NCBI GenBank assembly: GCA_028753945.1
Contig: JAPNXP010000014.1
Coordinates: 1,550,001 to 1,614,000 of the forward strand
DNA from: Hexactinellida sp. DTS-2022
Taxonomy: Eukaryota; Porifera; Hexactinellida
Length of the DNA stretch: 64,000 nt
Direction: 5' to 3'
Both the position numbers and the translations under genes were made by a program. Under the pieces are notes generated by a model, which made no database searches, was not told where the DNA came from, and was given only the letters and a program-made list of their open reading frames with translations. Position 1 is the stretch's first letter. The number at the start of each line of letters is the position of its first letter. This document shows positions 1 to 64,000 of the stretch, piece by piece.

Positions 1-3000
1 ACGATTTTTTATTAACAAATTTTTGACACATCTTTAACACCTTTCAAAATTTGTCTGGTCCATAGCTAGAAAAATGTTTTACTAAACCCCCAAATTTTAT
101 TTCATATTTGGATTCACCATAAAATTTGCGTCTGATGGGAGAAGAAAACTTTTAATAAAGAGTTTTATTTCTGCCACAAATGTGGTTTGAAATTTCTTTG
201 TTTACTCACACTTCAATTTCAGTAAAACTGTGAAATCTAATTCCATTGTTTCAACTTGTAATATTTATATTGATTTAAGTTGTTAAATCTTACACTATTG
301 TTTCAACTTGCTACAATTATATTGATTTAACTTGTGAATTCCAGCTGGCTTCTATTTATTGTAGTATTACTATACAATGGATTAAATAAAATATTATAAT
401 ATAAGGAATTTGTTGACTTAATTCAACTTAACCGTGGATAACATTGCTAAAATAAATAACTAATAATATAATTTATCATCAATACATAATGAATGAATGG
501 CTTTAAACTCAAGATGGTTTATGATAGAACCGTTAAGATTTTACATTCCACAACAACGACAGATTAAGTGAATATATTTATTTCGGCGAGAATATTCTTG
601 CACAATTAATGTACTGACGTAATTAATTATAATTAATTCCTTTTGTATTTAACTTATAGACGGTTCCAATTGGATTATAGGGGTTATCGAGTGCGTGGAA
701 TTCAAACATTATAGTGAAATTCAATTTAAATTAATAATCATTGCAAATAATTGAACTTAATTTATTTTGCTGTATATAATAATGGTGTTAAATAATTAAT
801 ACATTAATTAAATTTTTATGCTAATTAGCTAAATTTCATTAATCTCAGAGATGATACAAGATATAAACAAACTTTCAATTTATCAATTGGTCCTTATGCC
901 AGGCACCACCTATACAAGTGGGTCTTGACACCTTGAGATGATGATGACATCGTTAAAAAAATGTATTTTTACAATTTTTTTAATTCGACATTTAAAATGG
1001 GTTAGTTGGTGTTGGGTGATGACCCAACACTCACATAAAAAATGCTGACTCATCACTTATTATATTCTACTGAAACTTGAATATCTTTGAAACGAAGTGA
1101 GCAAAATGGAAACTTCCAAGACTCTAAGGGTCGTTGCCTTCTGAATCACCTTTCTGAAATAATTTAACACCTTCATAGTGATGATGACATGGCGAAAAAA
1201 ATCCAAAATTGCAGCTGTGCCGACAGCATGTCCCTTTGGAGGCACTATCAAAAAACCAACACCAAAATATAGTGCCACCAAAGGAACATGCGTCGGCACA
1301 GCTGCAATTTTGGATTTTTTTTTTCTCCGTAGACGGTGCCCTGGCCAGAGCTTTATAGTTGATGGGCTTAAACTTTGCATGTAGGTGCGATGGGACCGTC
1401 TAATTTGCACCTGGGGTAACGATTTTTGATTAAGAAATTTTTGACACATCTTTAACACCTTTCAAAATTTGTCTGGTCCATAACACAAAATATGTTTTAC
1501 TAAACCCCCAAATTTTATTTCACATTTGGATTCACCATAAAATTCCGCGTCTGATGGGAAAAGAAAACTTTCAATAAAGAGTTTTATTTCTGCCATAAAT
1601 GGGGGTTGAAATTTCTTTGTTTACTCACACTTCAGTTTCAGTATAACTGTTAAATCTAATTCCATTGTTTCAACTTGTAATAATTATATTGATTTAACTT
1701 GTTAAATCTTACTCTATTGATTCAACTTGCGATAATTAAATTGATTTAACTTATAAATTGCAGCTGGCTTCTATTTAATTTACCATACAATGGATTAAAT
1801 AAAATAATATAATATAAGGAATTTGTTGACCTAATTCAACTCAACCGTGGATAACAATGCTAAGATAAATAACTAATAATATAATTTATTATCAATACAT
1901 AATGAATGAATGGCATCAAACTCAAGATGGTTTAAGATAGAAACAAACTTCAAATTTATCTACCGTTCCTTGTGACTCGGACCAATTAACAAATGCTTCT
2001 TCACACCTTGGGCGTTGATGACTTGGCAAAAAAAAATCCAAAATTGCAGCCTGCGCCGACAGCATGTTCCTTTGGAGGCACTATCAATAAACAACCAACA
2101 AAATATAGTGCCACCAAAGGAACATGCGTCGGCACAGGGTGCAATTTTGGATTTTTTTTTTTTTTTTTTTTTCTCCGTAGACGGTGCCCTGGCCAGAACT
2201 TTACAGTTGATGGGCTGAAACTTGGCATGTGGGTGCGATGGGACCGTCTAATTTGCACCTGGGGTTACGATTTTTGATTTACAAATTTTGGACACATCTT
2301 TAACACCTTTCAAAATTTGTCTTGTCCATAACTCAAAATATATTTTACTAGACCCCCAATTTTTATTTCATATTTGGATTCATCTTAATGTTCTGCGTCT
2401 GTTGGGAGAAGAAGATTTTTAAAAATTGGTTTAATTTTTGCCATCTATGGGGGTTGAAATTTCTTTGTTTACTCACACTTCAATTTCTGTAAAAGTGTTA
2501 AATTTAATTCCATTGTTTCAACTTGTAATAATTATATTGATTTAACTTGTTAAATCCTACTCTAGTGATTCAACATGCGATAATTATATTGATTTAACTT
2601 ATAAATTCCTGCTGGCTTCTATTTAATTGTTGTATTACTATACAATGGATAAAATAAAATAATATAATATAAGGACTTTGTTGACTTAACTCATTCACCG
2701 TGGATAACATTGCGAAAATAAATAACTAATAATTTAATTTATTATCAATAAGTAATGTGAATGGCATTAAACTAAAGATGGTTTTTAATAGAACCGTTAA
2801 GATTTACATTCCACAACACCGACAGATTAAGTGATTATATTTATTTCGGCGAGAATATTCTTGCACAATTAATGTACTGACGTGACTAATTATAATTAAT
2901 TTCTTTTGTATTTAACTTATAGACGGTTCCAATTGGATCATTGGGGTTATCGAGTGCGTGGAATTCAAATATTATAGTGAAATTCAATTTAAATTAATAA

Positions 3001-3361
3001 TAATTGCAAATAATTGAACTTAATTAATTTTGCTGTATATAATAATTGTGTTAAATAATTAATTAATTAATTACATATTTATATTAATTAGCTAAATTTC
3101 ATTAATCTCAGAGATGATTCAAGATAGAAACAAACTTTCAATTTATCAATTGGTCCTTATGCCAGGTACCACCTATACAAGGGGGTCTTGACACCTTGAG
3201 TTGATTATGACATTGTTTAAAATATATTTTTTTACAATTTTGTGAATTAAATAATTCGCATGGGTTGGTTGGAGTTGGGTGAATACCCAACACGCACCTA
3301 AAAAAAGCTGACTCAGCACATATTATATTCTACTGAAACTTGAATATCTCTCAAATGAAGT
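1..3361 (+). repeat. Satellite-like repeat array, left block (about three units)
   Basis: Units restart at about 1, 1419 and 2267, each beginning just after a GCACCTGGGGTTACGA-like stretch. Each unit runs through the same AT-rich body and ends in an imperfect hairpin (1201-1315, 2036-2152) followed by a T-run and CTCCGTAGACGGTGCCCTGG. The 1419-2267 unit is a short form in which the middle section is missing; the others are long forms. No coding potential is seen apart from spurious frames across the hairpins. The block stops abruptly at about 3361, where retrotransposon gag sequence begins. The same family fills 29.9-64 kb. Confidence 0.9.
2036..2152 (+). repeat. Imperfect hairpin module, exemplar of 23 copies
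   Basis: The arms begin ATCCAAAATTGCAG and end CTGCAATTTTGGAT; outside lie an A-run and a T-run that can extend the stem. The left arm carries an extra A after GCCGAC and an A facing an A in the CCTTTGG region, and these two defects recur in nearly every copy. The loop is about 20 nt (CAATAAACCACCAACAAAAT-like). Other copies by my reading: 1201-1315, 31244-31360, 33539-33655, 34914-35029, 36350-36466, 37725-37840, 43272-43388, 45159-45273, 46648-46764, 47492-47611, 49771-49887, 50955-51071, 54559-54675, 55970-56084, 57171-57287, 59627-59740, 60466-60582, 62003-62119, 62847-62963. Reversed copies: 38907-39022, 40332-40447, 57964-58080. Confidence 0.9.
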
Positions 3362-3995
3362 GTGCAGCATCTTAGCCGAATTTATTGGCAGCCCGGATAG
3401 CGTATCGAAGATTTCTTCTTCTCCACCAAGCGCAAAGCAGTTGAGGCGAACGTGGACATGAAGTTTGTCGCTCCGCTTATAGCATCCCAATTACCCAGGG
3501 ACATAGAATCTAAAATCAAAGCAACGATCGTAGGGATTAAACCCGAACTGGATGTGCCAGATGGCAGAAAATTGCTGATAGCTATCTAGAAGGAACTCCA
3601 AGAGAAATGCTACAGCCCCGACTGCGGCAGTAGAAAATGTGATGTGAGGCAATTGAAAAAGTGGCAGTTATCGAAAAGGAACACACAGACTCCTCGCCTA
3701 ACACTAGCTTTGAGGGACGGAGCGAAACGTTCGATATGGAAAGTACTGTCTACTCTACCAATTATCAACCGAGGAATACGTACCCACAAAGAAACAGACC
3801 ACAGCGGGATTGGAATCAACCACAGCGGGATTGGAATCAACCACAGCGTGAAGAAACATAGTGCTATTTATGCGGAGCAAACCACATTATGCGGTACTGC
3901 CCCGAGCGAAAATGTTCAATCTGCGGAAACAAGGGACACATCGTACCAAATTGTTCAAATAGGTACAGAGGGAAGAACAAACCTTCACGTCACAC
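3362..3995 (+). pseudogene. Ty3/gypsy-type gag remnant with zinc knuckles
   Basis: This is the 3' part of a retrotransposon gag gene, starting at a sharp junction with satellite DNA, so the 5' LTR, leader and gag start are missing. Shortly upstream of the protease the frame encodes a short tandem repeat (PQRDWNQ, about 21 bp per unit, near 3800-3850), then a TAG at 3859-3861, then two CCHC zinc knuckles: CYLCGANHIMRYC, one residue short before the His, and a canonical CSICGNKGHIVPNC. Such knuckles bind the element's RNA in the capsid. Internal stops and frame shifts show that it is dead. The segment before about 3640 is gag by position only. Confidence 0.75.
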
Positions 3996-4477
3996 GCAGA
4001 CCAAACGAATCCTCCATCGCCATTACCGCCAAGATTAACAACACTGCAATAACCATGCTAATAGACTCCGGCGCTGGCCCCAGTGTTATTGACATTGGAA
4101 CAATCCGAAGCCTAGGATTAGAATCTAAAATACAGAAAAGGGCCACGAGAATATACGGAGTCGGAAAAGAACCTATACACGTAGTTGGGAACATATCCCT
4201 CACTGTTCATCTGAGAGACGACCAAAGAGTATCGCATCCATTTGGAGTGCTACAGGAGACATCCACCATACGGATCCTCGGCCGCGATTTCCTAAGTAAA
4301 TTTGGACCAACCGAATTCGACTGGGATGCACGAAGAATCCCACTTGGGCGTGTATGGAAAGCTAGCGAGGCTGTACTCGAAGGTGGAGACGTATTTGGAC
4401 GGTCCCACGTTGCTAGCTTAGATGATGATTTAGGTACTAACGTAACTGGACTTAACCAACAGATACCCACCCGTTAA
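3996..4477 (+). pseudogene. Ty3/gypsy retropepsin (aspartic protease) domain
   Basis: This frame reads through the start of pol. It shows the retropepsin active-site box LIDSGAGPSVID (catalytic Asp in DSG) and, about 85 residues later, the conserved ILGRDFLSKFG that closes the fold. The enzyme would cut Gag-Pol into mature proteins. It lies in a different frame from the zinc knuckles just upstream; that may be the family's frameshift or decay. The domain itself has no internal stop. It is followed directly by reverse transcriptase sequence, giving the standard order protease, RT, RNase H, integrase. Confidence 0.85.
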
Positions 4478-5007
4478 GATAAACCCAAGATTGCCACTAC
4501 CAGTGCAACAAAAGCTAACGGAACTATGCAGCGAATTTTCAGAAATCTTTTCAACAAATCTCAAGTCACCACGCCTAACTCAACTTACGAAACATAGTAT
4601 TGACACGGGATCGTCTCAACCGATAAACACAAAATTCGACGCGTCTCACCAAAGGTTCAAACTGAAATAAACAACCAAATTGACGAAATGTTACAGAACG
4701 GAATATGCCGGAAATCCTAAACCCCTTGGAACAGTCCGGTTATACTCGTCACAAAGAAAGATGGAGGAATATGATTCATAGTAGATTACCGAACATTAAA
4801 CTCCATGACCAAGAAAGACGCCTACCCATTGCCAAACCCACGAGATATAATAGACAAATTGTCAGGAGACCAAGTGTTCTCCAAACTGGATTGCTGCTGC
4901 GCGTACTGGGCTGTCGCATTGGAAGAAAAAGACATTCCCAAGACAGCTTTCTCTACACTTCGTGGACATTTCGAAATGGAAAGAATGGCATTTGGGCTAT
5001 GTAATAG
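4478..5007 (+). pseudogene. Ty3/gypsy reverse transcriptase, N-terminal half
   Basis: RT fingers and palm sequence is readable: INNQIDEMLQNGI, WNSPVILVTKKDGG, FIVDYRTLN, DAYPLPNPRDIIDKLSG, FSKLD before AYWAVALEE (first catalytic Asp region), KTAFST and FEMERMAFGLCNS. At least two in-frame stops break it, one before TPWNSPV and one TGA between GGI and FIVDYR, where an Arg codon is expected in the family (CGA to TGA would fit deamination). The frame is cut at about 5008 by an inserted MITE, just before the expected ATF-Q region. The rest of RT resumes at about 6680. Confidence 0.88.
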
Positions 5008-5576
5008 CAGTGCTGCCAACCCTCCCGCTTTCGGCGGGAGGGTCCCGCTTTTTGATGTTTCCTCCCGCTCTCCCGCCTCCCCTCTCAAACCTCCCGCTTT
5101 TTGGATGATTGTATATGTAAATATTTAGAATCTGAATTTTATAATTACAAGCAATATATTTAGAAGTCTTCACTTAAATAATTTACAATAACCCCAGAAA
5201 CAAATTTGTCTATTTTAAAATACCATAATTCTGTATATTATCTTGTATTTCCAATTTTCCATTCTGACACATCATTTGGGAAATTTTTACAACACATCAT
5301 TTAGGAAATTTTAATTTATTCAAATATGTTATAATAATAAAAAAATGCTCACTGCTACCTTATATTTCAATATGAGAGGGTAGATACTAATTGATAGGTA
5401 GAGAAATGTTTTTATAATGCCTTTTATTCTGGTATTCTTGCTAATTTAACTAAAATACTGACCTCCCGCTTTTCTCCCGCTTTGAATGTATCAACCTCCC
5501 GCTTTTAGATGAAACTCCCGCGGCCCGCCACAGGTCCCACTTTTGATATATATGATATATATATATATATATATAT

Positions 5577-5737
5577 CCAGAAAGTGTCTTTTATTACACG
5601 ATTTAGGGACATATTTTAAAAGTTTAGCTTTTTTTACAACACAATTTAGATAAAAAAAAGCTCGATTCCCTATAAGGAAATTCACCATAAAAGTGTGTTT
5701 TATGGAGTATTTTCCAATATTAAGGGACATGTTCTGG
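5577..5737. mobile_element. Short MITE flanked by TA repeats
   Basis: A 161-bp element bounded by CCAGAA at the left and TTCTGG at the right, both abutting TA dinucleotide runs (5548-5576 and 5738-5750). Subterminal similarity includes GTC and GGGACAT motifs in opposite orientation. Insertion at TA suggests a Tc1/mariner-type MITE, but the inverted repeats are short and imperfect. No coding sequence. Confidence 0.5.
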
Positions 5738-5750
5738 ATATATATATATA

Positions 5751-6659
5751 CGAGCCCTTCGGTCTCGGTCGCTTTGCGACAGATCGGTGCAACGTTCCTC
5801 AAGTTAACGGCCGCTGTGCGGCCTTACTCCTCACCCTTCTGCCATAGAAAATGGTAGAAAGGGACGTTATATACACCCCTTTATAAGATTTCCATAGTTT
5901 TAACTTATTTTTCCTGTTCTAAATTTATAAACGCGAAATTCGGGTTCAGCATACTTGTTAACCTATAATACCCGTTGAAAGCTAACTTGTAGGGTGATTT
6001 TGAATTTCATTAAATTGTTACCTATTTTGTGCAAACAACAACAATAAATATTCATATTAGAAATTTCTAAACGCGAAATTCGTGTTCAGCATACTTGTTA
6101 ACCTATAATACCCGTTGAAAGCTAACTTCTAGGGTGATTTTGAATTTCATTAATTTGTTTACCTATTTTGTGTAAACAACAACAATAAATATTCACATTA
6201 GAAATTTCTAAACGCGAAATTCGTGTTCAGCATACTTGTTAACCTATAATACCCATTGAAAGCTAACTTCTAGGGTGATTTTGAATTTCATTAATTTGTT
6301 TGCCTATTTGTGTAAACAACAACAATAAATATTCATATTAGAAATTTCTAAACGCGAAATTCGTGTTCAGCATACTTGTTTACCTATAATACCTGTTGAA
6401 AGCTAACTTCTAGGTTGATTTTGAATTTTCAATAATTTATTTACCTATTTTTGTAAACAACAACAATAAATATTCACATTAGAAATTTGTAAATGCGAAA
6501 TTCGTGATCAGCATACTTGTTTACCTATTATAACATTTGGAAGTTAGTTTCTATCAAAATTATAAATGCGGTTTCTTATCCCCCATCACTTTAATACAAT
6601 CCGGACAAACAAACACACACACAAACAAACAAACAACAATCGAGATTTAATAATATAGA
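5751..6659 (-). mobile_element. Non-autonomous Helitron-like element, copy 1
   Basis: On the minus strand the element starts TCTATATTATTAAATCTCG and ends GGGCTCG, with the hairpin GTCGCAAAGCGAC about 16 nt before the end and a second terminal stem (CGAG...CTCG). The flanks are A at the 5' side and T at the 3' side, the usual Helitron target. Near its 5' half lie about four tandem repeats of ~150 bp (5930-6530), each containing AACGCGAAATTCGTGTTCAG. The final bases CTCG differ from the usual CTRR. No Rep/helicase is encoded. Related copies lie at 24708-25325 and 27008-27358. Confidence 0.75.
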
Positions 6660-6679
6660 TTTTAGGTTGGCAGCGGACA

Positions 6680-7429
6680 TAGGGATTACGGAGTCTTATT
6701 GATGACATCCTCGTCCACTCAAGTCGAATAGATCAACATATAAATAGCCTCAGACAGGTTTTCAAGAGACTGAGAGATGCAGGAATCCAGCTACGTGCTG
6801 ACAAGTGTCACCTCGGTTTCCAAGAAGTAGAGTTCCTTGGACACATTATTACCCCTGACGGGCACAGACTCCTATCAGGAACGGTTTCACGTATTTCGAA
6901 CTATCAGCCCCCAAGAGACAAGAAAGGAGTCCAAAGATTCTTAGGGCTGGTAAACTTTTATAGAGAGTATATACCAAACTTCTCTGACAATGCAGAACCT
7001 ATCTACCGCCTCACACGCCAGGACACCAACTGGAATTGGGACAAGTCAGTTTCTGAAGCTTTCTCCCTTCTCAAACGATACCTGACATAGTCCCCACTAA
7101 TGCTGGCATATCCAAACTGGGAGGCACCTTTCTATCTTCAAACCGACGGATCTAAAGTAGCTGTGGGGGGCGTCCTATCCCAGAAGGATTCTCAAGGTCG
7201 CCTTAAACCTATTGCTTACTTCTCCTCGGGTTTAAACCCAAGGCAAATACAGTATGCGGCCGGGGAAATCGAATGTTGGGCTATAATCGCCATGTCACGG
7301 AAATTCAACGACTATATAAAAGCAGCACGCAAGGTATATTTCGTTACCGACCATAATCCACTACATTAGCTACGGAAGCAACGTGATCCAAGGGGAAAGT
7401 TCGCCCGATGGATACAAGAGCTAGAGAGT
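6680..7429 (+). pseudogene. Ty3/gypsy RT C-terminal half and RNase H
   Basis: The frame resumes with SLIDDILVHS, the family's catalytic xIDD box (the preceding Tyr is replaced or lost at the insertion scar). It continues with KCHLGFQEVEFLGHII and FLGLVNFYREYIPNFS (RT thumb and connection), then RNase H: LQTDGSKVAVGGVLSQ, PIAYFSS, AAGEIECWAII and VYFVTDHNPLH. A TAG interrupts at 7088-7090 and another stop follows the DHNPLH box at about 7367. RNase H would remove the RNA template during cDNA synthesis. The reading is otherwise continuous. Confidence 0.9.
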
Positions 7430-8894
7430 TTGGACTATGAAATAGTATACACAAAGGGTAACCAGAATAACGCAGCAGATTTCCTCTCCCGCATTGAGAG
7501 TGACATAGATAGTCAAGTAAACAACGAATTCGAATATTTTGAGAGATTCGTATACCACCTAACTATGTCATACCCCGAGCTAGTCGAAATGATCGAAAAA
7601 GAGCAGTTAAAGGATCATGCGATAAAGTACGCACGCGAGCAGGTGTCGGAAGTCCGATATGCAAGTAGAGGACGTTACAACTACCAACACTTAACAATAT
7701 CTGATCGTCTGCTTCTACGTAACGGGAAGATTTTGGTACCAGAAGTCATGAGAAACTCTGTACTTACCATATTGCACAATCAAGCACATCCTGGGATTAA
7801 ACGCACAACGTTTATCGTGAAAGAAAACTTCACATGGGATGGTCTATCAGTTTCGTGCGACAGTTTTGCAAGAAGTGCGAAATATGTCACAAGAACAAAC
7901 ACAAGACTGGATCGAGAGAACCCATCACCCCAATCACCATTGCGTCGTCCCCTCGTAAAGTGGTAGCGTATGATGTCGCTACCCTCCCGTGGGGTAATGG
8001 GTACCGATATTTCCTCCAGATTACAGACATGTTTTCGAAATGGATTTAACTGGTCCCTATGAGAAACTAAACATCCCACAAAATCGTTGAAGCTCTAGAA
8101 TCTTCCTGGATATTAAGACACGGACCCCCTGAGATCTTCCTTAGTGACCAAGGGCCTAATGTTGACGGTACGGAGATAAGGGACGCTTTACGAAAGTGGG
8201 GAATTTAAAAACGCAGATCGTCTCCTTACCACTCAAAGGTGACGGACAGTCCGAACGTGGAATACAAACCACTAAACAAACATTGCGATGCATGTTAGCC
8301 GAGAAAAAGTTAGAGAAAGAATCCTGGCATCAAATATTACAGGAAGTCGCCTACTCGCTGAACACAATGCCAAACGCTGGGACTGAAATCACCCCATTCA
8401 AAATTATGTACGGTGAGAACCCCAAGCGTTTCCCATTCTTGGACTCAAATATCCAGGATCCTACACGGATTGTAGATACGAGCCGTTGGTGCGACGAGCT
8501 AACACATTCAGTTACTGACGCTAGGAGTGATAGTCTTGACCCCAGGTTCACTGGACCATACCCTATAACCAAAGTTAGAGGACCGAATATGGTAGTCGAT
8601 ATGGGACAGTCCCGCCAAGGAGTTGTTCACCTAGACCGATGCAAAGTGACCACGCCTTCCAGCTACCAACCTTCTCCTCTTGAACGCGAGAGTGGTGAAA
8701 GCGTACCAGAGTCACACCTACCTTCTGACGAGAACTACGACCTGATTTTGGAAAATCCAGATTCAACCCCCAGGCGTAGAGATAGTTTCATAAATGACCC
8801 TCTGCTGCAGAAGAACTCTACCCCACGTAGATACCATCGACCCAAACGCAGTACGAGACTACCGATCCGGTATAGAGACGACAACTCCCCATGA
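7430..8894 (+). pseudogene. Ty3/gypsy integrase
   Basis: After the end of RNase H (IVYTKGNQNNAADFLSR) the integrase zinc domain appears: AHPGIKRT supplies the His pair region and FCKKCEICHKNK the Cys pair, but a frame change separates them near 7850. The core keeps VAYDVATLP (first Asp), FLSDQGPNVDG (second Asp) and a DGQSERGIQTTKQTLR box with the Glu. Frame breaks occur near 8048 and 8205. The tail FTGPYPITKVRGPNMVVD resembles a GPY/F module. The protein would insert the cDNA; here it is disabled. The last stop lies just before the polypurine stretch at 8893-8918. Confidence 0.88.
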
Positions 8895-8919
8895 GGGAGG
8901 GTATATACGGGGGAAGTGA
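8893..8919 (+). other. Probable polypurine tract
   Basis: A purine-rich run (GAGGGAGGG, then GGGGGAAGTGA) immediately precedes the LTR start at 8920, the expected place for second-strand priming in an LTR retrotransposon. It is interrupted by TATATAC, so the functional part is probably the last dozen bases. Confidence 0.5.
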
Positions 8920-9482
8920 TGTTAGGTAACTAAACGAGATTAGCAACTAAACGAGATCATAACAATCAATCCCCGCTCACACGAGAGATTATGCGCATTC
9001 ATTTATTAGTAGATATATATAGACTTACAACTAATTTACTAGTATACTGCTATATCTAATCGTTATTATTCATAATTGTTCGTGTACATATATTTACTTA
9101 TCAAACGTATAACTTGGGCACAACAACTATAATGCTATATAATTAATAATCATCGCGGACGCCCTACAAGCTCATTGCGTAAATATTGCGTGTACATTAC
9201 ACATGCGCACTGCACTTTTAAGTTCTTGCAAAATGTCCACACAATATACGCATTTATATGTAGATAATTTAAATATGTTTTGACTTAGGTCTCGGTAAAT
9301 TATAACGATTTTATGTAAATTTCTCGGAACATTACGCGACCTCCAGGTTGAAAACCCATGCTTTAGTGTCTGTAAATGTGTGCATTATAAAATACTGAGA
9401 TAGTAATCTAATTGGTCGAGAGGAAGTTCAGGCATCTAATCAGTTATTTGTGTTCTGTCTGTCTAGCCCATACATTCTAACA
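8920..9482 (+). mobile_element. 3' LTR of the Ty3/gypsy element
   Basis: The 563-bp segment starts TGTTAG and ends CTAACA, a perfect 6-bp inverted repeat with the TG...CA ends of LTRs, directly after the integrase gene and a purine tract. It contains an AT-rich TATA-like stretch at about 9010. There is no matching 5' LTR in the window because the element is cut at 3361, so identity between LTRs and the target duplication cannot be checked. Confidence 0.75.
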
Positions 9483-10090
9483 TTCCATTGTGTTATTTGA
9501 TATCAAATTATTATCAATCAATACAATAACTTCTCCATCCCAAAATAGGGGTCTACTGGTACCAGTTTCTTAGTGTTATTTAATTTTATATTTGGAGTTG
9601 GTATATTATTATACACGGACAAGCTTTAATATCTAGAAAATTATCTGTTCAAATTTGCATAAATATCCAAATTATTTTCTCTGTCCTTGTATAAACCTAT
9701 AGCTAGGATCCACGGATATAAATAGACAGCTAGAGGCCACTCATCAAGAACGACATTTAATTTGAAAAGGAACATGCTTGAAATACAAGTGAGGGCCGCA
9801 GGCCCGAGTACAAGTAAGGACGCGCGTATAGCAGACGAGTAGCTTGTACTAATAAATATTTGTGGTTTATCCTGGTTGGAGCACCGTACTAGGAATAATC
9901 CAATAAAACTTGAGTGTATTTCGAAAAACTTGAGTATATTTACAAATTAGTTGAGTATTGTTAAGTATATTTGGAAATTTTCAAAAAAATTGAGGAATTT
10001 TGATAAGAGGATATTGATTTCACTTCACCCAAAATGTTTGGTATCATATTCAAAAGCTCTGACTTGTCTAAACTTTCAATACAAATCACG
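9483..10090. other. Non-coding interval with a diverged dispersed repeat
   Basis: No gene is seen. The stretch at about 9705-9850 resembles 17055-17185: both hold ACGGATATAAATAGA, then GGCCACT...CAAGAA, then AAAAGGAACATGC, and end with GACGAG-AGCTTGT-type sequence. The two copies are in the same orientation and clearly diverged. The repeat's class is unknown; the GC-rich tail next to AT-rich DNA could be a Helitron or SINE end. Confidence 0.45.
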
Positions 10091-10098
10091 ATTTTTCC

Positions 10099-12417
10099 CA
10101 GGGTTGGGTTTTGTCCTGTCCAAAACTGGTTTTGGACGGACAGTGGGAAAAATCCGGTTTTACCGGTAAAAACTGGTAAATACTGGTCAATACTAGCTAT
10201 ATCCTTGAATAATAAGAAAACATATAAAACTAAGATATATTATTTCGATTTGGTTATATACTATTGACACTAGTTTACAATGGAACAGTAAAGTAATCAT
10301 AAAATGTGTGGTTTCACCGGGCTTCAACCAATTAAATACTAATTAGTACTAAAGTATTCGTACATATGTACTTTATAAGGGGGGGATAATTACCAAAGCA
10401 TTTGTGATATTATATAATTTGAATACTATCGTGCAGATTTGTATAACTCACTTACTTAAATTAACCAATTTGAAATGGCACAAGGAGGAAGGCCCATTGA
10501 TTCAGTATGGAAATTTTACATCAAAGTTGAAGATGGTGGAAAAATAAGAGCTAAGTGTATAAAATGTAGTGCTATGATCAGTGCAAAGGCTGGAAGGCTT
10601 AGAACTCATCTTGAAAAATGTTCTCAAAGCGAACAACAACATAATTTTCCTAGAGATCTTCCTGAAATTATAATACCGATTAACAGTAGTGATTCAAATA
10701 AGCCACCTGAAAAACGTTTATGTCATAATGTCATCCAGCCGAAGTTGAATGACTTCACAATAAAGACCAACTCTCACCAGAAAGAAATTCTCGACGATCA
10801 AATTGCTCGCTTATTCTATGCGTGTAATCTTCCTTTTAGCCTCGCTGAGAATGACGTATTCAAAAAGACAATTTCTATGCTCAGACCTGGTTATACACCG
10901 CCTACAAGGAAAAGTCTAGCTGGAGGTCTTCTTGACAAGATATTTAATGAAGTAACCACCATGACTGCTTCAGCTCTGGAAGGCACGGATGTACTCTAGT
11001 ACAGGATGGGTGGAGTGACATACACAACTCCCCTGTAATTGCCCATTGTGTACATACAGGAGAAAGATCTTATTTTCTGAATTCTGTTGACACTGGATCA
11101 AACAAGAAAACTGCTACCTATTGTACTTCTTTAGCTATCGATAAATTTGGGTGTAAAGTTGTTGCTGTCGTTACTGACAATGAACCCAAAATGCAGTCAA
11201 TGCGCTCCAAGTTGAAATTACTTGATAGCTCACTTTCAGTATACGGCTGTGCTTCTCATTTATTGAACCTGTTGGGGAAGGATATCACCCCTTCGCAAAT
11301 TATTTCTCGTATTACAGAGATAAATAAATATTTTCGCAATCATCACAATCCTGGATCCCTCCTATCTGCACAAAAAGGATCTCTTAAGCCTCAATTACCA
11401 GTTGTGACACGGTGGAATAGTCAATTGGAGTGTATCAAGACATACCTAACAAATAGGCCTTTCCTTTTGAACATTCTGGCACAACATGAAGATGTTATCG
11501 ACTTGTCAATTGTAAACCTAATAAACAACGTTGGCCTTTATCGTGAGGCTAAAAATCTTTATGACCAACTTAAACCGATTTCAATATCTTTGGACAGGTT
11601 ACAAGGAGAAAAGTCTAATATTGCAGACTCTTGCGAAGAATGGATGAAATTACTCCAGTTAGACGAGCTGAAATGTCATCAAAGCAAAATTCAGCAACGA
11701 TTCAAACAAGCAATTACACCTACTCACTTACTAGCCAACATGGTCAATCCAAAGTACATGGGACAGAGGCTTTCATGTGAACAACAGGAAGAAGCGAGGG
11801 GTTTGCTTATTCTACTAAATGCTTCTCTTTTGCCGCAACTTTATCAATTTCAGGCAAAGGCAGCACCATTTCCCGCATCTATATTTGAATGTACAGATGC
11901 ATTAGATCCGGTAACGTGGTGGAAGACCATTAAAACATCGAAAAACTTAGTAGCTCATGAGCTTTGCGATATAGCTATCAATTTATTAATCTTACCGTCA
12001 AGTTCAGCAAGTATTGAAAGGATTTTCTCGAATTTTGGTTTAATTCAAACCCAACTAAGGAACAGATTGGGAATCGACAAAACCAGCAAATTAGTAGCTT
12101 GTTACAGAGAATTGAGAGGACGTCAAGAATTAGATTGGTAACAAGAATAAAGGTTAATTAAACATCAATTTACTGTCATATTTTTCATCTACATATATCA
12201 TTTCAACTAGTATTTATTCAGCATATTTATTATATACATATATACAAGTTACAACTTATTAAATATACAAGTAATATGCACGACTCAGCACGAATATAAC
12301 AATTAGGTATTGACCAGTTTTGACCAGTTTTGTCCAGTCAGGAGGTTTTGGACAGGACGGTTTTTACCGGTTTTACCACTATGGTTTTTACCACATGGAC
12401 AAAACCTGCCAACCCTG
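10099..12417 (+). mobile_element. hAT DNA transposon, nearly complete
   Basis: The ends are CAGGGTTGGGTTTTGTCC at the left and, inverted, CAGGGTTGGCAGGTTTTGTC at the right; both continue into subterminal GGTTTTACCGGT-like motifs. The flanking 8-mers ATTTTTCC (10091-10098) and ATTTTTCG (12418-12425) match at seven of eight positions, the hAT duplication size. A single transposase gene fills the interior. With matching ends, duplication and an almost open ORF, this is among the younger autonomous-type insertions in the window. Confidence 0.93.
10475..12141 (+). CDS. hAT transposase with BED zinc finger (one frameshift)
   Basis: Residues 1-50 form a BED finger (VWKFYIKVEDGGKIRAKCIK region, with C28, C31, H45, C49). 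The first frame ends at 10999; the protein continues one frame over from about 10990 with VQDGWSDIHN, then AVVTDNEPKMQ (catalytic Asp region of hAT enzymes), VVTRWNSQLECI, and a C-terminal hAT dimerisation segment LLILPSSSASIERIFS followed by LRNRLGIDK. One missing base near 10990 accounts for the break; the rest is open to the stop at 12139-12141. The enzyme would bind the CAGGG ends and cut and paste the element. It may be a recent pseudogene or a sequencing error. Some smaller MITEs here share CAGGGTTGG ends and might have been mobilised by a related enzyme. Confidence 0.9.
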
Positions 12418-12425
12418 ATTTTTCG

Positions 12426-13262
12426 CATATGTACGCAAATTGATCGTCCCGAAATTACGTATGTCGTAAATAGTCAAATTTAACAATGTGAAATTTAATG
12501 ATTACGTCATCCTGCGATAATGAGTAAGCATGGTGACAATCTGGTGTAAGTTGACCGTGTAACCAACGTGTCCGCATCACTAATGTACATGTTCTATGAA
12601 ATTTTCAGATTTTTATTTCTTAGTGGGCGCGAAATATGTGCGATTAAGTTACTTTTCATGCCTCTCAAAATTTGACAATGACTTCATAACTTTATGAGGT
12701 ATGAAAATTTTCTGATGGAAACCTCAACTTGTTAGCGGGGGCCAAAAGTTACCCCTATATACGTGCATACACACATACAGGTTTGTGTTTTAATAGTATA
12801 GATTGATAGATAGATTATAATATGTCTATTTACACAATCTAGCAAGGTTATCTCCCACCTGCAAAGTTTGCCAAACAAGAATAATCTAATTCCTGAATTT
12901 GTTGGGGTTACAGTGTCCACTCATTGTAGTTCTAAATCTACCTCTGCCAAATTTGCTTATTTAACTATTTATCAGAAATTTTTTTAATGAAGTTACATTC
13001 TCGACAAATATAGTGGTTAGTGTTGGCAATTGGCAATTGCCATCAGGAAATTCATCAGAGTACTATGGTATCTAAGCCACTAATGACTAATGAGACAATT
13101 AATTTATACATATAATCCAGGGTTGTATTTAGCCACCGGAGTTAAATGTCGGTGGATCCTTTTGCTGCTAACAAATTTTATCTGTCAAGATACCTTAACA
13201 TACTTGATAACAAACCAATTTGTTTCCATTTAAGCAACAAATTCAATAAAATAAAGGATTAA
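12426..13262. other. Non-coding interval
   Basis: AT-rich sequence with no credible gene or complete element between the hAT transposon and the Ginger-like element. A short CCAGGGTTGTATTTAGCC stretch near 13119 hints at an old hAT-type end, without a visible partner. Confidence 0.5.
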
Positions 13263-13281
13263 TGTTGCAGTGTATTAGAAA

Positions 13282-13847
13282 CAGGGTTGGGTTCAAGTAC
13301 ATTTGAAAGTACTTAAGTACAAGTACTACTACTTTTCAGATATTCAAGTACAATACAAGTACAAGTACAGGTAAACTTAAAGTACTTAAGTACAAGTACA
13401 AGTACAATGAAAAAATTAGGAAAATACTTAAGTACAAGTACAAGTACTTTCCAAGCTCTTATGATAAATCTCTCGTACTAATAGTAGAAATTGCTAAATA
13501 CATAGTTTATATAGTATCATCCAAATCTATTTAATTGATTTAGCAGTTGTCCTTGACACGAACACAATTCCTAATATACTAAGTATTAAGTAACACTACT
13601 TTATTTGAGATGGGATTTGAGGAACATCAATGATGTGTGTTGGAAATATATTGAATGATAAAAAAAGTCACGAGTAACAAGTACTCAAGTACAAGTGCAA
13701 GTACTTTAGAAAAATGAGGAAAGTAATTAAGTACAAGTACAAGTACAACGGAAAAATGGTGAAAGTACTTCAGTACAAGTACAAGTACTCAGAAAATGTA
13801 CTTAATTACAGAAGTACTTAAGTAAACTGTACTTGAACCCAACCCTG
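13282..13847. mobile_element. hAT MITE built of AAGTAC repeats
   Basis: 566 bp with termini CAGGGTTGGGTTCAAGTACA and its inverted partner, flanked by perfect 8-bp duplications ATTAGAAA (13274-13281, 13848-13855). The body is largely AAGTACTTAAGTAC-type repeats. It splits the left terminal repeat of the Ginger-like transposon, so it is younger than that element. Confidence 0.95.
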
Positions 13848-13855
13848 ATTAGAAA

Positions 13856-14000
13856 CTTCTGTGTGTTCACGAACACACATGTGTATTCGCGAACACACAT
13901 GTGTATTCGCGAACACACAATATTTGCTGTGTGTTCACGAACACACAGTTTCAAACTTTGTGTGTTCACGAATACACAATATTATTGTGTGTATTGGAGT
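13856..14000. repeat. Subterminal palindromic repeats of the Ginger-like element, left
   Basis: Several copies of GTGTTCGCGAACACAC-like palindromes follow one another; the inverted counterpart is at 17785-17875. They are probably integrase binding or cruciform-forming sites of the transposon ends; that role is inferred from position only. Confidence 0.7.
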
Positions 14001-14180
14001 TTTTCTTGATTATGGGAGCACAAAAAAACCCCTTTGATCAGCAATAACATTACCTCAGGGAACTAATTTTATCAGCTGTAAACAGATTATAATAGGCAAA
14101 AACAGAGTACACCTATAATATTGCAAAAATTATATAAGGAATAAAGTATACAAACTAACAATCAGTCAAGTAAACTTCTA

Positions 14181-16273
14181 ATGGCGAAACAGGAGTTTCT
14201 TGACACAATCCGGTCTTTTCCAATGACGAACAGATCAGAGCTGTTTTCATCTGGTGACATTATGGAGAAGATCAACATTATGTCAGGTCCTAAACCGACA
14301 GAACATTCCTCTCTATTGCGTTGGCAAAGACTCCAAGCAAGGTTTAAGATCTTAACTTATCAGAGTGTAAGAGTACTGTATCTTAGGAATAAGGAGAGCG
14401 ATATGCCAGATAAGCGAGTACTCTCGGTTGAGGAATTGTTTTATGTCATTCAGAGGATTCACTTACAGTTGAATCATGTAAGAAGGATTGGCTTCTATAA
14501 GCGTATATCTCAGGAGTACCACGGTATCACTGAAAAAGCCTGCAAAATCTATTTGCAAGGGTGTGAAGAGTGTCACCTCAGGAAGGCTAGAAAGAGCATT
14601 AAGTCTTTAGTCGTGAAACCTATCTCTTCCACAAGATTCCTTTCCCGATATCAAGTGGATCTTATTGACTTCAGGGATATGTCACAAGAGCACAACATGT
14701 CAGAGTCTGGAGTTCCATACCGGTGGCTTCTGGTTTATCAAGACCACTTCACTAAATTTATACGTCTTCGTCCCCTGAAACATAAGTCTGCGGAGGAGGT
14801 ATCTGAGGTCTTAGAAGATTTCTTTTGTGAACTCGGCCCTCCTCATAACCTTCAAAGCGACAATGGAGGTGAGTTCAAAAACAAATCCTATTCTCTCTCC
14901 TGAACAAAAACTGGCCGGATACCAAGATTGTCCATGGAAAGCCTCGGCACCCTGAAAGTCAAGGTTCGGTAGAGCGCGCTAATCGTGACCTGAAAAATGC
15001 TCTGGCTTCGAAGATGAGAGACAATTCGAATGACTTAGGATGGGTGAAGTATGTCAGACGTCTTCAAATAGAAAAGAACACCACCTTTCATTCGACGATA
15101 GGGATGACTCCGTATGAAGCCCTCTACAATCGAAAGCCATCTTTTGGTCTCTCAGATTTGGGAATTCCCATTGAGTTAGCATCTGAAATTCACGAGGAGG
15201 AAGATCTGGAACGAATTATAGATGAAATCAACCATCCACCTAACTCTGAGTGTTCTTCCATCGATCACTTGAATATCAACACGCGTTTTGACATTCTTGA
15301 TAATGAATTCACTCAACCCAATGTGTACAACGTAATCGATGAGGTTGAATTGCCATTTGAGAGTGCACGCGTACAAAAGGAGAACTTCATACAAGATTCC
15401 TATTTAGATGAAATCTCGCAGCCACTGCCGGAAGGAACTCGTATCTTCTCTCCTTCCACTTCCGCTTCTTCATCAAGCAATAATCTTGACTGTGTTGTCT
15501 GCAATCTTCAGACAAGTGGTGTACATAAATGTCCTGAATGTTGTTGCCCAATTCACTTGATATGTGGTCGTATAGACGTGTCGCATGACCACGTTGGTTA
15601 TAGGTTCGAGGTGTTGAAACTTCTTGGCAAAGGAAGCTTTGGACAGGTGATGAAGGTGTACGACCACAAGACTCAGACTCATATGGCGCTTAAAATGGTT
15701 CGAAATGAGAAGCGTTTCCACAGACAGGCTCAAGAGGAGATCCGGATCCTTGACCACGGATCCAGTGTGTGGTGTCCCAAGTGCGACATTGAGGCAAATA
15801 GGGATCAACGTGAATCGATGAGGAGGGGCATCAAGAGAAAGCAGGAGCAACTCCACCAACGCATGGTGAATTCTGCTGCTAAAAGATTTGAGCCTGCACA
15901 TGTTGGAGATAATGTCATCGTTCCCATCGAAAGGCCAGATCAGATGAATTCCTTAGGGCAACAGAATATGTTAGGAGTGGTATCTAGCATTTCTGATGAT
16001 CATTACACAATAGGAACTAAATCCGGAACCCTTAAGAGCAGCTACACGAGAAACCAATTTGATTTGTGTTCTTCTAACAGGTTTCTTCAAACATCGGATA
16101 TTCCAGAATCCACTGTTACACAAACATGTGCAATGAGGAGTGCCTCTTTAGGAATACAAGAAGGTTCTTTCTGTAGGTGTACCAACTGCAAAACCAACCG
16201 ATGTCCGTGTAGAAAATCGTTCCGCACTTGTAACACCAAGTGCCATCTTGGAAAGAAGTGTTTTAATAAGTAG
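14181..16273 (+). CDS. Ginger-like transposon integrase (KRBA2/SCAND3-type) with a kinase fragment
   Basis: The start is ATG at 14181. An HHCC zinc domain (HLQLNH...CEECHLRK) precedes the integrase core: YQVDLIDF (Asp 1), LQSDNGGEF (Asp 2), and [15 protein letters not shown] (Glu). A one-base shift near 14880 breaks the frame just after the second Asp, and reading continues one frame over to 16273. Behind the core come a C-x2-C...[13 protein letters not shown] zinc-binding segment, a DYRK kinase fragment (15584-15760), WCPKC resuming the zinc segment, then [16 protein letters not shown] and a Cys-rich tail ([15 protein letters not shown]). The layout after the core is typical of the integrases related to vertebrate KRBA2 and SCAND3. 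No RT or gag is linked to it. With one frameshift it is probably a recently dead copy. Confidence 0.88.
15584..15760 (+). other. Captured DYRK-family kinase N-lobe fragment, in frame
   Basis: About 55 codons inside the integrase zinc segment encode [20 protein letters not shown], then [14 protein letters not shown] and EEIRIL: the start of a DYRK kinase domain with the glycine-rich loop GKGSFGQV, the ATP-binding Lys in ALKMV and the alpha-C Glu region. The downstream catalytic loop and DFG are absent, so it cannot be an active kinase. An 8-bp direct repeat TGACCACG lies at 15586-15593 and 15751-15758; its spacing is 165 bp, exactly 55 codons, so the host frame is kept. The match to DYRK2/3/4-type sequence comes from recognition, not from a search. 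Confidence 0.88.
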
Positions 16274-17321
16274 TCTCAGATATAACCTCTAATTAGTATT
16301 CGTTTACAGATTAGTTTCGTTGCCTAACTAAATTAAACTTTGGTTCCAATCTTTACTTGGGGATTTATTTACAAACATTTTATCAAATTATTTGCTCAAT
16401 TCTAAGTCTAAATTTTAGAATTAGTTCAAGATGTTTTCGTTAAAAATTCTTAATTTCAAAATACTCGGGGATTCTTAGGAGATTTCTTTGATCTAATTAA
16501 TTTCTATTTTAATCTCAAACTATTAATAATTGAATTTGTCAAGCAAAATATTAATTAAAAGCCATTTTGTTTTATACGGAAATAATTTTAATACTCCCTT
16601 CTCTTACCGCTAACCTAGTTAGGATCTGTGGTACATAAATAGAACGGTCATATACATATAGGCTAGCTCCAACTAAAGATTACGGGAATGATTCTCGTAA
16701 AATAATAGGCCTGTCTATGGGACCTTTGAACGTTGAGTAATGCTATCAAGGGGGATAAGGACTACTCATGTGGCAGACCATCCATATTGTTACAAAACGG
16801 CAAAATCGTGACACAAGGAAGGGTGTGTATAAATTTCGGTCATTTGAACGGCCCTAAAGCAGTCACCAGTACATAACGACAATTTTAGGCCAGTCATAAC
16901 TAAGAGGTTCCATAGTATTTAAATAAAATATTGTATTTAAACATATTCAGTACAAAATATAAGAACACGCGTAGCGCGGACGAGCAGCTTGTTTTATAAA
17001 ATGACAACCCCCCTTTAAATAATTCCTGCATCCGCCCCTGCGGCTATACTAGAGTACGGATATAAATAGATTAGTAGGGCCACTGCTCAAGAAAGACATA
17101 TAATTTAAAAAGGAACATGCAAGAAATACCGCGTCCCGAGTGTAAGTTGTAAGGACGAGCGAAGCGGACGAGCAGGTTGTTATAATTTAAGTAGCTATCG
17201 TCAATTCTAATAAAAGTGGTCCTAATATATATTCCCTTACCATACCTAAGTCCGAGTCACGACTCACAAGAGCCCTGTCAATCCCCATTCCTAATACACG
17301 AGTACAAAGGCGCCCACAGAC
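16274..17321. other. Non-coding 3' part of the Ginger-like element
   Basis: No gene is visible between the integrase stop and the second MITE. The piece at about 17055-17185 is a diverged relative of 9705-9850 (shared ATATAAATAGA, AAAAGGAACATGC and GACGAGC-AG-TTGT), so another old insertion probably lies here. The rest shows no repeat structure that I can identify. Confidence 0.45.
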
Positions 17322-17666
17322 CATACCTGCCAACCTATTTGAGACATATCCCTGTACGAGGCTCCTATTTCCCCCTGTACATTGGCCAAAATCCCTGTCA
17401 CCCAAAAAATCTTTCTTGTAAAGGTGAAAATATTAGTTTATATAGACTGTACAGGGAATCCCTGTATGCTCGAATAGGAACAGATTATTTACACAAAACA
17501 AAATGCTATATTTAGATGGTGTAGACATGTTTAGGTATTAATAGACTCACAATCAATAATTTTTCCATAGCTAAAAATCCCTGTATAAATTTAAAAATCC
17601 CTGTACGGTCCAGCCAAAATGGGTCCCTGTACTGTACAGGGAATCCCTGTACGGTTGGCAGGTATG
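17322..17666. mobile_element. hAT-like MITE with CCCTGTAC motifs
   Basis: 345 bp with ends CATACCTGCCAACC and its inverted partner GGTTGGCAGGTATG. It is flanked by ACAGAC on both sides (17316-17321, 17667-17672), a 6-bp direct repeat that is shorter than the usual 8 for hAT. The body carries many ATCCCTGTAC motifs in both orientations, dense near the right end. Confidence 0.85.
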
Positions 17667-17784
17667 ACAGACCCCAAAAAAAGTTACGGACATTGTTGTA
17701 AGGAAATATTTACAAAAATTATGATGCCATATGATTGCATAACTAATGAATATAAATTAACCATAATCAAGCAAAACTCCAATA

Positions 17785-17875
17785 CACACAATAATATTGT
17801 GTATTCGTGAACACACAGCAAATATTGTGTGTTCGCGAATACACATGTGTGTTCGTGAACACACAGAAGTTTCTA
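17785..17875. repeat. Subterminal palindromic repeats of the Ginger-like element, right
   Basis: Inverted counterpart of 13856-14000, with GTGTTCGTGAACACAC-like palindromes next to the right terminus at 17888. Confidence 0.7.
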
Positions 17876-18033
17876 ATACACTGCAACATTAATACCATAC
17901 AATGATACATACTTTGATGTCAAGTTAACTCTAATATTAGTGTTCCAAAGAGATTTTCAATTACTGGCAAGTTTTCACACCCGTTATTAACTTTAACACC
18001 TAGTTTGTATATGTATACAGAGTTCTCGTTTCA

Positions 18034-18927
18034 ATGAAATCTGCTTTATCATTACAAAAATGTTCGTTACATACAAAATTTCTTCGGAATTTCACGATTT
18101 CCTCGAACAGTTCTCATAAATTATTCGATAATCGCGTCAAACGAATACAACGGGCCCGAGCATTCAATTTACCGAATCGTAAGACCTATGACTACATCCG
18201 CGAATCTACTGCCGCGAATTTAGCAGACAGACTGTTCGATATAAATAAAGAATTCGATTTCGGTTTGGAAATTGGTTGTGCTAGGGGAGACCTTCTCACC
18301 TCGTTGATTGACTCGGATAAAATACGAGTCCTATCACAAATGGATAACTGTATAGGAGCGCTAGTTAACCCAAATGCACAGTACCCTCTGTTAATGGACT
18401 ATAGTCCGGCAATTCTGAAGAAAGGATCGTTTGATATCGCAATTGCTAACCTCAGTCTCCATTGGATTAATGATTTGGAAGATTTCTTTTGTGGAATATG
18501 TAATTTGCTAAAAGCAGATTCTCCTTTTATCCTTTCAATGTTTGGTGAATTTACGCTTTGCGAACTCGCGGCTTCCCTTAGGGACGCTGAAATGCGAATT
18601 TTAGGCGGGTTTTCTCCTCGTGTATCCCCCTTTATAAAACTATCAGATTTAGCTAGCCTATTCAACGTAGCGGGTTTTCAGCTTATAACTGTGGACCAAG
18701 ACTACATGACGGTTAGTTACCCGGGAATGCTAGAGCTAATGCAAGACCTGGGTAGGATGGGAGAATCCAACTGCACTTCTGGGAGGAAATCCCATATCCG
18801 TAGAGACGTTATTCGGCTAGCAGAGGAGGAGTACAGGAGAAGATACGGTGAGAGGGAGGGATCTGTGTCTGCTACTTTTGAGATTATTTATGGGATAGGA
18901 TGGACTCGTAGTAATGTGTCTGATTAA
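18034..18927 (+). CDS. NDUFAF5: NDUFAF5, complex I assembly arginine hydroxylase / methyltransferase-like
   Basis: An intact, intronless 297-residue ORF. The N-terminus is basic and Ser-rich without acidic residues (residues 1-30), as in mitochondrial presequences. Then come LFDNRVKRIQR, FDYxxE-like TYDYIRE, the SAM-binding motif I LEIGCARGD (78-86; the family usually has GCGRG), the signature LSLHWINDL (140-148), GGFSPRVSPF (191-200), VSYPGMLELMQDLGRMGESN (227-246) and a closing IIYGIGW. NDUFAF5 acts in the mitochondrial matrix on the NDUFS7 subunit early in complex I assembly. The length is a little below the human protein (345). It lies 145 bp after the Ginger-like transposon and is free of stops, so it is probably a functional host gene, perhaps a retrocopy since no intron is seen. 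Confidence 0.95.
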   Translation: MKSALSLQKCSLHTKFLRNFTISSNSSHKLFDNRVKRIQRARAFNLPNRKTYDYIRESTAANLADRLFDINKEFDFGLEIGCARGDLLTSLIDSDKIRVLSQMDNCIGALVNPNAQYPLLMDYSPAILKKGSFDIAIANLSLHWINDLEDFFCGICNLLKADSPFILSMFGEFTLCELAASLRDAEMRILGGFSPRVSPFIKLSDLASLFNVAGFQLITVDQDYMTVSYPGMLELMQDLGRMGESNCTSGRKSHIRRDVIRLAEEEYRRRYGEREGSVSATFEIIYGIGWTRSNVSD

Positions 18928-18964
18928 TTCAGTTTATTAAAATGTTAATTGTGTTTATTGGTTA

Positions 18965-18970
18965 AATAAA
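18965..18970 (+). terminator. Probable polyadenylation signal of NDUFAF5
   Basis: AATAAA lies 38 bp after the NDUFAF5 stop codon. AATAAA is common in such AT-rich DNA, so the support is mainly position. Confidence 0.5.
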
Positions 18971-18980
18971 CTGGTAGATA

Positions 18981-19128
18981 GGATTACATAAACCATTGTT
19001 ATTCCAAATCAAATGCATTTTGCAAAACCAAACACAATTAGTGGTATTTTGAATAAAAAAGTTGGAAACGTCCTTATAATTATTAATCACTAATTGCATT
19101 TGATATGCTGACCAATAATGGTTAATCC
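18981..19128. repeat. Small imperfect palindrome, possible old MITE
   Basis: GGATTACATAAACCATTG with ATCAAATGCA at the left pairs with TGCATTTGAT and AATGGTTAATCC at the right; an inner AATTAGTG/CACTAATT pair is also present. No target duplication was found. It lies in the 3' flank of NDUFAF5. Confidence 0.4.
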
Positions 19129-19226
19129 AATTAGTACTTTATCTAATAAAAATCTCAAAGGTCTCCAACGTTACATTGAATTGAAAAAATAATGAACTAT
19201 GAACTATGAACTATAACTATATATAG

Positions 19227-19571
19227 CAGAGAAGGAACCGGTCGGGTCGGGTACGGGTCGAAACCTTGACCGGCCGGTCGAGATCTCTATATGATCTATT
19301 CGATATCATAATATCATCATTTGTTTTGATTGAATCTGGCTCCAATAGCCCTTGAGAGCTTAGTAGTCTTAAAGGAGGCTTTCTTAAATGGTCTATGGCC
19401 ATAATATTTATTCCTAAATTATATGACATGACACTACAGTAGATTCTTAATCTATTATTTATAAATTATTGCTAGCTATGATTGACCGGTCGACCGGCCG
19501 GTCGGGTCGGGTCAAATTTACAACTGCACCGGTCGGGTCGGGTCATGAAAATCCCGACCGGTTCATCTCTG
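19227..19571. mobile_element. hAT MITE with GGTCGGGTCGGG repeats
   Basis: 345 bp with ends CAGAGAAGGAACCGGTCGGG and inverted CAGAGATGAACCGGTCGGG. The flanking 8-mers are ATATATAG (19219-19226) and CTATATAG (19572-19579), seven of eight matching. Both subterminal regions are dense in ACCGGCCGGTCG and GGTCGGGTCGGGT motifs, making a local GC-rich island in otherwise AT-rich DNA between two host genes. Confidence 0.9.
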
Positions 19572-19772
19572 CTATATAGTAGTTACTAATGGATGTATTT
19601 ATTATAGCAATATCCTCGCTAATTTGAGGACTTCATAATTTACACGATTGTAACATTTAGCTATTAATCATATTTATTCGGAACTTAGTTAACCAGACAT
19701 ATTCCAATACAAATATCGACTAGTGATTTAGTCACTAGTGATTTAGTTTTAATCAATTATTAAGATCAAATA

Positions 19773-20594
19773 TTACACATCATAATCACAATCAGCATCC
19801 TGTGCATTACAGTTAACATTAGCATACGTTACAGAATTAGTATCGTCACCAGCTAATTCTATCTGTTGGTGAACATATAGAGAATTAGCACAAGTGGTGT
19901 TCACGATTTTAGCATCGAATGTATAACCAGGAATGTGCGGAGGTACCTCTATTGACTTCATAACTTGTTCATAACTGGGCACACTCTCTTCCAATCCAGA
20001 TGATATTCCATCCTGCTCGTTGCTATAAACTGTAGCTTCAGATTGACTGTCTATTCTCTTTTGACTGTATTTGTTGATTAGAACAATGGTTAAAACAATG
20101 GCACTGATTATACCCACCCCAGTTGCTATCACGATAGCACTAATGTATGCACACTTGATAGAGAGTGAGTGATCAGCTTTGCTCGTGGAATCAGGACAGA
20201 ATCTATGTCCGTAATAGAACGTGGTACCGGCTACAGATACAGGCACATTTGCTGTACAGCAGCTTGTTGCACCGGGGCACAGAGAAGCGAGTACCTTAGT
20301 AGTAGGGCAGTACTTGCTATAGGAAGTGTGTTGCTGTATAGATGGATATACACAGCTTTTGGTTGAATAAGTGGAAGAATACGAGTAGTAAGAACAACTT
20401 GTAAAGGGGTATGGAGATACAGTGTTATGCTGTGTTTTGGTAGGACAGTAGGAAATAGGATTATCAGCTGTTCCCTTGATGCAGCATAGGACACCTCTGG
20501 AGTAGTAGTATCTGGTGCAGCCGGAGTAGTTCTGAGCTTTTGAGAAAAGTATCTGATAAGCGAGGTACGCGAAGAGTAATGGTAAGTACTTCAT
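19773..20594 (-). CDS. Type I membrane protein, Cys/Tyr-rich ectodomain and tyrosine-motif tail
   Basis: An intact 273-residue intronless ORF; I do not recognise the family. The N-terminus is a signal peptide (KYLPLLFAYLAYQILFSKA). The ectodomain (about 22-148) is rich in Cys, Tyr, Ser and Thr, with CC pairs in VLCCIKG and TSCCTAN and twelve cysteines in all. A transmembrane helix follows (about 149-173, AIVIATGVGIISAIVLTIVL region) with Lys on the inner side. The ~100-residue tail has five scattered tyrosines, including TVYSNE (Y190) and VTYANV (Y257): both fit YxN (Grb2-type SH2 ligands) and the second also fits the ITIM pattern VxYxxV. This suggests a small signalling receptor or adhesion protein; the role is inference. 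It is transcribed towards NDUFAF5. Confidence 0.75.
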   Translation of the reverse strand: MKYLPLLFAYLAYQILFSKAQNYSGCTRYYYSRGVLCCIKGTADNPISYCPTKTQHNTVSPYPFTSCSYYSYSSTYSTKSCVYPSIQQHTSYSKYCPTTKVLASLCPGATSCCTANVPVSVAGTTFYYGHRFCPDSTSKADHSLSIKCAYISAIVIATGVGIISAIVLTIVLINKYSQKRIDSQSEATVYSNEQDGISSGLEESVPSYEQVMKSIEVPPHIPGYTFDAKIVNTTCANSLYVHQQIELAGDDTNSVTYANVNCNAQDADCDYDV

Positions 20595-20636
20595 TTTAGT
20601 ATTTCAGTTCAAAAGCTATAAGCTATAATGTAAATA

Positions 20637-21680
20637 AGTCTAATCTCGTTAGTACGAATCTAGGGGATTGTCGAAATTTGTTCGCTTAAAGAGAAAGAGA
20701 GTATTTATTATCTGGAATTTTGTACTGAAGAGTATATACTAGTATATTGCACTTTTATTGTATAAATCTATTTATATACAATAAATTTTCGTTAATAAGA
20801 CCGAACATGGATAAGGCGAAATATTGGTTAAATAATACAAAGTTTAGTTACCCTACACCAAAACAAGGAATTCAAGTGACTCCGGATAATACGATTAAAT
20901 CTCGACGGTCTCCTGATTGTTTTTTTTACATCTAAGTTGTTGAATTTGACAGAATTTATCATCTTTATATATTACCTATACATAGTCAAATACTTGCAGA
21001 TATTGCTTATCGACAAAATATGTTGCCATCTACTTTTACAGTAAATTAAATGTATTATTCCTTACACATTTGAAATTAAAACGTTGCATAAGTTGCAATT
21101 GAATTCCAAACATTTATGCTAAGATACTCTTATTTAGAAATCTGCTCAATGAAGAATTTTGGGTTAAATGCTAACCTCTGGTGTATAATAATAATTATAA
21201 ATTTAATTTTTAGTTGATAAGCTTTAATTAATTGAAGAATAATTCATTGAATATATACTATTAATACACAAGGCTGGGTGTGTATATATATATATATACG
21301 TGTACGTATATATTGTTTGTAACTTTGTATGTTCCGAGACGAGTGTTATCTTAGCGGCGGATTCGCAGACCTCACGTTTATGCTAATAACGCAAAATGTT
21401 TACGCTTACATGAAAAATTATCACATCAGCGGAAAGATGAAAGTTATGACAACCCATATATCATCCCAAAATGCCAAATTCCTGAAGATGACTTAGCAAT
21501 TTTCGCTCAAATTTAGACCTCGGTTTTCCATAATAACTCATAGATTATTCATTATATCAAATTTTCCTTTTAATCACATGTATATCTCACCTATGACAAC
21601 CTGTCATGTAAATTTCAAAACAAAATATTCATTTTTGAAAAAATATGATTAACCGTATTCGTACTAACGAGGTTCTACTG
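20637..21680. mobile_element. pogo/Tigger-like element, degenerate
   Basis: The right end, read inward, is CAGTAGAACCTCGTTAGTAC followed by GAATACGG, with TA outside (21681-21682); this is the classic pogo/Tigger terminus. The left end at about 20637 reads AGTCTAATCTCGTTAGTACG followed by AATCTAGGGGATTG, a diverged partner also preceded by TA. The segment 20790-20910 contains another CGTTAATAAGACCGAACATG-like pogo fragment. No transposase frame remains. Its right third (21341-21655) is repeated in reverse at 28318-28636. Confidence 0.6.
21341..21655 (+). repeat. ~310-bp inverted repeat, left copy
   Basis: Starts ACGAGTGTTATCTTAGCGGC and continues to ATATGATTAAC; the reverse complement of nearly the whole stretch is found at 28318-28636. 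It may be the end of a 7.3-kb element that spans the OTU-bearing coding fragments, or simply two oppositely placed copies of a pogo-type repeat. Confidence 0.85.
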
Positions 21681-21734
21681 TAGGTAGTATATATGTATTG
21701 ATAAATAATAATAATTTTTATTTCATCTAGTAAT

Positions 21735-22571
21735 GACTTCAAAATAGAGCAATTCGTCAAAGCTCTCCTGAAACTCGGCTATGAAAGCTTCGATACCGTA
21801 GCTGATGCTTTGAACAAAGGAGACAAACATAAGCCAAAATATGTCTGGGGAAAATTTCCAATTACTTTTTTTGGAAAAAACGAGGTTACTAAGCGCGATT
21901 CTCTCATCTCCAAATGGAGATTGAATGGAACAAACTTTCAGCATCTCGTAAAGCAAATGATCAGTACGCGTAAGTCTATCATTCCCATTGATGTATCCCA
22001 ATTGGCAGTAGAGCATATCAGTACTCAGTTAATATCTTCTAGCTCATATCCTGACACTGTAGAGCTCAGTAAGAGGAGTTTGAAGGAGTTCGATTTCAGT
22101 TTTCCTAGTTTACAGCGAGACGTAACGAATAACAGTTTGAAGAGGAGTTTGAAGGAGTTCGATTTCAGTTTTCCTAGTTTACAGCGAGACGTAACGAATA
22201 ACAGTTTGCTACGTTTATTGGCATCAGGTTGCGATGACTGTCAACTTTACGGTCTGATTTCTAAGATAGCTTCTTCTCCTCCCCAAACAGGGAGGACTGA
22301 TAGCCTGTTTTGGTCATTCATAAACTGTAATAATAGTCTATGGTTAGATGCAATAAACAATTTCAGCTTAGAGTGTCCGCTTGTTAGTGGTGAGTTAATG
22401 CTAGTGGATGACAAACTCCACAACCAGTCGAAAAAGTTTAGTTGCTGTCTAATGGAGTCAATGCAATGGATTCGACTAATCAGGCGAAATTTTAACTTGA
22501 TTGAAGCATGGATTTTAGTTGAAAACATTAGTTGTAGAATATTAGGCTATTCGGGAATTCATATGATATAG
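21735..22571 (+). pseudogene. Unrecognised coding fragment with an internal 23-residue duplication
   Basis: An open frame begins right after TTTTATTTCATCTAG, which would serve as a 3' splice site, and runs to the stop at 22571, giving about 275 residues (start FKIEQFVKALLKLGYESFDT, later WGKFPITFFGKNEV). A 69-bp exact tandem duplication (22071-22208) doubles RSLKEFDFSFPSLQRDVTN. I recognise no domain. It lies within the interval bounded by the 310-bp inverted repeats and upstream of OTU-type sequence, so it is probably one exon or one piece of a large transposon protein. Confidence 0.5.
22071..22208 (+). repeat. Exact 69-bp tandem duplication
   Basis: Copies 22071-22139 and 22140-22208 appear identical base for base. 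The length is a multiple of three, so the surrounding frame is kept. Identity implies a very recent event. Confidence 0.9.
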
Positions 22572-23019
22572 TATAGCTATCACAGTCCAACAACTAGATT
22601 TATTCACTAGCTTAGCTTTATTCTATCTTGTCGATAAAGTTCAGATACTTTAAGCTCATTTCATGAATCTCTGTGCCTAAAATTGCATCATACCTCTTCT
22701 TCTTCAGATCAACAAGTCCCGATATTGTCATCTACCGATGATCCGCAACCTGAAATTGATATTACCTCCAATATCCTGAGTCCAAATTGCTAGTGCCATC
22801 AGTAGATGACAGTACTCTGGGTAATGAAGTCATAGTTGAACAATCCGTGTTTAGTGAGGAAATCTGTGGTGAATTTTACTAACTGGAATGGAATGGAAAA
22901 GTATTACACAAATTCATGGAGACTTTAGTATTTTCTAAAGATTGGACCAATTTATTTAGTTCAAAAATCGAGGGAAATTCTATGTGTGTTCTTTTCAATA
23001 AAAAAGGTTATTAATAAAC
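22572..23019. other. Non-coding or badly decayed interval
   Basis: A TTCTTCTTCAG at about 22692-22706 could be an acceptor site, followed by a short open piece containing STDDPQPEIDITSNILSP, but stops follow quickly. No gene can be supported. Confidence 0.4.
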
Positions 23020-23947
23020 TTAATAGTAGAAAACAAAATAGCTGTTTTTAGAGCTAAAGCAGTATGTAAGTTTAAAGATAGTTTTGAATTTACATCTGTA
23101 ATAAAGAAAGAGCCGTTAGAGTATAAATTTGGTGATAATATTATTGTGGAGTATGTAGCTTATGGAACCTTATCTGAACAGCATTTCGACAATACAAATG
23201 TGACTCACGAAATTTATCACATTCGCATAGGTTAGAATACCTATAGGGGTTGCAAATACATCTGTATATGATCAATTTGATTCTGTAGAGAAAACAAACT
23301 TAGCACTTAATTATGGTAACCTAAGTAAGGTTAGAAGATCTGCAGTTCTGCGAAAAGCTAAATTTGATTTGTCTAGTTTACAAAGGTATTCTAATTATAA
23401 CTGGACTGAGTTAATTAGCTTACAACAGTATTATAGAAATAGTGTTATTGGTCTTCATGTTAGAGGTTACATACAGTCATTAAGTCATAATCCTATTATT
23501 GTACATACTGTGTACACTGAAGATCAAATCAAAATATTGAAATTGTTTAAAGATACAAGAACAATTAATAGAAAAATACAACCCTCACTAAAGAAAGTAC
23601 TCTATTACGCTCTTACTGTAAGACATCCTACTTACTCCACTAGTCCAATTCTACTAGCAGAAATGATTAATTCAGGATACAACAGTGCTGAAATAAGTTA
23701 TTTTTTGCACAAATCGTCCCTTAATGCAAAGAAAATACTGGGCGATTTAAACATTTCACAAGTTGAAATAGATTTCAGCTGGGTTTTGATTCACAGTTCT
23801 TGTAGTATTTTTCTCAAGTGTGATATAGATACTTATCTCCATAAGTGTTGGAATATGATAGATGTAAATTCTGCAGTTAATGAAACGGACTATATTTCAC
23901 TTAAGTTCAGCTCATTTAATACACAGCATAGGAATTCATATAAATAA
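23020..23947 (+). pseudogene. Unrecognised transposon-like coding fragment
   Basis: Two frames join with one shift near 23235. The first reads VENKIAVFRAKAVCKFKD, KKEPLEYKFGDNIIVEY and YGTLSEQHF; the second reads RIPIGVANTSVYDQFDSVEK, LRKAKFDLSSLQRYSNYNWT, VHTVYTEDQIKILKLFKDTR and ends in FSSFNTQHRNSYK at 23947. The total is about 300 residues. I cannot place it in a family. Its position between the 310-bp inverted repeats and ahead of the OTU-type region suggests the N-terminal or middle part of the same element's protein. Confidence 0.5.
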
Positions 23948-24707
23948 AAAATTTAAACTAAAAAAAGATGTGAGAAAATTGTGTTACATTGTATCGGATT
24001 TATTGTACGCGCTGTTAAAAATTACAAGTATATCAATAATTTATTCCAATCTTTATGCATTGTATTTATGAGTAGTTCTTTAAGTGCAATAGTAAGACAC
24101 ATACTCATTTGCTATAGTTAGGCTGTTAATCATAACTATTGTGCATTTTTTCCTAAAAGCATAAATTTTTTTACACATGTTAAGTGACCAATAATGATTA
24201 TTTTTTGATGTGGACCCCATTCATAAGTGCCCCATGTTGGCTGAAAATTAGGGTTTTTTTGTTTGATCCATTTTTTATATTGAAATACTAAAAATCCTTC
24301 CAAACTCTACTATTTTGAATATGTTTAACCATGTAATACGTATAATATTCATCTATAATAAACTCCCTTTAAATTGTGGTTTATCATGGCATACATTTTG
24401 TCGCCTATTTTATAGTCTGTATGCAAACAAAAGTGAAATTTGAATCAATTCGATTGCTTTATCATTCAAATTAAATGAAGGTGATTGATTTAATTGTTTA
24501 TTATGATTCTAGATTTATATAGATCTACTATAGTGTTTTCTGGTTACTGCTATAATGTAAAAGCAATACAGATGTATTACTAGCTCGGCAAACAGGCCTT
24601 GCACAGTACAGTCAGACCAAATAATTTGGAAACTATGTATTCTATGTCAATGTGATACAAAAGAGCAATTGCAGATTCCTTGTCCATCAACAAGGACTAA
24701 TGATAGA
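23948..24707. other. Non-coding AT-rich interval
   Basis: No gene, terminal repeat or tandem structure is seen between the coding fragment and the Helitron-like element. Confidence 0.5.
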
Positions 24708-25325
24708 GGATTGTTGTTTGTGTGTTTGTTTGTCCGGATTGTATTAAAGTGATGGGGGGAATACAAACCGCATTTATATATGAGATAGAATCTAACTTCC
24801 AAATGTTATAATAGGTAAACAAGTATGCTGAACACGAATTTCGCGTTTAAAAATTTCTAATATTAATATTTGTTGTTGTTGTTGTCGACACAAATAAGTA
24901 AACAAATTAATTAAAATTCAAAATCAACCTAGAAGTTTGCTTTCAACAGGTATTATAGGTAAACAAGTATGCTGAACACGAATTTCGCGTTTATAAATTT
25001 GTAATATGAATATTTGTTGTTGTTGTTTACACAAATAGGTAAACAAATTAATGAAAATTCAAAATCAACCTAGAAGTTTGCTTTCAACAGGTATTATAGG
25101 TAAACAAGTATGCTGAACACGAATTTCGAGTTTAAAAATTTCTAATATTGATATTTGTTGTTTGTTTACACAAATCGGTAAATAAATTAATGAAAATTCA
25201 AAATCATAACGTCCCTTTCTACCATTTTCATGGTAGAAAATGTGAAGAGTAAGGCCGCACAGCGGCCGTTAACTTGAGGAGCGTAGCACCAATCTGTCGC
25301 AAAGCGACCGAGACCGAAGGGCTCG
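24708..25325 (+). mobile_element. Non-autonomous Helitron-like element, copy 2
   Basis: Similarity to the other copies begins at GATTGTTGTTTG (the very 5' TCTATATTA is lost or diverged) and ends with GTCGCAAAGCGAC, then GGGCTCG at 25325 before T. It holds three ~150-bp internal repeats with ACACGAATTTCGCGTTTA. It lies in opposite orientation to the copy at 27008-27358, so the two flank the OTU-type sequence as a pseudo inverted repeat. It interrupts transposon coding sequence. Confidence 0.75.
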
Positions 25326-26220
25326 TTAGTAATGAATCCGTAACCTCCTTAGAGACTAATGCATATTTGATGGAAGAACATATGGATGATAATAATATTG
25401 CTAGTGATAACAAGGATGTAAACATACAGGGAAAAATCCCCTTTCGGCAAACATTTTGTAATTTTTGCAAAAAATTGCAAATCGTGGATCAACAATAATC
25501 CAGGAAATAATGCAGATCCAAATCCTTATTATAATCCTGAGCTTATAGAATACTTGTTAACATTCTACCTACATATATTGCCTTTGTGGAGTGGAATAAT
25601 CTTAGGACCTATTAGTGTAGCGGATAAGACTAGCATCTTTAGCAACGCTATTGTGGAGAATTGGATGCGTATTGTTAAGTTAAATATTTGGAATCCAAAA
25701 CTAATTTGATTATTTGAGGCCTGGAGATTTGATACAATTTCTATATCCTGGTATAGTGAGTAGGTTATCAGCGTTTCAATTTGCCTTTCACCCGTGAGCG
25801 AATAAGGTATTTAAAGGTCATAAAGGAGTAAGAAATAGTTTAGAATAGGAAAGTGTTGAAGAATGGTCACGAAAAAAGTAAGTGTATTGCGGTTGTTTAC
25901 AAACTAAATCATTTGAATTTCAAACATATAAGAAAAAAAAAGTTGAGAATAAAACAAAATATGTAAAATTTAAGCGTAAATTTGTCCCACAAAATGTGAA
26001 AAGTTATCTAGTTTACGTACACAAACTGCATCAGGTTATGCGAGTGGCCTCTATAATTACAGATGAGGAAATAGTTGAGACGGGGATAATAAGATATGTA
26101 CTACCGAACTTTCGTCCCCCACATACAGACTGGCAGATTTCTGCGTGTAAAAAGTGGAAATTTCACTTTCGCGAGGAGTTACCGTACTCTAATGATGATA
26201 TTTAGATAGTGAAGAAGGTT
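25326..26220 (+). pseudogene. Transposon coding fragment upstream of the OTU domain
   Basis: Readable pieces in shifting frames: YYNPELIEYLLTFYLHILPL, WSGIILGPI, SNAIVENWMRIVKLNIW and LRPGDLIQFLYPG; later FKRKFVPQNVKSYLVYV and VLPNFRPPHTDWQISACKKW. The SN-x2-VE...K...RPGD pattern is one I associate with uncharacterised repeat-derived animal proteins, though I cannot name the superfamily. It runs straight into the OTU-type sequence at 26246, so both probably belonged to one protein. Confidence 0.5.
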
Positions 26221-26522
26221 TATTTAGTTATTCGCCAAACTAGACTCAATATATAATTGGCGATGGAAATTGCTATTTCTCGACAATTTCTTATCTCATC
26301 ACTGGTAGTCAAGATTTCCATGCAGAGTTTAGGGAGCTAATAATTGATAATATGCTAGGTGACCTAAGTATGAGTTGCAATAAATATTTACTCACAAAAT
26401 ACGTTGATCCGCAGGGTTATTATCGAAATGTACAAGACTGGGTTAACAAAACAGGAATGAGGATTTGTGGGAAATGGGCTACAGATCTTGAACTCTTTGC
26501 AACTGCTTTGTTATTTAATATA

Positions 26523-27003
26523 CAGTATCCGGACAAAAGTATTCGACCACCCAACATTTGCCCATTGAAAATAGTACTATAGTGGTACTAATAATATTGT
26601 TAAATGTATTAAAACTATATGACATATTGATTTTTCGATTGCAGATTCGCACTCTACGCATTCGAATTACCCATTGTAGATGCTATCAAATTGATTACAT
26701 ATTAGTTCGAGTTAAAATCATCATCAAATGCCAACGTGTGCCACCTGTTCCCATATCTCCCATAGTGGCAATTTGGGAAAAGTGGTGCACAGTGACACAG
26801 GATGATAATTTTTAACCAAATCAAAAAGGGATTAAATTGAAAGCTTCTACAATTGTTAATTCGAATGCGCAGAATACGAATTTTTAATCGAAATAACAAT
26901 ATCTCATGTAATTTGAATGCACTATCTTCCATTGTTCAACCTCCTATAGTACTATTTTCAATGGGAAAATGTTGGATGGTCGAATAATTTTGTCCGGGTA
27001 CTG
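26523..27003. mobile_element. Tc1/mariner-type MITE with ~56-bp TIRs
   Basis: 481 bp. The left end CAGTATCCGGACAAAAGTAT and the inverted right end CAGTACCCGGACAAAATTAT continue in agreement to about ATAGTACTATAG. TA lies outside each end (26521-26522, 27004-27005). The interior is itself partly palindromic (ATTCGAATTA, CCAATTG-like and CATATCTCCCA-type pieces). No coding sequence. Confidence 0.92.
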
Positions 27004-27007
27004 TAAA

Positions 27008-27358
27008 CGAGCCCTTCGGGCCCGGATCGCTTTGCGACAGATTGGTGCTACGCTCCTCAAGTTAACGGCCGCTGTGCGGCCTTACTCTTCACATTTTCTA
27101 CCATGAAAATGGTAGAAAGGGACGTTATGATTTTGAATTTTCATTAATTTATTTACCTATTTGTGTAAACAAACAACAAATATCAATATTAGAAATTTTT
27201 AAACGCGAAATTCGTGTTCAGCATACTTGTTTACCTATTATAACATTTGGAAGTTAGTTTCTATCTCATATATAAATGCGGTTTGTATTCCCCCCATCAC
27301 TTTAATACAATCCGGACAAACAACCACACAAACAACAATCGAGATTTAATAATATAGA
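27008..27358 (-). mobile_element. Non-autonomous Helitron-like element, copy 3
   Basis: On the minus strand it starts TCTATATTATTAAATCTCG after an A and ends GTCGCAAAGCGATC...GGGCTCG before T. It has only one ~150-bp internal repeat, which makes it the shortest of the three. It inserted three to four bases from the right end of the Tc1-type MITE, within the disrupted OTU sequence. Confidence 0.78.
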
Positions 27359-27527
27359 TATCTGGGTATTCTTGAGTCAGTTGGGAACACGTTGGATTGA
27401 ATTTTCAGGGAATGGATCAACTTTTGAAGAGTTAATGAAGGCGCCAACCCCAAATGGGTTCTATATACGAAATATTGGGAATCATTATGAACCTATTATT
27501 TCTGTTAAATTCGAAAATAATAGTTAA

Positions 27528-28317
27528 TTAATTTTTTTATTAAAAAAGGCAGAGTTTTAGAAGAGTTGCAATAGTTTTACCACAGGAGCCATAATTAATG
27601 GCATCCTTTTAATATCGTATCAGTGAAAGGAATTCATGCATATTATCATTAATGTGTTAAATCCTAAACCAATTAACTAGTTCTCTCTTTATTTTCATGT
27701 TCTACTAAGTAGTTCTCTACCTTTTAAAAAATAACTTTGGTTATATCGATCTTTCTTATCTCATATAAGCATTACTAATATTTGTCACTATTTTAATATC
27801 ATGCACTCGTTGGTAAGTCATATTCTGAGATAATATGTTGCTTTACATTTATATGAGTTTCATCCTCTTTAAAAGGCAAATACGTATATTTGGAGAGAAG
27901 GAACATCGGGCACAAGTAAGATCATTCAGATAGAAGTATGGAAATGAAAAAACCCCTTGAATTGCTTAAAATACCTAACATTGTTGTAGAAACCATAATA
28001 TTGTTTATATGTTTGATTCTATTCTCTCAATTTAATGAATATTGCATTCCAAATACTTGTATATTTGAAGTTCTTTGTATTATGTAAGGTATTACAATCG
28101 TGTTTACAGAAAATAATCACTAATACTGATATTAATTAGGAAGTGCAGTCATTAATTATTCTTCAGAGGTACCAAAACTTTAGTTTCTGTGCACTGGGTC
28201 GCAAATCAAATATATTCTTATCAATAGTATTATTAGAGTTGACAACATATTCTATTACTATGGATATTGGATAAGTATGCAAATCATCATTGTAGCCGAT
28301 TTTAGTGAAATTTATGT
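27528..28317. other. Non-coding AT-rich interval
   Basis: No gene or complete element is seen between the end of the OTU fragment and the right 310-bp inverted repeat. Confidence 0.5.
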
Positions 28318-28636
28318 TAATCATATTTTTTCAAAAATGAATATTTTGTTTTGAAATTTACATGACAGGTTGTGTCATAGGTGAGATATACATGTGATTA
28401 AAAGGAAAATTTGATATAATGAATAATCTATGAGTTATTATGGAAAAACCGAGGTCTAAATTTGAGCGAAAATTGCTAAGTCATCTTCAGGAATTTGGCA
28501 TTTTGGGATGATATATGGGTTGTCTTAACTTTCATCTTTCCACTGATGTGATAATTTTTCACGTACAGCGTAAACATTTTGCGTTATTAGCATAAACGTG
28601 AGGTCTGCGAATCCGCCGCTAAGATAACACTCGTAT
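28318..28636 (-). repeat. ~310-bp inverted repeat, right copy
   Basis: Reverse complement of 21341-21655 over almost its full length with small differences. The outer limit is CACTCGT at about 28636. Its inner flank (about 28296-28318) weakly resembles the pogo terminus seen at 21655-21680, which favours two oppositely oriented pogo-type copies over true long TIRs. Confidence 0.85.
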
Positions 28637-28775
28637 CATTCACAGTTGCGTACAATGTAATATAAATTTGACAAGTTCAGTATAGCTGCAATAGATAAAT
28701 AAACTAACCGCACTTATATTTATAAGTCTATAGAATGGATTGGATAATACAATATTTTATCAAAACTTACCAAAA

Positions 28776-29903
28776 ATGGCTATTAATAATGATAGAATCC
28801 TCAGAATTGTCAAATTTTGCAAGGGAACTGACAAATTAACCCATGACGGGTACTTATATATTTTCCTCCGGGGAAGTTCGAAAAAGGAATGGAGGTGTGA
28901 CGTGCGAGGATGCAAAGCCAGAATACACTCAATTGATGAGTTAATCGTTAAAAAGTCAGGGGAACATTCTCATCCACAGGAATATGGTAAATATGAATTT
29001 GCAGTAGTGAAAGATCTACAAAGGAAGCGAGGAAGAGAAACAAAGGACATCCTCATGTTGCAGTAGGAGAGGTAACCAGCTCATTATCTGAATTTGCGAA
29101 GTCTTTGCTCCCAACGCAACACGCTTTAAAAATGATGTATAAAATGCAACGTACTGCTCCGCCTAATCCTATAACTATCGCTCGAACAACTTCAATTAGA
29201 TGATAATAACATCAAAACATTCTCTGACAGGAATTTTCTATTTTACGAGTCTGATGATGGCCCGAACAGGACAGTGATATGTTTTACCAAGGAGAATATA
29301 GAATACTTGTCTATGTCAAGCATCTGGCTAGCTGACGGCACATTCAAAACAGTCCCTGCTCTTCGTTTAAATTAATTTGGCTATTATCTCAAGTGAAAGC
29401 TTGTTTTTTTCCATATTTCACAGTCAATTTATAGGAAACTTCAATCCCTTGACCTGCAATCTCAATACCACAATGATCCAGATTTTGCATTAACCATGCT
29501 TATGCTACCAGGTCTAGCATTCGTTCCACCTGAACTCGTCGAATGGTCTTTCCAGCAACTTGTTATTGCTTTCCCAGAAAATGCACATCCTCTCTGCAAA
29601 TATTTTGAAGAAAATTATATAGGCCTTCTAAACTTGAATGGAGAAAGGAATACTCCAATCTATCCTATATCTCTTTTGAACAATTTCCATCTGGTTTCAC
29701 AAGGGTTGCCGAAAACAACCAATATAGTAGAAGCTTGGCATCGTGGATTCCAAAGCACATGTGGGTGTCATCAGCCTACAATCTGGAAATTCATTGAATG
29801 TCTCAAGACAGAGCAGGGCAATGTCGAGCTGAAGCAGATGAAGTTCATCCAGGATGAACATCCAAAAAATAAATATGTTGGGGGTTTACTAAATATGTTT
29901 TAG
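28776..29903 (+). pseudogene. MULE (Mutator-like) transposase with FLYWCH finger
   Basis: The first ATG in frame is at 28776. The N-terminus is a FLYWCH zinc finger: GYLYIFLRGSSKKEWRCDVR, then CKARIHS and GEHSHPQEY, which binds DNA. A shift near 29050 leads to ALKMMYKMQRTAPPNP; another frame then gives SSIWLADGTFKTVPAL, the MULE first-Asp box. The segment that should hold the second Asp is missing, and sequence resumes at CFF...SIYRKLQSLDLQSQYHND, continuing to PKTTNIVEAWHRGFQ and HQPTIWKFIECLKTEQ. It ends where satellite sequence takes over at about 29883. It is dead: several shifts and a core deletion. Confidence 0.88.
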
Positions 29904-30414
29904 TAAACCCCCAAATTTTATTTTACGATTGGATTCATCATAAGATTCTGTGTTTGATGGGAGAAGAAATTTTTTAATAAACGGTTTAATTCATGCCATA
30001 AAAAGGGGTTGGAATTTCTTTGTTTACTCACACTTCAATTTCAGTAAAACTGTGAAATCTAATTCCATTGTTTCAACTTGTAATAATTATATTGATTCTA
30101 CTTGTGAGATCGAGTAGGCATCCATTTTCTAATTGAAAACTAAGATTCTACATTCCATAACAACGACAGATTATGTGATTATATTTACTTCTCCGTGAAT
30201 ATTCTTGCACAATGGATACATGACATATTTAATTCTAACTAATTCGCTCTGTGTTTAACTTATAGAGACGGTTCCAAATAGATTAGTGGGGTTATCGAGT
30301 GCGCTGAATTCAAATATGATAGTGAAATTCAATTTATATTAATAATAATTACAAATAATTGAACTTAATTTATTTTGCTGTACATAATATTGGTGTTAAA
30401 TTATTAATAGATTA
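29883..30414 (+). repeat. Satellite-like repeat, unit interrupted by a MITE (left part)
   Basis: The family starts in mid-unit (TTTTAGTAAACCCCCAAATT), fused to the MULE tail, and continues through the AT-rich body until the MITE target at 30415. The unit then resumes at 30867. Confidence 0.85.
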
Positions 30415-30423
30415 ATTAAATAT

Positions 30424-30857
30424 GGAATTACTTAATTGTAGGCCGCCTACAATGTCGGCTAGCCGACATATAAGCAAATGTCGCCGACAAATAAGGATTT
30501 GGCCGAGTTGATTCGCGAGCTTTCCTCTAATACTCCATAATACTCACTTTTAAAAGTTCAGGCTTTTGGTTCGCTCCCAATTTATTGTCGATTCTTACTA
30601 GCTAGGTTATTTTTCCTCCATAAAGATTATTTATTTTCAATCTGCCGGGGACTTTAGATGAATTCCTTATATGTCGGCGAGATTTGCTTATATGTCGGCC
30701 AAATCCTTATATGTCGGCGAGATTTGCTTATATGTCGGCCAAATCCATATTTGTCAGCGAGATTTGCTTATATGTCGGCCAAATCCTTATTTGTCGGCGA
30801 GATTTGCTTATATGTCGGCTAGCCGACATTGTAGGCGGCCGCCATATAAGTAAGCCC
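30424..30857. mobile_element. MULE-type MITE with perfect 9-bp duplication
   Basis: 434 bp, inserted in a satellite unit and flanked by ATTAAATAT on both sides (30415-30423, 30858-30866); 9 bp is the Mutator-type duplication length. The inverted ends of about 80 bp begin GGAATTACTTA and GGGCTTACTTA and share GGCCGCCTACAATGTCGG. Each end includes the perfect palindrome ATGTCGGCTAGCCGACAT. The right half contains about four repeats of ~40 bp (TTATATGTCGGCCAAATCC, then GTCGGCGAGATTTGC), which create artificial reading frames. A MULE transposase relic lies 0.5 kb away, but a source link is not shown. Confidence 0.9.
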
Positions 30858-30866
30858 ATTAAATAT

Positions 30867-31361
30867 TATACTAATTATCTAAATTTCATTAATCTCAGAA
30901 ATGATATAAGATAGAAACAAACTTTCAATTTAGCAATTAGTCCTTATGGCACGTGCCACCTAGACAAGTGGATCTTGACACCTTGAGGTGATGATGACAT
31001 CGTTAAAAAAATGTGTTTTACACTTTTGTTAATTCGATATTTAAAATGGGTTAGTTGATGTTGGGTGATGACCCAAGACTCACATAAAAAATGCTGAGTC
31101 ATCAGCTATTATATTCTACTCAAACTTGAATATCTCTAAAATGAAGTGAGCTAAATGGAAACTTCCACGACTCTAAGGGTCGAAACACCTTTTTGAAATA
31201 ATTTAACACCTTCATAGTGATGATGACATGGCGAAAAAAAAAAATCCAAAATTGCAGCTTGCGCCGACAGCATGTTTCTTTGGAGGCACTATCAATAAAC
31301 CACCACCAAAATATAGTGCCACCAAATGAACATGCGTCGGCACAGGCTGCAATTTTGGATT
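30867..31361 (+). repeat. Satellite-like repeat, unit end with hairpin
   Basis: Second part of the unit interrupted by the MULE-type MITE, ending with the hairpin at 31244-31360 and running straight into the palindrome array. Confidence 0.85.
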
Positions 31362-32230
31362 TTTATTATTATTATTACTATTATTACTGTGCCGACTATA
31401 CTATAGTATAGTGGCCCAGTATTAGAATCACTACCTTTATTACTGTGCCGACTATACTATAGTATAGTGGCCCAGTTCTAATCTTACTGCCTTTAATATT
31501 ATTACTGTGCCGACTATACTATAGTATAGTGGCCCAGTATTGAAATGAGTGCCTTGGTATATTATTATTACTGTGCCGACTATACTATAGTATAGTGGCC
31601 CAGTATTGAAATGAGTGCCTTGGTATATTATTATTATTACTGTGCCGACTATACTATAGTATAGTGGCCCAGTATTAGAATCACTGCCTTTATTATTATT
31701 TTTAATGTGCCGACTATACTATAGTATAGTGGCCCAGTTCTAATCTTACTGCCTTTAATATTATTTTTACTGTGCCGACTATACTATAGTATAGTGGCCC
31801 AGTATTGGAATCACTGCCTTTATTATTACTGTGCCGACTATACTATAGTATAGTGGCCCAGTATTGGAATCACTGCCTTTATTATTTTTAATTTATTTTT
31901 TACTGTGCCGACTATACTATAGTATAGTGGCCCAGTATTAGAATCACTGCCTTTATTATTATTATTATTACTGTGCCGACTATACTATAGTATAGTGGCC
32001 CAGTATTAGAATCACTGCCTTTATTATTTTTATTATTTTTACTGTGCCGACTATACTATAGTATAGTGGCCCAGTATTGGAATCACTGCCTTTATTATTA
32101 CTGTGCCGACTATACTATAGTATAGTGGCCCAGTTCTAATCTTACTGCCTTTAATATTTTTACTGTGCCGACTATACTATAGTATAGTGGCCCAGTATTA
32201 GAATCACTGCCTTTATTTTTATTTTTATTA
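31362..32230 (+). repeat. Tandem array of 13 palindromes with variable spacers
   Basis: Thirteen copies of CTGTGCCG, the 18-bp perfect palindrome ACTATACTATAGTATAGT, and GGCCCAG; cores start at 31395, 31451, 31513, 31579, 31648, 31713, 31778, 31837, 31911, 31979, 32050, 32109 and 32171. Cores are almost invariant; spacers hold a GAATCACTGCC or AATCTTACTGCC piece and a TTATTA microsatellite of varying length, giving steps of 56-74 bp. The array sits between a hairpin and the CTCCGTAGACGG segment, where single units have zero to four copies. Cores also occur at 41556, 41624, 41686, 42821, 42887, 42943, 43002, 43983, 44042, 45287, 47625, 54712, 54768, 54831, 57312, 57389, 58830, 60607 and 60644. 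Confidence 0.95.
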
Positions 32231-35200
32231 TTTTTTCTCCGTAGACGGTGCCCTGGCCAGAGCTATATAGTTGATGGGCTTAAACTTTGCATGTAGGTGC
32301 GATGGGACCGTCTAATTTGCACCTGGGGTTACGATTTTTGATTAACAAATTTTGGACACATCTTTAACACCTTTCAAAATTTGTCTGGTCCATAACTCAA
32401 AATATGTTTTACTAAACCCCCAAATTTTATTTCACATTTGGATTCACCATAAAATTCTGCGTCTGATGGGAGAGGAATATTTTCAAAAATATGTTTAATT
32501 TCTGCCATAAATGGGGTTTGAAATTTCTTTGTTTACTCACACTTCAATTTCAGTAAAAGTGTTAAATCTAATTCTATTGTTTCAACTTGTAATAATTATA
32601 TTGATTTAACTTGTTAAATCTTACTCTATTGTTTCAACTTGAGATAAATATATTGATTCAACTTATAAATTCCAGCTGGCTTCTATTAAATTGTAGTATT
32701 ACTATACAATGGATTAAATAAAATATAATGATATAAGGAATTTGTTGACTAAACTCAAATCACCGTGGATAACATTGCTAAAATAAATAACTAATTATTT
32801 AATTTATTATCAATAAGTAATGAATGAATGGCATTAAACTAAAGATGGTTTATGATAGAACCGTTAAGATTTTACATACCACAACAACGACAGATTATGT
32901 GATTATATTTACTTCTGCGTTAATATTATTGCACTGTTAATATACTGAAGTAATTAATTATAATTAATTCAGTCAGTATATGACTTATATAGATGCTTCC
33001 AATTTGTTTATTAGGGGTTATCGAGTGTGCGGAATTGAAATTTGATGGACAAATTTATTTATTTATTATTTATGACAAAATAATTAAACTTAATAAATAT
33101 AAGTTGACATTGAAATTGGTGTTAAATTATAAATAATATTAATAATTATATATACTAATTAATTAAATATCATAAATCTCAGAGATCATAGAAGATAGAA
33201 ACAAACTTTCAATTTATCAATTGGTCCTTATGGCACGTGCCACCTATACAAGTGGGTCTTGACACCTTGAGGTGATGATGACATCGTTAAAAAAATGTGT
33301 TTTTACAATTTTGTTAATTCGATATTTAAAATGGGTTAGTTAATGTTGGTTGATGACCCAACACCCACTTAAAAAATGCTGAGTCATTACAGATTATATT
33401 CTGCTGAAACTTGAATATCTCTTTAATGAAGTGAGCTGAATGGAAACTTCCACCACTCTAAAGGGTCGTTGCCTTCTGAAACACCTTTCTTAAATAATTT
33501 AACACCTTCATAGTGATGATGACATGGCGAAAAAAAAAATCCAAAATTGCAGCCTGTGCCGACAGCATGTTCCTTTGGAGGCACTATCAATAAACAACCA
33601 ACAAAATATAGTGCCACCAAAGGAACATGCGTCGGCACAGGGTGCAATTTTGGATTTTTTTTTTCTCCGTAGACGGTGCCCTGGGCACACCTTTATACAT
33701 TGAGGGCTGAAACTTGGCATGTAGTTGCGGAGGGACCGTCTAATTTGCACCTGGGGTTACGATTTTTTATCAAATGATTTCAACACCTATTTAAACTAAT
33801 TATAGCTCATAACATGAAATAATTAATATTGAGCTTGATAAAATTTACATGTACGGATAGAGAATTAAATTGTACACCTTTTCACAGTGCACGAATTTTT
33901 AAATTGGGTTTCGTTAGTGCCACAATAGAGTTGCAAGTTTCCTTTGTTTACTAACACTTCAGTTCCATTGAAAGTGTTAAATCTAATTCTATTGTTTCAA
34001 CTTGTAATAATTATATTGATTTGACTTGTTAAATCTTATTCTATTGTTTCAACTTGCGATAAATATATTGATTTAACTTATAAATTCCAGCTGGCTTCTA
34101 TTTAAATTAATTTATATAAGGAATTTGTTGACTTTACTCAACTCACCGTGGATAACATTGCTAAAATAAATAACTAATAATTTAATTTATTATCAATAAG
34201 TAATGAATGAATGGCATTAAACTAAAGATTGTTTATGATGGAACCGTTAAGATTTTACATTCCACAACAACGACAGATTAAGTGATTATATTTATTTCGG
34301 CGAGAATATTCTTGCACAATTAATGTACTGACGTAATTAATTATAATTAATTCCTTTTGTATTTAACTTATAGACGGTTCCAATTGGATTATTGGGGTTA
34401 TCGAGTGCGCTGAATTCAAATATGATAGTGAAATTCGATTTAAATTAATAATAAGTGCAAATAATTGAACATAATTTATTTTGCTGTATATAATAATGGT
34501 GTTAAATAATTATAAATTAATTAAATATTTATACTAATTAGCTAAATTTATTAATTTCAGAGATGATTCAAGATAGAAACAAACTTTCAATTTATCAATT
34601 GGTCCTTATGCCACGTACCACCTATACAAGTGGGTCTTGACACCTTGAGGTGATGATGACATCGTCAAAAAAATGTATTTTTACAATTTTGTGAATTAAA
34701 TAATTCGCATGGGTTGGTAGGAGTTGGGTGAATACCCAAACGGCACCTAAAAAATGCTGACTCAGCACATATTATATTCTACTGAAACTTGAATATCTCT
34801 CAAATGAAGTGAGCTAAAACGAAACTTCCAACTCACTAAGGGTCGTTGCCTTTTGAATCACTTTTCTGAAATAGTTTAACACCTTCATAGTGATGATGAC
34901 ATGGCGAAAAAAAATCCAAAATTGCAGCCTGTGCCGACAGCATGTTCCATTGGAGGCACTATCAATAAACCACCACCAAAATATAGTGCCACCAAAGGAA
35001 CATGCGTCGGCACAGCTGCAATTTTGGATTTTTTTATTATTATTTTTTCTCCGTAGACGGTGCCCTGTCTCAGCTTTATAGTTGATGGGCTGAAACTTGG
35101 CATGTAGGTGCGTATGGACCGTCTAATTTGCACCTGGGGTTACGATTTTTGATTAACGAATTTTTGACACATCTTTAACACCTTTCAAAATTTGTCTGGT

Positions 35201-38200
35201 CCATAACTCAAAATATGTTTTACTAAACCCCCAAATTTTATTTCACATTTGGATTCACCATAAAATTCTGCGTCTGATGGGAGAGGAATATTTTCAAAAA
35301 TATGCTTAATTTCTGCCATAAATGGGGTTTGAAATTTCTTTGTTTACTCACACTTCAATTTCAGTAAAAGTGTTAAATCTAATTCTATTGTTTCAACTTG
35401 TAATAATTATATTGATTTAACTTGTTAAATCTTACTCTATTGTTTCAACTTGAGATAAATATATTGATTTAACTTATAAATTCCAGCTGGCTTCTATTTA
35501 ATTCTAGCATTACTATACAATGGATTAAATTAAATTAATTTATATAAGGAATTTGTTGACTTTACTCAACTCACCGTGGATAACATTGCTAAAATAAATA
35601 ACTAATAATTTAATTTATTATCAATAAGTAATGAATGAATGGCATTAAACTAAAGATGGTTTATGATAGAACCGTTAAGATTTTACATACCACAACAACG
35701 ACAGATTATGTGATTATATTTACTTCTGCGTTAATATTATTGCACTGTTAATATACTGAAGTAATTAATTATAATTAATTCAGTCAGTATATGACTTATA
35801 TAGATGCTTCCAATTTGTTTATTAGGGGTTATCGAGTGTGCGGAATTGAAATTTGATGGACAAATTTATTTATTTATTATTTATGACAAAATAATTAAAC
35901 TTAATAAATATAAGTTGACATTGAAATTGGTGTTAAATTATAAATAATATTAATAATTATATATACTAATTAATTAAATATCATAAATCTCAGAGATCAT
36001 AGAAGATAGAAACAAACTTTCAATTTATCAATTGGTCCTTATGGCACGTGCCACCTATACAAGTGGGTCTTGACACCTTGAGGTGATGATGACATCGTTA
36101 AAAAAATGTGTTTTTACAATTTTGTTAATTCGATATTTAAAATGGGTTAGTTAATGTTGGTTGATGACCCAACACCCACTTAAAAAATGCTGAGTCATTA
36201 CAGATTATATTCTGCTGAAACTTGAATATCTCTTTAATAAAGTGAGCTGAATGGAAACTTCCACCACTCTAAAGGGTCGTTGCCTTCTGAAACACCTTTC
36301 TGAAATAATTTAACACCTTCATAGTGATGATGACATGGCGAAAAAAAAAATCCAAAATTGCAGCCTGTGCCGACAGCATGTTCCTTTGGAGGCACTATCA
36401 ATAAACAACCAACAAAATATAGTGCCACCAAAGGAACATGCGTCGGCACAGGGTGCAATTTTGGATTTTTTTTTTCTCCGTAGACGGTGCCCTGGGCACA
36501 CCTTTATACATTGAGGGCTGAAACTTGGCATGTAGTTGCGGAGGGACCGTCTAATTTGCACCTGGGGTTACGATTTTTTATCAAATGATTTCAACACCTA
36601 TTTAAACTAATTATAGCTCATAACATGAAATAATTAATATTGAGCTTGATAAAATTTACATGTACGGATAGAGAATTAAATTGTACACCTTTTCACAGTG
36701 CACGAATTTTTAAATTGGGTTTCGTTAGTGCCACAATAGAGTTGCAAGTTTCCTTTGTTTACTAACACTTCAGTTCCATTGAAAGTGTTAAATCTAATTC
36801 TATTGTTTCAACTTGTAATAATTATATTGATTTGACTTGTTAAATCTTATTCTATTGTTTCAACTTGCGATAAATATATTGATTTAACTTATAAATTCCA
36901 GCTGGCTTCTATTTAAATTAATTTATATAAGGAATTTGTTGACTTTACTCAACTCACCGTGGATAACATTGCTAAAATAAATAACTAATAATTTAATTTA
37001 TTATCAATAAGTAATGAATGAATGGCATTAAACTAAAGATTGTTTATGATGGAACCGTTAAGATTTTACATTCCACAACAACGACAGATTAAGTGATTAT
37101 ATTTATTTCGGCGAGAATATTCTTGCACAATTAATGTACTGACGTAATTAATTATAATTAATTCCTTTTGTATTTAACTTATAGACGGTTCCAATTGGAT
37201 TATTGGGGTTATCGAGTGCGCTGAATTCAAATATGATAGTGAAATTCGATTTAAATTAATAATAAGTGCAAATAATTGAACATAATTTATTTTGCTGTAT
37301 ATAATAATGGTGTTAAATAATTATAAATTAATTAAATATTTATACTAATTAGCTAAATTTATTAATTTCAGAGATGATTCAAGATAGAAACAAACTTTCA
37401 ATTTATCAATTGGTCCTTATGCCACGTACCACCTATACAAGTGGGTCTTGACACCTTGAGGTGATGATGACATCGTCAAAAAAATGTATTTTTACAATTT
37501 TGTGAATTAAATAATTCGCATGGGTTGGTAGGAGTTGGGTGAATACCCAAACGGCACCTAAAAAATGCTGACTCAGCACATATTATATTCTACTGAAACT
37601 TGAATATCTCTCAAATGAAGTGAGCTAAAACGAAACTTCCAACTCACTAAGGGTCGTTGCCTTTTGAATCACTTTTCTGAAATAGTTTAACACCTTCATA
37701 GTGATGATGACATGGCGAAAAAAAATCCAAAATTGCAGCCTGTGCCGACAGCATGTTCCATTGGAGGCACTATCAATAAACCACCACCAAAATATAGTGC
37801 CACCAAAGGAACATGCGTCGGCACAGCTGCAATTTTGGATTTTTTTATTATTATTTTTTCTCCGTAGACGGTGCCCTGGCCTGAGCTTTATAGTTGATGG
37901 GCTGAAACTTGGCATGTAGGTGCGTATGGACCGTCTAATTTGCACCTGGGGTTACGATTTTTGATTAACGAATTTTTGACACATCTTTAACACCTTTCAA
38001 AATTTGTCTGGTCCATAACTCAAAATATGTTTTACTAAACCCCCAAATTTTATTTACATTTGGATTCACCATAAAATTCTGCGTCTGATGGGAGAGGAAT
38101 ATTTTCAAAAATATGCTTAATTTCTGCCATAAATGGGGTTTGAAATTTCTTTGTTTACTCACACTTCAATTTCAGTAAAAGTGTTAAATCTAATTCTATT

Positions 38201-38906
38201 GTTTCAACTTGTAATAATTATATTGATTTAACTTGTTAAATCTTACTCTATTGTTTCAACTTGAGATAAATATATTGATTTAACTTATAAATTCCAGCTG
38301 GCTTCTATTTAATTCTAGCATTACTATACAATGGATTAAATTAAATTAATTTATATAAGGAATTTGTTGACTTTACTCAACTCACCGTGGATAACATTGC
38401 TAAAATAAATAACTAATAATTTAATTTATTATCAATAAGTAATGAATGGCATTAAACTAAAGATGGTTTATGATAGAACCGTTAACATTTACATTCCACA
38501 ACAACGACAGCTAAAGTGATTATATTTATTTCGCGAGAATATTCCTGCACAATTAATGTACTGACGTAATTTATTATAATTAATTCCTTTTGTATTTAAC
38601 TTATAGACGGTTCCAATTGGATTATTGGGGTTATCGAGTGCGCTGAATTCAAATATGATAGTGAAATTCGATTTAAATTAATAATAAGTGCAAATAATTG
38701 AACTTTATTTATTTTGCTGTACATAATAATGGTGTTAAATTATTAATTTATTAATTAAATATTTATACTAATTAGCTAAATTTCATTAATCTCAGAGATG
38801 ATACAAGATAGAAACAAACTTTCAATTTATCAATTGGTCCTTATGCCACGTACCACCTATACAAGTGGGTCTTGACACCTTGAGGTGATGATGACATCGT
38901 CAAAAA
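32231..38906 (+). repeat. Satellite units with a 2.81-kb tandem duplication
   Basis: From 32331 the sequence repeats with a period of 2811-2812 bp: copies start at 32331, 35142 and 37954 (the last is partial, to about 38906). Each copy contains two different ~1.4-kb units, one starting ACGATTTTTGATTAAC and one starting ACGATTTTTTATCAAATGAT, and two hairpins (33539-33655 and 34914-35029; 36350-36466 and 37725-37840). Copies 1 and 2 are nearly identical from about 32940 onward but differ in their first ~600 bp. No genes. Confidence 0.9.
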
Positions 38907-41900
38907 ATCCAAAATTGCATCCTGTGCCGACGCATGTTCCTTGGGTGGCACTATATTTTGGTGGTGGTTTATTGATAGTGCCTCCAATGGGACATGCTGT
39001 CAGCACAGCTGCAATTTTGGATTTTTTTTCGCCATGTCATCATCACTATGAAGGTGTTAAAATATATCAAAAGGTGTTACAGAAGGCATCGACCCTTAGA
39101 GTGGCGGAAGTTTCCATTAGTTCACTTCATTTTAGAGATATTCATGTTTGAGTAGAATATAATAGCTGATGACTCAGCATTTTTTATGTGAGTGTTGGGT
39201 CTTCACCCAACTTCAAATAACCCATTTTAAATATCGAATTCACAAAATTGTAAAAATACATTTTTTTGACGATGTCATCATCACCTCAAGGTGTCAAGAC
39301 TCACTTGTATAGGTGGTACGTGGCATAAGGACCAATTGATAAATTGAAAGTTTGTTTCTATCTTGTATCATCTCTGAGATTAATGAAATTTAGCTAATTA
39401 GTATAAATATTTAATTAATAAATTAATAATTTAACATCATTATTATGTACAGCAAAATAAATAAAGTTCAATTATTTGCACTTATTATTAATTTAAATTG
39501 AATTTCACTATCATATTTGAATTCAGCGCACTCGATAACCCCAATAATCCAATTGGAACCGTCTATAAGTTCAATACAAAAGGAATTAATTATAATAAAT
39601 TACGTCAGTACATGAATTGTGCAAGAATATTCTCGCGAAATAAATCTAATCACTTAATCTGTCGTTGTTGTGGAATGTAAAATCTTAACTGTTCTATCAT
39701 AAACCATCTTGATTTTAATGCCATTCATTCATTATGTAGTGATAATAAGTTATATTATTTGTTAGTTATTTTAGCAATGTTATCCATGGTTGGTTGAGTT
39801 GAGTCAACAAATTCCTTATATTATATTATTTTATTTAATCCATTGTATAGTAATACTACAATTAAATAGAAGCCAGCTGGAATTTATAAGTTAAATCAAT
39901 ATAATTATCTCAAGTTGAAACAATAGAGTAAGATTTAACAAGTTAAATCAATATAATTATTACAAGTTGAAACAATAGAATTAGATTTAACACTTTTACT
40001 GAAATTGAAGTGTGAGTAAACAAAGAAATTTCAAACCCCATTTATGGCAGAAATTAAGCATATTTTTGAAAATATTCCTCTCCCATCAGACGCAGAATTT
40101 TATGGTGAATCCAAATATGAAATAAAATTTGGGGGTTTATTAAAGCATATTTTGAGTTATGGACCAGACAAATTTTGAAAGGTGTTAAAGATGTGTCAAA
40201 AATTTTTCAATAAAAAATTGTAACCCCAGGTGCAAATCAGACGTCGACTCCGAACCAACATTCCAAGTTTTAGCCCTCTATGTATATACGTGTGGCCAGG
40301 GCACCTGCTACGGAGAAATAAAAATAAAAAAATCCAAAATTGCAGCCTGTGCCGACGCATGTCCTTGGGGGGCACTATATTTTGGTTGTGGTTTATTGAT
40401 AGTGCCTCCAAAGGAACATGCTGTCGGCACAAGCTGCAATTTTGGATTTTTTTCGCCAAGTCATCATCACTATGAAGGTGTTAAATTATTTCAAAAAGGT
40501 GTTACAGAAGGCAACGACCCTTATTGAGATGTAAGTTTTGTTTTTGTTCACTTCATTTCAAAGATATTCAAGTTTCAGTAAAATATAATAGCTGATGACT
40601 CAGCATTTTTTATGTGAGTGTTGGGTCATCACCCAACATCAACTAACCCATTTTAAATATCGAATTGACAAAATTGTATAAACACATTTTTTTAGCGATG
40701 TCATCATCACCTCAAGGTGTCAAGACCCATTTGTAGAGGTGGCACGTGCCATAAGGACCAATTGATAAATTGAAAGTTTGTTTCTATCTTCTATGATCTC
40801 TGAGATTTATGATATTTAATTAATTAGTATAAAAATTTATTTAATGTATTAATTATTTAACACCATTATTATATACAGCAAAATAAATTAAGTTCAAATA
40901 TTTGCAATTAATAATAATTTAAATTGAATTTCACTATAATATTTGAATTCCACGCACTCGATAACCCCAATAATCTAATTGGAACCGTCTCTATAAGTTA
41001 AATACAGAATGAATGAATTATAATAAATTACGTCAGTACATTAATTGTGCAAGAATATTCTCGCAGAAATAAATATAATCACTTAATCTGTCGTTGTTGT
41101 GGAATGTAAAATCTTAGGTTTCAATTAGAAAATAGAAGCCTACTAGATCTCACAGGTTGAATCAATATAATTATTACAAGTTGAAACAATGGAATTAGAT
41201 TTAACACTTTCAATTGAACTGAAGTGTTAGTAAACAAAGGACACTTGCAACTTAATTGTGGCACAAACGAAACCCAATTTCAAAATTCGTGCACTGTGAA
41301 AAGGTGTAGAATTTAATTCTCTATCCGTACATGTAAAATTTATCAAGCTCAAAAATAATTATTTCATTTTATGAGCCATAACTAGTTTAAATAGGTGTTA
41401 AAATTATTTTATCAAAATTCGTAACCCCAGGTGCAAATTAGACGGTCCCATCGGACCTACATGCCAAGTTTCAGCTCTCTATGTATAAAGGTGTGGCCAG
41501 GGCACCGTCTACGGAGAAAAAATAAAAATAAAGGCAGTGATTCTAATACTGGGCCACTATACTATAGTATAGTCGGCACAGTAATAATAATATAAATAAA
41601 GGCAGTGATTCCAATACTGGGCCACTATACTATAGTATAGTCGGCACAGTAATAAAAATAAAGGCAGTGATTCTAATACTGGGCCACTATACTATAGTAT
41701 TTTCGGCACAGGAACAAAGGAATTAGATTTAACAGTTATACTGAAACTGAAGTGTGAGTAAACAAAGAAATTTCAACCCCCATTTATGGCAGAAATAAAA
41801 CTCTTTATAGAAAGTTTTCTTCTCCCATCAGACGCAGAATTTTATGGTGAATCCAATTATGAAATAAAATCTGCGGGTTTAGTAAAACATTTTTTGAGTT

Positions 41901-43025
41901 ATGGACCAGACAAATTTTTAAAGGTGTTTAAGATGTGTCATAAATTTGTTAACGTAAAATCGTAACCCCAGGTGCAAATTAGACGGTCCCATCGCACCTA
42001 CATGCCAAGTTTCAGCCCATCAACAATTAAGCTCTGGCCAGGGCACCGTCTACCGAGAAAAAACAAGGTGTCAAGAACCATTTGTCAATTGGTCCGAGTC
42101 ACAAGGAACGGTAGATAAATTTTAAGATTGTTTATATCATAAACCATCTTGAGTTTAATGCCATTCATTAATTGTGTATTGATAATAAATTATATTATTA
42201 GTTATATATTTTAGCAATGTTATCCACTGTAGTGAGTTGAGTCAACAAATTCCTTATATTATTTAATTTTATTAATTAAATAATAATACTACAATTATAT
42301 AGAAGCCAGCTGGAATTTATAAGTTAAATCAATATAATTATCGCGAGTTGAATCAATAGAGTAAGATTTAACAAGTTAAATCAATAGAATTATTACAAGT
42401 TGAAACAATAGAATTAGATTCAATATAATTATTACAAGTTGAAACAATAGAATTAGATTCAACAGTTTTACTGAATCTCAAGTGTGAGGAAACACAGGAG
42501 ATTGGCACCCCAATTATGGCACAAAGCTATGCTAAATTGAACATTCGTGAATTGCCAAAAGGTGTAGAAATTAATTCTGTATCCGTATATGTAAATTTTA
42601 TCAAGCTCAATATTAATTATTTCATGTTATGAGCCATAATTAGTTTAAATAGGTGTTAAAATTATTTGATCAAAAATCGTAACCCCAGGTGCAAATTAGA
42701 CGGTCACTCCGCACCTGAATGCCAAGTTTCAGAACTCAATGTATACAGGTGTGGCCAGGGCACCTGCTACGGAGAAATAATAAAAATAATAAATAAAGGC
42801 AGTGATTCCAATACTGGGCCACTATACTATAGTATAGTCGGCACAGTAAAAAATAAAAATAAAGGCAGTAAGATTAGAACTGGGCCACTATACTATAGTA
42901 TAGTCGGCACAGTAATAAAGGCAGTGATTCCAATACTGGGCCACTATACTATAGTATAGTCGGCACAGTAATAATAAAGGCAGTGATTCCAATACTGGGC
43001 CACTATACTATAGTATAGTCGGCAC
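38907..43025 (-). repeat. Satellite block in inverted orientation
   Basis: The orientation flips at the hairpin 38907-39022. The flank before it (37954-38906) and the sequence 39268-40220 are reverse complements for about 0.95 kb, giving a large inverted repeat with a ~360-bp centre. Reversed hairpin at 40332-40447; reversed palindromes at 41556-41703 (three, the last mutated) and 42821-43019 (four). Truncated units join at about 41710 and 42067. The orientation returns to plus at about 43026. No genes. Confidence 0.85.
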
Positions 43026-46000
43026 AGTAAAAAGTATTTTTACAATTTTGTGAATTAAATAATTCGCATGGGTTGGTTGGAGTTGGGTGAATACCCAATA
43101 CGCAAATTAAAAATGCTGAGTCATCACAGATTATATTCTACTGAAACCTGAATATCTCTGAATGAAGTGAGCTAAATGGAAACTTGCACCACTATAAGGG
43201 TCGTTGCCTACTGAAACACCTTTCTGAAATAATTTAACACCTTCATAGTGATGATGACTAGGCGAAAAAAAATCCAAAATTTCAGCTTGTGCCGACAGCA
43301 TGTTCCTTTGGAGGCACTATCAATAAACCACCAACAAAATATAGTGCCACCAAAGGAACATGCGTCGGCACAGGCTGCAATTTTGGATTTTTTTTTCTCC
43401 GTAGACGGTGCCTTGACCACACTTGTATACATTGAGGACTGTAACTTGGCATGTAGTTGCGAAATGACCGTCTAATTTGCACCTGGGGTTACGATTTTTG
43501 ATCAAATAATTTAAACACCTATTTAAACTAATTATGGCTCATAACATGAAATAATTAATATTGAGCTTGATAAAATTTACACATACGGATAGAGAATTAA
43601 TTTCTACATCTTTTGGCAATTCACAAATGTTCAATTTAGCCGAGGTTTGTGCCATAATTGGGGTGCCAATCTCCTGTGTTTCCTCACACTTGAGATTCAG
43701 TAAAACTGTTAAATCCAATTCTATTGTTTTAAACTTGTAATAATTATATTGATTTAACTTGTTAAATCTTTCACTATTGTTTCAACTTGCGATAATTAAA
43801 TTGATTCAACTTATAAATTCCAGCTGGCTTCTATTTAATTGTAGTATTACTATACAATGGATTAAATAAAATACAATAATATAAGGAATTTGTTGAATAA
43901 ACTCAAATCACCGTGGATAAGTAGTGGCCCAGTATTGGTCTTACTGCTTTGGTTACCGATTATTACTATTATTACTGTGCCGACTATACTATAGTATAGT
44001 GGCCCAGTTCTAATCTTACTGCCTTGGTTATTACTGTGCCGACTATACTATAGTATAGTGGCCCAGTTCTAATCTTACTACTTTGGTATATTTTTTATCC
44101 GTATCCTCTCCACAGAACAGAGTTTTATTTACTAAGAGGCCAAATTTTCAGGATATGTGTCTCATGGGTTACAGATGTGCACCTAGGGTCACGATTTTTT
44201 ATTAAACTTTTTTGGACACATTTTTGCACCTGTTTAATATTGTCAGGAACAATAAATAGTACCAGAATATTCAATTTATATGCATTCGATAGGGAATTAA
44301 ATTCTACACCTTTTCACAGTGCACGAATTTTCAAATTACGCTTCGTTTGTGCCACTATTGAGTTGTAAATTTCCTTTGTTTACTAACACTTCAGTTCAAT
44401 TGAAAGTGTTAAATCTAATTCTATTGTTTCAACTTGTGATAATTATATTGATTCAACTTGTGAGATCGAGTAGGCTTCTATTTTCTAATTGAAAATTAAG
44501 ATTTTACATTCCATAACAACGACAGATTATGTGATTATATTTACTTCTGCGAGAATCCTCTTGCACTATTAATATACTGACGTAATTAATTATAATTAAT
44601 TCAGTCAGTATATGACTTACATAGATGCTTCCAATTTGTTTATTTGGGGTTATCGAGTGTGCGGAATTGAAATTTGATAGCCAAATTAATTAATTAATTA
44701 TTTATGACAAAATAATTAAACTTAATAAATATAAGTTGACATTGAAATTGGTGTTAAATTATTAATAATTATTTGCACTAATTAATTAAATATCATAAAT
44801 TTCAGAGATAATAGAAGATAGAAACAAACTTTCAATTTATCAATTGGTCCTTATGGCACGTGCCACCTATACAAGTGGGTCTTGACACCTTGAGGTGATG
44901 ATGACATCGTAAAAAAAATGTGTTTTTACAATTTTGTTAATTCGATATTTAAAATGGGTTATTTGAAGTTGGGTGAAGACCCAACACTCACATAAAAAAT
45001 GCTGAGTCATCAGCTATTATATTCTACTCAAACTTGAATATCTCTAAAATGAAGTGAACTAAATGGAAACTTCCGCCACTCTAAGGGTCGATGCCTTCTG
45101 TAACACCTTTTGATATATTTTAACACCTTCATAGTGATGATGACATGGCGAAAAAAAAATCCAAAATTGCAGCTGTGCTGACAGCATGTCCCATTGGAGG
45201 CACTATCAATAAACCACCACCAAAATATAGTGCCACCAAAGGAACATGCGTCGGCACAGCTGCAATTTTGGATTTTTACTGTGCCGACTATACTATAGTA
45301 TAGTGGCCCAGTATTAGAATCACTGCCTTTATTTATATTATTATTATTTCTCCGTAGCAGGTGCCCTGGCCACACCTGTATACATAGAGGGCTGAAACTT
45401 GGCATGTAGATTCGGAGTCGACGTCTAATTTGCACCTGGGGTTACGATTTTGTATTAACAAATTTTTGACACATCTTTAACACCTTTCAAAATTTGTCTG
45501 GTCCATAACTCAAAAAATGTTTTACTAAACCCCAAAATTTTATTTCACATTTGGATTCGCCATAAAATTCTGCGTCTGATGGGAGAAGAAAACTTTCAAT
45601 AAAGAGTTCTATTTCTGCCATAAATGGGGGTTGAAATTTCTTTGTTTACTCACACTTCAGTTTCAGTATAACTGTTAAATCAAATTCCATTGTTTCAACT
45701 TGTAATAATTATATTGATTTAACTTGTTAAATCTTACTCTATTGATTCAACTTGCGATAATTAAATTGATTTAACTTATAAATTCCAGCTGGCTTCTATT
45801 TAATTTTAGTATTACTATACAATTGATTAAATTAAATAATATAATATAAGGAATTTGTTGACTCAACTCAACCAACCATGGATAACATTGCTAAAATAAA
45901 TAACTAATAATATAATTTATTATCAATACATAATGAATGAATGGCATTAAACTAAAGATGGTTTATGATAGAACCGTTAAGATTTTACATTCCACAACAA

Positions 46001-48385
46001 CGACAGATTAAGTGATTATATTTATTTCGGCGAGAATATTCTTGCACAATTAATGTACTGACATATTTAATTCTAATTAATTCGCTCTGTGTTTACCGTA
46101 TAGAGATGGTTCAAAATAGATTATTGGGGTTATCGAGTGCGTGGAATTCAAATATTATAGTGAAATTCAATTTAAATTAATAATAATTGCAAATAATTGA
46201 ACTTAATTTATTTTGCTGTATATAATAATGGTGTTAAATAATTAATAAATTAATTAAATATTTATACTAATTAGCTAAATTTCATTAATCTCAGAGATGA
46301 TACAAGATAGAAACAAACTTTCAATTTATCAAATGGTCCTTATGCCAGGTACCACCTATACAAGTGGGTCTTGACACCTTGAGGTGATTATGACATCGTC
46401 AAAAAAATGTACTTTTACAATTTTTTTAATTCGATATTTAAAATGGGTTAGTTGATGTTGGGTGATGACCCAACACACACATAAAAAATGCTGAGTCATC
46501 AGCTATTATATTCTACTCAAACTTGAATATCTCTAAAATTATATGAACTAAATGGAAACTTCCAGCACTCTAAGGGTCGATGCCTTCTGTAACACCTTTT
46601 TGAAATAATTTAACACCTTCATAGTGATGATGACATGGCGAAAAAAAATCCAAAATTGCAGCCTGCGCCGACAGAATGTTCTTTTGGAGGCACTATCAAT
46701 AAACCAACAACAAAATATAGTGCCACCAAAGGAACATGCGTCGGCACAGGCTGCAATTTTGGATTTTTTTTTTTCTCCGTAGACGGTGCCCTGGCCTGAG
46801 CTTTATAGTTGATGGGCTGAAACTTGGCATGTAGGTGCGATGGGACCGTCTAATTTGCACCTGGGGTTACGATTTTTGATTAACAAATTTTTGACACATC
46901 TTTAACACCTTTCAAAATTTGTCTGGTCCATAACTCAAAATATGTTTTAATAAAGCCCAAAATATTATTGCATATTTAGATTCGTCTTAAAATTCTGCGT
47001 CTGATGGGAGAAGAAAATTTTCAACAAAGGGTTTAATTTTTGCCATTAATGGGGGTTAAAATTTCTTTGTTTACTCACACTTCAATTTCTGTAAAACTGT
47101 GAAATCTAATTCCATTGTTTCAACTTGTAATAATTATATCGATTTAACTTGTTAAAACATTCACTATTGTTTCAACTTGCGATAAATATATTGATTGAAC
47201 TTATAAATTCCAGCTGGCTTCTATTTAATTGTAGTATTACTATACAATGGATTAAATAAAATAATATAATATAAGGAATTTGTTGACTCAACTCAATCAA
47301 CCGTGGATAACATTGCTAAAATAAATTACTACTAATATATTATATTATCAATACAAAATGAATGAATGGCAATAAACTCTAGATGGTTTATGATATAAAC
47401 AAACTTCAAATTCAACAATCGTTCCTTGTGACTCCGACCACTTAACAAATGGTTCTTCACACCTTGGGCGTTGATGACTTGGCGAAAAAAAATCCAAATT
47501 TGCAGCCTGCGCCGACAGCATCATGTTCCTTTGGAGGCACTATCAATAAACCACCAACAAAATATAGTGCCACCAAAGGAACATGCGTCGGCACAGGCTG
47601 CAATTTTGGATTTTTACTGTGCCGACTATACTATAGTATAGTGGCCCAGTTCTAATCTCACTGCCTTTATTTTTTTTATTATTTTTTTTTCTCCGTAGAC
47701 GGTGGCCTGGCCAGAGCTTTGGAGTTGATGGGCTAAAACTTGGCATGTAGGTGCGGTTGGACCGTTTAATTTGCACCTGGGGTTACGATTTTTGATTAAC
47801 AAATTTTGGACACCTTTCAAAATTTGTCTGGTCCATGACTAAAAATATGTTTTACTAAATCCCCAAATTTTATTTCATATTTGGATTTACCATAAAATTC
47901 TGAGTCTGATGGGAGAATAAATTTTTCAACAAAGGGGTCAATTTCTGCCATAAATGGGGGTTGAAATTTCTTTGTTTACTCACACTTCAATTTCAGTAAA
48001 GTGTTAAATCTAATTCTATTGTTTCAACTTGTAATAATTATATTGATTTAACTTGTTAAATCCTACTCTAGTGATTCAACTTGCGATAATTATATTGATT
48101 TAACTTATAAATTCCAGCTGGCTTCTATTTATTGTAGTATTACTATACAATGGATTAAATAAAATATTATAATATACGGAATTTGTTGACTTAATTCAAC
48201 TTAACCGTGGATAACATTGCTAAAATAAATAACTAATAATATAATTTATTATCAATACATAATGAATGAATGGCTTTAAACTCAAGATGGTTTATGATAG
48301 AACCGTTAAGATTTTACATTCCACAACAACGACAGATTAAGTGAATATATTTATTTCGGCGAGAATATTCTTGCACAATTAATGT
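43026..48385 (+). repeat. Satellite block, plus orientation
   Basis: Units with hairpins at 43272-43388, 45159-45273, 46648-46764 and 47492-47611, and palindromes at 43983, 44042, 45287 and 47625. At 44095 and again at 49890, 54895 and 56098 the hairpin is followed by a variant segment (TCCGTAGCCTCTCCACAGAA-like) in place of the usual CTCCGTAGACGG, so at least two left-flank types circulate. A unit is broken at about 43920, where palindrome sequence replaces the body. No genes. Confidence 0.85.
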
Positions 48386-48392
48386 ACTGACG

Positions 48393-49180
48393 CATGGCCT
48401 ACTTAATATACGGCTATATATGTTCCCGAGAAGGCCAAGAAAGAAGAAGGCCAGTTTCTAATTTTCATTTTAGGATAAACTATGCCTCCTATTGTTGTTA
48501 TTTGGGTTGTATATGGGGTAATCAACCATTGCGAGTCCAATGGAACCACTTTTGAGAATCTCAGATTTGTGGTTAAGCTGTTTAGGCGCAATTTAATGAT
48601 GACACCACAAATATACAAAAATATAAAATTTGAGTATAAAGAACTGCGAGAAAATGAAAATAATTTGCTAATATAATTCGAATACATTTTCCGGATATAT
48701 ATTGATAATGAATATATATAAACCAGGAATTATATACGTTTTATGTACGAAAATAGTAAGTTTTAATTCGGATACTACTTGTATTTTAGCATGTGGTTGC
48801 TTTATAATTTTTCATTTTTTTTAGAATGTCGCCATTTTGTGATTTAGTAGCCTTTGGGGTATGAAATATATCCCTATATTAGTATTCCTATTATAAAATT
48901 ATTAGAAAGTAGGAAGAAACTGAAATTAATGATATTTGAAAAAAAATCATTTTACCATAAATTGTTACCGTCATCATTAAATTGCGCCTAAACAGCTTAA
49001 CCACAAATCTGAGATTCTCAAAAGTGGTTCCATTGGACTCGCAATGGTTGATTACCACATATACAACCCAAATAACAACAATAGGAGGCATAGTTTATCC
49101 TAAAATGAAAATTAGAAACTGGCCTTCTTCTTTCTTGGCCTTCTCGGGAACATATATAGCCGTATATTAAGTAGGCCATG
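48393..49180. mobile_element. TIR element inserted in a satellite unit (788 bp)
   Basis: The ends are CATGGCCTACTTAATATACG and its inverted partner, with terminal inverted repeats of about 210 bp reaching CTGTTTAGGCGCAATTTAAT. It is flanked by ACTGACG on both sides (48386-48392 and 49181-49187), which is a single ACTGACG in uninterrupted units. The ~370-bp core has no coding potential. It uses the same target position as the element at 51791-53970. Confidence 0.92.
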
Positions 49181-49187
49181 ACTGACG

Positions 49188-51783
49188 TAATTAATTATAA
49201 TTAATTCCTTTTGTATTTAACTTATAGACGGTTCCAATTGGATTATTGGGGTTATCGAGTGCGTGGAATTCAAACATTATAGTGAAATTCAATTTAAATA
49301 AATAATAATTGCAAATAATTGAACTTAATTTATTTTGCTGTATATAATAATGGTGTTAAATAATTAATACATTAATTAATTTTTTATGCTAATTAGCTAA
49401 ATTTCATTAATCTCAGAGATGATACAAGATATAAACAAACTTTCAATTTATCAATTGGTCCTTATGCCATGTACCACCTATACAAGTGGGTCTTGACACC
49501 TTGAGGTGATGATGACATCGTTAAAAAAATGTATTTTTACAATTTTTTTAATTCGACATCTAAAATGGGTTAGTTAGTGTTGGGTGATGACCCAACACTC
49601 ACATAAAAAATGCTGACTCAGCACTTATTATATTCTACTGAAACTTGAATATCTTTGAAACGAAGTGAGCAAAATGGAAACTTTCACGACTCTAAGGGTC
49701 GTTGCCTTCTGAAACACCTTTCTGAAATAATGTAACACCTTCATAGTGATGATGACATGGCGGGAAAAAAATCCAAAATTGCAGCCTGCGCCGACAGCAT
49801 GTTCCTATGGAGGCACTATCAATAAACCACCACCAAAATATAGTGCCACCAAAGGAACATGCGTCGGCACAGGCTGCAATTTTGGATTTTTTTTATCCGT
49901 AGCCTCTCCACAGAACAGAGTTTTATTAACTAAGAGCCCAAATTTTCAGGATATGTGTCTCATGGTTTACAGATGTGCACCTGGGGTCACGATTTTTTAT
50001 TACATTTTTTTGGACACATTTTTGCACCTGTTTAATATTGAAACAGGAACAATAAATAGTACCCGAAAATTAAATTTATTTGCATTCGATAGAGAATTAA
50101 ATTCTACACCTTTTCACAGTGTTCGAATTTTCAAATTGTACTTAGTTTGTGCCACAATTGAGTTGCAAGTTTCCTTTGTTTACTAACACTTCAGTTCAAT
50201 TGAAAGTGTTAAATCTAATTCTATTGTTTCAACTCGTTATTATTATATTGATTCAACTTGTGAGATCGAGTAGGCTTCTATTTTCCATTTGAAAACATTC
50301 CATAACAAAGACAAATTATTTGATTATATTTATTTCTGCTTATAAATTCTTGCACAATGGATACATGACATATTTAATTCTAATTAATTCGCTCTGTGTT
50401 TAACGTTTAGAGATGGTTCCAAATAGATTATTGGGGTTATCGAGTGCGCTGAATTCAAATATGATTGTGAAATTCAATTTAAATGAATAATTTTTGCAAA
50501 TAATTGTTCTTAATTTATTTTGATGTACATAATATTGGTGTTAAATTATTAATTGATTCATTAAATATTTATACTAATTATCTAAATTTCATTAATCTCA
50601 GAAATGATATAAGATAGAAACAAACTTTAAATTTATCAATTGGTTGTTATGGCACGTACCACCTATACAAGTGGATCTTGACACCTTAAGGTGATGATGA
50701 CATCGTCAAAAAAAAGGAATTTTACAATTTTGTGAATTAAATAATTCGCATGGATTGGTTGGAGTTGGGTGAACACCCAACACGCACTTAAGAAATGCTG
50801 AGTCATCACAGATTATATTATACTGAAACTTGAATATCTCTCAAATAAAGTGAGCCAAATGGAGACTTCCACCACTCTAAGGGTCGATGCCTTCTGTAAC
50901 ACCTTTTTGAAATAATTTAACACCTTCATAGTGATGATGACATGGCGAAAAAAAATCCAAAATTGCAGCCTGCGCCGACAGCATGTTCTTTTGGAGGCAC
51001 TATCAATAAACAACCAACAAAATATAGTGCCACCAAAGGAACATGCGTCGGCACAGGCTGCAATTTTGGATTTTTATTTTTTCTCCGTAGACGGTGCCCT
51101 GACAGAGCTTAATTGTTGATGGGCTGAAACTTGGCATGTAGGTGCGATGGGACCGTCTAATTTGCACCTGGGGTTACGATTTTTCGTTAACAAATATTTG
51201 ACACATCTTTAACACCTTTAAAAATTTGTCTGGTCCATAACTCAAAATATCTTTTACTAAACCCGCAAATTTTATTTCATATTTGGATTCATCATAAAAT
51301 TCTGCGTCAGTTGGGAGAAGAAAACTTTCAAAAATGGGTTTAATTTTGCCATAAATGGGGGTTGAAATTTCTTTGTTTACTCACACTTCAATTTCAATAA
51401 AACTGTTAAATCTAATTCCATTGTTTCAACTTGTAATAATTATATTGATTTAACTTGTTAAATCCTACTCTATTGATTCAACTTGCGATAATTAAATTGA
51501 TTCAACTTATAAATTCCAGCTGGCTTCTATTTAATTGTAGCATTACTATACAATGGATTAATTTAAATTAATTTATGTAAGGAATTTCTTGACTTTACTC
51601 AACTCACCGTGGATAACATTGCTATAATAAATTACTAATAATTTAATTTATTATCAATAAGAAATGAATGGCATTAAACTAAAGATGGTTTATGATAGAA
51701 CCGTTAAGATTTTACATTCCACAACAACGACAGATTAAGTGATTATATTTATTTCGGCGAGAATATTCTTGCACAATTAATGT
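49188..51783 (+). repeat. Satellite block, plus orientation
   Basis: Resumes the unit broken at 48386 and continues with hairpins at 49771-49887 and 50955-51071, the first followed by the TCCGTAGCCTCTCC variant. No genes. Confidence 0.85.
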
Positions 51784-51790
51784 ACTGACG

Positions 51791-53970
51791 CATGAACTAC
51801 TATAGATAAGGACTGGAAACGACAATAAAAAATTGGACCATGGACGAACTAGAAGTGCATTCGATATTTTTGCCTATTACAATAGGTTATGAACTTTACA
51901 CATGAATTATGTTGTTTTTACCTGGATTCGACACTAAAAATGGACTGGAAATGCATTTTAAGTGTCTAGATTTAAGGTATTATTAATGACCCATAAACAT
52001 TGAAACTATATTTGAGTATATATATATTTGTTTTTGTATTATGTGTATGAATGTAAATTTTGTACGGGATTTTGTAAGCGATAATTGTTACCCAATTCTT
52101 TTATGCATTTACTCCTTATTTCTTTACTTTTTCTATATTAACTAGTTTATATGAGTCAAACGCGTTGTTGTGCTTAGCACACGTTCTGTATTTGGAAGAC
52201 AAATTACAGAGGTTACCTTAGTACCACTGTTTTCAGATTGCCTAAGTTTCACGTGATATCAAAGCCAAATGGAGTAGAGCTCTCCATGGACTGATATCTC
52301 CAAGAATGCAAAATATTATTTGTATCCACAACCTTAGAGCGGAAGAATACATTACTTCCTCAAGTTCCACACCCAACTTGTCCAGAGAGAGCTCTATATA
52401 TTGTTTGATTGGACACAATAAAGTTGATAAGAAACAATTGGCTAAACTTGGACATTGAATCATTGGTGTTACGTTACTCTATCCTTCACTCATTTGACTA
52501 CTAAACTGAATGAAGCTAAGTTTAATGATATTCGATTATTGTACAAAGAAGAACGACTTTCTACTATAAAGTAAGCTCACTACCTCAGTAATGTATGTTG
52601 GTCCACAAGTTTAGTTCTGAAATTTATCTAGCACTTGGCGTATTCAACGATAAATACCCCTCTTAAGCATGTGCGATTGAATGAAGAGTATTCTATACAT
52701 CATAGCGTTTGGGTTTCTTGAATTAGTTTGTAAATTGCTTGAGGGATGGAGTTCAACAATTGGAAAGGATGATATACTTAGCTCACAAAATTTCAAAAGT
52801 TATAGTTTTTCCCAATCTTGTATTGCTCTGCCATTAACCATTTCACAACTCACTCTAATTGTGGTTATGAGAATATTCTTAACTATAACTCCAGAATACC
52901 CAACATGGGCGCCGAAACTCTCCAACGCTAGGGGGGGTGACACCCTCCCTGACCCCCCCCCCCCCCCTTTCGGCTCCTATGATACCCAATAGAGCACCTA
53001 TTTGGGATTTATATTGAATGATGAGCGATGCTTAATATCACATGACCTAATCTATAGTATTAAAGAGTCAACTTGGCCTAAACCCAGTTATGTATTTGAT
53101 AAATCCATCTACTCCACAGTTCTGCTTAAACCTATAATTTTTCTTAATCAATTTATCCACACTTTTTTTCAACAACAGATGGAAATAATTCATTTTCTTG
53201 TGACCAGGATATTGAAGTTATTCATGATCTAAGCTAGATCGACCTTAACATTCATGTTCTCTAATCTGTTGTGGTTGCTCTTATTATCTTGAAACCACTA
53301 ACTGCCATCATTGTATTCAAAGATCAACTACTTTCTGAAACAAGGATATTGAGATTACAGAGGCTACGAAATATGACCTTGTAAGATATGTATATATTGA
53401 TCGTGGTTCTATTTAAATGACCTTCAGATATTGAAACTGAATCAATTGTGGTATTGTGGGAGATATCAATCAAGTTGATTAAAATCAAGCTTTAAAAAAC
53501 AATCATATCCCCCGCCTTCTAGAAAAGTGTTAATTCGACTAGCTCAAAACGTATTCGTTGATAAATCTTGCTTAGAGGAATATCTCTCATAGTTGTAGAG
53601 TTCGGAGGATATTTAGTACTAATACCCACTAAATGCACATTACCTAAAGATATTCGGAAGAAAATTGAAATCAATTATTTAATAACAAATACTGTGCATA
53701 GTAATTCTGTTTTCATTTCACATTTTGTTATTTGAGTACTTACAATATTGCTTGCATGTTAATGGATAACTTATTTCTACAATGAATGGATGTCAAATAT
53801 ATGACAATAGTACATACTTAGTTTACAGAGTCAAATCCAGGTAAAAACAACATAATTCATGTGTAAAGTTCATAACCAATTGTAATAGGCAAACATATCC
53901 AATGCACTTCTAGTTCATCCATGGTCCATTTTTTATTGTCGTTTCCAGTCCTTATCTATAGTAGTTCATG
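51791..53970. mobile_element. TIR element inserted in a satellite unit (2180 bp)
   Basis: The ends are CATGAACTACTATAGATAAG and its inverted partner; the inverted repeats extend about 150 bp to ATGTTGTTTTTACCTGGATT. It is flanked by ACTGACG (51784-51790, 53971-53977). Terminal pattern CATGnnCTACT is shared with the element at 48393, while the rest differs. The interior (52000-53800) has no convincing gene; a run of 13 C lies near 52957. Short frames such as a 103-residue one at 52681 show no domain. It is probably non-autonomous or decayed. Confidence 0.9.
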
Positions 53971-53977
53971 ACTGACG

Positions 53978-56900
53978 TAATTAATTATAATTAATTCCTT
54001 TTGTATTTAACTTATAGACGGTTCCAATTGGATTATTGGGGTTATTGAGTGCGCTGAATTCAAATATGATAGTGAAATTCGATTTAAATTAATAATAAGT
54101 GCAAATAATTGAACTTAATTTATTTTGCTGTACATAATTATGGTGTTAAATTATTAATTAATTAATTAAATATTTATACTAATTAGCTAAATTTCATTAA
54201 TCTCAGAGATGACACAAGATAGAAACAAACTTTCAATTTATCAATTGGTCCTTATGCCACGTACCACCTACACAAGTGGGTCTTGACACCTTGAGGTGAT
54301 GATGACATCGTCAAAAAAATGTATTTTTACAATTTTGTGAATTAAATAATTCGCATGGGTTGGTTGGAGTTGGGTGAATACCCAACACGCACTTTAAAAA
54401 TGCTGAGTCATCACAGATTATATTCTACTTAAACTTGAATATCTCTCAAACGAAGTGAGCTAAATGGAAACTTGCACCACTCTAAGGGTAGTAGCCTTCT
54501 GAAACACCTTTCTGAAATAGTATAATACCTTTATAGTTATGATGACATGGCGAAAAAAATCCAAAATTGCAGCCTGAGCCGACAGCAGGTTCCATTGGAG
54601 GCACTGTCAATAAAATACCAACAAAATATAGTGCAACCAAAGGAACATGCGTCGGCACAGCCTGCAATTTTGGATTTTATTATTATTATTATTATTATTA
54701 TTACTGTGCCGACTATACTATAGTATAGTGGCCCAGTATTAGAATCACTGCTTTTATTACTGTACCGACTATACTATAGTATAGTGGCCCAGTATTGGTC
54801 TTAGTGCTTTGGTATATTATTACTGTGCCGACTATACTATAGTATAGTGGCCCAGTTCTAATCTTAGTGCTTTGGTATATTATTATTATTATTGGTCCGT
54901 AGATTCTCCACAGAACAGTGTTTAATTAACTAAGAGCCCAAATTTTCAGGATATGTGTCTCATGGGTTACAGATGTGCACCTGGGGTCACGATATTTTAT
55001 TACATTTTTTTGGACACATTTTTGCACCTGTTTAATATTGAAACTGGAACAATAAATAGTACCCGAAAATTAAATTTATATGCATTCGATAGAAAATTAA
55101 ATTCTACACCTTTTAACAGTGCACGAATTTTAAAATTGTACTTAGTTTGTGCCACAATTGAGTTGCAAGTTTCCTTTGTTTACTAACACTTCAGTTCAAT
55201 TGAAAGTGTTAAATCTAATTCTATTGTTTCAACTCGTTATTATTATATTGATTCAACTTGTGAGATCGAGTAGGCTTCTATTTTCTAATTGGAAACTAAG
55301 ATTGTACATTCCATAACAACGACAGATTGTGTGATTATATTTCCTTCTGCTAGAATATTATTGCACTATTAATAGACTGACGTAATTAATTATAATTAAT
55401 TCAGTCAGTATATTACTTATATAGATGCTTCCAATTTGTTTATTAGGAGTTATCGAGAGTGCGGAATTGAAATTTGATAACCAAATTAATTAATTAATTA
55501 TTTATGACAAAATAATTTAACTTAATAAATATAAGTTGACATTGAAATTGGTGTTAAATGATAAATAATATTAATAATTATTTATACTAATTAAGTAAAT
55601 ATCATAAATCTCAGAGATCATAGAAGATAGAAAAAAACTTTCAATTTATCAATTGGTCCTTATGGTACGTGCCACCTATACAAGTGGGTCTTGACACCTT
55701 GAGGTGATGATAACTTCGTTAAAAAAATGTGTTTTTACAATTTTGTTAATTCAACATTTAAAATGGGTTAGTTGGTGTTGGGTGATGACCCAACACTCAC
55801 ATAAAAAATGCTGAGTCATCAGCTATTATATTCTACTCAAACTTGGAATATCTCTAAAATTTAGTGAACTAAATGGAAACTTCCACCACTCTAAGGGTCG
55901 ATGCCTTCTGAAACACCTTTTTGAAATAATTTAACACCTTCATAGTGATGATGACATGGCTGAAAAAAAATCCAAAATTGCAGCTGTGCCGACAGCATGT
56001 TCCATTGGAGGCACTATCAATAAGCCATCACCAAAATATAGTGCCACCAAAGGAACATGCGTCGGCACAGCTGCAATTTTGGATTTTTTTATTATTATTA
56101 TTGGTCCGTAGCCTCTCTACTGAACAGAGTAATACTAACTAAGAGCCCAAATTTTCAAGATATGTGTCTCATTGGTTACAGATGTGCACCTGGGGTCACG
56201 ATTTTTGATTACAAATTTTGGCCACATTTTTGCACCTGTTTAATGTTAGAAAAAAACAATAAATGGTGCCCGAATATTTAATTTATTTGCATCCGATAGA
56301 GAATAAAATTCTACACCTTTTCACAGTGCACGAATTTTTAAATTGTACTCAGTTTGTGCCACAATTGAGTTTCAAATTTCCTTTGTTTACTAACACTTCA
56401 GTTCAATTAAAGTGTTAAATCTAATTCTTTAGTTTCAACTTGTGATTAATATATTGATTCAACCTGTGAGATCGGTTAGGCTTCTATTTTCCATTTGAAA
56501 ACCAAGATTTACATTCCATAACAACGACAGATTATGTGATTATATTTATTTATTCTTAGAAAATTCTTGCACAATGGATACATGACATATTTAGTTCTAA
56601 TTAATTTATTCTGTGTTTAACTTATATAGACGGTTCCAATTAGATTATTAAGGTTTTCGAGTGCGCTGAATTCAAATATGATAGTGAAATTGAATTTAAA
56701 TTAATAATTATTGCAAATAATTGAAATTAATTAATTTTGTTGTATATAATAATGGTGTTAAATTATTAATTATATTTATAATTATTTATACTAATTTGCT
56801 AAATTTCATTAATCTCAGAGATTATACAAGATAGAGACATACTTCCAATTTATCAATTGATCCTTATGCCACGTAGCACCTCTACAAATGGGTCTTGACA

Positions 56901-57427
56901 CCTTGAGGTGTTCATGACATCGTAAAAAAAATGTGTTTTCACAATTTTGTGAATTATAGAATTCAAATGGGTCGGTTGGTTTTGGGAGATCACCCAACAC
57001 GCACATAAAAAATGCTGAGTCATCACATATTATATTCTACTGAAACTTGAATATTTCTAAAATGAAGTGAGCTAAAACGAAACTTCCACCACTCTAAGGG
57101 TCGTTGCCTTCCTAATCACCTTTCTGAAATAATTTAACACCTTCATAGTGATGATGACATGGCGAAAAAAATCCAAAATTGCAGCCTGTGCCGACAGCAT
57201 GTTCCTTTGGAGGCACTATCAATAAAACACCACCAAAATATAGTGCCACCAAAGGAACATGCGTCGGCACAGGCTGCAATTTTGTATTTTTTATTATTTT
57301 TTACTGTGCCGACTATACTATAGTATAGTGGCCCAGTATTGGAATCACTGCCTTTATTATTATTATTATTATTATTATTACTGTGCCGACTATACTATAG
57401 TATAGTGGCCCAGTTCTAATCTTACTG
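53978..57427 (+). repeat. Satellite block, plus orientation
   Basis: Units with hairpins at 54559-54675, 55970-56084 and 57171-57287; palindromes at 54712, 54768, 54831, 57312 and 57389. Two hairpins are followed by the TCCGTAG-(C/A)-CTCTCC-type flank. No genes. Confidence 0.85.
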
Positions 57428-57435
57428 CCTTTAAT

Positions 57436-58881
57436 CAGGGTTGGGTTCAATTATAATTGTAATTAATTAATTACAATTAATTACGTTTTGTACATAATTG
57501 TAATTGTAATTGTAATTGATTATTGAAAAACTTCGTAATTGTAATTGTAATTGTAATTTAAATTTTTTGACATAATTGTAATTGTAATTGGAGTACATAA
57601 TTGTAATTGAGGAACTCATGTTTGTCAGAGGAAATAAGCACTTACAATAATTTTTACATCATTCTACTTAAGTATAATTTGGTTATTTAGTTAGAATAAA
57701 TATATGCACTCGTTAATCACCATATGAAAAGGGTAGATCCAAATAATACTAAAGATAACAAACTTTACATTAATTATATTGAAGATATATTTGAATATAG
57801 CATCAGTTTTGTAATTGTAATTGTAATTGTAATTGGGAGTAACTTCCCAATTATAACTGTAATTATAATTATAATTGGAAATTAAAGTTGCTTGTAATTG
57901 TAATTGTAATTATAATTACAAATTAAAACTAGTTGTAATTGTAACTGTAATTAAATATAAAAAATCCAAAATTGCAGCCTGTGCCGACAGATGTTCCTTT
58001 GGTGGCACTATATTTTGTTGGTGGTTTATTGATAGTGCCTCCAAAGGAACATGCTGTCGGCGCAGGCTGCAATTTTGGATTTTTTTTCGCCAAGTCATCA
58101 ACGCCCAAGGTGAGAAGAAGCATTCGTTATTTGGTCCGAGTCACAAGGAACGGTAGATAAATTTGAAGTTTGTTTCTATCATAAACTATCTAGAGTTTAA
58201 TGCCATTCATTCATTATGTATTGATAATAAATTTTATTATTAGTTAGTTATTTTAGCAATGTTATCCACGGTGATTTGAGTTTAGTCAACAAATTCCTTA
58301 TATTATTATATTTTATTTAATCCATTGTATAGTAATACTACAATTAAATAGAAGCCAGCTGGAATTTATAAGTTGAATCAATTTAATTATCGCAAGTTGA
58401 AACAATAGTGAAAGATTTAACAAGTTAAATCAATATAATTATTACAAGTTGAAACAATAGAATTAGATTTAACAGTTTTACTGAATCTCAAGTGTGAGTA
58501 AACACAGGGGATTGGCACCCCAATTATGGCACAAACCTAGGCTAAATTGAACATTTGTGAATTGCCAAAAGGTGTAGAAATTAATTCTCTATCCGTATGT
58601 GCAAATTTTATCAAGCTCAATATTAATTATTTCATGTTATGAGCCATAATTAGTTTAAATAGGTGTTAAAATTATTTGATCAAAAATCGTAAACCCAGGT
58701 GCAAATTAGACGGTCATTTCGCAACTACATGCCAAATTTCAGCCCTCAATGTATACAGGTGTGGTCAAGGCACCGTCTACGGAGAAAAAATAAAATAAAT
58801 AATAAAGGCAGTGATTCCAATACTGGGCCACTATACTATAGTATAGTCGGCACAGTAAAAATATAATTGAACCCAACCCTG
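57436..58881. mobile_element. hAT MITE of AATTGT repeats, itself carrying a satellite unit
   Basis: The ends are CAGGGTTGGGTTCAATTATA and the inverted form at the right; flanking 8-mers CCTTTAAT (57428-57435) and CATTTAAT (58882-58889) match at seven of eight. It inserted in the spacer between a palindrome and the CTCCGTAGACGG segment. The MITE body is AATTGTAATTGTAATT-type repeats (57436-57952); only about 16 bp of its right end remain after an inserted satellite unit (57960-58858). Confidence 0.88.
57960..58858 (-). repeat. Single short satellite unit inserted in a hAT MITE
   Basis: About 899 bp in reverse orientation. It begins exactly with the hairpin (57964-58080) and ends exactly with the palindrome (core 58830-58847), then CGGCACAGTAA. 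AAATATA lies on both sides (57953-57959 and 58859-58865), a possible 7-bp duplication, though the surroundings are AT-rich. This defines the unit as palindrome-body-hairpin. Confidence 0.82.
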
Positions 58882-58889
58882 CATTTAAT

Positions 58890-61800
58890 ATTATTATTTT
58901 TTATATTTTTCTCCGTAGACGGTGCCCTGGCCATAGCTTAGTAGTTGATGGGCTGAAACTTGGCATGTAGGTGCGATGTTGCCGTCTAATTTGCACCTGG
59001 GGTTACGATTCTTGATTAACACGTTTTGGACACATTTTTAACACCTTTCAAAATTTGTCTGGTCCATAACTCAAAAAATGTTTTACTAAACCCCAAATTT
59101 TATTTCACTTTTGGATTCATCATAAAATTCTGCGTCTGATGGAAGAAGAAATTTTTGAATAATGAGTTTAATTTCTGCCATAAATGGGAGTTGAAATTTC
59201 TTTGTTTACTGACACTTCAATTTCAGTAAAACTGTTAAATCTATTTCTATTGTTTCAACTTGTAATAATTATATTGATTTAACTTGTTAAATCCTACTCT
59301 ATTGATTCAACTTGAGATAATTATATTGATTTAACTTATAAAATCCAGCTGGCTTCTATATAATTGTTGTATCACAATACAATGGATTAAATTAAATTAT
59401 ATAATATAAGGAATTTATTGACATTACTCAAATCACCGTGGATAACATTGCTAAAATAAATAACTAATAATATAATTTAATATCAATACATAATCAATGA
59501 ATGGCATTAAACTCAAGATGGTTTATGATAGAAACTAACTTCAAATTCAACTATCGTTCCTTGTGACTCCGACAACTTAACAAATGGTTCTTGAGACCTT
59601 GAGGCGATGATGACTTGGCGAAAAAAATCCAAATTGCAGCCTGCGGCGACAGCATGTTCCTTTGGAGGCACTATCAATAAACCACCAACAAAATATAGTG
59701 TCACCAAAGGAACATGCGTCGGCACAGGCTGCAATTTTGTTTTTATTTCTCCGTAGCAGGTGCCCTGGCCACACCTGTATACATTGAGGGCTGAAACTTG
59801 GCATGTAGTTGCGGAGGGACCGTCTAATTTGCACCTGGGGTTACGAATTTATATTACGAAATTTTTGACACATCTTTAACACCTTTCAAAATTTGTCTGG
59901 TCCATAACTCAAAATATGTTTTAATAAACCCCAAAATTTTATTTCATATTTAGATTCATCTTAAAATTCTGCGTCTGATGGGACAAGAAAATTTGTTAAA
60001 AATGGTTTAATTTCTGCCATAAATGGGAGTTGAAATTCCTTTGTTTACTCAACACTTCAATTTCAATAAAACTGTGAAATCTAATTCCATTGTTTCAACT
60101 TGTAATAATTATATTGATTTAACTTGTTAAATCTTTCACTATTGTTTCAACTTGCGATAATTAAATTGATTCAACTTATAAATTCCAGCTGGCTTCTATT
60201 TAATTGTAGTATTACTATACAATGGATTAAATAAAATATAATAATACAAGGAATTTGTTGACTAAACTCAAATCACCGTGGATAACATTGCTAAAATAAT
60301 TAACTAATAATATAATTTATTATCAATACATAATGAATGAATGGCATTAAACTCAAGATGGTTTATGATAGAAACAAACTTCAAATTTATCTACCGTTCC
60401 TTGTGACTCGGACCAAATAACAAATGCTGCTTCACACCTTGGGCGTTGATGACTTGTCGAAAAAAATCCAAAATTGCTTCCTGCGCCGACAGCATGAACC
60501 TTTGGAGGCACTATCAATAAACCACCAACAAAATATAGTGCCACCAAAGGAACATGCGTCGGCACAGGCTGCAATTTGGGATTTTTTTATTATTATTACT
60601 GTGCCGACTATACTATAGTATAGTGGCCCTTTTTACTGTGCCGACTATACTATAGTATAGTGGCCCAGTTCTAATCTCACTGCCTTTATTTTTTTTTTTT
60701 TTTTTCTTTTCTCCGTAGACGGTACCCTGGCCAGAGCTCTATAGTTGATGGACTGAAACTTGGCATGTAGGTGCGGTGGGACCGTCTAATTTGCACCTGG
60801 GGTTACGAATTTTTATTAAGAAATTTTTGACACATCTTTAACACCTTTAAAAATTTGTCTAGTCCATAACTCAAAAATTGTTTTACTAAACCCCCAATTT
60901 TATTTCATATTTGGATTCGCCATAAGATTCTGCGTCTGATGGGAGAATAAATTTTCCAATAAAGGGGTCAATTTCTGCCATAAATGGGGGTTGAAATTTC
61001 TTTGTTTACTGACACTTCAATTTCAGTAAAGTGTTAAATCTAATTCTATTGTTTCAACTTGTAATAATTATATTGATTTAACTTGTTAAATCCTACTCTA
61101 GTGATTCAACTTGCGATAATTATATTGATTTAACTTATAAATTCCAGCTGGCTTCTATTTAATTTTAGTATTACTATACAATTGATTAAATTAAATAATA
61201 TAATATAAGGAATTTGTTGACTCAACTCAACCAACCATGGATAACATTGCTAAAATAAATAACTAATAATATAATTTATTATCAATACATAATGAATGAA
61301 TGGCATTAAACTAAAGATGGTTTATGATAGAACCGTTAAGATTTTACATTCCACAACAACGACAGATTAAGTGATTATATTTATTTCGGCGAGAATATTC
61401 TTGCACAATTAATGACTGACTTAATTAATTATAATTAATTCATTTGTATTTAACTTATAGACGGTTCCAAATAGATTATTGGGGTTATCGAGTGCGTGGA
61501 ATTCAAATATTATAGTGAAATTCAATTTAAATTAATAATAATTCAAATAATTGAACTTAATTTATTTTGCTGTATATAATAATGGTGTTAAATAATAAAT
61601 AAATAAATTAAATATTTATACTAATTAGATAAATTTCATTAATCTCAGAGATGATACAAGATAGAAACAAACTTTCAATTTATCAATTGGTCCTTATGCC
61701 AGGTACCACCTATACAAGTGGGTCTTGACACCTTGAGGTGATTATGACATCGTCAAAAAAATGTATTTTAACAATTTTGGTAATTCGATATTTAAAATGG

Positions 61801-64000
61801 GTTAGTTGATGTTGGGTGATGACCCAACACACACATAAAAAATGCTGAGTCATCAGCTATTATATTCTACTCAAACTTGAATATCTCTAAAATTATATGA
61901 ACTAAATGGAAACTTCCACCACTCTAAGGGTCGATGCCTTCTGTAACACCTTTTTGAAATAATTTAACACCTTCATAGTGATGATGACATGGCGAAAAAA
62001 AAATCCAAAATTGCAGCCTGCGCCGACAGCATGTTCTTTTGGAGGCACTATAAATAAACAACCAACAAAATATAGTGCCACCAAAGGAACATGCGTCGGC
62101 ACAGGTTGCAATTTTGGATTTTTTTTTTCTCCGTAGACGGTGCCCTGGCCAGAGCTTAATTGTTGATGGACTGAAACTTGGCATGTAGGTGCGATGGGAC
62201 CGTCTAATTTGCACCTGGGGTTACGATTTTTCATTAACAAATTTTGGACACAACTTTAACACCTTTCAAAATTTGTCTGGTCCATAACTCAAAAAATGTT
62301 TTACTATACCCCCAATTTTTATTTCACTTTTGGATTCTTCATAAAATTTTGCGTCTAACGGGAGGAGAAATTTTTAAATAATGGGTTTAATCTTTGCCAT
62401 AAATGGGGGTTGAAATTTCTTTGTTTAAACACACTTCAATTTCAGTAAAACTGTGAAATCTAATTCCATTGTTTCAACTTGTAATAATTATATTGATTTA
62501 ACTTGTTAAATCTTACTCTATTGATTCAACTTGCGATAATTATATTGATTTAAATAATAAATTTCAGCTGGCTTCTATTTAATTCTGGTTTTACTGTACA
62601 CTGGATTAAATAAAATAAAATAATATAAGGAATTTGTTGACTTTACTCAAATCACCGTGGATAACATTGCTAAAATAAATAACTAATAATATAATTTAAT
62701 ATCAATACATAATGAATGAATGGCTTTAAACTCTTGATGGTTTATGATAGAAAAAAACTTTAAATTCAACAATCGTTCCTTGTGACTCCGACCAATTAAC
62801 AAATGGTTTTTCACACCTTAGGCGTTGATGACTGGGCGAATAAAAAATCCAAAATTGCAGCCTGTGCCGACAGCATGTTCCTTTGGAGGCACTATCAATA
62901 AACAACCAACAAAATATAGTGCCACCAAAGGGACATGCGTCGCCCCTGGCTGCAATTTTGGATTTTTTTTTTTTTTTTCTCCGTAGACGGTGCCCTGGCC
63001 TGAGCTTTATAGTTGATGGGCTGAAACTTTGCATGTAGGTGCGATGGGACCGTCTAATTTGCACCTGGGGTTACGATTTTTGATTAACAAATTTTTGACA
63101 CATCTTTAACACCTTTCAAAATTTGTCTGATCCATAACTTAAAATATGTTTTACTAACCCCCAAATTTTATTTACGATTGGATTCATCATAAGATTCTGT
63201 GTTTGATGGGAGAAGAAAAATTTTAATAAACGGTTTAATTCATGCCAAAAAAATGGGTTGGAATTTCTTTATTTACTCACACTTCAATTTCAGTAAAACT
63301 GTGAAATCTAATTCGATTGTTTCAAATTGTAATAATTATATTGATTCAACTTGTGAGATCGAGTAGGCTTCTATTTTCTAATTGAAACCTAAGATTTTAC
63401 ATTCCACAACAACGACAGATTAAGTGATTATATTTATTTCTGCGAGAATATTCTTGCACTGTTATTAGACTGACGTAATTAATTATAATTAATTCAGTCA
63501 GTATATGACTTATATAGATGCTTCCAATTTGTGTATTAGGGGTTATCGAGTGTGCGGAATTGAAATTTGATAACCAAATTAATTAATTAATTATTTATGA
63601 CAAAATAATTTAACTTAATAATTGTAAGTTGACATTGAAATTGGTGTTATATTATAAATAATATTAATAAGTATTTATGCTAATTAATTAAATATCATAA
63701 ATCTCAGAATTCAAATAAGATAGAAACAAACTTCCAATTTATCAATTGATCCTTATGCCACGTAACACCTCTACAAATGGGTATTGACACCTTGAGGTGA
63801 TGATGACATCGTAAAAAAATGTGTTTTTACAATTTTATTAATTCGATTTTTAAAATGGGTTAGTTGAAGTTGGGTGATGACCCAACACTCACATAAAAAA
63901 TGCTGAGTCATCAGCTATTATATTCTACTCAAACTTGAATATCTCTAAAATGAAGTGAACTAAATGGAAACTTCCGCCACTCTAAGGGTTGATGCCTTCT
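58890..64000 (+). repeat. Satellite block, plus orientation, to the window end
   Basis: Units of the short and long forms with hairpins at 59627-59740, 60466-60582, 62003-62119 and 62847-62963; two palindromes at 60607 and 60644 directly behind a hairpin. Unit starts are near 59006, 59843, 60804, 62223 and 63072. The array is still running at 64000. No genes. Confidence 0.85.

Follow-up and report, generated by a model that had tools for sequence, protein, structure and literature searches.

A DYRK2/3-type kinase exon piece in frame inside a Ginger-like integrase gene of a hexactinellid sponge, probably left by break repair

In the genome of Hexactinellida sp. DTS-2022, one copy of a Ginger-like DNA transposon carries an internal piece of a DYRK2/3-type kinase exon, in frame, within its integrase gene. 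With a probability of about 0.8, this insert is a class-2 templated insertion, that is, a kinase-exon patch used in the end-joining repair of a double-strand break, and not a host gene fragment captured and carried by the transposon. An exact donor that survives elsewhere, blunt junctions, the loss of 21 bp at the insertion site, a single inserted copy found and the absence of the insert from readable relatives are all observed directly. The window, which is the whole stretch of DNA analysed, has 64,000 nucleotides (contig JAPNXP010000014.1, positions 1,550,001 to 1,614,000 of the forward strand). Its features are listed in Table 1.

Table 1. Features of the Ginger-like element and its kinase-exon insert, in window coordinates
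Feature	Position	Strand	Description
Ginger-like DNA transposon copy	13263..17888	+	ends TGTTGCAGTG...CACTGCAACA; TTAA at 13259-13262 and 17889-17892
Small transposon in 5' TIR	13282..13847		ends CAGGGTTGGGTTCAAG...CTTGAACCCAACCCTG; 8-bp duplication ATTAGAAA at 13274-13281 and 13848-13855
Integrase open frame 1	14145..14903	+	252 aa stop to stop; weak H2C2 match, most of rve core
Integrase open frame 2	14873..16273	+	466 aa stop to stop; end of core, insert-split SCAND3-like zinc segment, Cys-rich tail
Left junction	15571..15572	+	blunt, no microhomology; 21 bp of other copies absent here
DYRK2/3-type kinase exon copy (internal part)	15572..15757	+	100% identity to donor; DYRK2 top match in PDB
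Right junction	15757..15758	+	blunt, no microhomology
Probable second small transposon, 3' part	17322..17666		CATACCTGCCAACC...GGTTGGCAGGTATG (also given CATACCTGCC...GGCAGGTATG); ACAGAC on both sides

The insert has 186 bp (62 codons, 15572-15757), and all 186 bases are identical to C7:2220766-2220951 on a different contig (nucleotide comparison, E 2.8e-91), a match that chance would by no means produce. A sequence-only reading of this DNA had proposed a DYRK-type kinase start in frame inside a Ginger-like integrase. That proposal holds, and the donor exon it presupposed is the one on C7; its extent of about 55 codons from 15584 has to be corrected to the coordinates given here. The donor segment is an internal part of a single exon and lies within an open frame of 355 codons (Pfam Pkinase 1e-25). 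The kinase exon extends past the segment on both sides, the kinase domain resumes in a later exon, and the gene is still in place at its own locus. The insert covers only the first 53 of the 263 positions of the kinase profile. In a PDB search it matched DYRK2 (8e-28) and DYRK3 (1.7e-25) better than DYRK1B (1e-13), DYRK1A (1e-11) or CLK1 (8e-9), as expected of a DYRK class II origin, and the whole donor exon matched DYRK2 with an E value of 4e-106. The earlier assignment of the segment to DYRK was right.

A nucleotide search of the genome gave 14 matches (9/9 candidates scored), and the insert part was covered by just two places, the window and the donor. When the insert was searched as protein, five matches were found: the window and the donor (100%), a place on C4 (62%) and two weaker ones (32% and 43%). 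A 4-kb query from the donor gene, which covered the insert-bearing exon and left out the gene's later exon, revealed no further exon copies among the best 40 of 4552 candidates. All of its 65 matches except the donor and the window map downstream of the exon and look like repeats.

The recipient is a Ginger-like element; terminal inverted repeats (TIRs) and a 4-bp duplication were found, as its suggested Ginger type would have it. Of the copies found, those on C18 and C4 are the closest; each measures 3612 bp and contains an open frame of 654 codons (stop to stop). In the C18 copy the TIR is about 142 bp with one mismatch and the duplication is TAAA; in the C4 copy 8 bases match between the flanks, which makes the length of the duplication ambiguous. 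In the description of Ginger2 (PMC2836005), the ends are TGTNR, the TIRs 50-180 bp and the duplications 4 bp, with AT-rich targets and a preference for RTATAY; most Ginger1 proteins are described there as having extra C-terminal domains. The window element resembles Ginger2 in its gypsy-integrase-like transposase, its TGTNR-type ends (TGTTG/TGTTA), a TIR within the 50-180 bp range (about 142 bp in C18) and 4-bp AT-rich duplications (TTAA in the window, TAAA in C18). It differs in that its target is ATTAAT, and neither duplication fits RTATAY exactly. It also differs from Ginger2 in having a SCAND3-like zinc segment and a Cys-rich tail. Only the window copy is known to carry the kinase piece. 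Judged from sequence, the element may be named Ginger-like, with ends, TIR and duplication length that match those of Ginger2.

The integrase of the window copy (14145-16273) exists as two overlapping open frames, and the reading frame is broken where they meet. Its Gypsy-like rve core is recognised with an E value of 2e-7 (4e-7 in C18), scores that lie 1.0 and 1.8 bits, respectively, under the Pfam cut-off. The H2C2 zinc finger (19.7 bits and 9e-4 in C18, 17.3 bits in the window) is below its cut-off of 25.5 in both. The SCAND3-like zinc segment of the C18 protein is above the Pfam cut-off (4e-9). The insert lies in frame within the corresponding segment of the window copy, between the WCPKC side and the preceding part, and separates the last Cys pair from the remainder; compared with 36.6 bits for the intact C18 copy, the insert-split segment of the window reaches 17.5 bits. 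Downstream of the insert, the frame is open as far as the Cys-rich tail. Most likely the insert does nothing, judged from the sequence, since the last zinc Cys pair is split off and the integrase frame is broken upstream. The roles proposed in the sequence-only reading, as a decoy of the kinase or as a source of small RNAs, are hypothetical.

Other copies of the element preserve the empty site. The nucleotide search showed seven other places of the element. Five of them have both flanks (C18, C4, C6, C5, and C17), one only the left flank (C2), and one only the right (C14). The flanks are 20-21 bases apart in all five two-flank places; in four of these the empty site is the 21 bases GAAGCTGGAGAAGAGGGATAT, and in C5 it is one base short. 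The net gain at the site is therefore 165 bp, with 186 bp in and 21 bp of the element gone. At the protein level, an integrase search gave 163 matches (best 150 of 552 candidates scored), and 30 loci including the window were fetched. The zinc pattern could not be read in 15 of the 29 other loci; in the 14 readable ones the loop of the zinc segment has 12-13 residues, as against 68 in the window, and a stricter pattern recovered 13 of the 14. With C18 and C4 common to both sets, the two-flank places and the readable loci make up 17 places, and the insert is missing from all of them. Insert-free copies of the transposon exist, and no second insert-bearing copy was found in these searches. The segment might have been an ancestral domain common to related integrases, which would have refuted the earlier reading; with 17 readable places in this genome that lack it, this explanation is rejected and has a negligible probability.

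As a separate observation, many of the 163 integrase matches (best 150 of 552 candidates scored) have long open frames, and this genome seems to contain a large number of Ginger-like elements, some of them active until recently.

At the left edge of the insert, recipient CGT is followed directly by insert ATAGACG, and at the right edge, insert TGACCAC is followed by recipient GGATCC. There is no junction microhomology and there are no added bases; no base is common to donor and recipient at either edge. No target duplication or poly-A was found at the insert edges. The sequence-only reading had described an 8-bp direct repeat that brackets 165 bp, and had suggested microhomology or target duplication at it. 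The repeat, TGACCACG, is indeed present and starts at 15586 and 15751, but it does not bracket the insert: the first copy consists entirely of donor exon sequence, and the second joins the final 7 insert bases to one G of the recipient. Both suggestions are rejected, because the repeat does not stand at both insert edges. That 165 is the spacing of the repeat as well as the net gain in length looks like a coincidence.

The following course of repair would account for the insert. A double-strand break, or two close cuts, may have occurred in one Ginger-like copy, and 21 bp of coding sequence of the zinc segment would have been lost at the break. A 186-bp piece of the kinase exon would then have been end-joined into the gap as a patch, with the donor left in place. 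The source of the patch may have been DNA, for instance through a meiotic double-cut fragment or polymerase template switching, or else reverse-transcribed RNA; because the donor piece lies within one exon, the two sources look the same.

Class 2 templated sequence insertions are described in human cells by Onozawa and Aplan (PMC5110952) as lacking target-site duplication (TSD) and poly-A, with microdeletion, microhomology and added bases as possible marks. According to the same review, experimental insertions are 73-414 bp long (median 191), and reverse-transcribed RNA is favoured as the source, with polymerase template switching left open. The sponge insert is like these in that an identical distant locus is still present, the target has a small deletion, its 186 bp is near the median of 191, and it has neither TSD nor poly-A. 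It differs in two ways. Microhomology or added bases are often seen (neither is required), whereas here the 21-bp microdeletion is the only mark of non-homologous end joining; and the patch landed in frame inside a transposon open reading frame. Another possible route is known from mouse meiosis. A preprint (PMC12918824) reports that SPO11 double-cut fragments give ectopic inserts of 15-967 bp, with a median of 95 bp in one mutant and 67 bp in another, and that the distance between SPO11 cuts can be as short as about 21 bp. Our case is similar in that a short piece would have been end-joined into a distant site that lost bases; it differs in that the mouse medians are below 186 bp and that the mouse study was made in repair mutants. 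By analogy with these papers, which cover human cells and mutant mice and thus other organisms than the sponge, the 186-bp patch, the 21-bp loss and the blunt joins would fit either the class-2 or the SPO11 route.

The codon phase is not predicted by the repair model and counts against it. All four breakpoints (15572, 15758, and both edges of the donor segment) are at phase zero. By chance, an in-frame insert alone is expected in 1/9 of cases, and all four breakpoints on codon boundaries in 1/81. We offer no explanation of this precision beyond chance and selective noticing.

The same codon boundaries, together with the uninterrupted frame between the insert and the Cys-rich tail, speak for capture by an active Ginger-like element, which would have formed an in-frame chimeric integrase and then transposed to the present site. 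Pack-MULEs and Helitrons are DNA transposons that carry captured pieces of host genes. The window element is similar to them in having a piece of a host exon within a DNA transposon; it differs in that one copy of the insert was found, with no sign of mobilisation. No report of gene capture by Ginger elements was found in the open PMC literature. Genome searches yielded no second insert-bearing copy (for the donor-gene query, among the best 40 of 4552 candidates), so that a piece carried to new sites, the mark of a Pack-TE, was not seen, although a move as a single copy is possible. Host-gene capture in the Pack-MULE or Helitron sense, which the sequence-only reading had favoured, is not borne out by the one inserted copy found. 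The drop of the split zinc segment from 36.6 bits in C18 to 17.5 bits also argues against capture, as does the upstream break in the integrase frame, which may have preceded or followed the insertion.

Capture gains some ground from the age of the insert and from selection on the element. The insert has 0/186 changes relative to the donor, and the 95% upper bound of their divergence is 1.6%. Elsewhere in the element, changes private to the window lineage amount to 48/3388 sites, from which 2.6 changes are expected in 186 bp (P=0.07), part of this divergence predating the copy. A first count with fewer outgroups had given 41/2344 sites and 3.25 expected (P0=0.04). The first count used 4 outgroup loci and the second 17 locus records, some of them overlapping the same place. 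The window differs from both close copies at 102 sites, of which 48 are window-private, 39 have the derived state in the close copies, 13 are mixed and 2 lack an outgroup; only the 48 private sites were counted for the dating, and sites that differ between the two close copies were excluded. Among the private coding changes, 15 are synonymous and 7 non-synonymous (n=22), whereas about 28% would be synonymous if there were no selection (P=1.1e-4). The first outgroup set gave 14 and 7 (n=21), and three of these became mixed when more outgroups were added. The synonymous excess implies that the element lineage was under selection until recently, and that part of the private divergence arose before the arrival of this copy, while the lineage was active. 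The comparison of 0/186 with 2.6 expected thus does not place the insertion after the arrival of the element; it may have come before or after. Taking both sides together, we regard capture as unlikely. Its strongest form, in which an active lineage exchanged seven zinc-segment codons for 62 kinase codons, lived on with a working chimeric integrase and died recently, is very improbable, and nothing requires a working chimeric integrase.

An artefact of assembly or library preparation, with the 186 bp joined in computationally or in vitro, would likewise leave a stretch that agrees 100% with distant sequence. An internal swap of 186 bp with the loss of 21 bp and unchanged flanks would, however, be unusual for a chimeric read or misjoin, and the window contains no N. 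We consider an artefact improbable.

On this reading the insert is a clean case of a kind of repair scar that is already known. It is a natural example, with blunt junctions and with both donor and empty site identified exactly, of how repair can drop a piece of an exon in frame into a coding sequence. Such in-frame exon patches are a possible first step toward new protein architectures, and they are easily misread as gene capture by a transposon. The exact donor and the codon-boundary precision make this insert a good test case.

Two smaller transposons are nested in the Ginger-like element. The one in the 5' TIR is presumably hAT-like, judged from the shape of its ends and its duplication. 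A 211-bp stretch from its middle has many copies in the genome at 98-100% identity (best 40 of 144 candidates scored), which indicates that this transposon arrived recently and that its family was apparently active recently. The probable second one is missing from the two closest Ginger-like copies (C18 and C4). A 96% relative of the first lies in reverse orientation at about 8047-8390 of L009; it stands between two exons of the kinase gene, and its distance to the donor segment is 3.1 kb. That a member of this family lies near the donor as well as in the window element is probably a coincidence, since the family is abundant (best 40 of 144 candidates scored); possibly the relative near the donor served as a pairing aid. 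Among the neighbours, an open frame of 396 aa (10951-12141) presumably represents the C-terminal region of a transposase of hAT type, which it resembles, and one of 307 aa just downstream of the element (18004-18927) presumably encodes an NDUFAF5-type methyltransferase, which it resembles.
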